From contig NZ_PEFL01000001.1 in assembly GCF_002754475.1 (NCBI RefSeq), positions 2,728,001-2,792,000 of the forward strand: a stretch of 64,000 bases of DNA, read 5' to 3'. Below are positions 1 to 64,000 of the stretch, piece by piece. Positions within the stretch are counted from its first letter, which is position 1, and the number at the start of each line of letters is the position of its first letter. The notes beneath the pieces were generated by a model. It was not told the DNA's origin. It worked only from the letters and a program-made list of their open reading frames with translations, and made no database searches. The position numbers were made by a program, and so were the translations under genes. The stretch is from Comamonas sp. 26 (GTDB lineage Bacteria > Pseudomonadota > Gammaproteobacteria > Burkholderiales > Burkholderiaceae_C).

Positions 1-51
1 ACCAGCTGCAATAACCAGCGGCAATAAGCGGCAAGCCGGGAAATAGCCCAC

Positions 52-93
52 AAAAAAGCGGCCCCATCATTTACTGATGGGGCCGCTTTTTTT
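52..93. terminator. Strong bidirectional intrinsic terminator
   Basis: A 12-bp perfect GC-rich stem (GCGGCCCCATCA pairing with TGATGGGGCCGC) around a 5-base loop is flanked by an A tract on the left and a T tract on the right, so it can stop transcripts from both sides. It lies just after the small minus-strand ORF at 103-183 and probably ends that transcription unit. Bases 1-51 hold nothing I can assign. Confidence 0.9.
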
Positions 94-102
94 AGTTTGA
101 CC

Positions 103-183
103 TCAAAACACACCGTAGCGATAAGCGACATAGGCCGCTGCGGCCACTCCGATCAGGCACAAGATTGTCATAACTCGGCTCAT
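103..183 (-). CDS. Predicted 26-residue single-pass membrane peptide
   Basis: The ORF starts with ATG at 183 and ends with TGA at 103-105. It encodes a short basic N-terminus (MSRVM), a hydrophobic alanine-rich stretch of about 15 residues (around LIGVAAAAYVA), and the tail YRYGVF. A good Shine-Dalgarno sequence, GAGGTGAG, stands a few bases before the ATG, and a strong terminator follows directly. It could be the last gene of the unit that includes the thioesterase-acetyltransferase gene 76 bases upstream. The family is unknown to me and no function is proposed. The ribosome-binding site, hydrophobic core and terminator together make it more likely real than chance, but nothing here shows it is translated. 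Confidence 0.55.
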   Translation of the reverse strand: MSRVMTILCLIGVAAAAYVAYRYGVF

Positions 184-259
184 CGCTCACCTCAATTTTG
201 AGTAGAAACAGGCTCTACCGCTTGCACCGCAGACGCAAACAGCTATCAATAACAAAGTA

Positions 260-1117
260 TCAAAGCACTTGGCGCATGGTGATATGGGGAATGCCCGCCT
301 CTTCATAGGGCTCACCCACCGGCGTAAAGCCTGCGCGCAGATAAAACTTCTCGGCATGACGCTGAGCGTGCAGCACGATTTCTTTGTCGCCACGGTCACG
401 CGCAGAGGCGACCAGGCTATCGAGAACCATGCGGCCCCAGCGGCCACCACGCACGCTGCGGTCCACGGCCATGCGGCCAATGCGTGCCACGCCCGGTGCA
501 TCGCTGACCAGTCGGCCTGTGGCCACAGGCTGGTTCAAGCCGTTAAACAGCACCACATGGCGGGCCACAGGGTCAAACTCATCAATCTCGATCTCACGCG
601 GCACGCCCTGCTCGCGCACAAATACGGCCAGGCGCAGGCGCTCGGCATCGCGCCCCAGATCGTTCCAGCTGCCGGATCGCAAAGTCACAACTTCCTGCCC
701 CGCTTCATACGCGGTCAACAGGTCGCGCAGTGCCTGCGGCACGGGCTTGGGAGCCTGCGTGGCGGCATCGGCAAACACATAGACCAGCTCCACCGTGTTG
801 AGCAGCTCCATGCCGCGGAAGATACCCGCCTCGAACTGCAGCGAGGTATTGCCCTGCTTGACGCAGCGAATGCCCACATCCAGCACATCGCCCAAGGTGG
901 CAGAGCCGTGAAAGACCGTACCGGCCTTTTTCACAAACATCTCGCCGCCCAGCGATGCAAAACCCGTCTCGTAGGGAATGGCCAGCTGGCGCCAGTAGTT
1001 GCTGATGGCCACATCGGCGTACATCAGGTAATGGGCGTTGAAGACGATCTTCTGTGCATCCACCTCGGCCCAACGCACCTCAATACGGGTAAAGCTGCGG
1101 AAATCCTGTCGGTTCAT
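260..1117 (-). CDS. Fusion of YbgC/FadM-like acyl-CoA thioesterase and GNAT acetyltransferase
   Basis: This 285-residue protein has two enzyme domains. Residues about 1-140 form a 4-hydroxybenzoyl-CoA-thioesterase-type hotdog fold: the segment EVRWAEVDAQKIVFNAHYL carries the conserved Asp and the N-A-H-Y of YbgC-like enzymes, which hydrolyse acyl-CoA thioesters. Residues about 143-285 form a GNAT N-acetyltransferase of the ElaA/YitI kind, with VFVREQGVP near the start and an acetyl-CoA-binding region around RIGRMAVDRSVRGGRWGRMV. Each half has full domain length, so this looks like a genuine fusion and not a sequencing join. The product is expected in the cytoplasm and the substrates are unknown. 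It is transcribed with, and 20 bases downstream of, the esterase gene at 1138-2118. Confidence 0.85.
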   Translation of the reverse strand: MNRQDFRSFTRIEVRWAEVDAQKIVFNAHYLMYADVAISNYWRQLAIPYETGFASLGGEMFVKKAGTVFHGSATLGDVLDVGIRCVKQGNTSLQFEAGIFRGMELLNTVELVYVFADAATQAPKPVPQALRDLLTAYEAGQEVVTLRSGSWNDLGRDAERLRLAVFVREQGVPREIEIDEFDPVARHVVLFNGLNQPVATGRLVSDAPGVARIGRMAVDRSVRGGRWGRMVLDSLVASARDRGDKEIVLHAQRHAEKFYLRAGFTPVGEPYEEAGIPHITMRQVL

Positions 1118-1137
1118 ATTGCTTTGTCTCTCTCGGT

Positions 1138-2118
1138 TTAATTCAGTCCAAATGCACTGCGCAAAGCCTGCGCCATATCCTGATGGGCTTGCCGCGCCTC
1201 GGCAATCACACGGCCCATCTTGATGAATTCATGGGTTACACCCTTGTAGATTTCAAGCTCTACCGGCACGCCAGCCATGCGCAGCATGTCGGCATATTCA
1301 ACGCCCTCATCGACCAGCGGGTCGCACTCGGCCAAGCCTATCCATGCAGGTGCCACATCATCCACATCAGGGGCCAGCAGCGGCGCAAAGCGCCAGTCTT
1401 CTCTGTCCCTGGGGTTGGCAATGTATTGCGCAAAAAACCAGGTGATGGCGGGCTCTTCCAGGACCAGTCCATAGGCATAGCGGCGGTGTGAGTCCGTATC
1501 CTGGTGCGCAGTGGTTCCGGGGTAGATCAGCAATTGCAGCGCCAGCTTCAGGCCCGCATTGCGTGCCTCAATTGCACAAGCTGCAGACAAGGTCCCGCCC
1601 GCGCTGTCACCGCCCACGGCAATGCGACTGGCATCCGCACCCAGACCAGCGGCATGGGCAGGCAGCCACTGAAGCGCATCCCAGGCATCGTTATGGGCCA
1701 CGGGAAATTGAAACTGGGGAGCCAGTCGGTAATCCAGCGACACCACCATGCAGCCCGCCAAATGCGCCAGCTGGCGGCAAAGCTGGTCATGCGTAGCCAC
1801 GCTGCCCACGGTAAAACCGCCGCCATGCAGATACAGCAGCACGGGCAGGCCAACAGCAGGGGCTTCATCCCGCATCACCGGGGCATACAGACGTGCAGGC
1901 AGCAGTGCGCCATCGCGTGCAGGTATCTGTAAATCTTCTACACGCGGCAAGGCTTGCTTGGGGATTTCAAGCACGCCAGCGCCAGCCTCATAGGCCATTT
2001 TTGCGGCATCGGCTCCCAGTTGGTGCATGGGGGTTCGCGCGGCTCGCCCCATGCGGCGAAGCACATCGCGCATGGAGTTTGTCAGGCTGGCAGGTAAAGC
2101 CGCAAAAGAGTCAGGCAT
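1138..2118 (-). CDS. Alpha/beta hydrolase, hormone-sensitive-lipase family esterase
   Basis: The protein is an esterase of the HSL (family IV) type acting on short or medium acyl esters. It shows the oxyanion motif HGGG at residues 98-101 (LYLHGGGFTVGS) and the nucleophile elbow GDSAGG at 170-175 with Ser172. The likely catalytic Asp is in AECDPLVDEG and the His in GVTHEF. I chose the ATG at 2118 (326 residues) because the 24 residues before it are cysteine-rich and unlike a family N-terminus; an ATG at 2190 in the same frame would give 350 residues. There is no clear Shine-Dalgarno sequence before either. The gene is divergent from the kdp operon. Confidence 0.85.
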   Translation of the reverse strand: MPDSFAALPASLTNSMRDVLRRMGRAARTPMHQLGADAAKMAYEAGAGVLEIPKQALPRVEDLQIPARDGALLPARLYAPVMRDEAPAVGLPVLLYLHGGGFTVGSVATHDQLCRQLAHLAGCMVVSLDYRLAPQFQFPVAHNDAWDALQWLPAHAAGLGADASRIAVGGDSAGGTLSAACAIEARNAGLKLALQLLIYPGTTAHQDTDSHRRYAYGLVLEEPAITWFFAQYIANPRDREDWRFAPLLAPDVDDVAPAWIGLAECDPLVDEGVEYADMLRMAGVPVELEIYKGVTHEFIKMGRVIAEARQAHQDMAQALRSAFGLN

Positions 2119-2190
2119 GTTCACGATGGATTTTGACAAAAACACAGGCAGGCATTGTGAGGTGCAGACCTCAGCGCTGCATGTCGCCAA

Positions 2191-2383
2191 TTATTCCCCG
2201 TAAATCATGAACCGCAACGGGGCAGTAAATCACCACTCAACAGCCACCGCCGATCAATATCAAGGGCATCTTGATGCCGTCTTGATACCGCAGCTGCAAA
2301 TCTCTACCCGCTCTTGACGGGTGAATTTCTACATTTCTTCCATCGCAACAGGGCGCAATGCAGCGCCTGCGGGAGGAAATGCA
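2191..2383 (+). promoter_or_regulatory. Upstream region of the kdp operon with a phased CTTGAT repeat
   Basis: This 193-base region separates the esterase from kdpF. It contains the inverted repeat ATCAAG / CTTGAT (2259-2264 and 2270-2275, five bases apart) and another CTTGAT at 2281-2286. The three units are thus spaced about one helical turn apart, as expected of an activator or repressor site. KdpE binding is possible but the sequence does not match a consensus I know. A TTGACG hexamer near 2309 could be a -35 element, though I see no convincing -10 partner. The Shine-Dalgarno sequence GGGAGG precedes kdpF. Confidence 0.4.
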
Positions 2384-2479
2384 ATGACATACGACTGGAT
2401 CGCCACCTTGGCCGTGCTGGCAGCACTGGGCCTGTTTGCCTATTTGGGCTATGCGCTGCTGCGCCCCGAGAATTTTTAA
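2384..2479 (+). CDS. kdpF: KdpF, small subunit of the potassium-transporting ATPase
   Basis: This 31-residue membrane peptide starts at an ATG preceded by GGGAGG. It has one hydrophobic helix followed by YLGYALLRPENF, which resembles the C-terminal LGYLVYALINAEAF of the E. coli subunit. KdpF stabilises the KdpFABC complex in the inner membrane. It is the first gene of the operon, and a second tiny membrane ORF follows nine bases later. Confidence 0.85.
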   Translation: MTYDWIATLAVLAALGLFAYLGYALLRPENF

Positions 2480-2488
2480 GGGGCTGCC

Positions 2489-2581
2489 ATGCAAGTGCTG
2501 CAAGACATCATTTTTGTGAGCCTCACCGTGGTCTGCTTTGTCGGGCTGCTGAGCTTTGTGCGCGCCCTCGCGCGTCTGTAA
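2489..2581 (+). CDS. Second 30-residue membrane peptide between kdpF and kdpA
   Basis: The ORF encodes 30 residues: a short polar start (MQVLQD), one hydrophobic helix of about 18 residues and a basic C-terminus (FVRALARL), so a single-pass protein with the positive end probably in the cytoplasm. It has its own ribosome-binding sequence (AAGGGG) overlapping the kdpF stop region and ends 12 bases before kdpA. Peptides ending in a similar VRxxxRL tail are, as I recall, sometimes found ahead of kdpF/kdpA in other bacteria. The position argues for an accessory subunit of the Kdp complex. This is inference. Confidence 0.7.
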   Translation: MQVLQDIIFVSLTVVCFVGLLSFVRALARL

Positions 2582-2593
2582 GGGAGCAAGATC

Positions 2594-4300
2594 ATGTGGC
2601 TACCCTGGATCGAATTTGCCGCCGTGCTGACGGCGGTGACGCTGCTGACCATTCCCATGGGGAAATGGCTGGCACGTTGCTTTACAAGTGAGCACCACAC
2701 GCTGCTGGAGCGGGTGAGCTACCGCATCATCGGCGTGAACCCGGCGCAGCGCATGGGCTGGCAAGCTTATGGCGGTGCACTGCTGATGAGCAATGCGCTG
2801 ATGCTGCTGCTGGGCTATCTGGTGCTTAGGCTGCAAGGTTGGCTGCCGCTAAATCCGCTGGGTATTGCGGCGCAGACACCTGATCTGGCCTTCAACACTG
2901 CAGCCTCTTTCATCACCAATACCAACTGGCAGGCCTATGCGGGTGAAGCCAGTTTGACGAATGCCACGCAGATGGCAGCCATCACCTTTCTGATGTTTGC
3001 CGGCGCTACAACAGGTGTAGCAGCTGGTGCAGGTTTTGTGCGCGGTCTGGCACGCTCCAGCAGTCAGGATGTTGGTAACTACTGGGTGGACTATGTGCGC
3101 GTGTTCTGGCGCGTGTTACTGCCGCTGTCCTTTGTCATGGCGCTGGTCTATGTCTGGCAGGGCATTCCGCAAACGCTGAATACCCAGACCATTGCTACCA
3201 CTCTTGAAGGTGCAAAGCAGCAGCTGATGCTGGGGCCGGTTGCCAGCCTGGAAAGCATCAAGCACCTGGGCACCAATGGGGGCGGCTTTTTCAGCATGAA
3301 TGCGGCGCACCCGTTCGAGAACCCCACACCGCTGACGAATATGCTGCACATCCTGTCGATGCTGCTTATTCCTGCAGGTCTGACCTATGCCTTTGGCTCC
3401 ATGCTGCTGCGCCGCAAGCAAGGCTGGGTGTTGTTTGGTGCCTGCATGGTGATGTTTGTCGGCTTTTTGAGTCTGGTGTTTGTGGCAGAGCAAAACGGCA
3501 GCCAGTTGCTGGCCCGCGCCGGTGCAGATCAGCAATACAGCCTGAGCCAGAGCGGCGGCAATATGGAGGGTAAAGAACTACGCTTTGGCATTGCCGATAC
3601 CGCCCTGTTTGTCGCCACCACCACGGCAGCGACGACCGGCTCGGTCAACGCCATGCATGACTCGCTGACGCCTCTTGGAAGCATCACGCCGCTGGCGATG
3701 ATGATGCTCAACTGCGTGTTTGGCGGCGATGGGGTGGGTCTGATCAACCTGATCCAGTACGCCATCCTCACGGTGTTTCTGGCCGGCATGATGATTGGCC
3801 GCACGCCAGAATTTTTGGGCAAGAAGATCGAGGTGCGCGAGATCAAGCTGGTCATGCTGTCGGTGCTGGCACACCCGGCTGTCATGCTGGGCCTTACGGC
3901 TCTGGCCGTTCTATGGCCCGATGCCACGGCCAGCCTCAACAACCGGGGTCCGCACGGCTTTAGTGAAATTCTGTATGCCTATGCCTCGGCCACAGCCAAT
4001 AACGGATCGGCCTTTGCCGGGCTGAACGCCAACACACCCTTCTTCAACACCACGCTGGGCCTGGCCATGCTCGGCGGCCGCTATCTTACGCTGCTTCCTT
4101 TGCTGGCCGTAGCCGGCAGCCTCGCCGCCAAGGCCACTGTCCCTGCAGGGCCCGGCACCTTTCCCACGGCCACGCCGTTGTTCATGGGACTGCTGGTGTT
4201 TGTGGTGCTGGTGGTGGGTGGGCTCACCTTCTTGCCGTCGCTGGCCCTTGGCCCGGTGATTGAGCATTTGCAAATGCTGATCGGCCAACTCTACGCATAA
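2594..4300 (+). CDS. kdpA: KdpA, potassium-binding and channel subunit of the Kdp ATPase
   Basis: The 568-residue polytopic inner-membrane protein has the usual KdpA length (about 557-570) and carries the four selectivity-filter-like segments of the SKT superfamily, including [20 protein letters not shown], and [12 protein letters not shown]. It takes up K+ from the periplasm and hands it to KdpB. The start is supported by the Shine-Dalgarno sequence AAGGGAG eight bases before the ATG. It is followed after 55 bases by kdpC and not by kdpB, an unusual order. Nothing in the sequence suggests loss of function. Confidence 0.98.
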
Positions 4301-4355
4301 GTATTTTTTTGCCAAAGACCTGCAGCTCACGTGCTCGCAGGTCAAGGAGCAAGTC

Positions 4356-5042
4356 ATGACAACTACCAATCTCACACTTTCCAACACTGCCGTGAATGCG
4401 CAGCCCGTCCGCTGGCCCCTGCTGCTAGGCAGCAGCCTGCGCGCAGCCGTTCTGGTTATGCTGGTGGGCGGCATTGCCTACCCCTTGCTAGTCACCGGTA
4501 TTGCACAAACGGTACTACCCCAAGTGGCCAATGGCAGTCTGCTCGAGCGCAACGGCCAAGTTATTGGCTCGGCACTGATTGGCCAATCTTTCGCGGGTGC
4601 GGGTTACTTTCACAGCCGCCCCAGCGCCACCACAGCGCCTGACCCTGATAAGGAAGGCAGCAGCATTGCCGCGCCCTATAACGCCGGGCTGTCTGCAGCC
4701 AGCAATCAAGGGGCTACTCACCAGGGCCTGATGGACAGCGTGAGCGAACGCGTGGCGAAGTACCGGACTGATAACCGCCTGGGGACCAGTGCAATGGTGC
4801 CGGTGGATGCCGTTACGGCATCCGCATCGGGGCTGGATCCACATATCTCATTGGCCAATGCCCAGCTGCAATTACCTCGTGTGGCGCAGACCCGCGGTCT
4901 GCCGCTAGAGCAAGTCCAACCGCTGCTGCAGCAAGCTACTCAGCAGCGCACGCTGGGTGTGCTGGGTGAGCCGCGCGTGAACGTGCTGCAGCTCAATCTG
5001 GCGCTGGATGCACTGCAACCCGCTGCCAAGGCTAAGGAGTAA
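4356..5042 (+). CDS. kdpC: KdpC, assembly and catalytic chaperone subunit of the Kdp ATPase
   Basis: The 228-residue protein has a single membrane helix near residues 28-50 (VLVMLVGGIAYPLLVTGIAQ) and a periplasmic domain containing the family motifs IGQSFAG, YFHSRPSA and a C-terminal VNVLQLNLAL. It is somewhat longer than the E. coli protein (190 residues), mainly from an N-terminal extension of about 25 residues and the tail. KdpC stabilises the complex and affects its nucleotide affinity. Here it lies between kdpA and kdpB; in the common arrangement it follows kdpB. Only three bases separate its stop from the kdpB start. Confidence 0.97.
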   Translation: MTTTNLTLSNTAVNAQPVRWPLLLGSSLRAAVLVMLVGGIAYPLLVTGIAQTVLPQVANGSLLERNGQVIGSALIGQSFAGAGYFHSRPSATTAPDPDKEGSSIAAPYNAGLSAASNQGATHQGLMDSVSERVAKYRTDNRLGTSAMVPVDAVTASASGLDPHISLANAQLQLPRVAQTRGLPLEQVQPLLQQATQQRTLGVLGEPRVNVLQLNLALDALQPAAKAKE

Positions 5043-5045
5043 GTC

Positions 5046-7130
5046 ATGAGACATACAACAAACAAATCACCACTGTTCAGTGCGGCACTGGTGCGTACAT
5101 CACTATGGGATGCGCTGCGCAAGCTGTCGCCGCGCACGCAATGGGCCAACCCGGTCATGTTTGTCGTCTACCTGGGTGCCATTTTGACCACCCTGCTGTG
5201 GATGCAGGCACTCAATGATCCCGCATCTACCGATGCAGGCTTTACGCTGGCCATTGCACTGTGGCTGTGGTTCACACTGCTGTTTGCCAACTTTGCCGAA
5301 GCTCTGGCCGAAGGCCGCAGCCGCGCCCAGGCCGCCAGTCTGCGCGGCATGAAGCGCGATACCGTGGCCAAGGTGCTGCAACAACCTCGATACGACAGCA
5401 GCTGGCTTCCCATGCGCGCCAGCGAGTTGCGCAAGGGCGTGACCTTGCTGGTCGAAGCGGGTGATGTCATTGCACTGGACGGTACGGTCATTGAAGGCGT
5501 TGCCTCAGTGGACGAAAGCGCCATCACGGGTGAATCAGCCCCTGTGATTCGCGAAGCTGGGGGCGATTTTTCGTCGGTCACCGGTGGCACTCGCGTGCTG
5601 TCTGACTGGCTGGTGGTTGAAGTCACCGTCAACCCCGGTGAATCGTTTTTGGACCGAATGATCTCCATGGTCGAATCGGCCAAGCGCCAGAAAACACCCA
5701 ACGAGCTGGCGCTGACGATTTTGCTGGTCGGCCTGACACTGGTATTCCTGCTCGTCATCGTCACGCTGTGGCCGTTCTCCACCTTCGCCGTGGCGCAAGC
5801 AGGAGCCGGAAACGTGGTGAGCATCACGGTGTTGATTGCGCTGCTGGTCTGCCTGATTCCCACCACCATCGGCGGCCTGCTATCGGCCATTGGCGTGGCG
5901 GGCATGAGCCGCATGATGCAGGCCAATGTGATCGCAACCTCGGGCCGCGCAGTGGAAGCAGCCGGTGACGTGGACGTGCTGCTGCTGGACAAGACCGGCA
6001 CCATCACTCTGGGCAACCGTCAGGCCAGCGAGTTCTTTGCGGCCCCCGGCGTGAGCATGCAGCTGCTGGCCGAAGCGGCACAACTGGCATCGCTGGCCGA
6101 CGAAACCCCAGAAGGCCGCAGCATCGTGGCGCTGGCGCGTGAACACTACGGCCAGCCAGAGCGCAGCGTGGCCGATATTCAAACGGGCCAACCGGTGGAG
6201 TTTGTCCCCTTTACCGCCCAGACCCGCATGAGCGGTATCGATATAGGCCCGCGTAACCTGCGCAAGGGTGCAGCCGATGCAGTGCGCCGCCATCTGGAAG
6301 CACTGGGCGGCCAGTTCCCCGGCCAGGTACAGCTGGCGGTGGACAATGTTTCGCGCAAAGGCAGCACGCCGCTGGTGGTAGCCGATGGTGCCAAGGTACT
6401 GGGCGTGATCGAGCTCAAAGACATCGTCAAGCCCGGCATGAAAGAGCGCTTTGCCGAGCTGCGCCGCATGGGCATCCAGACCATCATGGTGACCGGCGAC
6501 AATCCGCTCACCGCCGCCGCCATCGCGGCCGAGGCAGGTGTGGATGACTATCTGGCCGAAGCCCGGCCCGAGGACAAGCTGCAGCTGATTCGCAGCCACC
6601 AAGCTGCAGGCCGTCTGGTAGCCATGACGGGTGACGGCACCAACGATGCCCCTGCGCTGGCTCAGGCCGATGTGGCCGTGGCCATGAACAGCGGCACGCA
6701 GGCCGCCAAAGAGGCGGGCAATATGGTGGACTTGGACAGCAACCCAACCAAGCTGATCGAGGTGGTGGAAACCGGCAAGCAGATGCTGATGACGCGGGGC
6801 GCACTGACCACCTTCAGCATTGCCAACGATGTTGCCAAGTATTTCGCCATCATTCCTGCCGCTTTTGTGGGCACCTATCCGCAACTGGCTTCACTCAATG
6901 TGATGCAGCTGCACAGCTCAGACTCGGCCATTTTGAGTGCGGTGATCTTCAACGCGCTGATCATCATCGCCCTGGTGCCTTTGGCCTTGCGCGGTGTGTC
7001 CTACCGCGCCGTGGGCGCTGCCGTGCTGCTGCGCCGCAATCTGCTGATCTATGGACTGGGCGGACTGATCGTGCCATTTGTCGGCATCAAGCTCATCGAC
7101 ATGCTACTGGCCGCGCTGGGTCTGGTTTAA
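5046..7130 (+). CDS. kdpB: KdpB, P-type ATPase subunit of the potassium uptake complex
   Basis: This 694-residue catalytic subunit couples ATP hydrolysis to K+ uptake. It shows the actuator TGES motif ([12 protein letters not shown]), the phosphorylation motif DKTGT with Asp315, the hinge motif [11 protein letters not shown] and the KdpB-specific membrane segment around [21 protein letters not shown]. Length matches the family (about 680-700). The Shine-Dalgarno sequence AAGGAG overlaps the end of kdpC, which suggests translational coupling. The next gene in the same direction is a TorF-type porin. Confidence 0.98.
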
Positions 7131-7229
7131 GCACCGCACCGCTCTCATCTTTCTCCGTTAATCAATACGTCTTGCCTGCCCTGGGCCTGTGGCCCGGGGT
7201 GAAAAAGTTTTGTCTGTCGATCATTCATC

Positions 7230-8141
7230 ATGTACGCCTTATCTCTCAAAACACCTCCAACCTGCTTATCCTGCGCTGTAGCGATGGTGGCGCTGGGTGT
7301 CTTATTTTTTGTATCCAACAAGGCGCAAGCCCAAGATTTTCAGGCGCAGTCAGCTATAGCTTCTGTAGTCCCTGGGTCGTCTGTGGAGTCTGATCTGCCT
7401 GTTGCAGCAACTTCTCCGTTCGCCCTCAGCGGCAGCCTGAGTCTGCTGACCGATTACCGCTTTCGCGGTATTTCGCAAACCTGGCGGGGCGCTGCATTGC
7501 AAGGCGGAGTCGAGCTGGCCATGCCTCATGGCTGGTACCTGGGAACCTGGCTATCCAATGTCTCCAGCAACAGCTACCCCCAAGGGCAGAGTCTGGAGCA
7601 TGATCTCTATGGTGGCTGGCGTGGTGATGTGTGGCCGGACTGGAAGCTAGATGCCGGCCTGCTGCACTATCGCTACCCTGGTGCTCGCCTGAATGCCGAT
7701 AGTGGAAGCACCAAGCGCTTTGATACCACCGAGGCTTATCTGGGTGCCACGCATGGCGGCTTCAATGTCAAATGGTCGCTGGCACTGACGCCGTACTTCG
7801 GTCTGCGCGAGAGCACAGCCGGCTCTGCCTTTGCGACGGCATTGACGCCTGCAGGCAGCAGCCGCGGCAGCCAGTACCTGGATCTGAACTACCAGCACCC
7901 GCTGGGCGACTGGGCCACGCTGGGCCTGCATGCGGGCTATACCCATGTGCGCAACTACAGCGAGGTTTCGTATGCCGACTGGCGCGTCTCTCTGGCCAAG
8001 ACCTGGGGCGCATGGACGGCCTCTGCTGCCTGGGTGGGAACATCGGCCGATGCCCGCTACTACAGCGCAGTCAACAACCAGGGACAGATACGCAGCCTGG
8101 AGCGCAGCGGCCTGGTTCTGGCCCTGAGCGCCGCATTCTGA
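7230..8141 (+). CDS. TorF-type putative porin inside the kdp operon
   Basis: The 303-residue protein has an N-terminal signal sequence (hydrophobic about residues 15-30, likely cleavage after NKAQA) and a body of alternating amphipathic strands ending in an aromatic residue (LSAAF-COOH), typical of outer-membrane beta barrels. The segment SGSLSLLTDYRFRGISQT is characteristic of the TorF/Gcw_chp family (TIGR02001). It lies 99 bases after kdpB and 29 bases before kdpD on the same strand, so it is probably co-transcribed. I infer a role in K+ or small-solute passage across the outer membrane under potassium limitation; no direct evidence is visible. Confidence 0.85.
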   Translation: MYALSLKTPPTCLSCAVAMVALGVLFFVSNKAQAQDFQAQSAIASVVPGSSVESDLPVAATSPFALSGSLSLLTDYRFRGISQTWRGAALQGGVELAMPHGWYLGTWLSNVSSNSYPQGQSLEHDLYGGWRGDVWPDWKLDAGLLHYRYPGARLNADSGSTKRFDTTEAYLGATHGGFNVKWSLALTPYFGLRESTAGSAFATALTPAGSSRGSQYLDLNYQHPLGDWATLGLHAGYTHVRNYSEVSYADWRVSLAKTWGAWTASAAWVGTSADARYYSAVNNQGQIRSLERSGLVLALSAAF

Positions 8142-8170
8142 TGCTGCAAGAGTGATACGCTGATACCCCA

Positions 8171-10861
8171 ATGCCAAGCAATAACGCTCCCATGGCCCCG
8201 CGCCCTGACCCCGATGCACTGGTTGCCCAGCTGCAGGCCGAGCAGCAGCAGGCGCAGCGGGGCAAGCTGCGTATTTACTTTGGCTCCAACGCCGGGGTAG
8301 GCAAGACCTGGGCCATGCTGGCCGCTGCCCAGCGGGAACGCCAGTCAGGCCGCCGCATGCTGGTGGGATTGGTTGAAACCCATGACCGAGCCGAGACCGA
8401 ACAACAACTGCACGGCATGGATCAACTGCCGCGCCGTGCAGTTGTCTATCAAGGCCGGCAGCTCACCGAGTTCGACCTGGATGCCGCGCTGGCGGCTCAC
8501 CCTGATGTGCTGCTGCTGGACGAGCTGGCGCACAGCAATGTAGCCGGGTCACGCCACCCCAAGCGCTGGCAGGATGTACTGGAGTTGCTGGACGCAGGCA
8601 TTGAGGTCTGGACGACGATGAATGTGCAGCACCTGGAAAGCCTGAACGATGTGGTGAGCGGCATCGTCGGCATACAGGTGCACGAAACCGTGCCAGACCA
8701 TATCTTTGATGATGCCAATGAAGTCATCGTGGTTGACATCCCACCGGAAGAGCTGCTCAAGCGCCTGAAGGCAGGCAAGGTCTACCCGCTGGAGCAGGCC
8801 GAGCGCGCTTCGCGCAACTTCTTTCGGCTGGGCAATCTGCTGGCCCTTCGCGAGTTGGCTTTGCGCCGCACGGCCGACCGCGTCGACGAGGACATGCGTG
8901 ACTACCGGCGCGAGCGTGCCATTGGCGATGTCTGGCCCGCCCGCGAGCGGCTGATGGTGGGTATTGGCGGCCGTGCGGGCGACGATGCCCTGGTACGCCA
9001 GGTGGCACGACTGGCACGAAGACTGGAGGCCGAATGGCTGGTGGTCTATGTGGATGCGCCCGAGCGCCAGCATCGCCCAAAGCATGTACAGGCATCCATG
9101 CTCAAAACACTGGCACTGGCCGCCCGTTTGGGGGCGGACACAGCCACCATTCCCGGTGCTGACGTGGCGCAGGCGCTGGTGGGCTTTGCCCGCGAGCGCA
9201 ATGCCAGCCACCTGGTGCTGGCCCGTATGGCCCGCACCGGCTGGAAGTGGTGGAGCCGTAGCTTGCCCGAGCAAATCACGCGTTTAGACCCAGGGCTGGA
9301 TGTACTGGTGCTGTCCGTTCCACTCAATAAAAAAGAGAGCACCCTGCGCCCGCCGGTAGAGCGCCAGCGGCCTGTGGCATGGAAAGGCTACTTGGGCGTC
9401 ACTCTGGCCTGCTTTGCGGCTGCTGGCCTGGCTGAATTGCTGCTGCAGGTGTTTGCCCCCGCCAATGTAGTCATGCTGTTTTTGCTGGTGGTGGTGCTGT
9501 CGGCCCTGCGCTGGGGACGCGGACCCGGCGCATGGGCAGCGCTGCTGTCCGTGCTGCTGTTTGACTTTTACTTTGTGCCGCCGCTCAACTCTTTTAGCGT
9601 CAACGACACACAATACGTATTTACTTTTTTCCTGATGCTTGGCGTGGCACTGATCTGCGGCCAGCTCATGGCCAGACTGCGGCATGAAGCCCGTGTGGCC
9701 GCAGAGCGCGAACGCCGCGCCGGTGCGCTGGCCCGGCTGGCGCGTGATCTGTCCGGTGCTCTCACGCAGGCGCAGGTGGCAAACATTGCACTGACCACAA
9801 TGTCAGGCGTTTTCGATGCACAGACTGCGCTGCTGCTACCCGATGCAGAGGAGCAGCTCCATATACAAACTGACAGCGATGCGCCGGTGGATGCCAGCAT
9901 TGCCCGCTGGGCCATGGAACACGGCCAGATGGCCGGGCAAGGCACAGACACGCTGGCTGCAGCGCCCGCTTTGTATGTGCCGCTGATGGCTCCCGTGCGC
10001 TCGCGCGGGGTACTGGTCTTGCTGCTACGCACACCTCAGCGACTGAATGTGCCTGAAGAGCATCGCCTGCTGGACGCCTGCGCCAGCCAGATAGCTTTAG
10101 CGCTAGAGCGCGTGCACTTTGTCGAAGTAGCACAGCAAACCCAAGTTGCCATGGAAGGCGAGCGCATGCGCAACACACTGCTGTCTGCCGTTTCTCATGA
10201 CCTGCGCACCCCGTTGACCAGTATTCTGGGGGCCGCCCAAACGGCCTTGCCTCATGCGCCGCCGGGTCTGCTGGCTGATATGTTGGGACAAATCCACAAT
10301 CAAGCCCAATCCCTGCAGCAACTGGTAGACAACCTGCTGGCTATGGCCCGCCTGCAACAAGGGGGCGTGCACCTTCAACGTGACTGGATCCCGGTGGATG
10401 AGCTGGTGGGTAGCGCACTGGCGCAAATGCGTGAGCGGCTGGCCCAGCACCCCGTACGCACCGCATTGCCTGCAGACTTGCCACTGCTGCAAGTCGATGC
10501 CGTGCTGATGGAGCGCGTGCTGGTCAATCTGCTGGACAATGCCGTCAAATACACGCCCGCAGGCACCCCAATTACGATCAGCGCGCAGTTGGACGGCAGC
10601 AACTGCTTGGTGGTTATGCAAGATGATGGCCCCGGACTGCCACCACACATGCCCGCCGATCAGTTGTTTGCCCCTTTTACGCGTGGCGTGACGGAATCTT
10701 CCATCTCGGGAATGGGACTTGGCCTGGCACTGGCACAGCGCATTGTTCAAGCCCACGGCGGCCGCCTTACCGCAAGTGCCGCCAGCCCCGCAGCCGATGT
10801 GCCCGGCACGGCTTTCACCATCTGCCTGCCTGTGCTGCCCCAGCCTCGCCTTGATGAATAA
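8171..10861 (+). CDS. kdpD: KdpD, sensor histidine kinase for potassium limitation
   Basis: The 896-residue protein has the full KdpD layout: an N-terminal KdpD domain with a Walker A motif (GSNAGVGKT, residues 39-47) and the Walker-B-like LLLDELAHSN, a universal-stress-protein domain, four membrane helices (about residues 400-500), a GAF-like region, then HisKA with the phospho-acceptor in SHDLRTP (His676), and a HATPase domain with DNAVKYTP, DDGPGLP and GMGLGLA. It senses K+ or ionic stress and phosphorylates KdpE. Length equals that of E. coli KdpD (894). The ATG has only a weak ribosome-binding site. Confidence 0.97.
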   Translation: MPSNNAPMAPRPDPDALVAQLQAEQQQAQRGKLRIYFGSNAGVGKTWAMLAAAQRERQSGRRMLVGLVETHDRAETEQQLHGMDQLPRRAVVYQGRQLTEFDLDAALAAHPDVLLLDELAHSNVAGSRHPKRWQDVLELLDAGIEVWTTMNVQHLESLNDVVSGIVGIQVHETVPDHIFDDANEVIVVDIPPEELLKRLKAGKVYPLEQAERASRNFFRLGNLLALRELALRRTADRVDEDMRDYRRERAIGDVWPARERLMVGIGGRAGDDALVRQVARLARRLEAEWLVVYVDAPERQHRPKHVQASMLKTLALAARLGADTATIPGADVAQALVGFARERNASHLVLARMARTGWKWWSRSLPEQITRLDPGLDVLVLSVPLNKKESTLRPPVERQRPVAWKGYLGVTLACFAAAGLAELLLQVFAPANVVMLFLLVVVLSALRWGRGPGAWAALLSVLLFDFYFVPPLNSFSVNDTQYVFTFFLMLGVALICGQLMARLRHEARVAAERERRAGALARLARDLSGALTQAQVANIALTTMSGVFDAQTALLLPDAEEQLHIQTDSDAPVDASIARWAMEHGQMAGQGTDTLAAAPALYVPLMAPVRSRGVLVLLLRTPQRLNVPEEHRLLDACASQIALALERVHFVEVAQQTQVAMEGERMRNTLLSAVSHDLRTPLTSILGAAQTALPHAPPGLLADMLGQIHNQAQSLQQLVDNLLAMARLQQGGVHLQRDWIPVDELVGSALAQMRERLAQHPVRTALPADLPLLQVDAVLMERVLVNLLDNAVKYTPAGTPITISAQLDGSNCLVVMQDDGPGLPPHMPADQLFAPFTRGVTESSISGMGLGLALAQRIVQAHGGRLTASAASPAADVPGTAFTICLPVLPQPRLDE

Positions 10862-10867
10862 TTTCGC

Positions 10868-11578
10868 ATGAACTCCGCCAGCCCCCGCATTCTATTGATT
10901 GAAGACGATGCCAGCATCCGCCGCTTTGTGCGGCTGGCGCTGGAAGACGAAGGCTGGCAAGTCTTTGAAGCCGAGACCGCCAAACGTGGTCTGATTGAAG
11001 CGGCCAGCCGCCAGCCTGATGCCGTGGTGCTGGATCTGGGTCTGCCCGACGCCGATGGCAAGACCGTCATCAGTGAGCTGCGCAGCTGGAGTCAGTTGCC
11101 GATTCTGGTGCTCTCGGCGCGCGATCATGAGGATGAAAAAGTGGCCGCGCTGGATGTGGGTGCCGATGACTACCTGAGCAAACCCTTTGGCGTGCCTGAG
11201 CTACTGGCCCGCCTGCGCGTCATGCTGCGCCGCCGCCAGCAGGCCCCCGCCCAGCAGCCCAGCAGCGAGGTGCAGTTTGGCGATGTGCACGTCAACCTCC
11301 CCACGCATGAAGTGCGCAAGGCAGGTGCGCCCATACACCTGACCCCCATCGAGTTTCGCCTGCTCGCCGCGCTGATCGCCGGGCAAGGCCGCGTGCTGAC
11401 CCATCGCCAGCTGCTGCTGCAAGTCTGGGGGCCAGAGTATCTGGATCGCCCCCACTATCTGCGGGTACACATGGCCAATCTGCGGCAAAAAGTGGAGAAC
11501 GATGCAGCGCAGCCCGCGCACCTGATGACCGAGTTGCAAGTGGGCTATCGCCTGATTCTTGATCCAATACATCATTAA
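10868..11578 (+). CDS. kdpE: KdpE, OmpR-type response regulator of the kdp operon
   Basis: The 236-residue protein joins a receiver domain (acid pocket IEDD at 11-14, phospho-acceptor Asp56 in VVLDLGLPD, switch Lys in YLSKPFG) to an OmpR/PhoB winged helix (ending HYLRVHMANLRQKVE...TELQVGYRL). Phosphorylated KdpE activates kdp transcription. It starts six bases after kdpD. The 174 bases after its stop carry no clear terminator; they lead into the alcohol dehydrogenase gene on the same strand. Confidence 0.97.
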   Translation: MNSASPRILLIEDDASIRRFVRLALEDEGWQVFEAETAKRGLIEAASRQPDAVVLDLGLPDADGKTVISELRSWSQLPILVLSARDHEDEKVAALDVGADDYLSKPFGVPELLARLRVMLRRRQQAPAQQPSSEVQFGDVHVNLPTHEVRKAGAPIHLTPIEFRLLAALIAGQGRVLTHRQLLLQVWGPEYLDRPHYLRVHMANLRQKVENDAAQPAHLMTELQVGYRLILDPIHH

Positions 11579-11752
11579 GCTGCACAGCCTGAGTATGTAG
11601 AGACGCTTTTTTGCGTTCCCGCTGCCATGACCCACACAGCTCATGTCCCCCGCGCGACGATTTAGACATGATCCTCAGGGTTTGCGTTCTTGGCCCTGAG
11701 CCTGAGGACTTCTAGATTGTTCTGATCTCTGTTTCGACCGAATAAGCAAACC

Positions 11753-12889
11753 ATGGCTTTTATCAACTACGTCACCCAGATCCAGTTTGATTTTGGCGCC
11801 ATACAGCTGCTGCGCGCTGAGTGCGAACGCGTGGGCATCAACAAACCACTGATCGTGACCGACCCCGGCGTCAAAGCTGCAGGCATTTTGCAAAAAGCGG
11901 TGGATGCGCTGAGCTGCCTGCCCCATGCGGTGTTTGACCAGACACCTTCCAACCCCACTGAAGCGGCTGTGCGCGCAGCGGCTGAAATCTACAAGACCCA
12001 GCGCTGCGATGGGCTGATTGCCGTGGGCGGTGGCAGCGCCATTGATTGCGCCAAGGGCGTGGCCATTGCCGCCACGCATGAAGGGCCCTTGTCGCACTAC
12101 TCCACGATAGAGGGTGGCTCGCCACGTATCACCGAACAAGTGGCACCGCTGATTGCCGTGCCCACGACCAGCGGCACGGGCAGCGAAGTGGCACGCGGTG
12201 CCATTTTGATCGTAGATGACCACCGTAAGCTGGGCTTTCACAGCTGGCATCTGGTGCCCAAAACTGCCATCTGCGACCCTGAACTGACCTTTGGCCTGCC
12301 CCCCATGCTGACAGCCGCCACGGGCATGGATGCGATTGCCCATTGCATGGAAACCTTTATGGCCGCCGCCTTCAACCCACCTGCGGATGGCATTGCGCTT
12401 GATGGCTTGACACGCGGCTGGGCGCATATCGAACGCGCTACCCGCAATGGGCAAGATGCAGAAGCCCGCCGCCAGCTGATGAGCGCCAGCATGCAAGGTG
12501 CAATGGCATTCCAGAAAGGCCTGGGCTGCGTACACAGCCTGAGCCACAGTCTGGGCGGTGTGAACCCGCGCCTGCACCACGGCACGCTCAACGCCATGTT
12601 TTTACCGGCCGTTGTGCGCTTCAATGCTAGCTCCGAAAGCGTGCAGCGCGAAGATCGCCTGAACCGCATGGCCCATGCAATGAACCTGAGCAGCGGCAGC
12701 GACATTCCCGATGCGATTCGCGAGATGAATGCCCGACTGGGCCTGCCCACCGGCCTTACCGCCATGGGCGTGGAAAGCGCGCAGTTTGAAGCCATCATCA
12801 GCGGCGCGCTCAAGGATCATTGCCATGCCACAAACCCGCGCCTGGCTACCGTTCAGGACTACGAGCAGATGCTGAGCACATCACTCTGA
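11753..12889 (+). CDS. Iron-containing alcohol dehydrogenase
   Basis: The 378-residue cytoplasmic NAD(P)-dependent oxidoreductase belongs to the Fe-ADH (group III) family. It shows the nucleotide-binding VGGGSAIDCAKG, the PTTSGTGSEV signature, and the metal ligands expected from D-x3-H (GMDAIAHCME), HSLSHSLG and the HHGTLNA region. The substrate cannot be fixed from sequence; relatives act on butanol, lactaldehyde, 4-hydroxybutyrate or maleylacetate. It is apparently a single-gene unit, bounded downstream by a convergent terminator. The start ATG follows AATAAGCAAACC with no strong Shine-Dalgarno sequence. Confidence 0.93.
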   Translation: MAFINYVTQIQFDFGAIQLLRAECERVGINKPLIVTDPGVKAAGILQKAVDALSCLPHAVFDQTPSNPTEAAVRAAAEIYKTQRCDGLIAVGGGSAIDCAKGVAIAATHEGPLSHYSTIEGGSPRITEQVAPLIAVPTTSGTGSEVARGAILIVDDHRKLGFHSWHLVPKTAICDPELTFGLPPMLTAATGMDAIAHCMETFMAAAFNPPADGIALDGLTRGWAHIERATRNGQDAEARRQLMSASMQGAMAFQKGLGCVHSLSHSLGGVNPRLHHGTLNAMFLPAVVRFNASSESVQREDRLNRMAHAMNLSSGSDIPDAIREMNARLGLPTGLTAMGVESAQFEAIISGALKDHCHATNPRLATVQDYEQMLSTSL

Positions 12890-12917
12890 TACGACACTGA
12901 AGTCTGCCCGCCAAAAC

Positions 12918-12955
12918 AACACCGCCCTCCGCACCAATATGCGGAGGGCGGTGTT
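12918..12955. terminator. Bidirectional hairpin between two convergent genes
   Basis: A perfect 16-bp stem (AACACCGCCCTCCGCA with TGCGGAGGGCGGTGTT) closes a six-base loop. It lies between the stop of the alcohol dehydrogenase (plus) and the stop of the AI-2E-type permease (minus), so it can serve both transcripts. There is no long T tract. Confidence 0.85.
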
Positions 12956-12970
12956 GCATCATGCTCAAAT

Positions 12971-15598
12971 TCAAGTCTCGGAGACAGACCCTTGTGCTGG
13001 CCCTTGTTTCAGCACCTCGCGCACTTGCTCCATCAACTGCTGCGCCATGCTACTTAGCACGGCCAGTTCATCCTCAGACAAGTTGCGAGGTTCATCATCC
13101 AAGATGGCAAAGCAGCCCAGTACATGGCCTTTTTTATCGGTCAAGGGCACGCCCGCATAAAAACGCAGCTTCAGGCTTTGCACTGTTGGGTCAGCCGCAA
13201 AGCGCGGGTCTCGCGCCAAGTCACCCACCACAATGGCTTCTTCGTCATACACCACATAGGATGAAACCGTGCTCTCGCGCGGAAGACTGTGCAGCACCGT
13301 TCCTTCATCAGTCGATGGCAGCAAACTGCCCGGCGTATAGACCCTGTCTGCATCCACCCATGAGACCTGCGCCCATTTGACGTTGAAGGCGTTGATCGCC
13401 TGCTTGGCAGTCTCGTGATAAAGCAGCGTCAGCGACGGGCTCAGCACCCCACTGGCATGCAGCGCTTTGACGCGCTGCGCATCACCTTCAGGGATCGGCG
13501 CGGCAATCACGCTTTCACCCGAGTCATACACCTGCATGGCTTCTACCCACAGATGCAGCTCATGCAGACTGGTCACGCAGGCCTGCGCACCGCACTGCTC
13601 TGCAAAATGAGGGTCTGCAGCCACGGCAGGTGCATTCCACAGGCACAAAACCACACGTGCCCGTGGCCAGTGGCGGCGAATACGGCGCACCATGCGCCGC
13701 GCCATGCTTTGGGGCTGGTTGCTAAAAATAGAGAGCACTAGCAGGTCCGAGGTCTGCATGGCCTTGGCCCATGCTCCATCTCCCAGCTGTCCATTCGCAT
13801 CTGGTAGCAAGGCCTGTGAATCGGTGGTCAAAGCCCATTCAGAGCAGCTCACCTCATGGCCATGCAAGCTCTCGGTGTGCGCCACCATGGCCGCGCCTAG
13901 TGCATCGACCTCCCATCGTGCGCCAGCGCAATGAATACGCAAGCGGCGACGTTGATCGCTTTCAGGCAAAGGGGCACCGCGGCGCTTACCGCCGACATAA
14001 GGAGCATAGTGATCGCGCAACTCTTCAAGCAAGGCCCCCATGCCGTTGGACAGACGCAGTCGATGCTCGGCAGTGGCTGACTCCAGATGCTGCTGAGTGG
14101 CAATGCGCAGGGCAGGAATGGCCACTTCATCGTAAAAGCTGCTGATGGCATTGGCACGGTCTTCCGATGTGGGCTTTGATGGCAGGCGCTCTTCCACAGA
14201 CTCCACGGCCATGCTGATGGCGTCATCCGCATCATCAGCCAGCAAACGCTGATAAAGCCGCTGCTGCGGGCCCAGCACAGGCTCGCTACCCAGCAAAACT
14301 TCCATGAATTTAAGCGAGGGAATATAGCGTCCCAGCACCAGTAAACACACCGTCAGTGGCGTGGAAAGAATCAGACCAATAGGGCCCCAGAGCGCCGTCC
14401 AGAAAGTCGCCGCCACAATGATGGACAGGGTGGACAAGCCGGTACTTGCACCATACAGCCAAGGCTCAATCACGTTGTTGCTGATCAGCTCCAGCAACAG
14501 AATCAAGCCCAGCGTCATCAAGAACATATTCCAGCTAGGGTCCACCGCAAAAGCCAGCACCAATGGGAACACGGCCGACATCATCGCCCCTACATAGGGC
14601 ACAAAACGCATGATGGCGCCCAGCACCCCCCAGAGAATCGCCCCCGGCACGCCGATAAACCACAGGCCCGCCGCCAGCGGAACGCCATAGCTGACGTTGA
14701 CGATGAACTGCATGCGCAGATATTTACCAATACGCTCTGACGCCTCATCCAGCGCATCTGTCGCTACATGGAGATTGCCGCCCATCAGCCGCAGCAGCCT
14801 GTCACGCAAATCATCTCTGTCCAGCAAAATCAAAATCACAAACAGCAGCACAATGCCTGCGGTTGTCACAGGCTCCACAATACGCACCAGCCATTGCAGC
14901 ATCCGGGTGGTAGGCTTGGACTCGGGGCTCTGAACCTCGACCTTTTGCACCCGCGCAGTGGCTCCATCAGTGCTGGCAATTTCCTTTTCAAGCGTGTTGT
15001 AGGTTTTGAAAACACCATCCCACGCACTGGGCATGTTGACGCTCTTGCGCAACCCACGCAGCTTTTCGCGAATCGTAGATTGATAAGTAGGCAGATCGGC
15101 GCTAAGTTGCTGCACCTGACTGCCCAGGTACATGCCCAGGCCACCCAGCGCCGCCAGTGCAAAAACCACCACCACAATGGCCGAAGCCATACGTGGCAGC
15201 CCCCAGCGTTTGAGTCTGGAGACCGCGGGGTCCAGCAAAAAACCCAACAACATCGCCAGAGCCAGCGGAATCAGCATGTCCCGCCCGTAAAACAGCGCCA
15301 GGATCACGATAAAGGCAATCAGCAGCCCAATCAGCAGGCGTAGGGCTGGAACCAGATCAACCAGCTGCATAACGCCGGGCAGCGTAGTGGATCGAGCGCG
15401 TCGGCCTGCGCCCTCCCAGGAAGCGGAATCGCCACGTACTGCTCGCTCTTCGCGGTGCTTGTGCACCCGCGAGGCTGAGGTTTCAAGTTCTACAGGCGCT
15501 CCCGCATGGGGTTCATTGGGCGCAACGGCCCCAAAGTTGACGACAACCGAAGCAGGTGAATCATCTGGCTTCGACGATTCTGTGGAAAGGTCAGACAT
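12971..15598 (-). CDS. AI-2E/PerM-type permease with a large soluble C-terminal region ending in a GAF domain
   Basis: This 875-residue protein begins with about 80 polar residues. Residues about 85-430 form an AI-2E-family (DUF20/PerM) membrane domain with the usual eight-helix pattern (for example LAMLLGFLLDPAVSRLKRWG and VVAATFWTALWGPIGLILSTPL). Plain family members end there at about 350-400 residues. Here about 280 further soluble residues of unclear fold follow (RLRIHCAGARWEVDALGAAM, LLVLSIFSNQPQSMARRM), then a GAF domain at about 712-865. The architecture suggests a transporter or channel whose activity is set by a bound ligand, or a sensor. Function and substrate are inference. The start codon is not marked by a clear ribosome-binding site. 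Confidence 0.85.
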   Translation of the reverse strand: MSDLSTESSKPDDSPASVVVNFGAVAPNEPHAGAPVELETSASRVHKHREERAVRGDSASWEGAGRRARSTTLPGVMQLVDLVPALRLLIGLLIAFIVILALFYGRDMLIPLALAMLLGFLLDPAVSRLKRWGLPRMASAIVVVVFALAALGGLGMYLGSQVQQLSADLPTYQSTIREKLRGLRKSVNMPSAWDGVFKTYNTLEKEIASTDGATARVQKVEVQSPESKPTTRMLQWLVRIVEPVTTAGIVLLFVILILLDRDDLRDRLLRLMGGNLHVATDALDEASERIGKYLRMQFIVNVSYGVPLAAGLWFIGVPGAILWGVLGAIMRFVPYVGAMMSAVFPLVLAFAVDPSWNMFLMTLGLILLLELISNNVIEPWLYGASTGLSTLSIIVAATFWTALWGPIGLILSTPLTVCLLVLGRYIPSLKFMEVLLGSEPVLGPQQRLYQRLLADDADDAISMAVESVEERLPSKPTSEDRANAISSFYDEVAIPALRIATQQHLESATAEHRLRLSNGMGALLEELRDHYAPYVGGKRRGAPLPESDQRRRLRIHCAGARWEVDALGAAMVAHTESLHGHEVSCSEWALTTDSQALLPDANGQLGDGAWAKAMQTSDLLVLSIFSNQPQSMARRMVRRIRRHWPRARVVLCLWNAPAVAADPHFAEQCGAQACVTSLHELHLWVEAMQVYDSGESVIAAPIPEGDAQRVKALHASGVLSPSLTLLYHETAKQAINAFNVKWAQVSWVDADRVYTPGSLLPSTDEGTVLHSLPRESTVSSYVVYDEEAIVVGDLARDPRFAADPTVQSLKLRFYAGVPLTDKKGHVLGCFAILDDEPRNLSEDELAVLSSMAQQLMEQVREVLKQGPAQGSVSET

Positions 15599-15720
15599 AA
15601 ACGGCCTTGTTTGTTGTTATTGATGTGAAGGCAAGCCAGACTCAGGCATTGCACGCAATCCGATCAACACTGCTTGTCATGATTCACCGCAATTCTCAAA
15701 TCACACAGAAAGATCAAACG

Positions 15721-16824
15721 CTAGAGCGACTCAACCCGCACCATATCCGCCGTACTCAGCCACTGCACAAACTCATCAGCCAGTTGCTGACTGGCCGCAA
15801 CCGAGGCATTCCATGCCTTGGCCCGGCCCTCGTGATCGGAGCCATAGCTCAAAAAGTCATGTCTGTCGGGCAGCTTACCATTGGGCAAACTGGCCACCCA
15901 TGCAAGATCGGGTGCCAGCACGATCATGGAATCCAGATACGCACTGGGCTGGCGGCGGCGCTTCCAGTTTTTATCCAGCCAGCCGGGTACCACGGCCTTC
16001 TGAAAATGCGGGTACAGCACAACCCCCTGCCCTGTCTGCGATGCCAGATAGTCAAGATGCATGTGATAGTCCGTAATGCCACCATCCCAGTAAGCGCCAC
16101 TGGGAGCGCCCTGAATATCATGCACAGCATCCAGCACAAAAGGGATGGAGCAACTGGCACGTACAGCATCCATAAAATTGGTGCTCGTCAGACCCGCCTG
16201 CGTAGAGCGAAGGTCATTCACGCCAAATGGCAAGCTGTGCAGGTTAGCCCCTTGAGACGTTGAAAACACCACACGTTCCAGCCATGAGCCCAGTGCCTGA
16301 CGACTGAAAGCATTGCTGATAAAAGCCCCAGCATAGCCAAGCGGGGTACGCCAAGGTGTGACGCGCGACAACAGGCCTTGGCCCCGGGATGCAATGACAT
16401 GCAAGCGATAGCGTGGGTGATTCAAGACTTCAGCGATACGCCCACCGAAGAACTCTTGCAGGCTTTGTGAAAAACGCTCGCTGACCAGACTCGCTGGAGG
16501 GCGCTTTTGCCCTTCCGGAGGCTCGAAGCGCTGAGCAATATAGTCACGCTCTAGCCGCTCAAAAGCTTGAACAGAATCATTCAAACAAGCCGTCGCCATG
16601 CGCCAGGCACCTATGGATGCGCCAACCAGATCGACTTGATGGTGACTTTGCGTCAGCCAGTGGCCAAAAATGAATCGATCCAGAGGCCCGAGAATCAACC
16701 CCTTGGGCCCACCGGCCGCAGCCGGTATGACTTTGACCATTTCAGGCTGCAAGCCGTGCTGCTCTAAAAGTTGCCGAGCTTTGCAGCCGGCATAGATGCG
16801 TAATGCTCTGGGTGGTGACGTCAT
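15721..16824 (-). CDS. Patatin-like phospholipase family protein
   Basis: The 367-residue protein has the Ser-Asp dyad of patatins: the nucleophile elbow GASIG (around residue 70, VDLVGASIGAWR) and the D-G-G motif (YWDGGITDYH, about residue 247). A glycine-rich oxyanion segment AAGGPKG stands near residue 37. Such enzymes hydrolyse acyl groups of membrane lipids. No signal peptide is visible, so it is probably cytoplasmic or peripheral to the inner membrane. Its stop lies 122 bases before the AI-2E-type gene and its start about 50 bases after the histidine kinase gene, all on one strand. Confidence 0.85.
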   Translation of the reverse strand: MTSPPRALRIYAGCKARQLLEQHGLQPEMVKVIPAAAGGPKGLILGPLDRFIFGHWLTQSHHQVDLVGASIGAWRMATACLNDSVQAFERLERDYIAQRFEPPEGQKRPPASLVSERFSQSLQEFFGGRIAEVLNHPRYRLHVIASRGQGLLSRVTPWRTPLGYAGAFISNAFSRQALGSWLERVVFSTSQGANLHSLPFGVNDLRSTQAGLTSTNFMDAVRASCSIPFVLDAVHDIQGAPSGAYWDGGITDYHMHLDYLASQTGQGVVLYPHFQKAVVPGWLDKNWKRRRQPSAYLDSMIVLAPDLAWVASLPNGKLPDRHDFLSYGSDHEGRAKAWNASVAASQQLADEFVQWLSTADMVRVESL

Positions 16825-16873
16825 TCAGCCATTGTGCTTGACGAGCGATTTGCCACCACCACGCCCAGAACAG

Positions 16874-17704
16874 TCACCACGTGATGGTAATTTTTGTCCC
16901 GCCAGCCATGCGGGGCTGAATTTCGAACTTACCGCCTATGGCTTGCGCTCGGCGGCGCATATTGAGCAAACCCATGCCAGCGGAAGACTCTGTGCCCATA
17001 TCTTGCCCGACCGCCTGTATCAGACCTTTGCCGTCATCTTCAATGCTGAGACACGCATGCACAAAAACGCTTGAGGCACCGGTTTGAGCCGTCGCCGCCA
17101 AGCTAATCCATACCTCATGCGCTTGTGCATGTTGCAGCACATTGCTGATGGCTTCCTGCACCACAGCCATGATTTCTCTGGCCATGCTGCCGCGTGGCAA
17201 GCAGCCCGCCCCACCCATGGCCTCGGGATCCCACACATCCCAGTGCAGACTTATGCCTTGGCGTTCGAGAACTGGTTGCAGGCGGTGCCTGAATCTCGCC
17301 AGAAGTACGCCTAACGATTCATCCTGAGCATCCATCGAATCAACAATCAAGCGCAAATCCAGCAAACATTGCTCCAGCGCCCGACGCATTGCCGGGGCCG
17401 GGTGCTGTTCAGACAGACTGATCAGGTGCACCAGCTGGCTGCCCACGCCATCATGCAAGGCCGCAGCCATACGCCGCCGCTCCAGTTGAACTTCTCGTGA
17501 AGGACGGACGCTTTTGCGCCTGCGCCACAGCAAGCTGCGATAGGCTTTAGGCAGCAGCCAGACAAAAGTGACGGCACTGATCAGTGCACCGAACGCGGCG
17601 CACCAGCCTATGACAGACTGCAACGCCGCTGAATCCTGAGCCAAGCAAAACAGCCACAGCAGCAGTTGAATGCCCCAAAGAAGTAACTGCCAAACGTAAA
17701 TCAT
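16874..17704 (-). CDS. Short membrane sensor histidine kinase (NarX/HisKA_3 type)
   Basis: The 276-residue protein has two N-terminal membrane helices (about residues 1-20 and 33-52) with almost no periplasmic loop, then a HisKA_3 dimerisation domain with the phospho-acceptor His84 in AALHDGVGSQL, and a HATPase domain (QEAISNVLQHA, EDDGKG, GMGLLNMRRRA, GGTKITITW). It lacks a distinct extracellular sensor domain, so it probably senses a membrane or cytoplasmic cue. It is the downstream partner of the LuxR-type regulator whose stop is 29 bases upstream. The signal is unknown. Confidence 0.92.
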   Translation of the reverse strand: MIYVWQLLLWGIQLLLWLFCLAQDSAALQSVIGWCAAFGALISAVTFVWLLPKAYRSLLWRRRKSVRPSREVQLERRRMAAALHDGVGSQLVHLISLSEQHPAPAMRRALEQCLLDLRLIVDSMDAQDESLGVLLARFRHRLQPVLERQGISLHWDVWDPEAMGGAGCLPRGSMAREIMAVVQEAISNVLQHAQAHEVWISLAATAQTGASSVFVHACLSIEDDGKGLIQAVGQDMGTESSAGMGLLNMRRRAQAIGGKFEIQPRMAGGTKITITW

Positions 17705-17733
17705 TCAAGACTTCCTCTGGCGACCTTGATGAA

Positions 17734-18495
17734 CTAAAACCAGCCTCGCAGTGATGCAAAGCGCACGGCCTGCGCACGCGATCGCACTTGCAGCTTGCGA
17801 TAAATATTCTTGATATGCGTGTTGACCGTCATGGTGCTGATTTGCAGCTGCACACCAATTTCGACACTGGTATGGCCGGCTGCCACCATGCGCAGGACTT
17901 CACTCTCACGGCTGGAAAGCCGGTCTGTCGTGCCGGTGTTCACCTGCGGGTCTGAAGCTGGCTTTTTGTCGTAACGCTGCAGCAGTCTCCTGGCAAGACT
18001 AGGCGTAATGGAAGCCCCGCCATTGGCCACCTGCAGCACGGCCTGAGGGTAGTTGCCAAACCATGAATTTTTGACCAGATAGCCGGTTGCGCCCAGTTCA
18101 AAGGCCCGCAGCACCTGCTCTTCGGTTTCCATCACCGACACCACGATGGCTTCTGCATGCGGGTGCTGGCTTTTCATCACGTCAATCAACTCAAGTCCAT
18201 CGCCGTCGCCCAGATTCAGGTCGAGCAGCATGACATCGAAGTCATTTTGGCGAATGGCTTTTCTCGCATCCTTGAGATTACCGGCCTGTCCCACCACCAT
18301 GGTGCGGCGATCATTCATGATTTCCTGCGCAATCACCATACGCAAATGAACATCATCATCAATCAGCAGCACCCGAACCGGCTTGTCAGGCTGGCCCACC
18401 ATGTGATCAGGCCACATGGAAGGACTCCCAAGCTCCACCGACGGAGAGCGAGCAATCAGCGTGTCGCTAGTAAAGATTGCATCTTTCGAGTCCAT
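17734..18495 (-). CDS. NarL/LuxR-family response regulator
   Basis: The 253-residue protein has a non-conserved N-terminal extension of about 38 residues, a receiver domain (IDDD at 45-48, phospho-acceptor Asp92 in MLLDLNLGDGDG) and a LuxR-type helix-turn-helix at the C-terminus (LSSRESEVLRMVAAGHTSVE, then TVNTHIKNIYRKL). A very good Shine-Dalgarno sequence, AGGAGG, precedes the ATG. It is most likely phosphorylated by the kinase encoded next to it. The 175 bases upstream are AT-rich and probably carry the promoter of the pair. Confidence 0.94.
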   Translation of the reverse strand: MDSKDAIFTSDTLIARSPSVELGSPSMWPDHMVGQPDKPVRVLLIDDDVHLRMVIAQEIMNDRRTMVVGQAGNLKDARKAIRQNDFDVMLLDLNLGDGDGLELIDVMKSQHPHAEAIVVSVMETEEQVLRAFELGATGYLVKNSWFGNYPQAVLQVANGGASITPSLARRLLQRYDKKPASDPQVNTGTTDRLSSRESEVLRMVAAGHTSVEIGVQLQISTMTVNTHIKNIYRKLQVRSRAQAVRFASLRGWF

Positions 18496-18670
18496 CTTTC
18501 CCTCCTGACTGGCTTGGTTTGATGTTGCACTGAATTGAGGCGCCTAGCACCGCCTAAACTGAAGCTCGACAATGCATCATTGAATAATTTTTGACAATAA
18601 ATCCGCAATTCCAGCGCAAGAAGAAATGCAATTTATGTAACAAAATTACCTTACGCAATCGAATAAAAAG

Positions 18671-19591
18671 CTAAAACTGCAAATCCAGAGAACCAGCGGC
18701 ATACCAGTTGATAGAGGCTTGGCGCAGCACCATGTCGATATCCATGCCCAGCGCAAGCCCCGCTTCCGCAGGAAAAGACACGGCCAGCTGACGCTCGCTC
18801 CAGTTCAAGGCACGGGTTGATGCACGCCAGATGGCCAGATGCAGCACGCCGGTCAAGGGCTCAAAGGTCGGCTGCTCCAGCGGAGTGTTCATATACTGAA
18901 AAGCATCGCTCATGAGCGGTGGAAAGTTCCACTGCTGGGCCAGATGGGCCGTAATCTGCCCTGTGCAATAGCCCATCAGCTGTGTTTCCACCTCCGGGCG
19001 CTTGGGGTGTATGGGCTCCAGCAGCTCCGCCAGCCGCACAAAGGTCTCTGGATCAGCCGTTCGCAAAAGCAGCTGCCCCAAACCATGCAGCAAACCCAGC
19101 GTATAGGCCGCCGAGGCATTGGCCTGCACCGACATGGCCAGCGCACGCGCAATGCGCGCGGTATCAAGGCTGTAGCGCCAGAAGCCCGCTAGGCTCCAGC
19201 CCCCCTGCGCATGAGTTGCCCCTGTGGGGGCGGATTTTTGCACCAACTGCCGCAGTTGGACTGGGGCCAGCACCACCAAGGCCTCAGGAATGCTATGCAC
19301 GCGCTGGCCTAGCTGGTGCGCGGGTCCATTGGCTACAGCCAGCATGCGTGCCGTCAATACCGGGTCTGTTGAAAACAGTTGCACCAGGCTGCGCATGCCC
19401 GGCTCTAGCTGGCGCAGCTCACTCGACAGCAGCGCCACCGCACGTGGCTGACTGGGCAGCAGCGCATGCTGCTCCAGCAGCGTTGACAGGTTCAGTGGTT
19501 TGGCGCGGATCATGGCGTGGGTCATCTGCAGTGGGGCTACAACGCCTGTCGGACTGGATACAGACAGGCTTTTACAGTCACAGCTTTTCAT
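18671..19591 (-). CDS. HDOD-domain protein
   Basis: The 306-residue protein has an HDOD domain over most of its length (EPGMRSLVQLFSTDPVLTARMLAVAN, then YTLGLLHGLGQLLL). HDOD proteins are HD-like domains that have often lost catalytic metal ligands and act in signalling or stress regulation. The ATG at 19591 lies within the last codons of the upstream hydrolase gene (14-base overlap), so translation is probably coupled; a later ATG at 19525 would remove the overlap. No partner domain is attached. Function is not predictable beyond signalling. Confidence 0.8.
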   Translation of the reverse strand: MKSCDCKSLSVSSPTGVVAPLQMTHAMIRAKPLNLSTLLEQHALLPSQPRAVALLSSELRQLEPGMRSLVQLFSTDPVLTARMLAVANGPAHQLGQRVHSIPEALVVLAPVQLRQLVQKSAPTGATHAQGGWSLAGFWRYSLDTARIARALAMSVQANASAAYTLGLLHGLGQLLLRTADPETFVRLAELLEPIHPKRPEVETQLMGYCTGQITAHLAQQWNFPPLMSDAFQYMNTPLEQPTFEPLTGVLHLAIWRASTRALNWSERQLAVSFPAEAGLALGMDIDMVLRQASINWYAAGSLDLQF

Positions 19592-20822
19592 CTCTTTGCA
19601 GTTGCACTGGCTGACCCATTACCAGCTGGCTTGCAATCTTGCGTGTGATGGGTTGTAACACGGAAAAGTGATCCGCACCCTGAACCGAAACGCAATGCAC
19701 CTGCTCCGACTTTCGAGCCGCGCACAAATTATCCAGACTGTTGATATTGCTTGGCCGCTTGCTGCCTTCAATGATCCAGGTCGGGCTCTTTATGGCATGC
19801 ATCCAGTACATAGGGGAGCGCATTCTCTTTTCATCGGCAGAGACCAGCGACCACTTCACAGGCCAGTCATAACCACTGATCTCATCCACCGGGCCAAATG
19901 CAAACACACCCTGCACCGGCAAGCCCGCCGTGGCCGTCAGCAGCGCCAGCGTCGCCCCGGTGCTGTGCCCGCCCAGATAGATACGCGTGGGGTCCACATA
20001 AGGCAGTTGCGCTGCCTCCAGAATGGCGGCGGCTACATCCTGCACCTCGCCCCAGAAATATTCACGCTGACCTGGGTTGTCATTGCCACCGCGCAGCGTG
20101 GGAAACAGCATGGCCATGCCCGCCTTGCGAAAAGCGCTGGCACTTTGATCGTTGGTTGCGGCACCCTCCGTCCAGAAATCATCCAGGCTATTGCTATCGC
20201 CGCCCGTCAGCCACACCATCAGCGGCAACTTTTTTCCATCGCCCGGATTAGGGGTCACAAACGCCTTAAGGGTGAGATTGCCACTCTGATAGTTCATGGG
20301 CACAAACATCTGTGCCGGTGGCTTAGGCATGGCCTTGATGGGCATGTGCGCAGCGGGCAGCAAGGCGGTAGAGATCATCGAGGTCTTGTCAGCGCGCGCC
20401 TGCATCAAATTCTGCAAAGTGATGGAGCCTGTTGAAATCTGCTGCTCAAGCGTTTTTTCAATCTGCGCTTGCTCTGCATCGTGCGCAGCACGCAGCGTTT
20501 TTTGCGCTGCATGGCGCACTTTTGCCGTTTCATACTCATCCATGGCGGTGCGGGAGATGCAGCGCCGCTGCTGGTCAATCGGAATGCCCTCTTCCATTGC
20601 CTTGTCGACCTGAGCAAGGTTGAGCTTGATGGTGTGGCAAAAACCATCACTTTGCAAAGCCAGTGCGGGCGGCCAGACCAAGGGAGCAGGCTGGCTGGCC
20701 TGAGCCTTTTGCTTGGCTTTGTCCAGCGACACCCAGCCCCTTGATGTCATCTTGACGCCGATAAAGACGACCAGCAGAACCACACCAATGACGGGCAAGA
20801 TTCTGCCCCTGACTTTTCCCAT
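19578..20822 (-). CDS. Membrane-anchored alpha/beta hydrolase
   Basis: From the ATG at 20822 the protein has 414 residues: an N-terminal membrane helix (GRILPVIGVVLLVVFIGV), a polar and partly helical region of about 130 residues, and a prolyl-oligopeptidase/esterase-like hydrolase domain with the nucleophile motif GGHSTG, a possible acid around FGPVDEISG and the catalytic His in GADHFSVL. The domain therefore probably faces the periplasm. The Shine-Dalgarno GGGAG before this ATG falls in the arm of the hairpin at 20828-20881. An ATG five codons earlier (20837) is less likely. Substrate unknown. Confidence 0.78.
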   Translation of the reverse strand: MGKVRGRILPVIGVVLLVVFIGVKMTSRGWVSLDKAKQKAQASQPAPLVWPPALALQSDGFCHTIKLNLAQVDKAMEEGIPIDQQRRCISRTAMDEYETAKVRHAAQKTLRAAHDAEQAQIEKTLEQQISTGSITLQNLMQARADKTSMISTALLPAAHMPIKAMPKPPAQMFVPMNYQSGNLTLKAFVTPNPGDGKKLPLMVWLTGGDSNSLDDFWTEGAATNDQSASAFRKAGMAMLFPTLRGGNDNPGQREYFWGEVQDVAAAILEAAQLPYVDPTRIYLGGHSTGATLALLTATAGLPVQGVFAFGPVDEISGYDWPVKWSLVSADEKRMRSPMYWMHAIKSPTWIIEGSKRPSNINSLDNLCAARKSEQVHCVSVQGADHFSVLQPITRKIASQLVMGQPVQLQRDEKL

Positions 20823-20827
20823 CCCTA

Positions 20828-20881
20828 TCTCCCACAAAAAGGCCGCCTGTCATTTCTATGAATTGGCGGCCCGGTGGGAGA
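20828..20881 (-). terminator. Terminator after tex that also contains the next gene's ribosome-binding site
   Basis: On the minus strand an inner stem GGCCGCC/GGCGGCC is followed by five T residues, a standard intrinsic terminator for tex. An outer pairing of ATCTCCCAC with GTGGGAGAT encloses it, and the second outer arm holds the GGGAG ribosome-binding sequence of the downstream hydrolase. The structure could therefore mask that site in read-through transcripts. Confidence 0.75.
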
Positions 20882-23278
20882 TTATTTCTTCAGCCCCTGC
20901 AACTTGGCAAAGGCTGAAGCCATGGCGTTTTGCTGTGTTGGCTGATTACCACGCTGCGGCTGGGTATAAGCATCACGACCGCCCCGATTGCCGCCACTTC
21001 CGCCATAGCTATTGCCACGGCCAGCACCCTCAAAACGATTGTCGCGCGGGCCATCGCGACGGGCAGGCGCTGCGTCCAGCTTCATGGTCAGGCTGATGCG
21101 CTTGCGCTCTACATCCACTTCCAGCACCTTCACCTTGACGATCTGACCGGTTTTGACGACCTCGCGAGCATCTTCGATGAACTTGTGGCTCATCTGGCTC
21201 ACATGCACCAGACCATCCTGGTGCACGCCCAGGTCCACAAAGGCGCCAAACTGGGCCACGTTGCTCACCGTGCCCTCCAGCGTCATGCCTTCCTTCAGGT
21301 CCTTGATGTCTTCCACACCCTCGTTAAAGCGAGCAACGACAAAATCAGGGCGCGGGTCACGGCCAGGCTTTTCCAGCTCGCCCAGGATGTCCTTGATGGT
21401 GATGGAGCCGAACCTCTCGCTGGCGAACTGCTCAGGCTTCAGGCTTTTCAGCACTTCGGCCCGGCCCATGATCTGGTCCACGGGTTTGCCGGTCGAGACA
21501 ATGATCTGCTCTACCACCGGGTAGGTTTCGGGGTGAACGCCGGTCATATCCAGCGGATTCTCGCCCCCGCGAATACGCAAAAAGCCTGCCGCCTGCTCGA
21601 AGGTCTTGGCACCCAGGCCCGAGACTTCCATCAACTGCTTGCGGCTTTTGAACGAGCCATTGGCATCGCGCCAGCGCACCACCGACTTGGCGACCGAACC
21701 AGAGAGGCCCGACACGCGGGAGAGCAACGGAGCCGATGCGGTGTTCAGGTCCACGCCCACCGAGTTCACGCAGTCTTCCACCACGGCGTCCAGCTGGCGG
21801 GCCAGCTCGCTTTGGTTCACATCGTGCTGATACTGGCCCACGCCAATGCTCTTGGGATCAATCTTGACCAGCTCGGCCAGCGGGTCCTGCAGGCGGCGGG
21901 CAATCGATGCCGCGCCGCGCAGGCTCACATCCACATCAGGCATCTCCAGCGAAGCAAATTCACTGGCGGAATAGACCGAGGCACCGGCCTCGCTCACCAC
22001 CACTTTTTCGATCTTTTTATCGGCCTTCTCGGCAATCTTGATCAGATCGGCGGCCAGCTTGTCGGTTTCGCGGCTGGCAGTACCGTTGCCAATGGCGATC
22101 AGGTTCACGCCATGCTTTTCCACCAGCTTGGCCAGTGTGGCCAGCGATCCGTCCCAGTCGCGGCGTGGCTCGTGCGGGTAAATGGTCGATGTTTCCAGCA
22201 GCTTGCCGGTATGGTCTACCACCGCCACCTTCACGCCGGTGCGGATGCCGGGGTCCAGACCAATCACGGTGCGCGGGCCCGCAGGGGCGGCCAGCAGCAA
22301 ATCGCGCAGATTGTCGCCAAACACCTTGATGGCCACCTTCTCGGCATCTTCACGCAGGCGGCTGAACAGGTCACGTTCGGTCGAGAGGCTCAGCTTCACG
22401 CGCCAGGTCCAGGCCACGCATTTGCGTAACAAGTCATCAGACGCACGCTTGGCGTGGCTCCAGCCCAGGTGCAGGGCAATCTTGCCTTCGGCCAAGCTAG
22501 GCTGACCCGGCTCAGGCTCGACAGGCTGAATCAGCTTGGCCTCGAGGATTTCCAGAGCGCGACCACGGAACACGGCCAGTGCGCGGTGCGATGGCACGCG
22601 GCCAATCGGCTCGTCATATTCAAAATAATCGCGGAACTTGGCGACTTCCGGGTCGTTCTCGTTCTTGGATTCCACCTTTTTCGACTTCAGCAGCCCTTCT
22701 TCCCAAAGCCATTCACGCAGTTTTTGCACCAGGGCCGGGTCTTCTGCCCAGCGCTCGGACAAGATATCGCGCACGCCATCCAGCACGGCAAAGGTGTTGG
22801 AGAAATCCGGGCCGGGTTTGCCATCGTCGAGCACCGTGGCGGGCTTGCAGAAAGCCTCCGCTTCTTTGTGCGGATCGAGCGTGGGGTCGGCAAACAGCAG
22901 ATCGGCCAGCGGCTCAATGCCAAACTCTTTGGCAATCTGGCCCTTGGTGCGACGCTTTTGCTTGAAAGGCAGGTAAATGTCTTCCAGCTCCTGCTTGGTG
23001 GGTGCGGTGGCAATGGCCAGACGCAGCGCATCGGTCAGCTTGCCCTGCTCATCAATCGCCTTGAGCACCGTTTCGCGGCGGTCATCGAGCTCGCGCAGAT
23101 AGCTCAGGCGCTCATCCAGCGTACGCAGCTGCGTATCGTCCAGGCCACCTGTCGCTTCCTTGCGGTAACGGGCAACAAACGGCACCGTGGCACCACCATC
23201 GAGCAACTCCACCGCTGCGCTCACCTGCTGCGGCTTGACGTTCAGTTCTTGAGCAATCTGACCAATGATTTTTTGCAT
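20882..23278 (-). CDS. tex: Tex, S1-domain RNA-binding transcription accessory protein
   Basis: The 798-residue protein matches the Tex family in length and domain order: an N-terminal helical/HTH-like region (from MQKIIGQIAQELNVKPQQV), a YqgF/RNase-H-like domain (VIGLDPGIRTGVKVAVVD), helix-hairpin-helix segments (LNTASAPLLSRVSGLSGSVA, LMEVSGLGAKTFEQAAGFLR) and an S1 RNA-binding domain (GTVSNVAQFGAFVDLGVHQDG). A Gly/Arg-rich tail follows. Tex binds nucleic acid and influences transcription of some loci. I place the start at the ATG at 23278; an open frame extends 40 codons further upstream but has no homology-like content. It is divergent from the DUF72 gene. Confidence 0.96.
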   Translation of the reverse strand: MQKIIGQIAQELNVKPQQVSAAVELLDGGATVPFVARYRKEATGGLDDTQLRTLDERLSYLRELDDRRETVLKAIDEQGKLTDALRLAIATAPTKQELEDIYLPFKQKRRTKGQIAKEFGIEPLADLLFADPTLDPHKEAEAFCKPATVLDDGKPGPDFSNTFAVLDGVRDILSERWAEDPALVQKLREWLWEEGLLKSKKVESKNENDPEVAKFRDYFEYDEPIGRVPSHRALAVFRGRALEILEAKLIQPVEPEPGQPSLAEGKIALHLGWSHAKRASDDLLRKCVAWTWRVKLSLSTERDLFSRLREDAEKVAIKVFGDNLRDLLLAAPAGPRTVIGLDPGIRTGVKVAVVDHTGKLLETSTIYPHEPRRDWDGSLATLAKLVEKHGVNLIAIGNGTASRETDKLAADLIKIAEKADKKIEKVVVSEAGASVYSASEFASLEMPDVDVSLRGAASIARRLQDPLAELVKIDPKSIGVGQYQHDVNQSELARQLDAVVEDCVNSVGVDLNTASAPLLSRVSGLSGSVAKSVVRWRDANGSFKSRKQLMEVSGLGAKTFEQAAGFLRIRGGENPLDMTGVHPETYPVVEQIIVSTGKPVDQIMGRAEVLKSLKPEQFASERFGSITIKDILGELEKPGRDPRPDFVVARFNEGVEDIKDLKEGMTLEGTVSNVAQFGAFVDLGVHQDGLVHVSQMSHKFIEDAREVVKTGQIVKVKVLEVDVERKRISLTMKLDAAPARRDGPRDNRFEGAGRGNSYGGSGGNRGGRDAYTQPQRGNQPTQQNAMASAFAKLQGLKK

Positions 23279-23396
23279 TCGATACTCGCCCCACGGCGTC
23301 TGACAGAGGAAACGAAATAGTTTGCCATAGGCAAAACGGCTCGCCAGACTCAAAGCCCGAGGCAATTGCAAGCAAAGCGTAAAAACTATGCTTTTC

Positions 23397-23433
23397 ATAG
23401 CTGCTAGCGCTTTAGGGATAAGCGCTAAGCGCC
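23397..23433. repeat. Short AGCGCTT-type intergenic palindromic repeat, copy 1
   Basis: The segment reads ATAGCTGCTAGCGCTTTAGGG followed by an AAGCGCT arm, so AGCGCTT pairs with AAGCGCT around a short spacer. It lies in the divergent 5' region between tex and the DUF72 gene. A reverse-oriented relative occurs at 24635-24676, and partial copies of the GATAGCTGC half occur near 32164 and 33463. Confidence 0.6.
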
Positions 23434-23457
23434 AATTTCATTAAAATTACGTCTGCC

Positions 23458-24591
23458 ATGCCAGATACGTTTCAGAATGACTTTTTTGCAGACGACTTAC
23501 CGCCGCCCAGCGCAGGCGCAGGTCAATCGCGGGCCAAAACGGCAAAGTCATCCACTGAACCAGCCGACGAAACGGCAACCACCCAGCGCCAGGCCAAGCG
23601 CAGCGATGTGGCGCTGGCAGCCAATGCCGCCCTGCACGCACCACTGGCCGCGCAGCTACCGCCCCAGTTGCGCATGGGCGTCTCCACCTGGTCGTATCCG
23701 GGCTGGGAGGGGCTGGTCTGGGACGGAGCCTATGACAGCAGCGTGCTGGCCAAAAAAGGGCTCATCGCCTATCACCAGCACCCGCTGCTACGCACCGTCT
23801 GCGTGGATCGCACCTTCTGGCGACCACTGACCGCCAGTCAATACGCCGCCTTTGCGGCGCAGGTCGATGCCGACTTTCGCTTTGTCGTCAAATGTCCGGC
23901 AAGCATTACCGATGCCCAGGTGCGTACCGAAGAAGGCAAGCCACGCGAGCCGAATCCTGCCTTTCTGGACCCGCGCCTGGCCGTCGAACATTTTGTGGAG
24001 CCCACCCTCGAAGGTCTGGGCGACAAACTGGGCGTGCTGGTTTTTCAGCTCAGCCCCCTGCCCTGGGGCTTGCTCAGCCAGCCCAGCCGGGTACTGGACA
24101 AGCTGGGACGGCTACTGGCTGAGGTGCGCCAAGCGCTGGTAAAGCATCCGCAAGTGATAGTGGCCGTGGAGGTGCGCGACCCTGAACTGCTCAGCCCATC
24201 TCTCGCCCAGACACTCAAAGCGCATGGCGCCACCTATTGTCTGGGCTTGCACGGCAAAATGCCGCCTATTGAAGCGCAGCTCCCCATACTGCGCGCCCTG
24301 TGGCCCGGCCCTCTCGTCTGCCGCTGGAACCTGAACCGCATCTTTGGTGCCTATGGCTATGCCGATGCGCAGAAAAAGCACGAGCCGTTCAGCGAAATTC
24401 GCAGCGAAGACCTGCACACGCGCGAGCTGCTGGCACGCACGATTGCCGGCATCACCGGCGCAGGCCAGCCAGCGTTTGTGACCATCAGCAACGATGCTGA
24501 AGGTTGCGCTCCCCTGTCTATTGCGCTGCTGGCGCAGGCCGTGACCCATCTCACACAAGAATCTCACGCTCAAAAACTGAACAAGAGCTGA
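23458..24591 (+). CDS. DUF72 (YecE-family) protein
   Basis: The 377-residue protein carries the DUF72 TIM-barrel domain after an N-terminal low-complexity extension of about 75 residues rich in Ala, Gln and Thr. Diagnostic segments are RMGVSTWSYPGWEGLVW, TVCVDRTFWRPLT, FRFVVKCPASIT and FVTISNDAEG. The biochemical role of the family is unsettled. It is a monocistronic gene convergent with the 3-hydroxyisobutyryl-CoA hydrolase gene. The ATG at 23458 is the first in frame. Confidence 0.9.
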   Translation: MPDTFQNDFFADDLPPPSAGAGQSRAKTAKSSTEPADETATTQRQAKRSDVALAANAALHAPLAAQLPPQLRMGVSTWSYPGWEGLVWDGAYDSSVLAKKGLIAYHQHPLLRTVCVDRTFWRPLTASQYAAFAAQVDADFRFVVKCPASITDAQVRTEEGKPREPNPAFLDPRLAVEHFVEPTLEGLGDKLGVLVFQLSPLPWGLLSQPSRVLDKLGRLLAEVRQALVKHPQVIVAVEVRDPELLSPSLAQTLKAHGATYCLGLHGKMPPIEAQLPILRALWPGPLVCRWNLNRIFGAYGYADAQKKHEPFSEIRSEDLHTRELLARTIAGITGAGQPAFVTISNDAEGCAPLSIALLAQAVTHLTQESHAQKLNKS

Positions 24592-24634
24592 TCAACGGCA
24601 ACAAGCCAAACGCCTAAGAATCATCATCAAAACA

Positions 24635-24676
24635 GGCTTTAGCGCTTATCCATCAAGCGCTTTCAGCTATCAAAAA
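24635..24676. repeat. Short AGCGCTT-type intergenic palindromic repeat, copy 2
   Basis: The segment GGCTTTAGCGCTTATCC is followed by AAGCGCTTTCAGCTATCAAAA. The arms AGCGCTT and AAGCGCT pair around ATCCATC, and the right end CAGCTATCAAAA is the reverse of the TTTGATAGCTG halves seen at 32164 and 33463. It lies between two convergent genes next to their terminator. Confidence 0.65.
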
Positions 24677-24711
24677 CAAAGCCCGCCAAGTTCTACACTT
24701 GCCGGGCTTTG
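24677..24711. terminator. Bidirectional terminator between convergent genes
   Basis: CAAAGCCCG...CAAG pairs with CTTG...CGGGCTTTG around a seven-base loop, with one C-C mismatch. It separates the DUF72 gene (plus) from the 3-hydroxyisobutyryl-CoA hydrolase gene (minus). Confidence 0.8.
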
Positions 24712-24728
24712 TGCTCCCAAAGGCTCAA

Positions 24729-25832
24729 TCAATCTTGCAGCATGACCAGTGGGTGTGAATGCGCGGGCCACGGGCTGACAAAAAAAGCCTGCCACTGTGC
24801 ATCGGTCACATCCTCAATACGGGCGGGGTTCCAGCGCGGATTGTGATCCTTGTCCACAGCCAAGGCGCGAATGCCTTCCAGTGTTTCGCTCTGGCCGGGG
24901 CGCAGATAAAAACAGTGGCGCACCATGTCGCGCTCCATGCGCAGGTCTTCGGCCAGTGTCATCTTGCGGGCGCGGCGAATTTGTTCCAGCACTACATGCA
25001 TCATCAGCGGAGAGCGCTTGCGCAAGGTCTGGGCCACGGCCTTGGCCCAGTCGCTACTGGCCAGCAAGGCTTGTTCAATCGCTGCAACGGTGGGCAGGCC
25101 AAAACAGGCATCAATCTCGGTGCGATGCGCTGCAAGACTGGGCTCAGCGCTCACAAAGCGGGCGCGCACCACGGCATTCAGGGCCTCGACATTGGCAAAC
25201 GGCGTCGTCGCCAGCGTCTCCCACAAATCCGCCTGTTGATCGGCGGGAATGCAGCCATCGGCCAGACCAAAGGCCACGGCATCGCCCGCGCCGATGGTGT
25301 CGCCGGTCAAGCCCAGCCATTCACCCACCGCACCGGGGCAGCGCGAGAGAAAGTAGCCGCCACCCACATCGGGGAACAGGCCAATCGCGGTTTCGGGCAT
25401 GGCCATCTTGGTGCGCTCAGTCACGATGCGCAGCGAACCGCCCTGGCTGATGCCCATACCGCCGCCCATGACGATGCCATCCATAAAGGCGATGTAAGGC
25501 TTGCCCAAGCTGTGAATCAGGTGGTTGAGCGCATATTCCTCAGTGAAAAAGTCTTCCAGCTGAGGATTGCCGCTGCTGCCTGCGGCATGCAGAAAACGGA
25601 TATCGCCACCAGCACAGAAGGAGCCAAACACGCCTTCCTTGTTGCTTCCGCGAATGGCCACGCCCAGAATGGATTCATCCTTTTGCCAGGCCAGCAGCGT
25701 GGCCAGCAAGTCACGAACCATGCCCAGAGACAGCGCATTGAGGGCCTTGGGGCGGTTGAGCGTAATCATGCCCAGCTTGCCCCGAACTTCGGCAATCACT
25801 TCGGGGGCTTGGGCGGTCTGGGGGCTGTTCAT
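24729..25832 (-). CDS. 3-hydroxyisobutyryl-CoA hydrolase (crotonase superfamily)
   Basis: The 367-residue protein has a crotonase fold with the HIBCH-type signature GSFCAGGDIRFLH in the oxyanion region, GIVMGGGMGIS, and MPETAIGLFPDVGGGYFLSR with the Glu and Asp typical of 3-hydroxyisobutyryl-CoA hydrolase in place of plain hydratases. The C-terminal extension (about residues 270-367, including SPLMMHVVLEQIRRA and DKDHNPRWNP) is also typical. It hydrolyses 3-hydroxyisobutyryl-CoA in valine breakdown. The length fits and the ATG is preceded by AGGAGCCACTGACA. It stands alone and not in a valine-degradation operon. Confidence 0.92.
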   Translation of the reverse strand: MNSPQTAQAPEVIAEVRGKLGMITLNRPKALNALSLGMVRDLLATLLAWQKDESILGVAIRGSNKEGVFGSFCAGGDIRFLHAAGSSGNPQLEDFFTEEYALNHLIHSLGKPYIAFMDGIVMGGGMGISQGGSLRIVTERTKMAMPETAIGLFPDVGGGYFLSRCPGAVGEWLGLTGDTIGAGDAVAFGLADGCIPADQQADLWETLATTPFANVEALNAVVRARFVSAEPSLAAHRTEIDACFGLPTVAAIEQALLASSDWAKAVAQTLRKRSPLMMHVVLEQIRRARKMTLAEDLRMERDMVRHCFYLRPGQSETLEGIRALAVDKDHNPRWNPARIEDVTDAQWQAFFVSPWPAHSHPLVMLQD

Positions 25833-25995
25833 TGTCAGTGGCTCCTTGAATCATGGCTTGCTTGGCTGATTCAATTATGCGTGGTCAGCTTGAAGGCAGT
25901 CGGTCAAACATGTGACAAAAACTGCCAGAACCCATACCTATTGCGCGCTATGCGCTGCACGTTTCATAGCAAAAGAGTGCTTGTATGCACCCATC

Positions 25996-26026
25996 GAGCC
26001 CGGCCTCACACGGCAGTGAGGCGCTC
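25996..26026 (-). terminator. Hairpin at the end of the MesD-like gene
   Basis: GCCTCAC pairs with GTGAGGC around six bases, with GAGC/GCTC extending the stem. It overlaps the last codons of the minus-strand methionine synthase gene and has no T tract, so it is only a probable terminator. Confidence 0.5.
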
Positions 26027-27031
26027 TTTTGCCAGCTTCGTGCCTGCTGCCAGCGCTTCCAGCTTGCGCCACGCCACGTCTCTGCTCATTGGTGCCAGTC
26101 CGCAATTGGTGCATGGAAAGAGTCGCTCCTTTGGTACGAACTCCAGCGCTCGGCCAATGGTGTCAGCCACTTCCTCTGGGGTCTCGACGACATCGCTGGC
26201 CACGTCGATCACGCCAACCAATACGTCCTTGCCGGCCAGCAGCTTCATCAGGTCCGGCGGCACATGGGAATGGATGCATTCCAGGCTCACTTGATCAATG
26301 CTGCTGCGTGCCAGTGCGGGGAATACCGTCTCGTACTGACGCCATTCTTCGCCGAGAGAACTCTTCCAGTCGGTATTGGCCTTGATGCCATAGCCGTAGC
26401 AGATGTGTACTGCCGTCGTACAGCTCAAGCCCTGCACTGCGCGCTCCAGCGCCTTCACACCCCAATCGGCGGCATCCTTCATATAGACATTAAAGGCAGG
26501 CTCGTCGAACTGGATGATGTCTACGCCATCAGCTTGCAGGGCCAGCGCTTCCTGGTTCAGCAACTCTGCAAAGGCAAAAGCCATCTTGACTTTGTCTCCG
26601 TAAAAGCGATCCGCTACGGTGTCCACTATGGTCATAGGCCCGGGCAGGGTGAACTTCAGTTTCTTCTTTGTGTGCGCGCGCGCCAGCTGTGCTTCAAAGG
26701 CATGTACGCGGCCCTTCAGGCGCAGGGCCGATGTCACCTGCGGCACCATCGCGTCATAGCGGTTGTCACGGATGCCCATCTTCACCTTGTTGTCGAAGTC
26801 GATGCCTTCGACCTGCTCCAAAAAGCCATGCACGAAATGCTGGCGCGACTGCTCGCCGTCGCACACGATATCCAGGCCGGCATCCTCCTGCGCCTTGATC
26901 CAAAGCAGGGTTGCGTCGGCCTTGGCTTGGCGAAGTGCTTCGCCTTCGGCTTTCCACTGAGGCCAGAGCTTGTTGGTTTCAGCCAGCCAAGCGGGTTTGG
27001 GCAGGCTGCCTGCGATGGAGGTTTCAAACAT
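26006..27031 (-). CDS. mesD: Core-MetE methionine synthase of the folate-independent MesD type
   Basis: The 341-residue protein corresponds to only the C-terminal catalytic half of cobalamin-independent methionine synthase. It begins with the family motif SIAGSLPKPAWLAET and keeps the zinc-site residues in order: His209 and Cys211 (VHICYGYG), Glu251 (SLECIHS) and Cys310 (FPCTNCGLAP). DEP in QFDEPAF is also conserved. Such core-MetE proteins transfer a methyl group to homocysteine without the folate-binding N-terminal half. The neighbouring DUF1852 gene identifies it as the MesD class, described as needing the DUF1852 protein MesX and oxygen (Price and co-workers, from memory). It has a good ribosome-binding site (AAAGGAA). 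Confidence 0.85.
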   Translation of the reverse strand: MFETSIAGSLPKPAWLAETNKLWPQWKAEGEALRQAKADATLLWIKAQEDAGLDIVCDGEQSRQHFVHGFLEQVEGIDFDNKVKMGIRDNRYDAMVPQVTSALRLKGRVHAFEAQLARAHTKKKLKFTLPGPMTIVDTVADRFYGDKVKMAFAFAELLNQEALALQADGVDIIQFDEPAFNVYMKDAADWGVKALERAVQGLSCTTAVHICYGYGIKANTDWKSSLGEEWRQYETVFPALARSSIDQVSLECIHSHVPPDLMKLLAGKDVLVGVIDVASDVVETPEEVADTIGRALEFVPKERLFPCTNCGLAPMSRDVAWRKLEALAAGTKLAKERLTAV

Positions 27032-27126
27032 CTAAGAATTCCTTTAAAAGATCGGATGTGGCGTCTAGGCTGCTTGTTTGTGCAGCCATGGGGGTCAATA
27101 AAACTGCTGGTGACTGTTCAGGTCAC

Positions 27127-28110
27127 TCAGATCGCGAACTCGGCAGCCCATTGCTGAAGCACATGCTTGTAGGGCTTGATGAAGTGCTCTTCCGTGAACT
27201 TGCCTTGCTTGACAGCCAGCTGGCTGCGCTCTTCCCGGTCATAAACAATCTGCGTCAGCGAATAGTCCTGGTGCTTCAAGCTGGGTTGATAGAACTTTCC
27301 TGCAGCAGAGTTGGCGTTGTAAATTTCGGGTCGGTAGATCTTCTGAAAGGTTTCCATCGTAGCGATCGTGCCAATCAACTCCAGATTGGAGTAATCGTTT
27401 AACAGGTCGCCATAGAAGTAAAAGGCAAAGGGGGCAACGCTGTTGGGCGGCATGAAAAAGCGCACCTTCATCCCCATCTTGGCGAAGTATTGATCCGTCG
27501 ATGACAGCTCGCCTTGTTGGTACTCGCTGCCTAACACGGGATGCTGGTTGCCTGTCTGTTCGTAGGTCTTGCTGGTCGATGCGCTGATGCAAATGACAGG
27601 TTGCTTGTCAAAGCGCTGCTTGTAGACGTTCGAGTTCACAAACTCCTGGAACAGCTTGCCGTGCAAGTCGCCAAAATTCTCTGGCGTTTTGAATTCAGTC
27701 CGCTGGAGGTTGTACTCAGGAAGCAAAACGCTGAAGTCGTAATCGCGTACATAGGAAGAAAAGCTATTCCCTGCAATGCCGTCGATATATTTGTTCGTGG
27801 CCTTGTCGAGAATGCTGGGCTTCAAAATCTCGATCAATGGAAAGCTTGCATCGCAGCTCTTGCCATTCAAATACATCTCGACTGAGATGATCTCCAGCTC
27901 GACAGCGTAGCGATCTCCCTCAGGATTGTCCCAATGGGCCAAGTCATTGAAGCGCTTGTCAATCATCCTCAGCGTGTTGCGCAGGTTTTGCTGCCGGCTT
28001 GCACCCCGTGCGAGGTTGGCAAAATTGGTGGTTAAGCGTGTGCTGTCCGCGGGGTGGTATTTTTCATCGAAGCAAATGCTCTTGAGCTCAAAGGTGAGTT
28101 CGGTGTTCAT
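27127..28110 (-). CDS. mesX: DUF1852 protein, putative oxygenase partner of MesD
   Basis: The 327-residue protein matches DUF1852 by its overall sequence (for example DKRFNDLAHWDNPEGDRYAV, GDLHGKLFQEFVNSNVY). Members co-occur with MesD-type methionine synthases and are proposed to be oxygenases that help supply the methyl group; the chemistry is not established. The coding sequence looks poorer in GC than its neighbours, which may mean transfer from another lineage. Its position between the FMN reductase and mesD, all on one strand, suggests that reduced flavin feeds it. It is separated from mesD by 95 bases containing a small GGCTGC/GCAGCC hairpin. Confidence 0.85.
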   Translation of the reverse strand: MNTELTFELKSICFDEKYHPADSTRLTTNFANLARGASRQQNLRNTLRMIDKRFNDLAHWDNPEGDRYAVELEIISVEMYLNGKSCDASFPLIEILKPSILDKATNKYIDGIAGNSFSSYVRDYDFSVLLPEYNLQRTEFKTPENFGDLHGKLFQEFVNSNVYKQRFDKQPVICISASTSKTYEQTGNQHPVLGSEYQQGELSSTDQYFAKMGMKVRFFMPPNSVAPFAFYFYGDLLNDYSNLELIGTIATMETFQKIYRPEIYNANSAAGKFYQPSLKHQDYSLTQIVYDREERSQLAVKQGKFTEEHFIKPYKHVLQQWAAEFAI

Positions 28111-28154
28111 GGCGATCCAGTAATTTGATTTTTAGAATGAAGAAGACGCTTGTT

Positions 28155-28751
28155 TCAGGCTGCGAGCCATTCTTCGGCCTGCAAGGGCGAGGTGTGCTGC
28201 GCCAATTGCAGCAATGGGAGTGCCCGTTGAACCGCCAGACTGGCCCGCTCTATCAAGGCCTCGCTTTGCAGGCGGTAGCCCGCAAAATCCTGGTCGGTGG
28301 CATAGATGCCCAGCGGCAAGGTCCGCGCCTGAAAGAAGCTGAATAGCGGGCGCAACTGGTGATCAATGACCAGAGAATGCCGTTCGCTGCCACCCGTCGC
28401 CGCCAGCAAGATGGGCTTGTCGATCAGGGCATCCTGATCAATGAAGTCGAAGAAGTGTTTGAACAGCCCTGTGTAGGAGCCGCGAAAAACCGGGGTTGCC
28501 ACGACCAGCACATCCGCTTGTTCGACCGCTGCCAGTTGCTGCACCACTGCCTCGGGCAGTTGTGAACGCCAGACCGCACCAGCGATCTCAGGTGCGACCT
28601 GCCCCATTTCAATCAGGCGTAGCTGACACGGGATCTCGCTGGAGATCAGATCCAGCAGATGCTCAGCCAGCGCTGCTGATTTGGAAGGGCGCTGCAGCCC
28701 GCCAGAAACGGCGACTACGCGCAGTGGTCGTGTCGTTTTTATAGTGCTCAT
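28155..28751 (-). CDS. NAD(P)H-dependent FMN reductase (SsuE/MsuE-like)
   Basis: From the ATG at 28751 the protein has 198 residues with a flavodoxin-like fold: VVAVSGGLQRPSKSAALAEH binds the FMN phosphate, and VVATPVFRGSYTGLFKHFFD and LAATGGSERHSLV complete the flavin site. These enzymes supply FMNH2 to a partner oxygenase. As first gene of the unit with the DUF1852 and mesD genes, the obvious partner is the DUF1852 protein. The alternative ATG at 28823 would place 24 extra residues across the regulatory region and is less likely. Confidence 0.88.
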   Translation of the reverse strand: MSTIKTTRPLRVVAVSGGLQRPSKSAALAEHLLDLISSEIPCQLRLIEMGQVAPEIAGAVWRSQLPEAVVQQLAAVEQADVLVVATPVFRGSYTGLFKHFFDFIDQDALIDKPILLAATGGSERHSLVIDHQLRPLFSFFQARTLPLGIYATDQDFAGYRLQSEALIERASLAVQRALPLLQLAQHTSPLQAEEWLAA

Positions 28752-28836
28752 GGAATGGCTTCCCCCTCTCAAAGAAACTGGGGTGGATGCTAAAGACTCA
28801 AAGCCATGAAGTAAAATGGTCAAATCTCACATATCC

Positions 28837-28851
28837 ATGAGTAGAACTCAT
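28837..28851. promoter_or_regulatory. MetR-type operator between metR and the methionine synthase unit
   Basis: ATGAG and CTCAT form a perfect inverted repeat around five bases. Its core TGAG-N5-CTCA is close to the known MetR consensus TGAA-N5-TTCA. It ends two bases before the metR start codon and about 85 bases upstream of the FMN reductase start, fitting autorepression of metR and control of the divergent unit. Confidence 0.7.
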
Positions 28852-28853
28852 CA

Positions 28854-29744
28854 ATGCTGGAGCGCATCCATCTCGCCATCATTCAAGAGGTTGAACAACA
28901 AGGCTCTTTGACGGCCGCCGCCGATGTGCTGTGCGTCACCCAGTCGGCGCTCAGTCACAGCATGAGAAAGCTCGAAGGCCAACTGGGCACCGATATCTGG
29001 CTGCGCGAAGGCCGCAGCCTGCGCCTGACGCAGGCGGGCCAATATCTGCTGGCTGTGGCCAACCGTGTGCTGCCGCAACTGGATTTGGCCGAAGACCGGC
29101 TTAAGCAGTTTGCGCAGGGCGAGCGCGGCACGCTGCGCATCGGCATGGAGTGCCACCCTTGCTACCAGTGGCTGCTGAAAATCGTTTCACCGTATCTGGC
29201 TGCCTGGCCTGATGTGGATGTGGATGTGAAGCAGAAATTCCAGTTCGGCGGCATTGGTGCGCTGTATGGCTATGAGATTGATCTGCTGGTCACTCCCGAC
29301 CCGTTATTCAAGCCCGGTCTGCACTTCGAGCCTGTGTTTGACTACGAGCAGGTGCTGGTCGTCAGCAGTGATCACGCGCTTGCTGGCCATAAGCATGTGA
29401 ACCCCAAGGACTTGATGAGCGAGGTGCTGATCACCTACCCCGTGGCAGTGGACAGACTCGATGTCTACACCCAGTTCTTGCTGCCCGCAGGTATTTCGCC
29501 GCGCCGCCATAAAACCATCGAGACCACGGACATCATGATGCAGATGGTGGCCAGCGGCCGTGGTGTGGCCGCACTACCGCGCTGGCTGGCTCTGGAATAT
29601 GCCGAGAAGATGACAGTGACACCCGTGAAGCTGGGCTCCAAAGGGATTGCCAAGCAAATCTATCTGGGCGCTCGGGAGTCTGAGTTGCACACCGACTACT
29701 TGCAGGCGTTTATTGCTTTGGCCAGAGGCTCGGTCGCAATTTGA
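28854..29744 (+). CDS. metR: MetR-like LysR-family regulator of methionine synthesis
   Basis: The 296-residue protein has an N-terminal LysR helix-turn-helix (GSLTAAADVLCVTQSALSHS) and an effector domain that follows E. coli MetR closely: IGMECHPCYQWL, a DYEQVLVVSSDHALA segment, and ITYPVAVDRLDVYTQFLLPA with GISP after it. MetR uses homocysteine as co-effector and activates metE-type genes. Its divergent placement beside the mesD unit, with a MetR-like box between, supports that target. There is no strong ribosome-binding site before the ATG. Confidence 0.93.
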   Translation: MLERIHLAIIQEVEQQGSLTAAADVLCVTQSALSHSMRKLEGQLGTDIWLREGRSLRLTQAGQYLLAVANRVLPQLDLAEDRLKQFAQGERGTLRIGMECHPCYQWLLKIVSPYLAAWPDVDVDVKQKFQFGGIGALYGYEIDLLVTPDPLFKPGLHFEPVFDYEQVLVVSSDHALAGHKHVNPKDLMSEVLITYPVAVDRLDVYTQFLLPAGISPRRHKTIETTDIMMQMVASGRGVAALPRWLALEYAEKMTVTPVKLGSKGIAKQIYLGARESELHTDYLQAFIALARGSVAI

Positions 29745-29775
29745 TTGCACCGTGTCATTGGCCGTATTGCAGCAG

Positions 29776-30224
29776 CTATTCGATAGCGTTTAGCCGCCTA
29801 CTTAAAGTAATCAAGCTGCGCGGCTTATAGCCCAGGGCTTCATAAAAAATTCGTGCTGGAGCCTGTTGCCCAGTTTGCAGTGTGATCCCGGTGAAACCTT
29901 GCTGGGCGAGTGATCTTTCGAACTCACGCATTAGCTTTTTACCGACACCCTGGTGCTGGTAGTCAACGTGGACACACATCTCCTTGATGTGAAATAACCA
30001 GCCATTGACCCAGCGTTCGCCCCAGCCTAAAACAAGGCCGATGGCTTGCTCATGCCGAAAATGCCTAACCCTCTAAAAGTCGGCATCGCCGCAAAACTTC
30101 CAAGTCGCTCTGTCGCGGCTAAAACCGTCCAGCCATCACTCCATGGCGGAGCATTGAAGACCTCTTGATAAAGGAGCGCAAATTGCTGGAAATTTTCAGT
30201 CGAGATTTCAATCAATTGATCCAT
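29776..30224 (-). pseudogene. GNAT acetyltransferase broken by a one-base frameshift
   Basis: Two minus-strand frames together encode one GNAT protein. The first runs from the ATG at 30224 to about residue 55 (MPTFRGLGIF). The second continues in another frame with RHEQAIGLVLGWGERWVNGW, then HVDYQHQGVGKKLMREFE, the acetyl-CoA-binding motif, and ends ITLSRRLNAIE. The shift maps to the four-A run at 30058-30061; one extra A would restore a continuous frame of 149 residues. The rest is intact, so it is either a recent inactivation or an assembly error in a homopolymer. Confidence 0.82.
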
Positions 30225-30254
30225 ACAAATTCCGGTATTGGCTGCGGATCCAGT

Positions 30255-30650
30255 TCATCCAGCCCTGTCATTGCTTGCTAATGCATGCAGAGATTGTTCG
30301 GTGGACTGATTCAGTCCGATAGTGCATCCGAATGGGTCAAGAAGCATTGCTGCGCGAGCGCCGAAGCTGGTTGAGATGGGGCCACGATACAAGACGGCAC
30401 CTCGCTTCTCTAGTGCTTTGATGGCTTCCTGTAAATCGTCGACTTCCCAATACACGGTTGTGCCGCCCACCCCGCCCGGGCACTTGCGGTCAAGGGGATG
30501 GAAGCCGAGCAAACCTGCAGGCGTTTTGATGAAGGCGTATTGGGAATTTTCGCGGCGAATTTCTGTTTGAAATAACACGGCATACCAAGCCGCTGCTTCA
30601 TCAATATTCGCAACAAAGATCACAACAGATTCAATTTTCTTTAACAGCAT
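30255..30650 (-). CDS. VOC-superfamily (glyoxalase/bleomycin-resistance-like) protein
   Basis: The 131-residue protein has a single vicinal-oxygen-chelate domain: IESVVIFVANIDEAAAWYAVLF at the start, a central TTVYWEVDDLQEAIKALEKRGA and a final AAMLLDPFGCTIGLNQ. These folds serve glyoxalases, extradiol dioxygenases and binding proteins. The substrate is unknown. It lies just upstream of the broken acetyltransferase gene, in the same direction. Confidence 0.85.
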   Translation of the reverse strand: MLLKKIESVVIFVANIDEAAAWYAVLFQTEIRRENSQYAFIKTPAGLLGFHPLDRKCPGGVGGTTVYWEVDDLQEAIKALEKRGAVLYRGPISTSFGARAAMLLDPFGCTIGLNQSTEQSLHALASNDRAG

Positions 30651-31288
30651 TGGGATCTTGCAACAGCGTAAATTAGCAAGATCGAAATGTAGTTCAGAAC
30701 ACCTGCCTCTGACTTGTGAAAGCCAAAGGCTTGGGCTGGTACCTCAGTTTCGATTTTGATCAGATTAGACGATGACGATCCGCGAAAGCCGGTCATTCAA
30801 CGACGACATAGAGGGCGAAAATTATGGCAATCGTTCGTGTAGCTGCAGGAATCTTCTTGCGTACAGAGTTCGTGGGGAAAATCATCCAGACCCAATGCGT
30901 TTAATCTTCTGTTCGCAAGACCCAAACCGATATCTTCGATTCCACGGGTCAACATGTCCTGTGGTCAAAGTGCACGCTTGTTTTAATCAACGATTCGCCT
31001 GAAAGCTCTGAAGCCATAAAGCGTGACAACCATTGCCACGACGAAATAAGAAATGCGCTGTGCGGTAAACGGGATGCGATGCCTTTCAAACCGACGCTCC
31101 CATCCCTTAGTTCAGTTTGAACAAAGATCCTTCATGCTTTGGCTAGATGGCTGCCATTCAGAACGACTGGCAAAGCGGCTTCATTGAACGCAGCTGGAAC
31201 TGGGCGTCAACCAATTCCGCTCCTGGCCGCTTATCTTTGGGTGTGCTGTTCTAAAGCGGTGATGCCACCATCAATTTCCGTACACGAG
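30651..31288. other. Gene-poor stretch with decayed fragments
   Basis: These 638 bases hold no gene I can support and look poorer in GC than the flanks. On the minus strand near 30.99-31.12 kb there is a stop-bounded frame without a proper start that would encode a basic segment followed by the hydrophobic ISYFVVAMVVTLYGF and FRRIVD, possibly the remains of a small membrane protein. A plus-strand frame of 76 codons near 30.77 kb has no family features. The region adjoins the frameshifted acetyltransferase and may be a site of past insertion and decay. Confidence 0.45.
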
Positions 31289-32149
31289 TTATTTGTATTT
31301 CTGCTCCAGCCCATCCCAAAAGTCCTTGTTCACCAGCCGCTGGCGCTCAAGAAACGGGGCCACGATAGCGGGGTCTTCATCGACCTTGTGTTCATCGCGC
31401 AGCAGGGTCAGGCATTTCTGCATGCCGGCCACCGCGCCTTGCAGGGCAGCATTGGCGTAGAGCACAAAGCCAAAGCCCAGCGCGCCCAGTTCGTCGGCGT
31501 TGAAGATGGGGGTTTTGCCGCCGATGACCATGTTCATGAGCTGGGGCGCTTGCAGGCGCTGAGGCAGGGCGCGAACTTCTTCGGCTTTTGTGACGGCTTC
31601 CACAAACAGAATATCGGCACCGGCTTCCTGAAACTGCTGTGCGCGCTCGATGGCGGCTTCAAAGCCGTGAACAGCCGCAGCATCGGTGCGGGCCATGATG
31701 AGGGTGCCGCTGTCACGGCGGGCATCGACGGCGGCCTTGATCTTGCCCAGCATTTCGTGGGTTTCAATCACGGCCTTGCCGTTGAAGTGGCCGCAGCGCT
31801 TGGGACTGACCTGGTCTTCGAGCTGGATGCAATCGGCACCGGCGCGCTCCAGCGTGCGCACGGCGTGATAGGTGTTGACGGCATTGCCAAAGCCGGTGTC
31901 GGCATCGACGAGCAGGGGCAGATCCACGACATCGCGGATACGGGCGGTGTGGTCGGCGATATCGCTCAGGCCCATAAAGCCCTGGTCAGGCATGCCAAAC
32001 CACATATTGGTGACGCCAGCGCCGGTGACGTAGATGGCTTCAAAGCCCAGGTCTTCAATCACTTTGGCAGACATGGCGTTGAAGGCACCGGGAACGAGCA
32101 CGCCACGGCGGGCGTCGGCCAAGGCTTTGAGTTGTTGTTTGGGGTTCAT
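31289..32149 (-). CDS. Isocitrate-lyase/PEP-mutase family lyase, probable methylisocitrate lyase of the prp operon
   Basis: The 286-residue protein keeps the family signature KRCGH (SPKRCGHFNG), the metal-binding LLVDADTGFG and LEDQ, and ARTDA. Context predicts the last step of the methylcitrate cycle, splitting 2-methylisocitrate to pyruvate and succinate. However, the C-terminal half (MNMVIGGKTPIFNADELGAL) differs from typical PrpB, where the sequence around TEFGATPLF is conserved, and looks nearer to dimethylmalate-lyase or oxaloacetate-decarboxylase-like members. It is the last gene of the prpC to prpF series. I therefore leave the symbol open. A PrpB encoded elsewhere would make this a second lyase with another substrate. 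Confidence 0.75.
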   Translation of the reverse strand: MNPKQQLKALADARRGVLVPGAFNAMSAKVIEDLGFEAIYVTGAGVTNMWFGMPDQGFMGLSDIADHTARIRDVVDLPLLVDADTGFGNAVNTYHAVRTLERAGADCIQLEDQVSPKRCGHFNGKAVIETHEMLGKIKAAVDARRDSGTLIMARTDAAAVHGFEAAIERAQQFQEAGADILFVEAVTKAEEVRALPQRLQAPQLMNMVIGGKTPIFNADELGALGFGFVLYANAALQGAVAGMQKCLTLLRDEHKVDEDPAIVAPFLERQRLVNKDFWDGLEQKYK

Positions 32150-32163
32150 GATCTGTCTCTTGT

Positions 32164-32186
32164 TTTGATAGCTGCAAGCGCTGCAG
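32164..32186. repeat. Partial GATAGCTGC intergenic repeat, copy 3
   Basis: TTTTGATAGCTGCAAGCGCT occurs between prpF and the lyase gene. It matches the half-repeat seen at 24635-24676 in reverse and at 33463-33488. Only one arm is present, followed by an unrelated GCAGC inversion. Confidence 0.45.
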
Positions 32187-32199
32187 CCTGTTTGAATAC

Positions 32200-33408
32200 T
32201 TATTGGGTGTGGAGGACTTCGCCGGGTACGCGTATCCAGCCCTCCATCAGGATGCGGGCGCTACGGCTCATCAAAGCCTTGGTGACTTGCCATTCACCAT
32301 CGACGCGCTTGGCTTCGGCCCCCACCCTTAGCGTGCCGCTGGGGTGACCGAAGCGAACGGCCTGGCGCTCACCGCCGCCAGCAGCCAGATTGACTAGCGT
32401 GCCGGGAATGGCTGCCGCTGTGCCGATGGCCACTGCCGCTGTCCCCATCATGGCGTGGTGCAGCTTGCCCATGGACAGCGCCCGCACGACCAGATCAATA
32501 TCTTTGGCATCAATGGCTTTGCCGCTGGATGCCGTATAGCTTTGCGCTGGGGCCACAAAGGCAATCTTGGGCGTGTGCTGGCGGGTAGCGGCATCACTCA
32601 GCTTCTTGATCAAGCCCATGCGCAGCGCACCGTGGGCGCGAATGGCCTCAAACTTGGCGAGCGCCTCGACGTCGTTGTTGATCGCATCCTGCAGCTCGCA
32701 CCCTGTGTAGCCAATCTCGTTGGCGTTCAAGAAAATGGTGGGAATGCCCGCATTGATCATGGTGGCGGCAAAGCTACCCACGCCTGGGACATCCAGCCTG
32801 TCAACCAGATTGCCGGTGGGAAACATTGCGCCTCCGTCTTCTCCATCGTCAGCGGGGTCCAGAAACTCCAGCGGCACTTCGGCAGCCGGGAAAGTCACGC
32901 CATCGAGTTCAAAGTCACCGGTTTCCTGCACTTGGCCTTCCATCATCGGCACATGTGCCACGATGGTCTTGCCGATATTGGCCTGCCAGATGCGGATGGT
33001 GACCACGCCGTTGTGCGGGATCTTTGCGGTATCGATCAGCCCCATGTGAATGGCGCAGGGACCGACGGCGGCGCTCAGGTTGCCGCAGTTGCCGCTCCAG
33101 TCCACAAAAGCCTTGTCGATGGCGACTTGGCCAAACAGGTAGTCCACATCGTGGTTGGAATGGCTGCTTCTGGAAAGAATGACGCCCTTGCTGGTCGAGG
33201 ACGATGCATTGCCCATGCCGTCGATTTGCTTGCCGTAGGGGTCGGGGCTGCCCAAGGCTCGCAAAAAAATAGCATCACGCACAGGGCCGGGTTGCTGCGC
33301 CGCTAGGGGCAAGTCCTGCAGCTTGAAGAACACGCCCTTGCTGGTGCCGCCACGCAGATAGGTGGCGGGAATTTTGATTTGCGGAGCGAACCGCTTGATT
33401 TCACTCAT
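32200..33408 (-). CDS. prpF: PrpF, 2-methylaconitate cis-trans isomerase
   Basis: The 402-residue protein belongs to the PrpF family with two diaminopimelate-epimerase-like halves: KIPATYLRGGTSKGVFF at the start, DWSGNCGNLSAAVGP with the active-site cysteine region, and TIFLNANEIGYTGCELQ. It isomerises the trans-2-methylaconitate made by AcnD so that the methylcitrate cycle can proceed. The length fits the family (about 390-400). It lies 77 bases downstream of acnD, with a partial repeat in the gap. Confidence 0.95.
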   Translation of the reverse strand: MSEIKRFAPQIKIPATYLRGGTSKGVFFKLQDLPLAAQQPGPVRDAIFLRALGSPDPYGKQIDGMGNASSSTSKGVILSRSSHSNHDVDYLFGQVAIDKAFVDWSGNCGNLSAAVGPCAIHMGLIDTAKIPHNGVVTIRIWQANIGKTIVAHVPMMEGQVQETGDFELDGVTFPAAEVPLEFLDPADDGEDGGAMFPTGNLVDRLDVPGVGSFAATMINAGIPTIFLNANEIGYTGCELQDAINNDVEALAKFEAIRAHGALRMGLIKKLSDAATRQHTPKIAFVAPAQSYTASSGKAIDAKDIDLVVRALSMGKLHHAMMGTAAVAIGTAAAIPGTLVNLAAGGGERQAVRFGHPSGTLRVGAEAKRVDGEWQVTKALMSRSARILMEGWIRVPGEVLHTQ

Positions 33409-33462
33409 TGGTCTTTTCTTTCTGAATGAGATGCAGGATGTCTAAAGGCGGCAGCTCGCATT

Positions 33463-33488
33463 ATTTTGATAGCTGCCTGCGCTTTTCA
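33463..33488. repeat. Partial GATAGCTGC intergenic repeat, copy 4
   Basis: ATTTTGATAGCTGCCTGCGCTT lies between acnD and prpF and just enters the end of acnD. It is the same half-repeat as near 32164, without a complete second arm. Confidence 0.45.
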
Positions 33489-36113
33489 TACCTGGGGCTC
33501 AAGCACTTTTTTCTCAGTGTTTTCAGCCAGGAAGTCCTGGGCAAAGCGCTGCAGCACACCGCCGGCTTCATAGATGCTGACTTCCTCTGCGGTGTCCAAA
33601 CGGCAGATGACAGCCACCTCGGTGCGGGCTCCTGTGGTGCGATAGATATGCAGCGTCAGCTCAGCACGGGGCTGGCGCTTGCCGATCACATCAAAAGTCT
33701 CAGTGCCATCCAAGCCCAGCGTGTGGCGAGTGGTGCCGGACAGAAACTCCAGCGGCAGCACGCCCATGCCGATCAGATTGGTGCGATGAATGCGTTCGAA
33801 GCCTTCGGCCACAATCGCTTCCACCCCAGCCAGGCGCACGCCCTTGGCGGCCCAGTCGCGGCTGGATCCTTGGCCGTAGTCGGCGCCCGCGATGATGATC
33901 AGCGGCTGCTTGCGATCCATATAAGTCTCTATGGCTTCCCACATCCGCATGACCTTGCCTTCTGGTTCGATGCGGGCCAGAGATCCTTGGCGAACCTTGC
34001 CGTTGTCATCCACCACCATTTCATTGAACAGCTTGGGGTTGGCAAAGGTTGCGCGCTGGGCCGTCAGGTGGTCACCCCGGTGCGTGGCGTAGGAGTTGAA
34101 GTCCTCCTCAGGCAGACCCATTTTGTGCAGGTATTCACCGGCTGCGCTGTCCAGCATGATGGCGTTGGAGGGAGAGAGGTGATCGGTGGTGATGTTGTCC
34201 GGCAGGATGGCCAGCGGTCGCATGCCACGCAAAGTGCGTTCTCTGGCCAGGGCACCTTCCCAGTAAGGCGGACGGCGGATATAGGTGGATTGCTCTCGCC
34301 AGTTGTACAGCGCATCCACCTTTTCGTCATGGGCTAGCTGTATGGCAAACATGGGCTCGTAGACTTTGCGGAACTGCTCTGGCTGGACGGCGGCCTTTGC
34401 TACGGCATCGATTTCTTCGTCGCTGGGCCAGATGTCCTGCAGCCGAATCTCCCGGCCCTGAAAAGTACCTAGCACATCGTTTTCAATGTCAAACCGAATC
34501 GTGCCGGCAATCGCATAGGCCACGACCAATGGGGGCGATGCCAGGAAAGCTTGCTTGGCATAGGGATGGATGCGGCCGTCAAAGTTGCGATTGCCCGAGA
34601 GAACTGCCGTTGTGTACAGGTCGCGATCAATGATCTCTTGCTGGATTACAGGATCAAGCGCGCCGCTCATGCCGTTGCAGGTGGTGCAGGCGAAAGCGAC
34701 GACGCCAAAGCCCAGTGCTTCAAGGTCATGCAGCAGCCCGGCTTGGGCCAGATACAGCGGCACGGTTTTGGAGCCGGGAGCCAGAGAGGACTTGACCCAA
34801 GGCTTGCGCGTGAGGCCCAGATTTCGCGCGTTGCGGGCCAGCAAACCAGCGGCAATCACATTGCGCGGATTACTGGTGTTGGTGCAACTGGTGATGGCGG
34901 CAATGATGACGGCACCGTCAGGCATCTGGCCCTCAGACTCCGTCCATTCGCCCGCAATACCCTTGGCAGCCAGATCGCTGGTGGCCAGACGCGCATGAGG
35001 ATTAGACGGTCCGGCCATGTTGCGCACCACGCTGGACAGATCGAACTGCAGCATGCGCTCGTATTCGGCATTCGCCAGCGAATCGGCCCACAAGCCAGCT
35101 TGCTTGGCGTAGGTTTCCACCAGTTGCACCTGGGCAGCCTCGCGCCCTGTCAAGCGCAGGTAGTCAATGGTCTGCTCGTCGATGGCAAACATGGCAGCGG
35201 TGGCACCATATTCAGGCACCATATTGGAGATGGTGGCCCGGTCGCCAATGGTCAGACTGCGCGCACCTTCTCCATAGAACTCCAGATAGGCTCCCACCAC
35301 TTTTTGCTGGCGCAGAAACTGTGTCAGGGCCAACACGATATCGGTCGCGGTGATGCCGCTCTGGCGGCTTCCGCTGAGCTTCACACCAATGATCTCGGGC
35401 AGACGCATCCAGGATGCCCGGCCAAGCATGACGTTTTCAGCCTCCAGCCCGCCCACGCCCACGGCGATCACGCCCAGCGCATCGACATGAGGCGTATGGC
35501 TGTCCGTACCTACCAGTGTGTCGGGATATGCTTCTCCATTGATAGCATGGATCACAGGACTCATGCGCTCAAGATTGATCTGATGCATGATTCCGTTGCC
35601 CGGTGGAATTACTTCCACATTCTTGAATGAGCGCTTGCACCAGTCGATGAAGTGAAAGCGGTCTTCATTGCGGCGATCTTCGATGGCGCGATTTTTCTCG
35701 AATGCCTCTGGGTCTGAACCACCGCATTCAACGGCAAGCGAGTGATCCACGATCAGTTGCACAGGCACGACAGGGTTGACGGCGGCTGGGTCACCGCCCT
35801 GCTCGGCAATCGCATCACGCAAGCCAGCCAGATCGACCAGAGCCGTCTGGCCCAGAATGTCATGGCAGACCACGCGCGCAGGGAACCACGGAAAGTCGCG
35901 CTCGCGCTTGCGTTCAATGATTTGCGTCAGACATTCGCTGAGGATGGCGGGATCGCAGCGGCGTACCAGGTTTTCTGCATGCACGCGGCTGGTGTAGGGC
36001 AAGGTGGCCCAGGCACCAGAGCAGATATCTTCTACAGCGGCTTGCGCATCAAAGTAATGCAGTTGACTGCCTGGTAGTGGCTTGCGGTAATGATGAGGTT
36101 GGGGTTTGCTCAT
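33486..36113 (-). CDS. acnD: AcnD, Fe/S-dependent 2-methylcitrate dehydratase
   Basis: The 875-residue protein is an aconitase-family enzyme of the AcnD type, which pairs with PrpF to replace PrpD. Iron-sulfur ligands are visible in ITSCTNTSNP and FACTTCNGMSG, and the swivel-domain motif is GADYGQGSSRDWAAKG. The order and length match the AcnD subfamily (about 860-880). It dehydrates 2-methylcitrate in the cytoplasm. It follows the short GntR gene by 21 bases and precedes prpF. Confidence 0.96.
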   Translation of the reverse strand: MSKPQPHHYRKPLPGSQLHYFDAQAAVEDICSGAWATLPYTSRVHAENLVRRCDPAILSECLTQIIERKRERDFPWFPARVVCHDILGQTALVDLAGLRDAIAEQGGDPAAVNPVVPVQLIVDHSLAVECGGSDPEAFEKNRAIEDRRNEDRFHFIDWCKRSFKNVEVIPPGNGIMHQINLERMSPVIHAINGEAYPDTLVGTDSHTPHVDALGVIAVGVGGLEAENVMLGRASWMRLPEIIGVKLSGSRQSGITATDIVLALTQFLRQQKVVGAYLEFYGEGARSLTIGDRATISNMVPEYGATAAMFAIDEQTIDYLRLTGREAAQVQLVETYAKQAGLWADSLANAEYERMLQFDLSSVVRNMAGPSNPHARLATSDLAAKGIAGEWTESEGQMPDGAVIIAAITSCTNTSNPRNVIAAGLLARNARNLGLTRKPWVKSSLAPGSKTVPLYLAQAGLLHDLEALGFGVVAFACTTCNGMSGALDPVIQQEIIDRDLYTTAVLSGNRNFDGRIHPYAKQAFLASPPLVVAYAIAGTIRFDIENDVLGTFQGREIRLQDIWPSDEEIDAVAKAAVQPEQFRKVYEPMFAIQLAHDEKVDALYNWREQSTYIRRPPYWEGALARERTLRGMRPLAILPDNITTDHLSPSNAIMLDSAAGEYLHKMGLPEEDFNSYATHRGDHLTAQRATFANPKLFNEMVVDDNGKVRQGSLARIEPEGKVMRMWEAIETYMDRKQPLIIIAGADYGQGSSRDWAAKGVRLAGVEAIVAEGFERIHRTNLIGMGVLPLEFLSGTTRHTLGLDGTETFDVIGKRQPRAELTLHIYRTTGARTEVAVICRLDTAEEVSIYEAGGVLQRFAQDFLAENTEKKVLEPQV

Positions 36114-36134
36114 TGTTCTGTTCTGTCTCGGGTT

Positions 36135-36584
36135 TCAGAGCGCCAAAGCGGTGTGCTGGTGCACTGCTTGAGGGGCGGAAAAGCTCACAGGTGTATGCGC
36201 TGTAGGTCCAAGCGCCAAATGCAACCTTGCCTGTGCCACAGCATGCAAACGCTCGGTCAGCTCTGTGCAGCGATGGAGCGGCTGGGCTTTTAATTGCGAC
36301 AAGTGCTGAGCAAGCAGATGGCATAGCAGCCGTGCCTCGGCAACCTGCGCGGCAGAGAGCTGGGTGACGGTCATGCCTCGCCTGGGTTGCGCTGTCAGCA
36401 GTCCTTCGTGACACAGCAGTTTCATGGCCTCGCGTACAGGTGTACGGCTGACGCCAAACTCCTGGGCCAGCACTCCATCATTGATGTCGCTGCCTGGCGG
36501 CATCTGGTGGCTAAGAATGCGTTCACGCAGTTTGCTAGCGATGGCGATGCACAGTGATTGGGCTTGCATGGGCTGGGCAGTCAT
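36135..36584 (-). CDS. Short GntR-family regulator inside the prp operon
   Basis: The 149-residue protein has a clear GntR winged helix (ASKLRERILSHQMPPGSDINDG, then EFGVSRTPVREAMKLLCHEGLL). Typical FadR-type (FCD) relatives have 210-250 residues. Here only about 70 residues follow the DNA-binding domain, and they carry a partial helix (LLCHLLAQHLSQLKAQPLHR) without the metal-binding histidine set of FCD. The ligand domain is therefore truncated or rudimentary. The gene sits between prpC and acnD, 18 and 21 bases away, so it is co-transcribed with the enzymes. It may be a decaying or simplified local regulator. Confidence 0.8.
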   Translation of the reverse strand: MTAQPMQAQSLCIAIASKLRERILSHQMPPGSDINDGVLAQEFGVSRTPVREAMKLLCHEGLLTAQPRRGMTVTQLSAAQVAEARLLCHLLAQHLSQLKAQPLHRCTELTERLHAVAQARLHLALGPTAHTPVSFSAPQAVHQHTALAL

Positions 36585-36602
36585 AGCTTTTGGGCCAAGG
36601 GC

Positions 36603-37772
36603 TTACTGGCGCTCGTCAATGGGAACGAACTTCAAATCATCCGGGCCGGTGTAGTTGGCGCTGGGGCGGATGATCTTGTTGTCCTGGCGCTGCTCGATGA
36701 TGTGAGCCGCCCAGCCGCTGGTGCGGGCAATCACAAATAGCGGTGTGAACATGGCGGTGGGCACGCCCATCATGTGATAGCTCACGGCGCTAAACCAGTC
36801 TAAGTTGGGGAACATATTCTTGACTTCCCACATCACCGACTCCAGGCGTGCAGCGATGTCGTACATCTTGGTGCTGCCCGCTTCATCAGAAAGCTGTTTG
36901 GCCACGCCCTTGATCACCACGTTACGCGGATCACTGACGGTATAGACAGGGTGACCAAAGCCGATCACGACTTCCTTGGCATCCACACGGCGGCGAATAT
37001 CCGCTTCGGCTTCGCTCGGGTTGTCATAGCGCTTCTGGATTTCAAACGCCACTTCGTTGGCTCCGCCATGCTTTGGGCCACGCAATGCACCAACCGCGCC
37101 GGTGATGGCCGAGTACATATCGCTGCCCGTCCCTGCTACCACACGGGCGGTAAAGGTGGATGCATTGAACTCATGCTCTGCATACAGATTGAGCGAGGTA
37201 TGCATGGCGCGCACCCAGCCATCCGAGGGCTTGGTTCCATGAAGCAGGTGCAGGAAGTGGCCTCCAATGGAGTCGTCGTCGGTTTCCACCTCAATACGGC
37301 GGCCCGAATTGCTGAAGTGGTACCAGTACAGCAGCATGGAGCCCAGCGAAGCCATCAGACGATCAGCAATATCACGTGCTCCCGGCAAGTTGTGGTCATC
37401 TTTTTCAGGCAAGGCGCAGCCCAAGGCCGATACGCCAGTGCGCATCACATCCATGGGGTGGCTGGCGGCTGGCAGTTGCTCCAATGCCACTTTCACGCTG
37501 GTTGGCAGGCCGCGCAAAGCTTTGAGCTTGCTCTTGTAGGCTTTGAGTTCGGCCCGCGTGGGTAGCTTTCCGTGCACCAGCAGGTGGGCGATTTCTTCAA
37601 ATTCGCAGACCTCGGCAATGTCCAGAATGTCGTAGCCGCGATAGTGCAGGTCGTTGCCCGTCTTGCCGACGGTGCACAGCGCCGTGTTGCCTGCGGTAAC
37701 GCCAGACAGCGCGACGGATTTCTTGGGCTTGAAGCGGATGGATGCGGTGCTGGGTTCGGCCACGATGCTCAT
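36603..37772 (-). CDS. prpC: PrpC, 2-methylcitrate synthase
   Basis: The 389-residue protein is a citrate-synthase-family enzyme with the 2-methylcitrate synthase signature: [20 protein letters not shown] at the N-terminus, catalytic histidines in [10 protein letters not shown] and [15 protein letters not shown], and a conserved end [15 protein letters not shown]. It condenses propionyl-CoA with oxaloacetate. It is first in the operon and divergent from the RamB/ScfR-type regulator. The ATG follows AGGAGACCCGC, a good ribosome-binding site. Confidence 0.97.
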
Positions 37773-37810
37773 GCGGGTCTCCTTGGTGTGATTGGGAAAG
37801 CAGTTTTATC

Positions 37811-37909
37811 TGCAATACTTCGCAATCTACGCATTTGCATTACTCAGTGATAGAGCTGAATTGGTGAATGATTGCAAAGAAAAATTCGTATATTTGCAAA
37901 TTTTGCGAA
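37811..37909. promoter_or_regulatory. Operator cluster of TTTGCAAA-type sites between prpC and its regulator
   Basis: The divergent region holds several related sites: TTCGCAA (37819), TTTGCAT (37834), TTGCAAA (37872), TTTGCAAA (37893) and TTTGCGAA (37902). The last two start nine bases apart. RamB/PrpR-type regulators of short-chain acyl-CoA metabolism are known to bind TTTGCAAA-like sequences, so this is the probable control region of both units. Confidence 0.65.
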
Positions 37910-37939
37910 TTTTTGAAGACAAGAACAAGGAGCGATGAA

Positions 37940-39388
37940 ATGGCCAAAACTTTCATGGGCGTACGCCTACGCAGCTTGCGCGCCGAGCGCGGAATGACAC
38001 AGGCTGCGCTGGCACAGGCGCTGGAGATCTCGCCCAGTTATCTGAACCAGATCGAGCAAGATCAACGGCCGCTCACCGTACCTGTGCTGCTCAAGATCCA
38101 CAAAGTGCTGGGCGTGGATATTCAGCAGTTCTCCGAAGCGGAAGAAGCCCGTTTGCTGGCCCAGTTGCGCGATGCCTTAGCGACGATGCCGCAAGCCGAC
38201 GGCGCTGTGCCTCTACCAGAGTTGCGTGAGGTCGCTTCTAAATTGCCGCAACTCGCCAAAACATTGCTGGCGATGCATCAGCGGCATCTTGCCGATGCTG
38301 AGCGATTGGAGGCTCTAACGGCACGTTTAGGTGACGGGCGCTCCGACGTTGAAGGAATTGGTGCCGCTTGGGGTGAAGCGCCCAGGCAGATGCCATTTGA
38401 AGCGGTGCGCGATTTTTTTTTTGCCCATCGCAATTACTTTGATGCGCTGGATCGAGCGGCAGAAATCCTGGCCAAGCAGGCCAGAGAGCAAGGCATCGGG
38501 ATACTAGAGTGGTTGCAAGATCGCTTGCAAGCGCAACACAAGGTTTTGGTATTTCGGGCTCCCAATACTCCAGATACGGGGCAGGATCATAGTCACCGCC
38601 GCTTTGATAGAAGCACTCGCACACTTTATGTCTCGCCTCGATTGAGCCCATCACAGCAGGCATTTCAGCTTGCCACGCAACTGGCACTGCTGGAGTTTGA
38701 GTCCTTGATAGACGAGGCACTGCATTCGACCTCATGGCAGGACGACGCCACAAGGCGCTTGACACGGACAGGCTTGGCCAATTACGTGGCTGGTGCTTTT
38801 GTTCTGCCTTATGGGGAATTCTTGCAAGCTGCAGAGGGCTTGCATTACGACATCGATTTACTGGCGAGGCACTTTGGCGTGGGGTTTGAGACTGTCTGCC
38901 ACCGACTCTCCACCCTGCAGCGAGGAGATGCGCCAGGCGTGCCATTTTTCTTTATTCGGGTGGACCGGGCCGGCAACATCAGCAAGCGCCAATCGGCCAC
39001 GCATTTCCACTTCTCCAAGACGGGTGGCACTTGCCCATTGTGGGTGGTGTATGAGGCATTCACTCAGTCTGGAAAAATTGTTCCGCAGCTTGCATCTATG
39101 CCCGATGGGCGCGTGTATCTGTGGATTGCGCGAACCATCAGCCATGCAGGCGCAGGCTGGGGCGCTCCGAGCAAGACATTCTCCATTGGGCTTGGCTGCG
39201 ACTTGCAGCATGCCGCACGGCTTGTGTACTCCAGAGGGCTTGACCTGCGCAATGTCGATGCTGCAACCCCCATAGGCATGGGCTGTAAGGTTTGTGAGCG
39301 CAATGCCTGCCAGCAGCGGGCTTTCCCATTCGTGGGTAAGCCGCTGAGGGTGAACGAGAACGTGAGCGGGTTTGTGCCTTATGGGTAG
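37940..39388 (+). CDS. RamB/ScfR-type short-chain fatty acyl-CoA regulator
   Basis: From the ATG at 37940, which has AAGGAG six bases upstream, the protein has 482 residues. An XRE helix-turn-helix starts it (LRAERGMTQAALAQALEISP, then SYLNQIEQDQRPLT). The centre holds the DUF955/IrrE-like helices of this family (LANYVAGAFVLPYGEFLQAA, GVGFETVCHRLSTLQR), and the C-terminal DUF2083 domain ends with a cysteine motif GCKVCERNACQQRA resembling the set proposed to bind an Fe-S cluster in mycobacterial PrpR. It probably activates the prp operon in response to propionyl-CoA. An earlier ATG at 37868 would run through the operator sites. Confidence 0.9.
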   Translation: MAKTFMGVRLRSLRAERGMTQAALAQALEISPSYLNQIEQDQRPLTVPVLLKIHKVLGVDIQQFSEAEEARLLAQLRDALATMPQADGAVPLPELREVASKLPQLAKTLLAMHQRHLADAERLEALTARLGDGRSDVEGIGAAWGEAPRQMPFEAVRDFFFAHRNYFDALDRAAEILAKQAREQGIGILEWLQDRLQAQHKVLVFRAPNTPDTGQDHSHRRFDRSTRTLYVSPRLSPSQQAFQLATQLALLEFESLIDEALHSTSWQDDATRRLTRTGLANYVAGAFVLPYGEFLQAAEGLHYDIDLLARHFGVGFETVCHRLSTLQRGDAPGVPFFFIRVDRAGNISKRQSATHFHFSKTGGTCPLWVVYEAFTQSGKIVPQLASMPDGRVYLWIARTISHAGAGWGAPSKTFSIGLGCDLQHAARLVYSRGLDLRNVDAATPIGMGCKVCERNACQQRAFPFVGKPLRVNENVSGFVPYG

Positions 39389-39647
39389 GCCGTCAAGGAA
39401 TAAATATTTCCAGCCAAGGTGCTCGAAGTATCGAGCAATTGACGCATTGAAACGACTGCTCAATGGGCGTTTACAGACAGTCATTCTGGAAACCTGAGGG
39501 ATGGCAATCGATACAAAGCCGACCTCTAAAAGTGACCTTGCCCCTGTCGGCGAACTTGTCGACTAAGCGTAGAAATTGCAGCGCTTCGCAAGATCAACGA
39601 CTTGGTAGCCGATTGCAAGCTTAGGTGATTGACGAAGGCAATCGAGT
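39389..39647. other. Intergenic region with a weak terminator-like hairpin
   Basis: TGCTCGA pairs with TCGAGCA at 39420-39437 and may end the regulator transcript; there is no T tract. The rest, up to the stop of the TetR gene, shows no gene or repeat that I can support. Confidence 0.4.
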
Positions 39648-40271
39648 TCACGAGTCTTGTTTGTAATGTGCAAGTGATTGCAGGATGCTCAGCACATCGG
39701 AGCGCAATTGTTCTGTCTCCGTATCTTTGGCAACTGCAGTCAGGTAATTGCCGAATATCCCCCAGCCCAGGATGAGGCAAGACAGCGTGACCGCGATGGC
39801 TGTTGTATTGGTCCCGGCGGCGGTATTGCCGCTGCTCGTCAGCAACTGTTCTAGCCTGCGTAGCGCATGACCTTCTGCGATTGATTCGGCAGGTACTCCC
39901 CCGAGAAGAGCACTGGCCATCAACTTTGAGCTTTCGGCCATATTGGGATGTGTCCAGAGCTTGTCGATGGCGGTGTCTATGTCTGAGACATCTTTCAAAA
40001 AATCAGCGCCGATTGCCGAATGTCGTTTCAGTGCCGCAATCAGAACATCGTGGCGGGTGCCGAAGTGACGGTGAACCAGGCCGTGATTGACATTGGCTTC
40101 TCGGGCAATTTCACGCAGAGCGACATCCGTCGTGCCTCGCTCGCCCATGAGCTTGACTGCCGCATCCAAGATGGACTCGCGCACTTCAATGCTCCCAAGG
40201 GGTTTGGTTTTAGTAGCCGCTGTGTCAGAGCCATCTTCCAAAACATTCAATGCCATCTCCTTGAAACCCAT
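39648..40271 (-). CDS. TetR-family regulator of the neighbouring acyl-CoA genes
   Basis: From the ATG at 40271 the protein has 207 residues, the usual TetR size. The DNA-binding domain is clear (ESILDAAVKLMGERGTTDVA, then LREIAREANVNHGLVHRHFG). The C-terminal ligand domain is helical and without a family-specific motif. The frame is open further upstream, but that part would cross the operator and promoter region. It is divergent from the carboxyltransferase gene, with a perfect palindrome between them, so it probably represses both directions. The ligand may be an acyl-CoA or the substrate of the cluster. Confidence 0.88.
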   Translation of the reverse strand: MGFKEMALNVLEDGSDTAATKTKPLGSIEVRESILDAAVKLMGERGTTDVALREIAREANVNHGLVHRHFGTRHDVLIAALKRHSAIGADFLKDVSDIDTAIDKLWTHPNMAESSKLMASALLGGVPAESIAEGHALRRLEQLLTSSGNTAAGTNTTAIAVTLSCLILGWGIFGNYLTAVAKDTETEQLRSDVLSILQSLAHYKQDS

Positions 40272-40306
40272 CTTGACTCGATCTGGCTCATTGTATAAAA
40301 AGCAAT

Positions 40307-40323
40307 TGTAGTCATTGACTACA
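40307..40323. promoter_or_regulatory. Palindromic TetR operator
   Basis: TGTAGTCA and TGACTACA form a perfect 8-bp inverted repeat around a single T. It lies 36 bases upstream of the TetR gene start and 72 upstream of the carboxyltransferase start. On the minus strand a TATACAAT hexamer-like -10 sits just downstream of it, so binding would block the regulator's own promoter. Confidence 0.75.
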
Positions 40324-40394
40324 CTTCCTGCGAAGAACCGTTCATCCTCAATGGGGACACGTAACGCAGCCCAAAAAACTACGGAGACATTCGA

Positions 40395-41915
40395 GTGAGT
40401 ACAGAAAATCAGGAGTGGGCAGCCATCCTTCAAACCCTTCAGCTACGTCGCACAGCTGCGCAGGCCATGGGTGGGAGCGAGAAGGTGCAACGTCATCGCA
40501 ACAGCGGAAAACAGGACGCCCGGCAAAGGTTGACACAGCTTTTCGATGCTGGAACTTTCGTGGAGCTGGGTGCGTTTGTGGGCGGGGTCGGAGCAGATGA
40601 AAATGCGCCTGTACCTGCCGATGCACTGGTGGCTGGATTTGGAGAAATTGAGGGCCGACCTGCTCTGGGCGCTGCCGAAGACTTCACGGTCCTGGGAGGA
40701 TCGATTGGCGACGGCGCTGCAGACAAGCGCTATCGCCTGACGCAATTGGCAGCGCAGGAGCGCGTGCCACTCATCTTCATGCTCGAAGGTGCAGGACACC
40801 GACTGACCAACACCCACGCTGGCAGGCGTCCCAACGACCTTCAGGGATTGGCAGATTTATCTGGTCAAGTGCCGATTGTCTGCCTGGTGATGGGGGCAGC
40901 AGCGGGGCATGGCGCATTGACAGCTCCCATGTCAGATTTTGTGGTGATGACAGAAGCTGCATCCATGTTTGCGGCAGGTCCTCCGCTGGTCAAAGCAGCC
41001 ACAGGCGAGATCGTCACCAAGGAGCAGCTGGGCGGCCCGCAGGTACATGTAGCGGTTTCGGGAGTGGCGCACAACCTTTGCGTGGATGACGAAGCCGCGA
41101 TTGATTTGGCACGGAAATACCTCTCTTACTTTCCCCTGAACGCATGGGAGCGCCCTGCAAAAAAAACACATGGTGATGTCGAGGAACGCAGCCTGGACGC
41201 CATCCTTGATCTGATCAGCCCTAACTCTCGCAGGCCTTATCGCATGCGCAAGGTGCTTGAGCTGTTGGTGGACGAAGACAGCCTGCTGGAGATTCAGCCC
41301 AAATTTGGGGCCTCTGTTGTCGTGGCGCTAGCGCGTCTGGGTGGGCATAGCGTGGCCATCATCGCCAATGATCCCAGTGTGATGGCCGGAACGATCGATG
41401 CGGATGGTGCGGACAAGGCCACGCACTTCATGGATGTCGCTGGAGCTTTCCATTTGCCTGTGATTTTTCTGGCCGACAACCCTGGCGTGATGGGAGGTAC
41501 AAGGGCCGAACAGTCTGGCGCTCTGCGCCATGCCGCCCGCATGTTTGTGGCGCAGCGCCGCCTGAAAGTGCCCAAGCTGCATGTCACCTTGCGCAAGGCA
41601 TTTGGTTTTGGCTCCTCCATCATGGCAATGAATCCATTCGATGGACAGACCTTGAGCCTTGCATTTCCTGCCGTGACGTTGGGATCGTCTCCCGTTGCCA
41701 GCGGCGCGGATTCAGCCAAGCTTGACGAAGCAACACGCGCAAGGATCGAGGCCGAACAAGTCGGTGGCTCCTACCAGATTGCAGACCGAATGGTATATGA
41801 CGACATCATTGATCCCCGTGATTTGCGCAATGCGTTAATGCGCGGCCTGAAGCTCAGCGCTGGCCGTCAAAGCGGCGTCTGTGAGCCGCGCTTGGTGTCT
41901 GGCATCACACCTTGA
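40395..41915 (+). CDS. Acyl-CoA carboxylase carboxyltransferase (beta) subunit
   Basis: The 506-residue protein has the two crotonase-like halves of biotin-dependent acyl-CoA carboxyltransferases: an N-terminal acyl-CoA site (ARQRLTQLFDAGTFVELGAF) and a C-terminal biotin site (FLADNPGVMGGTRAEQSGAL, then LRKAFGFGSSIMAMNPF). Relatives carboxylate propionyl-, methylcrotonyl- or geranyl-CoA with a biotin carboxylase partner. No biotin carboxylase or carrier gene is near, so it must borrow one or act differently, for example as a decarboxylase. It is followed by an acyl-CoA synthetase gene in the same direction. Confidence 0.9.
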   Translation: MSTENQEWAAILQTLQLRRTAAQAMGGSEKVQRHRNSGKQDARQRLTQLFDAGTFVELGAFVGGVGADENAPVPADALVAGFGEIEGRPALGAAEDFTVLGGSIGDGAADKRYRLTQLAAQERVPLIFMLEGAGHRLTNTHAGRRPNDLQGLADLSGQVPIVCLVMGAAAGHGALTAPMSDFVVMTEAASMFAAGPPLVKAATGEIVTKEQLGGPQVHVAVSGVAHNLCVDDEAAIDLARKYLSYFPLNAWERPAKKTHGDVEERSLDAILDLISPNSRRPYRMRKVLELLVDEDSLLEIQPKFGASVVVALARLGGHSVAIIANDPSVMAGTIDADGADKATHFMDVAGAFHLPVIFLADNPGVMGGTRAEQSGALRHAARMFVAQRRLKVPKLHVTLRKAFGFGSSIMAMNPFDGQTLSLAFPAVTLGSSPVASGADSAKLDEATRARIEAEQVGGSYQIADRMVYDDIIDPRDLRNALMRGLKLSAGRQSGVCEPRLVSGITP

Positions 41916-41971
41916 ATGCAGTGCCGCAATCAGCAATCACATTGACTCAAAGCACGAGAGGCGAGATTCCA

Positions 41972-43705
41972 ATGGCAGATATTTCCATTCACAACAGCAC
42001 TAACGCACTATTGACTACGCTGACTGCACCCGGTGCACCGTTTGAGATGCAGGCACAGAGCATTCGGGGTTTTTCACGTCGTGTTTTCTGCAATGCTCCA
42101 CAGAGCTTCGCTGACATCTATCGCATGGCTGTACCGTTCGGGCCGCGCACCATGATCGTGAGCGAGACTGCGCAGATGAGCTACGCCGAAGTCTTTAGCA
42201 AGGCAGCCGCGCTGGGAGCATTTCTCAAACGCCTGAGTGGGGCACAGCCTTTGCAAGGACAGCGAATTGCAATTGTCATGAGCAACCGCCCAGAATGGTT
42301 GGTCTCGTTCATCGCCATCACAGCGATGGGGGCAACCGCTGTGCTGGTCAACAGTCGGGGCTCTGAGCCTGAGTTGGCACAAGCGCTGGAGGACACTCAG
42401 ACCACCATGATTTTGGCAGACGAGCGAAGAGCACAACAACTTTCAGAATCAGCCCGTGGCCGTCACATGGTTGTGGTGAGTGAAGCTCGAGATAAGCCAG
42501 CTCTGCAGGAAGGCAGTTGGATACCTTTTTCTGAGGCAATTCAGGGCTGGGAATCAGCCACTCTTGCGCCGGTATCCATGCGCCCGGAGGATGAAGCACT
42601 CATCATGTTCACTTCCGGGACCACCGGACCTTCCAAAGCGGCATTGTTTGACCAGCGGGCCGTAATGACGGCGCTCATGCACATTCAGCTTTCAGGCGCT
42701 TTGGTAGCGGAGCATATCGTTGCCAAACGTGGAGCAGATATTTTTGCCAATGCTGCTGATAAACAGGCTGCGTCCTTGCTAGCCTTTCCGCTATTTCATG
42801 TGAGCGGTTGCTACGCTGTCTTTCTGTCGGGCCTGATGCGTGGAGCAAAGGTGGTCTTGCTTTCCAAATGGGACGCAAAAAAAGCCTTGGAGCTGATTGA
42901 GCAGGAACAGGTATCTGCTTTCGCTGGAGCTCCGGCGATGTACTGGGACTTACTGCGCGCGGAGCGTGGTGGTCGCAGGCTTCAATCTCTCTTGTCGATT
43001 GGTGCCGGAGGTCAGGTTTTTGCGCCCAGCCTATTGAAGGAGATCGCCAGTGCATTTCCGGATGCGGTGCTTGGTATCGGCTACGGAATGACGGAATGTG
43101 GCGGAACAATCTGCGCCATTGGAGGCGAAGAGCTCGCCAGTCGCCTTACTGCAGCGGGACAGGTGCTGCCTTCCGTAGATATCAAGATTGTGGATGAACG
43201 AGGCGAGCAAGTCGCGCCAAATCAGGAAGGAGAGATTCTGATCTCTGGCGCAATGCTGATGAAAGAATACTGTGGTCAGACTCAGGCAACCTCGGAGATG
43301 CTTCAGGATGGTTGGTTGAAGAGCGGTGATATAGGACGCCTCGACGAACGTGGTTACTTGCATGTGGTGGACCGCAAGAAGAACATCGTGATTTCTGGAG
43401 GCGAGAACATTTCTTGCTCTGAAGTTGAATCCGCTCTGGCTGAACTTACCGATGTTGAAGATGCAGCCGCATTCAGCGTACCGGATGAAAGACTAGGCGA
43501 AAAGCTCGTCCTGGCAGTGGTGCCTCGTAGCAAGGTCACCATCACCGACCAGTTGCTCATGGCTTATCTGGCTCAAAAGCTAGCGGCATACAAAATTCCT
43601 CAGAGCTTCATTTTTATGGAGCAATTACCCAGAAATGCCAGTGGCAAGGTTCTTCGTCATGAATTGCAAGCGAGATTCAAACGACAAAATACCGAGCAGG
43701 GCTAA
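41972..43705 (+). CDS. AMP-dependent acyl-CoA synthetase
   Basis: From the ATG at 41972 (with GAGGCGAG upstream) the protein has 577 residues. It is an adenylate-forming enzyme with the phosphate-binding loop MFTSGTTGPSKAA, the GYGMTECGG motif, the hinge DIGRLDERGYLHVVDRKK and the catalytic Lys region ASGKVLRHEL. It activates a carboxylic acid as acyl-CoA; the P-loop lacks the common PKG, so its chain preference is unclear. A TTG start at 41912 overlapping the previous stop is possible but less supported. It probably feeds substrate to the carboxyltransferase or to the sulfation cluster downstream. Confidence 0.9.
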   Translation: MADISIHNSTNALLTTLTAPGAPFEMQAQSIRGFSRRVFCNAPQSFADIYRMAVPFGPRTMIVSETAQMSYAEVFSKAAALGAFLKRLSGAQPLQGQRIAIVMSNRPEWLVSFIAITAMGATAVLVNSRGSEPELAQALEDTQTTMILADERRAQQLSESARGRHMVVVSEARDKPALQEGSWIPFSEAIQGWESATLAPVSMRPEDEALIMFTSGTTGPSKAALFDQRAVMTALMHIQLSGALVAEHIVAKRGADIFANAADKQAASLLAFPLFHVSGCYAVFLSGLMRGAKVVLLSKWDAKKALELIEQEQVSAFAGAPAMYWDLLRAERGGRRLQSLLSIGAGGQVFAPSLLKEIASAFPDAVLGIGYGMTECGGTICAIGGEELASRLTAAGQVLPSVDIKIVDERGEQVAPNQEGEILISGAMLMKEYCGQTQATSEMLQDGWLKSGDIGRLDERGYLHVVDRKKNIVISGGENISCSEVESALAELTDVEDAAAFSVPDERLGEKLVLAVVPRSKVTITDQLLMAYLAQKLAAYKIPQSFIFMEQLPRNASGKVLRHELQARFKRQNTEQG

Positions 43706-43953
43706 GGTCTGTTGATATTGAGCATGAATTGATCACAGCCAATGCCAGAGAGGTGATCCCGGTCCTTTGCTCAACTCAACCCAGTTGCTAAGCGAGATCG
43801 CCAGTTCATGCCGCCTGCATTTTTGCAATGCAGCAATGCTGAAAAGTACGCCTCATCAGGCGATGCTTAATTGTGTGCCTGATGTGGAAGTCCATCACGC
43901 AAAACCCATTGTTCAAAAAACGGAGCCACTTCTTCCGGGACGATTTAACGAAG

Positions 43954-44928
43954 TCAATATAAAAAACCGTTTTTCCTAAAGAAGCTTTGATAGCTCTGAT
44001 CTTCTGCCCGCAAAAATGGCTTGAATTGGTTGTAGTCTTTGTATGCGACCTCAAAACCTAGATTTTCTAATTGCGCCACAAAGCCCGAGTCTTTGATCAC
44101 CTCGTTGATCTCGTCGGATAGAAATACAGCCAGTTCGGATGATGCCCCTTTGGGAAGAAAGATTCCCTGCCAGTATTCAAAGCTGACGCCTTGAAGCCCC
44201 TGCTCTTGAAACGTAGGCACATCGGGTAAGCGTTTCGACCTGTGAGCTGATGCGATACCCAATGCGTGCATCTTTTGGCTTTGGAGATGCGGGGCGATGG
44301 GAGCAAGCCCCGCAAAAAGCAAGTCCACTTGATTGCTCATCAGGCTTGCAGTTGCAGAGGCTGCTCCCCCGTATGGAACGTGTAATAGCTCCACCCCCAG
44401 GGCTTTGCCCAAGCTCTCGCCCACCAAATGCTGCAAGCTGCCAACACCTGAGGATGCGAAGCTCAGGGCATGGGCATTCTTTTGGGCTGCCGCTGCGATA
44501 TCACCCAGCTGCTGTATTGCGGAGTCGCCCCGTGTGACGAGAACAATAGGAGCGGAGGAGACTTTGGCGACTGGCACCATGTCAGCGACTTCGCCCGACT
44601 CCTGTCTTCTGGTGTGAAGTGGATTGATGAAAATTTCGGCAGGTGACGCCAAGAGCAGCGTATTTCCATCAGGCCTTGATTGCACAACATAGTTCGCAGC
44701 AATGGTTCCACCTGCGCCCACCCTGTTTTCCACATAGACAGGACGCTGCAATCGCGCTGAGAGACGGATGGCAAACGCGCGTGCCAAGGTATCCATCGCA
44801 CCACCGGCTTCGAAGCCAACAACGATTTTTACGGGCTGGCGAGACGCTGCTTTGTCCGCACAGGCGCCACTCATCAGCAGCCCGCAAAGCAGGCAGACTC
44901 GAATTAGCGTCGCGGCAACGTTCATCAA
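43954..44928 (-). CDS. Bug/TctC-family periplasmic binding protein
   Basis: The 324-residue protein has an N-terminal signal sequence (ATLIRVCLLCGLLMSGACA) and the two-domain Bug fold, with diagnostic segments VVGFEAGGAMDTLARAFA, VENRVGAGGTIAANYV and LSFASSGVGSLQHLVGE. Bug proteins bind organic acids or other small molecules for tripartite tricarboxylate transporters or signalling. No TctA or TctB membrane gene is near, so it is one of the many orphan binding proteins common in Comamonadaceae. Its ligand may be the starting compound of the adjoining genes, which is inference. Confidence 0.9.
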   Translation of the reverse strand: MMNVAATLIRVCLLCGLLMSGACADKAASRQPVKIVVGFEAGGAMDTLARAFAIRLSARLQRPVYVENRVGAGGTIAANYVVQSRPDGNTLLLASPAEIFINPLHTRRQESGEVADMVPVAKVSSAPIVLVTRGDSAIQQLGDIAAAAQKNAHALSFASSGVGSLQHLVGESLGKALGVELLHVPYGGAASATASLMSNQVDLLFAGLAPIAPHLQSQKMHALGIASAHRSKRLPDVPTFQEQGLQGVSFEYWQGIFLPKGASSELAVFLSDEINEVIKDSGFVAQLENLGFEVAYKDYNQFKPFLRAEDQSYQSFFRKNGFLY

Positions 44929-44951
44929 TCGTCAAACAGAAAAGGAAGGGA

Positions 44952-44976
44952 TGAATGCCCGTATCTAGGGCATTCA
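44952..44976 (-). terminator. Hairpin after cysQ
   Basis: TGAATGCCC pairs with GGGCATTCA around seven bases. It lies between the cysQ stop and the start of the binding-protein gene on the same strand and may separate the two transcripts. There is no clear T tract. Confidence 0.55.
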
Positions 44977-45009
44977 GGGAGGTGGGAGTTGCGGTGTGAT
45001 AGCTTGAAA

Positions 45010-45783
45010 TCAGCGGTAATCTGCAGAGCAGGCATAGAAGTGAGGGTTGCTCAAATCTCGCTTGCCATAGCTCAGAACATCTCCATTAAGTGTATGAATC
45101 TGCCCCCCTGCAGCAGCCAGCACCGCATGGCCTGCAGCGATATCCCACTCCATGGTGCGCCCCAAGCGGGGATAGAGGTCCGCTTCGCCTTCGGCAACCA
45201 GACAAATCTTGAGCGATGAGCCTGCACTTTTGCGCGACCGCACCAAACGTCCATTGAGAAACTGATCCAGCGCATCAGCATCGCCGTGCGAACGACTGGC
45301 CACCACATCAAGGCCATCCTCTGGAATGCTTCTGCATCCAATGGCTTGGCGCTTCCCCTGCACCTCCAGCCATGCACCAAGTCCTATGGCACCCGCGTAC
45401 ATGCGATCCAGCGCTGGTGCGAAAACGACGCCCAGCACAGGGATTCCATTTTCGATCAGCGCGATATTGACGGTGAACTCGCCATTGCGATTGATGAATT
45501 CCTTGGTGCCATCAAGAGGATCAACCAGCCAGAAGCATTGCCCCATCTCAGGCACATAGCCTGCGGCAGCCGCTTCTTCAGAAACGACAGGAAACTGCGA
45601 CGGCAAGGCACCCAGACGCTCAAGAATCAGGTGCTCTGCCTTTTCGTCGGCTTCAGTCACGGGCGAAGCATCTTGCTTGCCGCGCACCTCAAAGTCGCTG
45701 CGGTAGATCCCCATGATTAAAGCACCCGCTTCGCGGGTGATAGCCATAACATCTTCAAGCAGTGCGTCTTGCGTCTGGTTCAC
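45010..45783 (-). CDS. cysQ: CysQ, 3'(2'),5'-bisphosphate nucleotidase
   Basis: The 257-residue protein is an inositol-monophosphatase-fold phosphatase of the CysQ type, with metal ligands in VVSEEAAA, the signature WLVDPLDGTKEFI, GEFTVNIALIE, and EWDIAAGHAVLAAAGG near the C-terminus. It converts 3'-phosphoadenosine-5'-phosphate (PAP) to AMP and phosphate, relieving inhibition of sulfotransferases. It is divergent from the cysD/cysNC genes and next to a sulfotransferase unit, which makes PAP removal its likely task. The ATG is preceded by AGGAG eight bases upstream (CACAGGAGATTTTTGTG). Confidence 0.95.
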   Translation of the reverse strand: MNQTQDALLEDVMAITREAGALIMGIYRSDFEVRGKQDASPVTEADEKAEHLILERLGALPSQFPVVSEEAAAAGYVPEMGQCFWLVDPLDGTKEFINRNGEFTVNIALIENGIPVLGVVFAPALDRMYAGAIGLGAWLEVQGKRQAIGCRSIPEDGLDVVASRSHGDADALDQFLNGRLVRSRKSAGSSLKICLVAEGEADLYPRLGRTMEWDIAAGHAVLAAAGGQIHTLNGDVLSYGKRDLSNPHFYACSADYR

Positions 45784-45856
45784 AAAAATCTCCTGTGTTG
45801 TTATTCATGTGGTCCGTTTGGCCTATGCGCCAATCTGAGGACAGGCCGACAGTAAA

Positions 45857-45894
45857 TGCATTCGGATCTTCGCAAATAAGCGAGTGAATGTTTA
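45857..45894. promoter_or_regulatory. Nested dyad in the cysQ/cysD divergent region
   Basis: TCGC and GCGA face each other across AAATAA, and ATTC and GAAT stand outside them, giving an interrupted inverted repeat just before the cysD-fusion start. It could be bound by the DNA-binding region that the adjacent gene encodes, or by a CysB-type regulator. No consensus was matched. Confidence 0.35.
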
Positions 45895-45906
45895 ACAGGA
45901 ATGCGC

Positions 45907-47820
45907 ATGGCTGTTGGTAAGAAACTCAGTGTTCAGGAAATCAATCCACTGCGAATTCAGGCCGTGAACTTGAGGCTTGAAGGGAAAACACTCAAAGAAG
46001 TCGGCATGGCGACAGGCCTGTCAACCCCAACCATCATTGCCGCCCATAAAGCCTGGCAGAAAGGAGGATGGAACGCTGTCCTGGTGCGCGAGCGTGGTCG
46101 TAAACCAGGAGAAGGCCGCACCTTGTCGGCCATCCAGGAGCAAGACATCTATGTCCAGCTGGTCAGCACCCAGCCCGCCGAGCATGGCCTGCCTTTTCTG
46201 CTGTGGCAGCTGGAAGCCATGCAACAGCTGATCCTTCAGCGCCAGCAGCTTGAGTTGCCCGAGCGCACCAACGCCCAATATCTGCAGCGCTGGAATCTCA
46301 ATGCCGAACGCCCCGTCAAGCGCATGAAGCAGGCATCCAGCAATGTGCAGCGCTGGTACGCCAGCACTTATCTGGACATCTGCGAGCAAGCCAGAAAAGA
46401 GAGTGCCAGCATTGTCTGGATCGACGATTTTGGAGCCCATAACAACTGCCCCGGACGCCTCAGGCACGGCATCCTGCGTGCCGTCAACAACCGCGGCAAG
46501 GTGTATTGGCAACCTTATGAGGGCAGCTTGTGCGCCGCACATCTGGAAGATTTTTTTGATCGCTTGAGGCGCTCCAGCGAGGGCAAGATTTTTGCCTTGC
46601 TTCCTGCCATGCAGTGGCAGCGCGCCGCCACCTTTTCATCGCTTGCCAGCGACAGCAACGACCGACTGCGCCTGTTTCATCTGCCAGCCGCCACAGAGAT
46701 GCTCAGGCAGTCGAGTGAATTGGCCAGCAGCGTTTTGAAGGCTGCGCAAGACACATCGCAGACACCGAAAAATACCCCCGTAAAAACCCCAGAACCACCA
46801 AATCTCGACCCTATGGCGAGCATGACGCAGCAACTTCTAAAACATCAATTCGCGCAAAAATTTTCTTTAACGGACTCCTACAGTTGGCAGCATCCAAAAC
46901 AAAAAACCAAGGAGAAATCTGTGGTGCTGACTCATTTGCAAAGGCTGGAATCCGAAAGTATTCAGGCCATGCGCGAGGTTGTTGCTGAGGCTGAAAACCC
47001 CGTCATGCTTTATTCCATCGGCAAAGACAGTGCAGTCATGCTGCACCTGGCAATGAAGGCGTTTTACCCCGCCAAGCCTCCGTTTCCTTTGCTGCATGTA
47101 GATACGACCTGGAAATTCCAGGAGATGTATCGCTTTCGCGATCAGATGGCCGCGAAGCTGGGAATGGATCTGCTGGTACACATCAACCCCGAAGGCCTTG
47201 AGATGGGTATCAGCCCGTTCAAGCATGGCTCGCAGATTCACACCGATGTGATGAAGACCGAAGGTCTGAAGCAGGCGCTGGACAAATACGGCTTTGATGC
47301 CGCATTTGGCGGCGCGCGCCGCGATGAAGAAAAGTCACGGGCGAAGGAACGTATCTTCTCTTTCCGCTCTGACCAGCATCGCTGGGATCCAAAGAATCAA
47401 CGTCCCGAGCTCTGGCACCTCTACAACACACGCAAGAACAAGGGGGAATCGATTCGCGTGTTTCCGCTATCCAACTGGACCGAGCTGGATATCTGGCAAT
47501 ACATCTATCTGGAAAACATCCCAATTGTTCCCTTGTACCTCTCGGCACCACGTCCTGTCGTAGAGCGTGACGGGACACTGCTAATGGTCGATGACGAGCG
47601 CATGCCGCTCAAGAGCGGTGAAGTTCCCATGATGCGCAATGTGCGCTTTCGCACTCTGGGTTGCTACCCACTGACGGGGGCCGTCGAGTCCGACGCCAAT
47701 AGCTTGCCAAAGATCATTCAAGAAATGCTGCTGACCCGTACTTCGGAGCGACAGGGCCGGATGATCGACCACGACTCGGCCGCATCTATGGAAAAGAAGA
47801 AGCAAGAGGGGTATTTCTGA
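45907..47820 (+). CDS. cysD: Transposase-like DNA-binding region in frame with CysD (sulfate adenylyltransferase subunit 2)
   Basis: One frame of 637 residues joins two unrelated parts. Residues about 10-65 form an HTH of the IS630/winged-helix kind ([20 protein letters not shown]). Residues about 165-275 resemble a worn IS630 DDE domain: WIDDFG keeps acidic residues, but the usual D-N and W-L-N-x-x-E sites are not recognisable. A proline-rich linker follows ([16 protein letters not shown]). From Val339 the sequence is a complete CysD (299 residues; E. coli 302) with the PP-loop [10 protein letters not shown] and [15 protein letters not shown]. CysD with CysN makes APS from sulfate and ATP. 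I prefer the ATG at 45907, six bases after AGGA, over 45901. An internal GTG with its own ribosome-binding site may also give plain CysD. Confidence 0.88.
46908..46923 (+). promoter_or_regulatory. Internal ribosome-binding site and GTG start for CysD
   Basis: AAGGAG stands six bases before a GTG at 46921, exactly where CysD homology begins. Translation here would give an ordinary 299-residue CysD without the DNA-binding region. The same gene could therefore make two proteins. Confidence 0.6.
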
Positions 47821-49733
47821 TGTCACATGTATCTGCACTTATCTCTGAAGATATCGAAAAATACCTGAAGGCACATGAGCAAAAAAGCCTGCTGCGCTTC
47901 ATCACCTGCGGCAGCGTAGATGACGGCAAGAGCACCCTCATCGGGCGCTTGCTATATGAGTCCAAGATGCTCTTCGAAGATCAGATGGAAGCACTGGTCG
48001 CGGACTCCAAGAAAGTCGGCACGCAGGGTGGCGATTTGGATTTCGCGCTGCTGGTAGATGGTCTGGCCGCAGAGCGCGAGCAAGGCATCACCATTGATGT
48101 GGCCTACCGCTTCTTCTCTACCGATCAGCGCAAGTTCATCGTGGCAGACACTCCGGGCCACGAGCAATACACTCGCAACATGGTCACCGGCGCATCGACT
48201 GCTGATGTGGCGGTTGTGATGATCGACGCTCGTCGAGGCGTGCTGACACAGTCCAGACGCCACAGCTATCTGGCTTCACTGATCGGTATCCGGAAAATTG
48301 TGCTGGCCGTCAACAAGATGGACCTGATGGGCTATTCCGAAAAAGTCTTCGACGACATCGTGGCCGATTACCGCGAGTTCGCCAAGAAGATCAATCTGGA
48401 AGACATCACGGCCATCCCCATGTCGGCCTTGCGCGGCGAAAACATCACCGAACAAAGCGAACACATGCCCTGGTACCACGGCACCACGCTAATGGGCTAC
48501 CTTGAAACGGTGGAAATTGACGAAGCACGTCAGCAAAAACTGCCATTTCGCATGCCTGTTCAATGGGTCAACCGCCCTAATCTGGATTTTCGCGGTTTCG
48601 CGGGCTGCATTGCCAGCGGTCAGATCAGCCCCGGTGATTCGGTTCGCATTCTGCCCAGTGGCCGTGTCACCAAGGTCGCACGCATAGTCACGCAGGATGG
48701 CGATCTTCAGCAAGCAGTTGCCGGGCAATCCATCACGTTGACATTGGCCGACGAAGTCGATTGCAGCCGTGGTGATGTGATTGCTGTTGCCGATGCACCT
48801 TCGGATGTGGCAGATCAGTTCCAGGTCACGCTGATCTGGATGCATGAGCAACCCATGCTGGGTGGACGCCCTTATCTGCTGAAGATGGGCGGCAAGACCA
48901 TTCCCGTCACCTTCGCTGCGCCCAAATACAAGATCAACGTCAACACTTTGGAGCAGCTGGCCGCCAAGGAGCTGGCTCTCAATGAAATCGGCGTCTGCAA
49001 TCTCTCCAGCAGCCAGCCTATCGCTTTTGATGCCTATAAGGACAACCGCGAGACCGGCAGCTTCATTCTGATTGACCGACTGAGCAATGCCACGGTAGGC
49101 GCTGGCCTGATTGATTTTTCGCTGCGTCGCTCTCAGAACATTCACATGCAGCATGTGAACGTGAATCAAAAAGACCGCGCCGAGCGTTTGCAGCAAAAGC
49201 CTGCCCTTCTCTGGTTCACGGGCTTGTCAGGTGCAGGAAAGTCGACGATTGCCAACCTGCTCGAAATGCAGCTGCACGCCCGCGGCAGACACACCTATCT
49301 CCTTGATGGAGACAACGTGCGCCACGGACTGAACCGAGACCTTGGCTTTACCGATGCAGACCGGGTTGAGAACATTCGCCGCGTGGCCGAGGTGGGCAAG
49401 CTGTTTGTGGACGCAGGACTGATTGCCATCACGGCATTCATCTCCCCCTTCCAGGCTGAGCGCGAAATGGCCCGCAAGCTGGTAAGCGATGGCGAATTTC
49501 TGGAAGTGTTCATTGATACACCTCTGTCTGTCGCCGAAGAACGTGACCCCAAGGGGCTCTACAAAAAGGTGCGCCGGGGGGAACTGAAAAACTTCACAGG
49601 CATCGACTCGCCCTTTGAAGTTCCGGAAAACCCGGACATCCATATTTCCACGACAGCGCTAACAGCGCAGCAAGCCGTGGACAGGATCATCGCTGAATTG
49701 GTGGCGCGCGAAATCATCACTGCAGACAGCTGA
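47820..49733 (+). CDS. cysNC: CysNC, sulfate adenylyltransferase GTPase subunit fused to APS kinase
   Basis: The 637-residue protein starts with the CysN GTPase: G1 loop GSVDDGKS at 31-38, [19 protein letters not shown], and NKMD. A beta-barrel middle follows. From about residue 450 it has an APS kinase with the P-loop GLSGAGKS at 468-475, [15 protein letters not shown] and [20 protein letters not shown]. With CysD it turns sulfate into APS and then PAPS. Its start overlaps the cysD stop by one base, so translation is coupled. Fused CysNC proteins make PAPS, which sulfotransferases need. No PAPS or sulfite reductase gene is near. Confidence 0.97.
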
Positions 49734-49788
49734 AACAGCTCTGCACCTGAATTGCGGCTTTAGCAAACCCTTCTTTCTTCTTTCCCCT

Positions 49789-49834
49789 GGCAGCGCAATG
49801 CAGGTCCGCAAGCACCGGGCATTGCGCTGCCTTT
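49789..49834 (+). terminator. Strong hairpin between cysNC and the sulfotransferase unit
   Basis: GGCAGCGCAATGC pairs perfectly over 13 bp with GCATTGCGCTGCC around a 17-base loop, followed by TTT. It is placed 55 bases after cysNC and 16 before the next gene. It may end the cysD-cysNC message, let part of the polymerase through as an attenuator, or protect a processed end. A promoter for the next gene is not obvious in the short space. Confidence 0.8.
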
Positions 49835-49849
49835 AAAGAGATTCAGATC

Positions 49850-50959
49850 ATGGACAAGCAAACCATCAATGAAAAACTTCTCACGGGTGAAACCTGGTCA
49901 GAGTTTTGCGACCACCTCAAGCGCTGTGGTCAGCAGATTCTTCGCCCGGAAACCCCTGCAGACCCTGCCACGCGCGCTGAAGGCTACCGGTACCTGACCC
50001 GGCTGCTGCGCATCGCGCTGGAAATGCATGTGGAGTTTGCCGACCCGGCGTTTCCCAGCTTTTTCAAGACATCGCATGAAACCGCCAAGATTGGCGCAGA
50101 CAACCCCGACAACATCTACGAATACTCTCGCCTGAACGGTGCCATGGAGTACCGCATTCATGGCAATCGGGGCAGTGTTTCATACCTGAGCTTTTGCACG
50201 CAAAAAGGGGGCTACGAAACCGACGGCCGCATGATCGTGACCGGCTTCCTCGATGCGACCCAATTGATGACTGACAAGGACGGTAATTTCGAGATCATCA
50301 TCAGCCGCGAACCTCAGCCCGGTAACTGGCTCCCGATGGAAAACAACTCCGTTTCCATTCTGGTGCGCCAGACCTTCATGGACCGCAAAAGTGAAGTTCC
50401 CGCCAAGCTTTCCATTGAGCGAATCGGAACGCAAGACAAGCCCGGCCCACTGGATCCACTGGTTTTTGCGCAGTCCTTGCAGCGCGCCTCCTCCTTTGTC
50501 GAAAACACCGCTGCGCTTTTTGCAGACTGGGCTCAAAGCTATCTTCCTCATAGCAATCAGCTGCCACCAGCCGACCAGGCTTACTGTCAGTCAGTGGGAG
50601 GAGACCCCAACATCTTCTACTACCACTCTCACTGGAAGCTTGATGAAGACCAGGCGCTGGTGATTCATGTGGACAAAGTCCCCGAGTGCTCATTCTGGAA
50701 TCTGCAGATCAACAACTACTGGCTGGAGTCTCTGGACTACCGCCATCACCAGATCTGCATCAACAAACACCAGGCCCAGTACGACGACAAGGGCGGCGTG
50801 ACTCTGGTACTGAGCGAGCGAAACCCCGGCCTTGCCAACTGGCTGCAGACCGCAGGCGTTCGGGAAGGGACCATGTGCCTGCGCTGGGTAGGGGCCAAGG
50901 AGCAATGCCACCCCACCACACAAGTCGTTTCCATGGACCAACTGGCGGAGACTGTATGA
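49850..50959 (+). CDS. DUF1214-domain protein
   Basis: The 369-residue protein has a C-terminal DUF1214 domain with its characteristic FWNLQINNYWLESLDYRHHQ and LSERNPGLANWLQTAGVREG. The N-terminal 200 residues show no family I can name (FKTSHETAKIGADNPDNIYE). No signal peptide or membrane helix is visible. DUF1214 proteins have no settled function but are often next to sulfotransferases and dehydrogenases in steroid-like or aromatic catabolic clusters, from memory. Its stop overlaps the sulfotransferase start in an ATGA, so the two are translated together. Confidence 0.85.
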   Translation: MDKQTINEKLLTGETWSEFCDHLKRCGQQILRPETPADPATRAEGYRYLTRLLRIALEMHVEFADPAFPSFFKTSHETAKIGADNPDNIYEYSRLNGAMEYRIHGNRGSVSYLSFCTQKGGYETDGRMIVTGFLDATQLMTDKDGNFEIIISREPQPGNWLPMENNSVSILVRQTFMDRKSEVPAKLSIERIGTQDKPGPLDPLVFAQSLQRASSFVENTAALFADWAQSYLPHSNQLPPADQAYCQSVGGDPNIFYYHSHWKLDEDQALVIHVDKVPECSFWNLQINNYWLESLDYRHHQICINKHQAQYDDKGGVTLVLSERNPGLANWLQTAGVREGTMCLRWVGAKEQCHPTTQVVSMDQLAETV

Positions 50960-52152
50960 ACGTCCACACCCCACTCCAAACGCCCCAAACGCTTCAGGTC
51001 GAAGAGCTGCTGCAGGCAGCATGTGGCCGAACCCCCGGCTTGACCGATTTCGGCGATGACAACTACCGCCAGGCACTGGCAGTGCTAACCCAGTCGCTGA
51101 ACACGCAAGCCAAGCTCTCATCTGCCGGCCTTGTCATGATGCGCGAGCGCCTGGTGGGCCAGCTCGTCAACCGTCTGATCATGGAAGACTATTTCAAGCG
51201 CTTCCCAGAAATTGACCAAATTGAAATTGACGACCCCTTGGTTATCGTTGGCCTGCCACGTACGGGCACCACCATGCTGCAACGCACGCTGGCGGTGGAC
51301 CCACGCTTTTATTCCGCAGCCTGGTGGGAAACCCGCTACCCCGCACCACTCGTGGGGGAAGGCCCGCAAGATGCCGCAACTCGCATCGAGTTGGCCAAAG
51401 CCGAAGTGGCGCAGACCATTGAAGCCATCCCGCAGATTCTGTCTATCCACCCAATGAACGCCACACTGTGCGACGAGGAATTCATGCTCATGGAGCATTC
51501 CTTTCTCTGCGCCATGGACGCTTATGCCGATGTCCCCAGCTACACCGCCTGGCTGGACCAACAGGATCAACGACCTGTCTATAAGCAGCTCAAGAAGATG
51601 CTTCAGTTCCTGCAGTGGCAAAAAAGCCAGCGTGGCGAGCCACAGGGGCAGCGCTGGCTGCTTAAGGCTCCCCAGCATTTGCACACCCTTGAGATATTGC
51701 TTTCGGTGTTTCCCAAGGCACAGGTCATTTTGACCCACCGTGAGCCAGCGCAGACCATTCCATCCATGGCCAGCATGGCCCACACACTGTGGCAAATCTA
51801 CAGCGACACACCAGACCCGCTCTCGACGGGTCGCCAGTGGAACACCCGCATGGCTCGCGGTATTCATCACACCATGCAAGTTCGCGATCAGCAGGATACG
51901 GCCCGCTTTCTGGACATTCACTTCTCCGATACTGTGGAAAATCCCATGGCAGTGCTGGAGGCGGTGTATCAGTTTGCAGGGTTGCCATTCACCGAAAAGG
52001 CTCGCACCGACGCTCAGCAATGGCTGTCCAGCAATGGCCGTGAAAAGCGCGCAGGCCATGACTACAGTCTGGAGACCTTCGGGCTGAGCGAGCAACAGTT
52101 GCAGACCGACTACGCACAGTACCGTGCCCGTCACCTGCAAACTGCGCACTAA
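50956..52152 (+). CDS. PAPS-dependent sulfotransferase (Sulfotransfer_3 family)
   Basis: The 398-residue protein has the 5'-phosphosulfate-binding loop VGLPRTGTTMLQR at residues 98-110 and the 3'-phosphate-binding segment QVILTHREPAQTIPSM near 256-271, the two fingerprints of sulfotransferases that move sulfate from PAPS to a hydroxyl or amine. The substrate cannot be read from sequence. The start is the ATG in the ATGA overlap with the DUF1214 gene. Its neighbours make PAPS (CysD, CysNC) and clear PAP (CysQ), which strongly suggests that this enzyme is their purpose. It is probably cytoplasmic. Confidence 0.93.
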   Translation: MNVHTPLQTPQTLQVEELLQAACGRTPGLTDFGDDNYRQALAVLTQSLNTQAKLSSAGLVMMRERLVGQLVNRLIMEDYFKRFPEIDQIEIDDPLVIVGLPRTGTTMLQRTLAVDPRFYSAAWWETRYPAPLVGEGPQDAATRIELAKAEVAQTIEAIPQILSIHPMNATLCDEEFMLMEHSFLCAMDAYADVPSYTAWLDQQDQRPVYKQLKKMLQFLQWQKSQRGEPQGQRWLLKAPQHLHTLEILLSVFPKAQVILTHREPAQTIPSMASMAHTLWQIYSDTPDPLSTGRQWNTRMARGIHHTMQVRDQQDTARFLDIHFSDTVENPMAVLEAVYQFAGLPFTEKARTDAQQWLSSNGREKRAGHDYSLETFGLSEQQLQTDYAQYRARHLQTAH

Positions 52153-52168
52153 GCGAGAAGACTGAATC

Positions 52169-52888
52169 ATGGAAAAAATCATGTTCAGTCTGTGGCGCCC
52201 CGAGCGGCAGTCCGCAGAGCACTGGCGGGATGCCCTGATCAGACTTCAAGACATGCTGGAAGCCCTTGGAGCCCGGGAAATACGCGTGATGGTCGTCGAC
52301 CAGGACGTGGAAAAAGCATCCCTGCAGCGGATGACGGCCAGTTCCCAGCCACCGGACGGGATGCTCAGCATCAGGCTTGAAGGTACTAGCAGGGTTGGCC
52401 TTGTAATCGAATTGCTGCAAAAGCATGTGGCTCGGCTGCACGCCTACCAAGTCAAAGAAAGCATGCCCCGCACGGAAAAGCGCAGAGCGCGCAAAGCACA
52501 GCTGGGTATCAAAAATCGTATCGGCGAGCGTGCACCCGGCATGTGCCAGGTGGCCCTGTTCAAGTGCCCTCCTCGACTGCAGCGCGAACAGTGGAGCAGC
52601 TACTGGCGTGAACACGGATTCAATGCCTACATCCTTCAATCGATTTTTGACTGCCGGCAGAACACCGTCATCAAGGCACTGACATCGGGCGCCCCGGAGA
52701 TTGATGCCATTGTCGAAGAGCACTACCCAGACGCGGCCGTTGGCAATCCTGATGGCTTCTACGGCACCCAGGGGAATTCAGAGCTTCTCCATGAACGCGA
52801 GCAGGCCACATCCGAGTCCGTGTGCCGATTCATGGACTTTGGCAGCCTGGACTGCATTCTCACCAGCTTCTACCAAGTCAGCGCTTGA
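52169..52888 (+). CDS. EthD-like protein with two similar halves
   Basis: The 239-residue protein appears to contain two ferredoxin-like dimeric alpha/beta-barrel units of the EthD type. The first half begins MFSLWRPERQSAEHWRDALI and the second, near residue 128, begins ALFKCPPRLQREQWSSYWRE. In both, a beta strand leads into a helix with a conserved W or H near its end. EthD domains act in small-molecule catabolism, sometimes as hydroxylase auxiliaries or cyclases. A basic linker (RTEKRRARKAQLGIKNRIGE) lies between. It is 16 bases downstream of the sulfotransferase gene. Assignment is tentative. Confidence 0.65.
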   Translation: MEKIMFSLWRPERQSAEHWRDALIRLQDMLEALGAREIRVMVVDQDVEKASLQRMTASSQPPDGMLSIRLEGTSRVGLVIELLQKHVARLHAYQVKESMPRTEKRRARKAQLGIKNRIGERAPGMCQVALFKCPPRLQREQWSSYWREHGFNAYILQSIFDCRQNTVIKALTSGAPEIDAIVEEHYPDAAVGNPDGFYGTQGNSELLHEREQATSESVCRFMDFGSLDCILTSFYQVSA

Positions 52889-52923
52889 AGCCCGACCAAC
52901 AACAACAGGAGACAGACAGACCC

Positions 52924-53379
52924 ATGCTAGACCTCGAAGCCATAGAACTCATCAAACAACTGAAAGCGCGTTACTTCCGCTCCATCGATACCTGCGACAT
53001 CGAAACCTTGAAGTCAATACTGACCCCGGACATCAAGTTGGCCTTCAAAAGCCCTGCCTATGAGTTTCATCTGGAAGGTCTGGACAAGGCGCTGGACTTC
53101 TACAAAACCTCTTTCACCAAAACCCGTTTGGCCATGCACAACGGCCATACACCGGAAATCGAGGTCAGTGGCCACGAAGCCACGGGCCTCTGGTATCTGA
53201 ACTACGTCTTTATCAACCTCGAAGAAAAGACCCATATGCATGGCGGTGCCATCTATGAGGACCGCTATATCAAGCGGGATGGTCGCTGGTGGATTGCCCA
53301 GACGGGCTACAAGACCTTGCTGGAAACCATTCAACCCTTGAGCGAACAGTTGCAGATCACCTCCAAGCCCATCAACTGA
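52924..53379 (+). CDS. SnoaL-like (NTF2 fold) protein 1
   Basis: From the ATG at 52924 (AGGAGACAGACAGACCC upstream) the protein has 151 residues of the SnoaL_4 type. Dehydratases and isomerases of this fold act on steroids, polyketides and bile acids. It shows Tyr17 and Asp22 in KARYFRSID, and His72 and His75 in MHNGHTPEI, an arrangement similar to the Tyr/Asp/His set of bile-acid 7-alpha-dehydratase BaiE. It ends QITSKPIN. It is about half-identical to the second SnoaL-like protein at 54733-55194. An elimination on a sulfated or hydroxylated compound is plausible but not shown. Confidence 0.88.
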   Translation: MLDLEAIELIKQLKARYFRSIDTCDIETLKSILTPDIKLAFKSPAYEFHLEGLDKALDFYKTSFTKTRLAMHNGHTPEIEVSGHEATGLWYLNYVFINLEEKTHMHGGAIYEDRYIKRDGRWWIAQTGYKTLLETIQPLSEQLQITSKPIN

Positions 53380-53398
53380 TTCAGAAAGGAAAGTGCCA

Positions 53399-53878
53399 AT
53401 GACCAAATCAGCCAATCTCGTCACCTCCATCACGGTGGAAATCAATGCGCCGGCCAGTCTGGTCTGGGAGGTTCTGACAGATCTGGACAACTACAAACAC
53501 TGGAACAGCTTCTGCTTCAGTGCACGCTGCGGCATGCAAATCAACGACCTGGTTGAAATGTTGACTCGTCACCCCGACACAGGGGAGACCTGGCCCGTCA
53601 ACGAATATCTGGTGGCCTGCGAGCCAGAGTTGCTGCTGTCCTGGGAACAGCGCCCCGTGCCGGAAAACAAAGATGCAGCACGCCGTGATCAGTACGTGGA
53701 GGCCCTTGATGCCCATCGCTGTACCTACTTCACCACGGACCAATTTCTCGGCATCAACGCCGACACCATCATGGCCGAGCACGGTGCCTGGGTAAAAAAA
53801 GCCTTTGACCAGGTTGCCCGCGATCTCAAAAAACGTGCCGAAGCACTGCAGGCCGCGCGTGCCGCGATGCACGCTTGA
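53399..53878 (+). CDS. SRPBCC-family protein
   Basis: From the ATG at 53399, preceded by AGGAAAG, the protein has 159 residues with a START-like SRPBCC fold: SITVEINAPASLVWEVLTDL, a DNYKHWNSF turn and a C-terminal long helix (VKKAFDQVARDLKKRAEALQ). These proteins enclose hydrophobic ligands; many are polyketide cyclases or binding proteins. No catalytic residues can be named. It is placed between the first SnoaL-like gene and the dehydrogenase gene. Confidence 0.85.
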   Translation: MTKSANLVTSITVEINAPASLVWEVLTDLDNYKHWNSFCFSARCGMQINDLVEMLTRHPDTGETWPVNEYLVACEPELLLSWEQRPVPENKDAARRDQYVEALDAHRCTYFTTDQFLGINADTIMAEHGAWVKKAFDQVARDLKKRAEALQAARAAMHA

Positions 53879-53919
53879 GCCCAGCGATCCAGAAACACAA
53901 AAATCTTAAGGAGACATAT

Positions 53920-54714
53920 ATGCTTTTGAAGGACAAAGTCATCATCATCTCTGGCATTGGGCCCGGAATGGGTATCAAGCTGGCCTTGCGTGCCGCGGAA
54001 TATGAAGCCAAGGCCGTGGTGCTGGCGGCGCGAACTCAATCCATGCTGGACGACACGGAGGCAGCAATCCGCGCCGCCGGACATCAATGCGAAATTCTCA
54101 AGGTCGCCACCGACATCTCGAAACCCGAGCAGTGCAAGAAACTGGCCGAGCTAACGATTGAGAAGTTTGGCCGTATCGACGCCTTGATCAACTCAGCCTA
54201 TGCACACGGAACCTGGGGCTCTTCCAGCAATTCATCCATGGATGATTGGCGCAAAGTCATGGAGGTCAACCTCTACGGCTCCATGAACATGACACAAGCG
54301 GTTGTTCCGCAGATGAAGAAACAAAAAGACGGCAGCATCGTGATGATCAACACCATGGCGACTCGCCGTCCCAACCAGCTGGAGGCGGGTTATGCCGTCT
54401 CCAAGGGTGCGCTCAAGACCGCTGTTCAATATCTGGCCGAGGACCTGGGCCCATTCGGCATTCGCGTCAACAGCACCTACAACGGCTGGATGTGGGGTGC
54501 TCCTGTCAAAGGCTACTTCCAGGCAGAAGCCAAGCGTCAGAGCGTCCCCATCGAGTCACTTGTGGATGTCATCGCCAAACAGATTCCATTGCGCAACGAG
54601 ATTCCCGACGATGCTGATTGCGCATCTGCAGCACTGTATTTGGCCAGCGACTATGCGCGTGTCGTGACTGGTGCCCAGCTTGATGTCAGCGGCGGTCACT
54701 ACCTGCCTAACTAA
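53920..54714 (+). CDS. Short-chain dehydrogenase/reductase
   Basis: From the ATG at 53920 (AAGGAGACATAT upstream) the protein has 264 residues. The cofactor loop is SGIGPGMG at 11-18, a variant of TGxxxGxG. The active Tyr158 and Lys162 lie in GYAVSKGAL; the usual catalytic Ser region reads INTMATRR, so the serine may be a Thr. It ends with LDVSGGHYLPN, as in classical SDRs. It oxidises or reduces a hydroxyl/keto group with NAD(P). It may prepare or process the hydroxyl that is sulfated, which is inference. Confidence 0.94.
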   Translation: MLLKDKVIIISGIGPGMGIKLALRAAEYEAKAVVLAARTQSMLDDTEAAIRAAGHQCEILKVATDISKPEQCKKLAELTIEKFGRIDALINSAYAHGTWGSSSNSSMDDWRKVMEVNLYGSMNMTQAVVPQMKKQKDGSIVMINTMATRRPNQLEAGYAVSKGALKTAVQYLAEDLGPFGIRVNSTYNGWMWGAPVKGYFQAEAKRQSVPIESLVDVIAKQIPLRNEIPDDADCASAALYLASDYARVVTGAQLDVSGGHYLPN

Positions 54715-54732
54715 GTCTTAGCGGAGAAAAAC

Positions 54733-55194
54733 ATGCAAACTCTTTTTGACATCGAAGAGATTAAACAACTCAAGGCACGTTACTTTCGAGGCATTGACAC
54801 CTGCCAGCTGGAACTCCTGCACACAGTTCTGAGCAAGGATGTGCATATTCGCTTCGACAGCCCGACTTACCAGTACGAAATCAATGGCATCAACGAAGCC
54901 ATGGACTTCTACCGCAATGCGTTCACTCATAGACGCTTTGGCATGCATAACGGGCACACACCTGAGATCAACGTAGAAGGCGATTCCGCCACTGGAATCT
55001 GGTACCTGAATGACTTGTTCATCAACCTCGACGAACAGACTATTCTGACCGGCAGTGCTCTATACGAGGACTGCTATATCAAGGTCGCTGGGCAATGGCG
55101 AATTCAACGTACAGGCTACAAGAGGCTGCTTGAAATGATTGAACCTCTGAGCAGTGATTGCCGCATCACATCGCGACCTATTGCGAGCAACTGA
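54733..55194 (+). CDS. SnoaL-like (NTF2 fold) protein 2
   Basis: The 153-residue protein is a paralogue of the SnoaL-like protein at 52924-53379. It keeps the same Tyr17, Asp22, His72 and His75 (KARYFRGID, MHNGHTPEI) and ends RITSRPIASN. The two differ most in residues 23-50 and 85-120, which may reflect different substrates or a heteromer. It starts 18 bases after the dehydrogenase gene, with GGAG ten bases before the ATG. A terminator follows, so it closes the unit. Confidence 0.9.
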   Translation: MQTLFDIEEIKQLKARYFRGIDTCQLELLHTVLSKDVHIRFDSPTYQYEINGINEAMDFYRNAFTHRRFGMHNGHTPEINVEGDSATGIWYLNDLFINLDEQTILTGSALYEDCYIKVAGQWRIQRTGYKRLLEMIEPLSSDCRITSRPIASN

Positions 55195-55216
55195 TGAGTG
55201 ACGCTTGGACGACTCC

Positions 55217-55245
55217 CAGGCGGGCACCCCCTGCCTGTTTTTGAG
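55217..55245 (+). terminator. Terminator of the sulfotransferase unit
   Basis: CAGGC-GGG pairs with CCC-T-GCCTG (one bulged base) around CACC, followed by TTTTT. It closes the plus-strand series. Bases 55246-55437 after it hold no gene I can support. Confidence 0.75.
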
Positions 55246-55437
55246 CATAGGAGTCAGTCCAAGCCGCTAAATGTTCGGTATTGGTATTTGCAGCCCTCAA
55301 AGGTGGCTCTCAGCTTTGACTTCCGCCATCAACTTCTGCTTTACAACGCTTACGCTCCTTCGGTCTGGAAGCCGAACTCACGCTTCTTGGCGGCGCCTAG
55401 CAGCCATTCGTCTCGTGGCTGATACCAGCCCTGATGC

Positions 55438-55974
55438 TTACTTGCCAATGCGCTGATCGAAGATCAGGCAGGTCGTGGTAGCGTGGGCATAAAGCTTTCC
55501 ATCTGGTCCAACGATGCGCCCCTCCGCAGTCGCTACTTGCCGACCAGCATGAATAATTTTCCCCTCCGCGCGCACCAACGGCACGCCGTCATTTAACGCA
55601 CGCACCATGTTCACTTTTAGCTCCAAGGTGGTGAAGGCTTTGCCTGCAGGCAAGGTCGTGTGAATCGCACAACCCACTGCAGAGTCAAGCAAAGTCGCAA
55701 ACCAGCCTCCATGCACGGTGCCAAGCGGGTTGTAGTGACGACGCTTTGGGCTTCCCTGAAATACAGCCTCCCCAGGAGCCATGTGAATAGGAACAAAGTC
55801 GAGCGTTTCGCCGATCGGGGCGGGAGGAAGTTCACCTGCAAAGATGGCCTCAAATACTTCCATGCCAGTCCGATTGGCGATATCCAGATGGGACTCCGTG
55901 TCCACCGCACCTAGACGAGCACGCACCATAGCTTCATCTGCGCGCCATCTATCGATAACTTGATCCACCGTCAT
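55438..55974 (-). CDS. PaaI-family hotdog thioesterase
   Basis: From the ATG at 55974, preceded by GAAGGAG, the protein has 178 residues with the PaaI hotdog signature GTVHGGWFATLLDSAVGCAI and TTLELKVNMVRAL. Such enzymes release acids from aromatic or acyl-CoA esters. It is divergent from the MarR gene, with the operator in between, so it belongs to the MarR-controlled set. A longer start at 56004 would cross into the operator. Confidence 0.9.
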   Translation of the reverse strand: MTVDQVIDRWRADEAMVRARLGAVDTESHLDIANRTGMEVFEAIFAGELPPAPIGETLDFVPIHMAPGEAVFQGSPKRRHYNPLGTVHGGWFATLLDSAVGCAIHTTLPAGKAFTTLELKVNMVRALNDGVPLVRAEGKIIHAGRQVATAEGRIVGPDGKLYAHATTTCLIFDQRIGK

Positions 55975-55998
55975 TACAGACTCCTTCACTTTATAAAC

Positions 55999-56025
55999 TT
56001 GCAATTACAACAGTTGTAATTACAA
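55999..56025. promoter_or_regulatory. Tandem MarR-type operator
   Basis: Two near-identical 12-mers, TTGCAATTACAA and TTGTAATTACAA, lie 15 bases apart on the same strand. The second is a perfect palindrome. Together they also give AATTACAA-CAG-TTGTAATT, an inverted repeat. They fill the space between the divergent thioesterase and MarR genes. Confidence 0.75.
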
Positions 56026-56033
56026 TATATCAA

Positions 56034-56495
56034 ATGAAGAACAGCATCAAGCCCCAGGGTTGCACCAACCTGAAGTTGCGCCAGCTCAGCCGTATCGTGA
56101 CTCGGCACTATGACCACTTCTTCGCGGAAGTTGGCTTGAAGATCACGCAATACTCCCTGCTCTCCCACGTCGTCAAGCTAGGGCCATTGCGTCCGGTGGA
56201 TCTAGCCAAGCGCATGCAAATGGACGCCTCCACACTGACGCGCAACCTTCAGCCGCTGGCAGCGATGGGCTTTCTGACCATTGGCGCTGGCGCAGACGCA
56301 CGCAGTCGTTTAGTCATCGCAACAGAAACAGGTGCATCCAAGCAGGCACAAGCACAACGGGCATGGAAGACCGCACAGCTTGCTTTGAACGAACAGTTGG
56401 GGACGGAACGTGTGGCGGCGCTGCATGAGTTACTCGACTCCTGCATTAAGTGCCTTGGCGGCGACAAAGAGGGTGACGATGCAAAAGCCGACTGA
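56034..56495 (+). CDS. MarR-family regulator
   Basis: The 153-residue protein has a MarR winged helix: LSHVVKLGPLRPVDLAKRMQ, then MDASTLTRNLQPLAAMGFLT and the wing GAGADARSRLV. It probably represses itself, the divergent thioesterase and the downstream exporter through the tandem operator. The last 17 bases overlap the MFS gene, so the two are coupled. Its ligand may be a phenolic or other toxic acid, as for many MarR proteins. Confidence 0.92.
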   Translation: MKNSIKPQGCTNLKLRQLSRIVTRHYDHFFAEVGLKITQYSLLSHVVKLGPLRPVDLAKRMQMDASTLTRNLQPLAAMGFLTIGAGADARSRLVIATETGASKQAQAQRAWKTAQLALNEQLGTERVAALHELLDSCIKCLGGDKEGDDAKAD

Positions 56496-57663
56496 ATCCG
56501 CAAAATCTTTATCAGGTGAATTGCTGCTGATGCTCGCCGGACTGGCGGCGCTAGGCTCGTTGGCCACCAACATCATCCTGCCCGCTTTCCCTTCCATCGG
56601 CGCCGAGCTTGGGACATCCGTCAAGGACCTCAGTGCTACGCTGAGCACTTTCTTTGTGGCTTTTGCCCTCGGCCAGCTCTTTGTGGGCCCGTTGTCGGAT
56701 CGCTTCGGACGCAGACCCTTGGTGGTGTCCGGCCTGCTCATGTTTGTGGTCGGTAGCGCAGTATGTGCCTTGGCCTCAAGCCTTCCTCAGCTCATCACAG
56801 GCCGTGTTGTTCAAGCGCTTGGCGTGTGCGCTACATCCGTACTGTCTCGCGCCATTGCTCGTGACTTGTTTGAGGGCGAGTCACTCGCACGTGTGCTTTC
56901 GCTCGTTATGGTCGCCATGGCAGCTGCACCCGGTTTTTCTCCGTTGCTGGGCGGTGCCTTAAACAGTTTCCTGGGCTGGCGCGCGACCTTTGGCGTTGTC
57001 GGGCTGCTCGCCATCTTGCTGGGGGTCCACTATTTATCGCGGCTTGGTGAAACCCATCGCTCCGACTTACGCCGCCCTTTGGCACTCAGCGCCGTAATCG
57101 CGACCTATAAAGAACTTTTGACTGACCGCAGGTTCATTGCACCAGCGATGTCTGTCAGCCTGGTCATAGGCTCGCTGTATCTATTCTTTGCAATGGCGCC
57201 GGCCATCTTGATGGAGGGGTTTGGTTTTTCGCCTTTTGAACTCGCACTGCTATTCGCATCCACTGTGTTTGTCGTTTTCGGCGCGGGCCTGCTCGCACCA
57301 CGGCTTGCGCATCGCTTTGGCGCACTGCGTGCTGCCCGTGCAGGCATTGCCATTGCCTTTACCGGCGGTACTGCCTTGTTAGCCGTCCCGGAACAGGCGT
57401 ACTATTTTTCGGCTGCGTTGACGGTGTTCTTAGTTGGAATGGGCCTGATCAACCCTTTGGGAACTGCCTTGACCTTGCAGCCTTTTGGACAGAGTGCTGG
57501 CGCCGCTTCTGCATTGCTGGGCTTTCTGCAAATGGGATGTGCCGCGATCTCCATTGGAATCGCCTCAGCACTACCGCTGACCTCCTACTTGTCTTTTTGC
57601 ACAGTCCTGTTCACCAGCATGCTGCTGGCGCTGGTAACGTTTTGGGGAGCAGCAAAACGCTGA
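56479..57663 (+). CDS. MFS drug-type exporter (Bcr/CflA-like)
   Basis: From the ATG at 56479 (GAGGGTGACG upstream) the protein has 394 residues with about 12 membrane helices. Motif A of the major facilitator superfamily is LSDRFGRRPLVVSG, and the motif-C-like APGFSPLLGGAL follows in helix 5, typical of proton-coupled exporters. The MarR control and thioesterase neighbour suggest export of an organic acid or toxic intermediate, possibly the sulfated product. Confidence 0.92.
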   Translation: MQKPTESAKSLSGELLLMLAGLAALGSLATNIILPAFPSIGAELGTSVKDLSATLSTFFVAFALGQLFVGPLSDRFGRRPLVVSGLLMFVVGSAVCALASSLPQLITGRVVQALGVCATSVLSRAIARDLFEGESLARVLSLVMVAMAAAPGFSPLLGGALNSFLGWRATFGVVGLLAILLGVHYLSRLGETHRSDLRRPLALSAVIATYKELLTDRRFIAPAMSVSLVIGSLYLFFAMAPAILMEGFGFSPFELALLFASTVFVVFGAGLLAPRLAHRFGALRAARAGIAIAFTGGTALLAVPEQAYYFSAALTVFLVGMGLINPLGTALTLQPFGQSAGAASALLGFLQMGCAAISIGIASALPLTSYLSFCTVLFTSMLLALVTFWGAAKR

Positions 57664-57777
57664 ACGTAAAAACTCTATCTATATTGAGCATCACGGCATG
57701 GAGGCTGCAGCAGGTTTTTTGACTCCGCCAGAACTCCAAGGAATTGCTCCGGCAAACAGCCAATAAAACTCAACAAT

Positions 57778-57814
57778 AGAAAAAGGGTTCCTAACTTAAT
57801 AGTTAGGAACCCTT
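57778..57814 (-). terminator. Terminator of the tRNA-Pro gene
   Basis: AAGGGTTCCTAACT pairs perfectly over 14 bp with its complement around four bases, and a T tract follows on the minus strand. It lies just downstream of the tRNA. Confidence 0.9.
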
Positions 57815-57822
57815 ATCTAATT

Positions 57823-57899
57823 TGGTCGGAATGGCGGGATTCGAACTCGCGACCCCTTGCACCCCATGCAAGTGCGCTACCAGGCTGCGCTACATTCCG
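57823..57899 (-). tRNA. tRNA-Pro with anticodon GGG
   Basis: On the minus strand the sequence folds as a full cloverleaf of 77 bases: acceptor CGGAATG/CATTCCG, D arm with AGCCTGGTAG, anticodon loop ATGGGGT closed by CTTGC/GCAAG, T arm with GTTCGAATC and an encoded CCA end. The anticodon GGG reads CCC and CCU proline codons. Terminator and flanks show no sign of an integrated element at the 3' end. Confidence 0.95.
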
Positions 57900-58421
57900 T
57901 GTTGTTGCTGCGAATTATAGGGAGGAAAAATAGCCTCCCCGGGAAAAACACTCACTTTTTTCAAAAAAGTGCCAAAAGGCTTCCAAAAAAGCTTTCTGCG
58001 CTGCCTGCATCTGCTTCTACATGTCGCTATACGCCTCGACAGGCAAACCTCTGGGATAAAAACCAATGTGAACTGCCAATGCTCACGCATTAGTACGCCG
58101 GAGCACAGGCATTCATCAAGGGGAGTCTCTGCAGGCCACGAGGCAGAACCGCAGGCCTGGAATGACTGTTATTCCCCTCACCCCACCCCGCAAGCACCCA
58201 CTCTCAACAGCACATTTGTGCTGACTGCCTCCAGTTCACAAATTCTGCGCACCAAGCTTGTGCACATCCGTGATTCCCCTGTGTAAATGACGTGAAAAAA
58301 CCACTGCTGCGCCTTTGAAAAGATGATTTCATCGGCTTCCATGAATTCGTAGCGTTGGCTGTATACAAACCGCCGCTATATTTCAAAACGTAAACCTAAT
58401 AACCAACTCGAGAGAACACAC
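57900..58421 (+). promoter_or_regulatory. Long upstream region of the porin gene with a promoter
   Basis: These 522 bases hold no gene I can support. Near the porin, TTGGCT (58355-58360) and TATATT (58377-58382) with a 16-base spacer make a good sigma-70 promoter. The leader of about 30 bases is purine-rich at the ribosome-binding site (GAGAGAAC). The rest may carry the tRNA promoter on the minus strand near 57.93 kb. Confidence 0.6.
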
Positions 58422-59474
58422 ATGAAGAATACTTTCATCGCCCTGGCAGCTGCCCTGGCCTGCTCCGGTGCTGCTTATGCTCAGAGCAATGTGCAACTGA
58501 CCGGCCTGGTGGATATGTACGCCGGCTCCATGAAGGCACCCGGTGGCGAGCGCAGCGGCCAAGTGGGCTCGGGCGGTATGACTACCTCCTGGTGGGGCCT
58601 GAAAGGCACGGAAGACCTGGGCAGCGGCCTGAAGGCAGACTTCAACCTCACCGCGTTCTTTCGTGGCGATACCGGCACACCCGGCCGCTTCAACGGTGAC
58701 CCCTTCTTCGCCCGCGACGCCAACGTGGGCCTGAGCGGCAGCTTTGGTCGCGTGGGTCTGGGCCGTGACAAGGCCCCCAACTTCCTGCCCACCATCCTGA
58801 CCAACCCCTTTGGCGACTCCTTCACGATTTCGCCGCTGGTTCTGCATGCCAACGTGGGCACCGGTGCCTGGGGCAAGAACAACCTGACTTCTCCTGCCGA
58901 CACCGGCTGGAGCAACCAGATCATCTACTCGACACCCAGCTTCGGCGGTCTGAAGGCCAATGTGCACTATCAGTTTGGCGAGCAAACTGCGCAAGGCGAT
59001 AAGAGCAAGAAGAACGTGGGCCTGAACGTCCTGTACGGCGCGGGTCCTCTGAGCCTGGTCGCTTTCTATGAGCGCTCGCAAATCAACAACCCTGTGGTGC
59101 TGGATGTGCGTCCCACCAAGACGGACTGGATGGTCGGCGGCACTTACGACTTCAAGGTCGTGAAGCTGTACGGTACTTACGGTCAATCCAAGGGCAAGGA
59201 CACCTTTGCGGCTACCGAAGATCGCAAGAACAAGACTTACTCGCTGGGTCTGGATGTGCCTGTGAGCGCAGCCGGCACCATCAAGGCCGCTGGTGCACAC
59301 ACCAAGTCCGAGCTGGGCAATGTTGATGCCACCCGTACCACCTACACCGTGGCCTACGACCACTTCCTGTCCAAGCGCACCGACGTGTACGGCGCTGTGA
59401 TGTATGACCGCATCAAGTTCGCTGATTCCAAGTCCGGCACCAGCGTGATGGCTGGTATCCGTCACCGCTTCTAA
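58422..59474 (+). CDS. Major outer-membrane porin (Omp32/Gram-negative porin family)
   Basis: The 350-residue protein has a cleavable signal peptide (cleavage after AAYA, mature start QSNVQLTGLVDMY), the typical betaproteobacterial strand-one motif SSVTLYG-like VQLTGLVD, an extended constriction loop region around NFLPTILTNPFGDSF, and a terminal strand MAGIRHRF ending in Phe for outer-membrane assembly. It forms a trimeric anion-selective channel in related species. It has a strong promoter and its own terminator, so it is probably highly expressed. Confidence 0.95.
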   Translation: MKNTFIALAAALACSGAAYAQSNVQLTGLVDMYAGSMKAPGGERSGQVGSGGMTTSWWGLKGTEDLGSGLKADFNLTAFFRGDTGTPGRFNGDPFFARDANVGLSGSFGRVGLGRDKAPNFLPTILTNPFGDSFTISPLVLHANVGTGAWGKNNLTSPADTGWSNQIIYSTPSFGGLKANVHYQFGEQTAQGDKSKKNVGLNVLYGAGPLSLVAFYERSQINNPVVLDVRPTKTDWMVGGTYDFKVVKLYGTYGQSKGKDTFAATEDRKNKTYSLGLDVPVSAAGTIKAAGAHTKSELGNVDATRTTYTVAYDHFLSKRTDVYGAVMYDRIKFADSKSGTSVMAGIRHRF

Positions 59475-59513
59475 GCATTTGAGGCAGACAGGCCTTGCGG
59501 CTTGTCACTCAGC

Positions 59514-59542
59514 AAAAAGCGAGGCTCCTGCCTCGCTTTTTT
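59514..59542 (+). terminator. Intrinsic terminator after the porin gene
   Basis: AAAAAGCGAGGC pairs with GCCTCGCTTTTT around TCCT, followed by T residues. It can also terminate the minus-strand lipoprotein gene, which ends at 59566. Confidence 0.92.
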
Positions 59543-59565
59543 CATGCCTGAACCTGATGACCGCG

Positions 59566-60264
59566 CTATTTGAGCGCCGGCGCTTGCAGCAACTTCAGGC
59601 GGCGCTCCAACTGCGCAGCCTTTTCGCTGTTCCCCGCCTGCTGCTCGGACTTGAGCTGCAGCAGCAGCCAGGCCATCAATGGCCGCCGCCAGCCCTGTGC
59701 CGATGCCGTATCCACGGCCTGCTGCAGCAATGCTGGCGATGCCCTGCCACTGCGCAGTTGCACGCCTGCCGCAACCAAACTGGACAGCGGGTCCTTGATC
59801 TCGACCGGCGCAGCATCTCCAGCACTGCCTAACTGCCGCGCCACGGCGCGCTGTGCTTCGGGCAATAGTTCTATGTCGGCAGGTTGAGCCCTGCCCTGCA
59901 AATAGCGTGCATAGGCCTGATCTTCTTGAGCAGCATCCTGCGCCAGAGCTTCATAGGCCGGGCAGTCATCCCACTCCAAGCTTGCCACCTGCGCCGCGCA
60001 GCGCATTAATTCCACTTTGGCAGCCAGAGCTGGCTGCCCCGTACTGGCCACCGAATCACGGGCTTTTTGCCATTGCAGGGCTTCTATGCGCTGCTGTCCC
60101 TGTAAATAGGCAGCCGTGGCTTTTTGCGTCGCGCTTTCAGCAGCCAAAGCCCAGTCCGGCGCGGGTGGCTGGCTGCTGCAGGCCGCTAACGCTATCACGG
60201 ATATAGCGGCTAACGCTTTGGTGTATTGGCTTAGAGGCCATTTTGACTTGAAATCAGGCTTCAT
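59566..60264 (-). CDS. Lipoprotein of the MCE transport cluster
   Basis: From the ATG at 60264 the protein has 232 residues with a lipoprotein signal (ALAAISVIALAAC, Cys at about residue 23) and a helical, repeat-like body rich in Ala and Gln with TPR-like spacing (LEWDDCPAYEALAQ, ALLQQAVDTASAQGWRRPLM). It overlaps the MlaD-type gene by four bases and is probably an outer-membrane- or periplasm-anchored partner. It does not resemble the usual PqiC/ABC auxiliary lipoprotein, so its role is unknown. Confidence 0.8.
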   Translation of the reverse strand: MKPDFKSKWPLSQYTKALAAISVIALAACSSQPPAPDWALAAESATQKATAAYLQGQQRIEALQWQKARDSVASTGQPALAAKVELMRCAAQVASLEWDDCPAYEALAQDAAQEDQAYARYLQGRAQPADIELLPEAQRAVARQLGSAGDAAPVEIKDPLSSLVAAGVQLRSGRASPALLQQAVDTASAQGWRRPLMAWLLLQLKSEQQAGNSEKAAQLERRLKLLQAPALK

Positions 60265-61250
60265 GGCAGCTTCAACTCCGGTTTGTGGGCAAACGGCCAT
60301 TTGCGCTGCAAATCGTTGAGCACAGACTCCAGCCGGATCAGATTGCTTTCCACCTCGGCACGCAATGCACCCAGATCCGTTGATGCCTCGCGGGCATTGC
60401 TGCCCACGACCTGCATATCGGCCAGAACCGCATCTACCTTACCCATGCTTTTGCGTGTATCGGCCAGCAGGCCATTGAGCTGCTCCACCGTGGCGCGCAC
60501 TTGGGGCATGACGCCATTGGCATCAAAAACCTGGCTATCGGCACGGGCGACCATGCGATCCATGCGGCCCAGCACGGAGCTGGCACGCTCCAGCAGCTGA
60601 GTGACTTTTTTGGCTTCCTCATCGCTGCCCAGCACGGCACCCAGAACTCCGCCCTGGCCCTGCATACGCTCGGCCAGCTTGCGCACTTCGGCCAGCGAGC
60701 CGCCCAAGGCTGAATCCGTCGCCGTCAGCGACGCTACATTGGCCAGCACTTCCTTGGCGGAGTTGATGATTTGCGGCAGCTCAGCCGTGGCATCGCCGCT
60801 GAGCACGGGGCGAACGGAATCCGGTGGCAGCGGTGCATCGCTGAGCATGCCGCTATAGGCCTTGATGGTGGTGCCACCCACAATGCCTTTAACCAACGTG
60901 AACACACTGGACTGACGCAACCAGTGCGCGTCTTTCTCGGGCACATCAACCAGAATGCGCACCGAGCCATCTTCCGCCAGCTCAATCTTGTTGACGCGGC
61001 CAATGGGGAAGCCTGAGAACGTCATGTCCATGCCCACGACCACGCCCTCGGAATCATCCGCCGTCAGCACCAGCCGCTGCGTAGTCTCAAACACGCCGCG
61101 CGCATACAGCAAATAGCCTGCTGCGCTCAAGATCAGCAACAGGGTCAGCACCAGCAATGCTGCAGCCTTGGCGCGCAGATTCGCCACGGGTTTAAGGCTG
61201 AGCAGCTCTTCATCAATCAGCTGCTCCTCGGCCATCCGGGTTTCGCTCAT
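60261..61250 (-). CDS. MlaD-family (MCE) substrate-binding protein
   Basis: The 329-residue protein has one N-terminal membrane helix (about residues 30-51) and an MCE domain with VVVGMDMTFSGFPIGRVNKI and FTLVKGIVGGTTIKAYSG. The C-terminal 130 residues are strongly helical with heptad-like spacing (VTQLLERASSVLGRMDRMVA) and would form the needle-like tube seen in MCE proteins. It passes lipids between membranes. It is next to a MlaE-type permease gene and a lipoprotein gene. Confidence 0.92.
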   Translation of the reverse strand: MSETRMAEEQLIDEELLSLKPVANLRAKAAALLVLTLLLILSAAGYLLYARGVFETTQRLVLTADDSEGVVVGMDMTFSGFPIGRVNKIELAEDGSVRILVDVPEKDAHWLRQSSVFTLVKGIVGGTTIKAYSGMLSDAPLPPDSVRPVLSGDATAELPQIINSAKEVLANVASLTATDSALGGSLAEVRKLAERMQGQGGVLGAVLGSDEEAKKVTQLLERASSVLGRMDRMVARADSQVFDANGVMPQVRATVEQLNGLLADTRKSMGKVDAVLADMQVVGSNAREASTDLGALRAEVESNLIRLESVLNDLQRKWPFAHKPELKLP

Positions 61251-61263
61251 TGCTCCATCCTTC

Positions 61264-62067
61264 TTAGTAGTAGTTGCCCATGAGCGAGACGATCTCGATC
61301 AGGAGCAATACGGCAAACATGCGCGCAAAACCGCCCAGTTCCGCCCCGCCCTGCCGGTGCCGTGCAATCGGCGTGTACATAGCAGAGGCCAGTGGCATGA
61401 CCGCCACTGTGAGACTGAAAAACCAGGTCTTGAGCGCAAACACCAGCGTCAACGATGGCGTGAAAATCTGCCCAAAAATACGGGTGTAGGCACCAAACCC
61501 GGCCATGCTGAAGCCGTACACGCTCAGATAAACGGTGACCAGCGCCACGATGCAGCTGAGCGCTGCCAGCGTAATCGCCGCAAACACGCCCGCCGCCGCA
61601 CGCGGCACAAGCGCCGCGCGTATGGGGTCGATGCCCTGCGCCTTCCACTGGCTCAGCACCCCTTGTGTGCGCATCTGTACCACCTGCACTCCGGCAGGAA
61701 TTGTGCAGCGCATGGCCACAAAAAGCGCCGCCGTCAGCGGAATCAGCTCAATCACCATCACGCGCACCACCAGAGCCTGCGCATAGCGCGACAGGCCATA
61801 GCTTTGCGCGGTAACGATGACGATGCGCGCAATCACCGCACACAACAAGGCGGCCAATGCGGTAAAGCCCATCAGCACGGGGGCGGTCTGCGCATACATC
61901 TGCTGGGCCAGCATGGCCCGCCCGCGCTTGCGGTAGCTGGAGGGCGACAGAATCAAGACCAGCAGTACCGCTGTCAGATAAATGCTGCGCCACCACGCCA
62001 GGGCCTGCGCGCCCAGCGCGGCCACAATGCGCCCCGGCAACTTGATGGTGGTTTCGCTCCAGCTCAT
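61264..62067 (-). CDS. MlaE-family ABC transporter permease
   Basis: From the ATG at 62067 the protein has 267 residues with the MlaE fold: about five membrane helices, including MGFTALAALLCAVIARIVIV, VMVIELIPLTAALFVAMRCT and MPLASAMYTPIARHRQGG. It would pair with the MlaD-type protein to move lipids. No ATPase gene (MlaF type) is next to it in this window, which is unusual. A start at 62112 is also open but is not supported by family features. Confidence 0.9.
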   Translation of the reverse strand: MSWSETTIKLPGRIVAALGAQALAWWRSIYLTAVLLVLILSPSSYRKRGRAMLAQQMYAQTAPVLMGFTALAALLCAVIARIVIVTAQSYGLSRYAQALVVRVMVIELIPLTAALFVAMRCTIPAGVQVVQMRTQGVLSQWKAQGIDPIRAALVPRAAAGVFAAITLAALSCIVALVTVYLSVYGFSMAGFGAYTRIFGQIFTPSLTLVFALKTWFFSLTVAVMPLASAMYTPIARHRQGGAELGGFARMFAVLLLIEIVSLMGNYY

Positions 62068-62124
62068 GCAGGAATGATAGCGCCCGCATCCGGCTGCAGC
62101 CCCATGCCGCACTGCGTATAGTTG

Positions 62125-62598
62125 TCAGACATGGCGCTTTGCTGCGCCGCCGCTTTGCAGATTAACGGGTAGCGGCTCATCTGCCTGAGCGTGCAGGGCT
62201 TCAATGATGTGGCAAAAGCTGTCCGAGCCATCGCACTGGCTGCGCAGCTGCATCAGCTCGTGCTCCAGCGCCTGCAGCTCGGCCAGTCGCTCGCGCACAT
62301 GACCCAGATGGGCATCCAGGGTTTTATTGGCGGCCACGCAATCATCCTTGCGCGCACCGTCCAGCGCCAGCAGGGTGCGCACTTCGTCCAGCGACATATC
62401 CATGGCCCGGCACAGGCGGATAAAGCGCAGGCGGTGCACATCACCATCGGTGTAGAGGCGGTACTGGTTGTCCTCGCGAACGCCGGGCGACAGCAGCTGC
62501 TCCTTCTCGTAATAGCGGATATTGGCCGCCGCAATGCCCGAGCGCTTAGCTGCTTCACCAATGCGCCAGCGCGGAATATCCGAAGAATTGAGGGACAT
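62125..62598 (-). CDS. cadR: CadR/PbrR, MerR-family Cd(II)/Pb(II) regulator
   Basis: From the ATG at 62598 the protein has 157 residues with a MerR winged helix (WRIGEAAKRSGIAAANIRYY) and the metal-site cysteines Cys87, Cys122 and Cys129 (DDC, QCDGSDSFC), whose spacing matches CadR/PbrR. It ends in a His-containing tail. It is divergent from the metal ATPase gene, with a MerR-type operator between, so it activates that gene on Cd(II), Pb(II) or Zn(II). Confidence 0.93.
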   Translation of the reverse strand: MSLNSSDIPRWRIGEAAKRSGIAAANIRYYEKEQLLSPGVREDNQYRLYTDGDVHRLRFIRLCRAMDMSLDEVRTLLALDGARKDDCVAANKTLDAHLGHVRERLAELQALEHELMQLRSQCDGSDSFCHIIEALHAQADEPLPVNLQSGGAAKRHV

Positions 62599-62637
62599 GC
62601 TTGACCTTAAAGTGACTTTATTGTTTTCAATACTGCC
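62599..62637 (+). promoter_or_regulatory. MerR-type promoter of the metal ATPase gene
   Basis: A TTGACC -35 (62601-62606) is followed by the dyad TAAAGT-G-ACTTTA (62608-62620) and a possible -10 near TCAATA or CAATAC. The spacer of about 19-21 bases is longer than normal, as MerR-activated promoters require. Confidence 0.75.
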
Positions 62638-64000
62638 ATGAAGCCAGAAAGCCTGTCCACCCACGCCCATGCAGGGCACGACCATGACCACAGTCATGAG
62701 CCAGTCCCTGCCACCTCAAAACCCATAGCAGCAACCGCAGGATCAGCCTGCGGCACCAGCTGTTGTGCACCGTTTTCCATCAGCGAGCCTGTCAAAAGCC
62801 ATGGGCACGCGCATGATGAAAACGACGGCAACGACCACGGGCATGACCATGGCGTACTGCCCGGCTGGCCCCGCATCTACGCCGCACTGGTGGCGGCACT
62901 GGCGGCAGAGGCCTGTCACTGGTTTGGCGACGCCAATGCCACCCTGCAATACCTGGGCATGGCACTGGCCGTGATCGGTATTGGTCTCTCGGGTCTGGGT
63001 GTCTACAAAGCCGGCATCAAGGATTTGTTTCGCTTCAAGCTCGGCATTCATGCGCTGATGGCCGTGGCTGTGACCGGTGCCTTCATCATCGGCCAGTGGC
63101 CTGAGGCCGCCATGGTCATGGCGCTGTACGCCGCCGCCGAGCGCATCGAAGATCAGGCCATGGACAAGGCACGCTTGGCCATCCGCAGCCTGCTGCAGCT
63201 GGCGCCCGAGACCGCCGATGTGCTGCAGCCCGACGGCAGTACCCAACGCATGGCCGCCAAGGATGTGCCGCTGGGCGCGGTATTGCGCGTGACGCCCGGT
63301 GCACGCGTGCCCCTTGATGGTCTGGTGACCGAAGGCGAAAGCTCGGTCAATCAAGCCCCCATTACCGGCGAGAGCGCTCTGGCGCACAAAGGTCCAGGCG
63401 ATGAGCTGTATGCGGGCTCCATTAATCAAGATGGCGAGCTGCACCTGCGCGTGACCGCTCCTGCCAACGACAGCCTGATTGCCCGCATCGTTCATGCCGT
63501 GGAGCAGGCACAGTCCTCAAAGGCACCCACTCAGCGCTTTGTGGATCGCTTTGCCGAGGTTTACACCCCCATCGTGCTGGTGCTTGCCATTGCGCTGGGC
63601 GTGCTCGCCCCCTGGCTGCTGGGCTGGGCCTGGCATCAGGCCGCGTATCAGGCGCTGGCCCTGCTGGTCATTGCCTGCCCTTGCGCACTGGTGCTTTCCA
63701 CGCCCATCACCGTAGTCAGCGCGCTCACCGCTGCTGCAAAACGCGGCATCTTGATTAAGGGCGGCAGCGCGCTGGAATCGGCCCGCAAGCTCAAAGCCAT
63801 TGCCCTCGATAAAACCGGCACGCTGACCACAGGCTCGCCAAAATTAGTGGACTGGCAAAACTGGAATGGCTCCGCCAGCGAAGCCATGGCAGAGCACGCC
63901 TATGCGCTGGCCTCGCGTTCCGACCACCCGGTATCTCGCGCGATTGCCCAAGGCCTGCAAACCCAGGTGAGCAGCCGCGTTGCCGAGGCTCAGCAGCTTC
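62638..64000 (+). CDS. cadA: Heavy-metal P1B-type ATPase (CadA/ZntA-like), cut by the window end
   Basis: The frame runs 454 codons to the edge without a stop; the family usually has 700-800 residues. It shows the actuator TGES at 243-246, the CPC metal site (347-349, VIACPCALVL) and the phosphorylation motif DKTGT with Asp391. The N-terminus has no heavy-metal-associated domain with GMxCxxC; it is His-rich (HAHAGHDHDHSH, SHGHAHDEN) with a Cys-rich patch CGTSCC. It exports Zn(II), Cd(II) or Pb(II) and is under CadR control. Confidence 0.95.
   Translation, partial: MKPESLSTHAHAGHDHDHSHEPVPATSKPIAATAGSACGTSCCAPFSISEPVKSHGHAHDENDGNDHGHDHGVLPGWPRIYAALVAALAAEACHWFGDANATLQYLGMALAVIGIGLSGLGVYKAGIKDLFRFKLGIHALMAVAVTGAFIIGQWPEAAMVMALYAAAERIEDQAMDKARLAIRSLLQLAPETADVLQPDGSTQRMAAKDVPLGAVLRVTPGARVPLDGLVTEGESSVNQAPITGESALAHKGPGDELYAGSINQDGELHLRVTAPANDSLIARIVHAVEQAQSSKAPTQRFVDRFAEVYTPIVLVLAIALGVLAPWLLGWAWHQAAYQALALLVIACPCALVLSTPITVVSALTAAAKRGILIKGGSALESARKLKAIALDKTGTLTTGSPKLVDWQNWNGSASEAMAEHAYALASRSDHPVSRAIAQGLQTQVSSRVAEAQQL

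Follow-up and report, generated by a model that had tools for sequence, protein, structure and literature searches.

Why does Comamonas sp. 26 keep genes for making, using and clearing PAPS next to genes for DUF1214, SnoaL-like, SRPBCC and SDR proteins, and what would such a set of proteins sulfate? The genes lie in the window, the stretch of 64,000 nucleotides of contig NZ_PEFL01000001.1 that was analyzed. Our reading, to which we give a probability of about 0.48, is that they form a self-contained sulfation module of aerobic steroid catabolism, with sulfate most likely acting as a leaving group. The ten genes, with their profile scores and cut-offs, are the following.

45010..45783, minus strand: CysQ, 3'(2'),5'-bisphosphate nucleotidase (TIGR01331, 294.7 bits; cut-off 228.8)
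45901..47820, plus strand: fusion of an IS630-transposase-like N-terminal domain and CysD (TIGR02039, 510.5 bits; cut-off 396.6)
47820..49733, plus strand: CysNC, sulfate adenylyltransferase large subunit and APS kinase (PRK05506, 1049.9 bits; cut-off 715)
49850..50959, plus strand: DUF1214 protein (PF06742, 45.6 bits; cut-off 25)
50956..52152, plus strand: sulfotransferase (Sulfotransfer_3) of 398 aa (PF13469, 132.1 bits; cut-off 27)
52169..52888, plus strand: EthD-like protein (label without Pfam support)
52924..53379, plus strand: SnoaL-like protein 1, BaiE-like dehydratase candidate (PF13577, SnoaL_4, 82.5 bits; cut-off 24)
53399..53878, plus strand: SRPBCC/polyketide cyclase-like protein (PF10604, Polyketide_cyc2, 36.6 bits; cut-off 27.4)
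53920..54714, plus strand: short-chain dehydrogenase/reductase, SDR (PF13561, adh_short_C2, 150.7 bits; cut-off 27)
54733..55194, plus strand: SnoaL-like protein 2, BaiE-like dehydratase candidate (PF13577, SnoaL_4, 83.5 bits; cut-off 24)

By their layout in the window, the genes from CysD to SnoaL-like protein 2 form a single operon in the order CysD, CysNC, DUF1214, sulfotransferase, EthD-like, SnoaL, SRPBCC, SDR and SnoaL, with intergenic gaps of -1, 116, -4, 16, 35, 19, 41 and 18 bp; the DUF1214 and sulfotransferase genes share 4 bp. CysQ is divergent from the operon, and 117 bp separate it from CysD. The genes named in the initial annotation are real, since nine of the ten pass curated profiles. 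The label that did not hold is that of the EthD-like protein, which matched neither Pfam nor NCBIfam at E<=0.001 and has homologues in 28 of 80 related loci (the best 80 of 117).

The sulfotransferase carries a GLPRTGTT loop (residues 99-106), R262 and S270, all invariant in 18 aligned rows that include the window protein. We take the loop to be the 5'-phosphosulfate loop and R262/S270 to be the Arg/Ser pair that binds the 3'-phosphate. Its closest solved relatives are free-standing proteins: 2ZQ5 and 2Z6V (Sulfotransfer_3), presumably mycobacterial, are full-length homologues (E=1e-48 and 1e-36) and were both deposited as "putative uncharacterized protein". PAPS-dependent sulfation is a well-supported prediction for the module.

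Related loci were collected by similarity to the sulfotransferase alone; 117 were found and the best 80, from 9 genera, were kept, and the gene counts at these loci rest on a codon-usage gene caller. Within the best 80 of 117, DUF1214 and the sulfotransferase are paired in 80/80 and overlap by 4 bp in 75, while CysNC is present in 78, an orthologous SDR cluster in 78 and SRPBCC in 75. The genera with the conserved module include Comamonas, Pseudomonas, Burkholderia and Cupriavidus. A description of the module was not found in open-licence papers, a result that does not establish its absence from print at large.

The same set of loci bears on the removal of PAP. CysQ was present at 27 of the best 80 of 117, a DHH-motif protein at 51, both at none and neither at two, these last being on contigs 9.9 and 8.1 kb long. 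That a locus has one or the other but never both fits a role in PAP removal. The NGDADG, DHH and GGGR motifs of the DHH protein are invariant in 11 rows and are, we assume, the DHH and DHHA1 motifs of an NrnA-type DHH PAP phosphatase. The protein had no match to Pfam at 0.001, and the only solved match of its profile up to E=0.5 was the PAP phosphatase NrnA, a weak one (E=0.33).

CysDNC proteins are usually assimilatory, so CysD and CysNC might work for cysteine synthesis, either exclusively or in addition to sulfation, their linkage to the other genes being secondary. Of the three PAPS_reduct matches in the genome, one is the window CysD; the other two fall at C1:1.346-1.348 Mb, where CysN, CysD, CysH and a sulfite/nitrite-reductase-like gene stand together without an APS kinase. 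The initial annotation had noted the lack of reductive sulfur genes near the module, and this holds for CysH, which sits in that distant set. As a second CysD/CysN pair lies beside CysH and the sulfite-reductase-like gene, the window copies are probably not for cysteine. The APS kinase is less simple. CysNC is the sole true one found in the genome by a PF01583 search, the other match (22 bits only) falling inside a gene read as SRP54/Ffh. The best models for the CysH of the C1 set are those of PAPS-reductase, all under cut-off (127 bits vs 154 for the best), and none of the APS-reductase models matched it at E<=1e-20. If this CysH did need PAPS, CysNC would be required for cysteine too. Nevertheless, of the 35 family genomes that have a CysH of this type, 30 are without an APS kinase (E<1e-40), which suggests that PAPS is not required by this CysH. 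The sulfotransferase occurs in three family genomes, in one of which, the 76% complete G104, no APS kinase was found. The initial annotation had considered that CysD and CysNC might be the only assimilatory copies; this is not the case for CysD and CysN, and where the APS kinase is concerned co-occurrence speaks against it. It had likewise considered that the neighbors might not be conserved together, whereas they are kept in the best 80 of 117 loci across the 9 genera. Its proposal of a dedicated sulfation pathway, a probable reading, is supported by both the second CysD/CysN set with CysH and the conserved linkage to the sulfotransferase. The PAPS supply of the window is probably not meant for cysteine, and we regard a cysteine role as hardly probable.

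What is sulfated was left open in the initial annotation (steroids, terpenoids or aromatic acids), and the evidence favors steroids. KshA, the 3-ketosteroid 9-alpha-hydroxylase, was found in 38 of the 38 module genomes searched (40 of the 80 loci were taken, L017 and L057 being left out) and in Comamonas sp. 26, a count that, like the other co-occurrence counts here, is phylogenetically non-independent. The base rate of KshA at E<=1e-50 in a sample of 199 Pseudomonas genomes was 27/199: KshA was present in 4/4 genomes with the sulfotransferase vs 23/195 without it (Fisher p=2.8e-4), the sample being centered on G624, itself a module genome, with few positives and a p value that ignores kinship. 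Without G624 the figure was 3/3 (p=2.0e-3). Only four of the 27 Pseudomonas genomes with KshA (E<=1e-50) have the module, which steroid degraders thus do not require as a rule. In 24 of the best 80 of 117 loci the module has a 9,10-seco-type gene at <=10 kb. In two Pseudomonas genomes KshA-, HsaA- and HsaC-like genes and lower-pathway genes adjoin the module, with a KstD-like gene in one, and a neighboring Rieske protein matches solved KshA with E=8e-93. These observations, new here, point to a module that tracks steroid catabolism, a link that rests on co-occurrence.

The substrate might instead be an alicyclic or terpenoid alcohol other than a steroid, in which case versatile degraders would simply happen to have both KshA and the module. 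In Comamonas sp. 26 itself KshA (C1:3010357) has no physical linkage to the module, the two being about 230 kb apart, and none of the steroid genes tested lies <=10 kb from the module in 56 of the best 80 of 117 loci, including every Comamonas locus (5) and every Burkholderia locus (19). Set against the presence of KshA in every module genome searched and the HsaA-, HsaC- and KstD-like neighbors at some loci, we find a non-steroid substrate improbable, and a steroid is the best reading of what the sulfotransferase would act on.

The fate of the sulfate depends on the remaining proteins. The initial annotation let a SnoaL-like enzyme eliminate it, a logic for which the support is partial. In favor of this, the best solved match of SnoaL-like protein 1 (E=4e-24) and of SnoaL-like protein 2 (E=5e-23) is BaiE. 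The Tyr, Asp and His of BaiE are identical at the aligned positions, and Y18, D23 and H73 (first-row numbering) do not vary over an alignment of 10 rows that includes the two window proteins; we take these to be BaiE-like active-site positions. However, SnoaL-like ORFs were found in 56/80 loci by clustering and 52/80 by profile, that is, they are absent from 24 to 28 of the best 80 of 117. The core of the module cannot depend on a nearby SnoaL protein, and the idea of SnoaL as the general eliminase is weakened, DUF1214 (80/80) and SRPBCC (75/80) being steadier in the same loci. The DUF1214 protein has a solved orthologue, 6ANS; a fold search returned 6ANS and two uncharacterized Vibrio proteins at the top and yielded no function.

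For a steroid module we propose that CysD and CysNC would turn sulfate into PAPS, from which the sulfotransferase would place a sulfo group onto a hydroxyl of a steroid or steroid-derived intermediate, the by-product PAP being destroyed by CysQ (or by the DHH-motif protein in relatives). The sulfate, most likely as a leaving group, would permit removal of a hydroxyl beyond an ordinary dehydratase. Handling or elimination would fall to DUF1214 and SRPBCC as the core proteins, and the BaiE-like SnoaL proteins and the SDR may finish the reaction or process neighboring hydroxyls. A narrower version, in which some Proteobacteria sulfate a steroid hydroxyl with private PAPS and DUF1214 or SRPBCC, in a new eliminating role, then expels it as sulfate, is put forward tentatively and we hold it to be doubtful. 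We know of no sulfated intermediate.

Sulfation could also be conjugation and not activation, a steroid or other hydrophobic alcohol being made more soluble, less toxic or retained, with the sulfate kept or later hydrolyzed. Conjugation is a common role of sulfotransferases, no module enzyme has been demonstrated to eliminate sulfate, and SnoaL is not universal. But the steadiness of DUF1214, SRPBCC and SDR (75-80 of the best 80 of 117 loci) suggests further processing, and no sulfatase was detected by Pfam and NCBIfam profiles among the ten window genes, the genes screened; we consider conjugation unlikely, while giving it more weight than a non-steroid substrate. Another mechanism would follow olefin synthases: an acyl thioester, such as that of a steroid side-chain or ring-cleavage acid, would be sulfated at its beta-hydroxyl and then undergo decarboxylative elimination. 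The sulfotransferase profile does reach the olefin-synthase and CurM sulfotransferase domains (4GBM, 4GOX), weakly (E=2e-4 and 9e-3), and Planktothrix plasmid matches with about 32% identity to the sulfotransferase are annotated as type I polyketide synthase. Those domains are PAPS-dependent and use sulfate as a leaving group, as proposed here, but they act on carrier-bound polyketides and a thioesterase then follows. By Pfam and NCBIfam profiles the ten module genes include neither a carrier protein nor a thioesterase domain, and the free-standing nature of the closest solved relatives also argues against this mechanism, which we find very improbable.

The preferred reading, sulfate as a leaving group in steroid breakdown, can be compared with other known systems. 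BaiE, a bile-acid dehydratase, works without sulfation; its likeness to the window SnoaL proteins makes their activity a prediction. Bacterial steroid breakdown is known in detail for a few strains. In Comamonas testosteroni TA441 a ring hydroxyl is taken off by SteC, a dehydratase of SnoaL/BaiE-like type, and the 9,10-seco degradation of TA441 and other Proteobacteria overlaps with the module in genera and in having KshA; the word "sulfotransferase" occurs nowhere in the main text of the three papers (PMC13101464, PMC4810484, PMC8399759). LGS1 of sorghum, as described in PMC8713700, is likewise a sulfotransferase, but it serves plant hormone biosynthesis.

The module suggests that bacterial steroid consumption includes a sulfation step so far undescribed. 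PAPS costs two or more ATP equivalents, and sulfating a steroid intermediate at that cost would, if true, be an unexpected route. It would also provide a function for this DUF1214 family, which has a structure and no role, account for a module conserved in several genera, and offer an enzymatic removal of steroid hydroxyls with use in pollutant removal and steroid manufacture.

A feature missed in the initial annotation is the CysD gene product itself: it is 639 residues long and a fusion, IS630-transposase-like over about residues 1-320. The fused CysD scored 62 bits against the IS630 model NF033545, under the cut-off of 100, and of the catalytic acidic positions of IS1471 the second and the third are lost in our reading of the alignment. 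A structure model of the fusion was poor (mean pLDDT 57.5). As a marker of the sulfotransferase module the fusion was rejected: in 38 of 48 genomes of the G551 family a CysD match falls within an open frame of >560 aa, and this sulfotransferase was found in 0 of the 12 stretches examined from that family. CysD is fused likewise in 27 of the best 80 of 117 loci.

All ten genes that the initial annotation had named were found where it placed them, and the identities of CysQ, CysD, CysNC, Sulfotransfer_3, DUF1214, the two SnoaL_4 proteins, SRPBCC and SDR were borne out by curated models; for the EthD label, neither Pfam nor NCBIfam gave a match at E ≤ 0.001. The genes from CysD to SnoaL2 are codirectional, with intergenic gaps of -1, 116, -4, 16, 35, 19, 41 and 18 bp. 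A gap of 117 bp separates CysD from the divergent CysQ. The start of the sulfotransferase was assigned to 50956, giving a protein of 398 aa (395 residues in most homologues listed). Its GLPRTGTT loop and R262/S270, which we take to be the PAPS-binding motifs, are invariant in an alignment of 18 rows, and it is the single PF00685 match in a profile search of the window's genome.

A locus scan seeded with the sulfotransferase alignment alone identified 117 loci; the 80 best, from nine genera, were retained. Among these, DUF1214 was present in 80/80, CysNC and the orthologous SDR each in 78/80 and SRPBCC in 75/80. DUF1214 and the sulfotransferase share strand and order in 80/80 loci, with a 4-bp overlap in 75. 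By whole-genome search the sulfotransferase is rare, being detected in 3/200 family genomes at E ≤ 1e-40 and in 4/199 Pseudomonas genomes at E ≤ 1e-120. A LuxR-type (GerE) regulator was observed in 57/80 loci (e.g., L082:16253-17449); in the Comamonas loci L007-L011, gene calling gave no member of its cluster.

The sulfation module is linked to steroid degraders by co-occurrence, a more specific result than the sequence-only annotation had offered. KshA_C was matched at E < 1e-50 in all 38 module genomes searched (from 40 of the 80 loci); in the window's genome the KshA match (E = 8.5e-57) lies about 230 kb from the module, and in Pseudomonas sp. BN411 the Rieske oxygenase adjoining the module matches the solved KshA with E = 8e-93. 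As a control, KshA was sought in 199 Pseudomonas genomes and found in 27 at E ≤ 1e-50 (30 at 1e-20). It was present in 4/4 genomes with the sulfotransferase versus 23/195 without (Fisher p = 2.8e-4), and, since the sample was centred on a module genome, in 3/3 when that genome was removed (p = 2.0e-3); both p-values, which hold for Pseudomonas, are optimistic, the positives being few and related. The host genera of the module overlap with those of a published survey (PMC4810484), which describes proteobacterial steroid catabolism as patchy among Burkholderia, Comamonas, Cupriavidus, Pseudomonas and others. In each of two Pseudomonas genomes, a 60-kb stretch surrounding or adjoining the module contained KshA, HsaC- and HsaA-like genes whose best NCBIfam matches fall short of the equivalog cut-offs, and, above cut-off, acetaldehyde dehydrogenase and hydroxyoxovalerate aldolase. 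The one stretch scanned for KstD held a KstD-like gene that scored below cut-off. At least one such steroid gene lies within 10 kb of the module in 24/80 loci (17 Pseudomonas, 6 Cupriavidus, 1 Halopseudomonas), and none of those tested does in the other 56, which include all 5 Comamonas and all 19 Burkholderia loci.

The PAPS supply had been proposed to be dedicated to sulfation. A profile search of the window's genome gave three PAPS_reduct matches. One is the window CysD; the other two lie at 1.346-1.348 Mb, where a separate sulfur stretch (L088) carries the following genes and no APS kinase:

1.346-1.348 Mb, CysN, TIGR02034 above cut-off
1.346-1.348 Mb, second copy of CysD, PRK12563 above cut-off
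L088:9192-9827, CysH, matches below cut-offs only
1.346-1.348 Mb, sulfite/nitrite-reductase-like gene, matches below cut-offs only

The window CysNC is the sole true APS kinase detected in its genome by profile search, a second match being read as an SRP54/Ffh gene. APS kinase was found at E < 1e-40 in 43/200 family genomes. The CysH type of the separate cluster is present in 35/200, and 30 of these 35 lack APS kinase; by this co-occurrence, CysH of this type would seem to use APS, leaving the PAPS made in the window to the sulfotransferase. The PAPS-making genes of the module are thus probably not for cysteine. Against this, the models that CysH matched best are those of PAPS reductases, at 127 bits where the cut-off is 154, and no APS-reductase model matched it at E ≤ 1e-20. 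No APS kinase was seen in one of the three family genomes with the sulfotransferase, a genome 76% complete.

The loci fall into two architectures: fused CysD with CysQ (27/80), and unfused CysD accompanied by a DHH-motif protein in place of CysQ (50/80, plus one locus with the DHH protein and no CysD called). No locus has both CysQ and the DHH protein (0/80), and both are missing in two loci, L014 and L043, on contigs below 10 kb. Because almost all loci retain one of the two, PAP is suggested to be really produced by the module. The locus of Pseudomonas linyingensis falls inside the fused/CysQ clade of the tree yet has the unfused CysD together with the DHH protein, a pattern that would fit a joint swap of PAPS supply and PAP removal as one unit. 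The DHH protein (51 loci, e.g., L061:12048-13025) had no Pfam match at 0.001; its motifs, together with weak similarity to the PAP phosphatase NrnA (E = 0.33), make it a candidate PAP phosphatase family.

We favour the reading that a steroid-derived hydroxyl would be sulfated so that it can be removed, with a putative substrate, a putative target hydroxyl and a putative fate for the sulfate; the main rival is conjugation, that is, sulfation without later removal of the hydroxyl. The family profile of the module sulfotransferase is weakly similar to CurM and the olefin-synthase sulfotransferases, in which sulfate serves as leaving group. LGS1 of sorghum (PMC8713700) is a further precedent for sulfate as a leaving group, the role initially proposed. 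SteC, a BaiE-like SnoaL protein of C. testosteroni TA441, is reported to remove the 12-beta-hydroxyl (PMC13101464). SnoaL as the general eliminase is disfavoured, being absent from 24-28 of the 80 loci, so that any general handling of the sulfated product would be left to DUF1214, SRPBCC, SDR or a gene outside the locus, or the sulfate would be lost spontaneously. The structure of a module DUF1214 is already solved, with its role unassigned: orthologue 6ANS aligned end to end with the Burkholderia cenocepacia module protein (L051:8895-10001) with no visible difference, and fold comparison pointed to no function.

The first ~320 residues of the window CysD (45901-46860) are IS630-transposase-like (62 bits, where the cut-off is 100) and ~28% identical to IS1471. 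Since the second and third of the three acidic catalytic positions of IS1471 are lost in the alignment as read, this domain is probably exapted and inactive, and may bind DNA. Among the 120 matches listed, fused homologues that run full length are common, and fusions are also common in the family of another genome (G551), there without a module-type sulfotransferase in the stretches examined. No paper joining CysD, IS630 and sulfate adenylyltransferase was found among the open-licence PMC papers searched.

More distant sulfotransferases, 34-40% identical, lie among SnoaL/NTF2 and SDR genes on three sphingomonad plasmids, with DUF1214 on two and EthD on one; the incomplete gene tables list no CysDNC in the stretches shown. 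No annotated DUF1214 is listed by the sulfotransferase of a fourth plasmid, from Novosphingobium ES2-1, or by the Acaryochloris and Mycolicibacterium matches. In Sphingobium herbicidovorans (L112:8971-11090), the gene of a related sulfotransferase overlaps one annotated as haloalkane dehalogenase; enzymes of this class act by displacing leaving groups.
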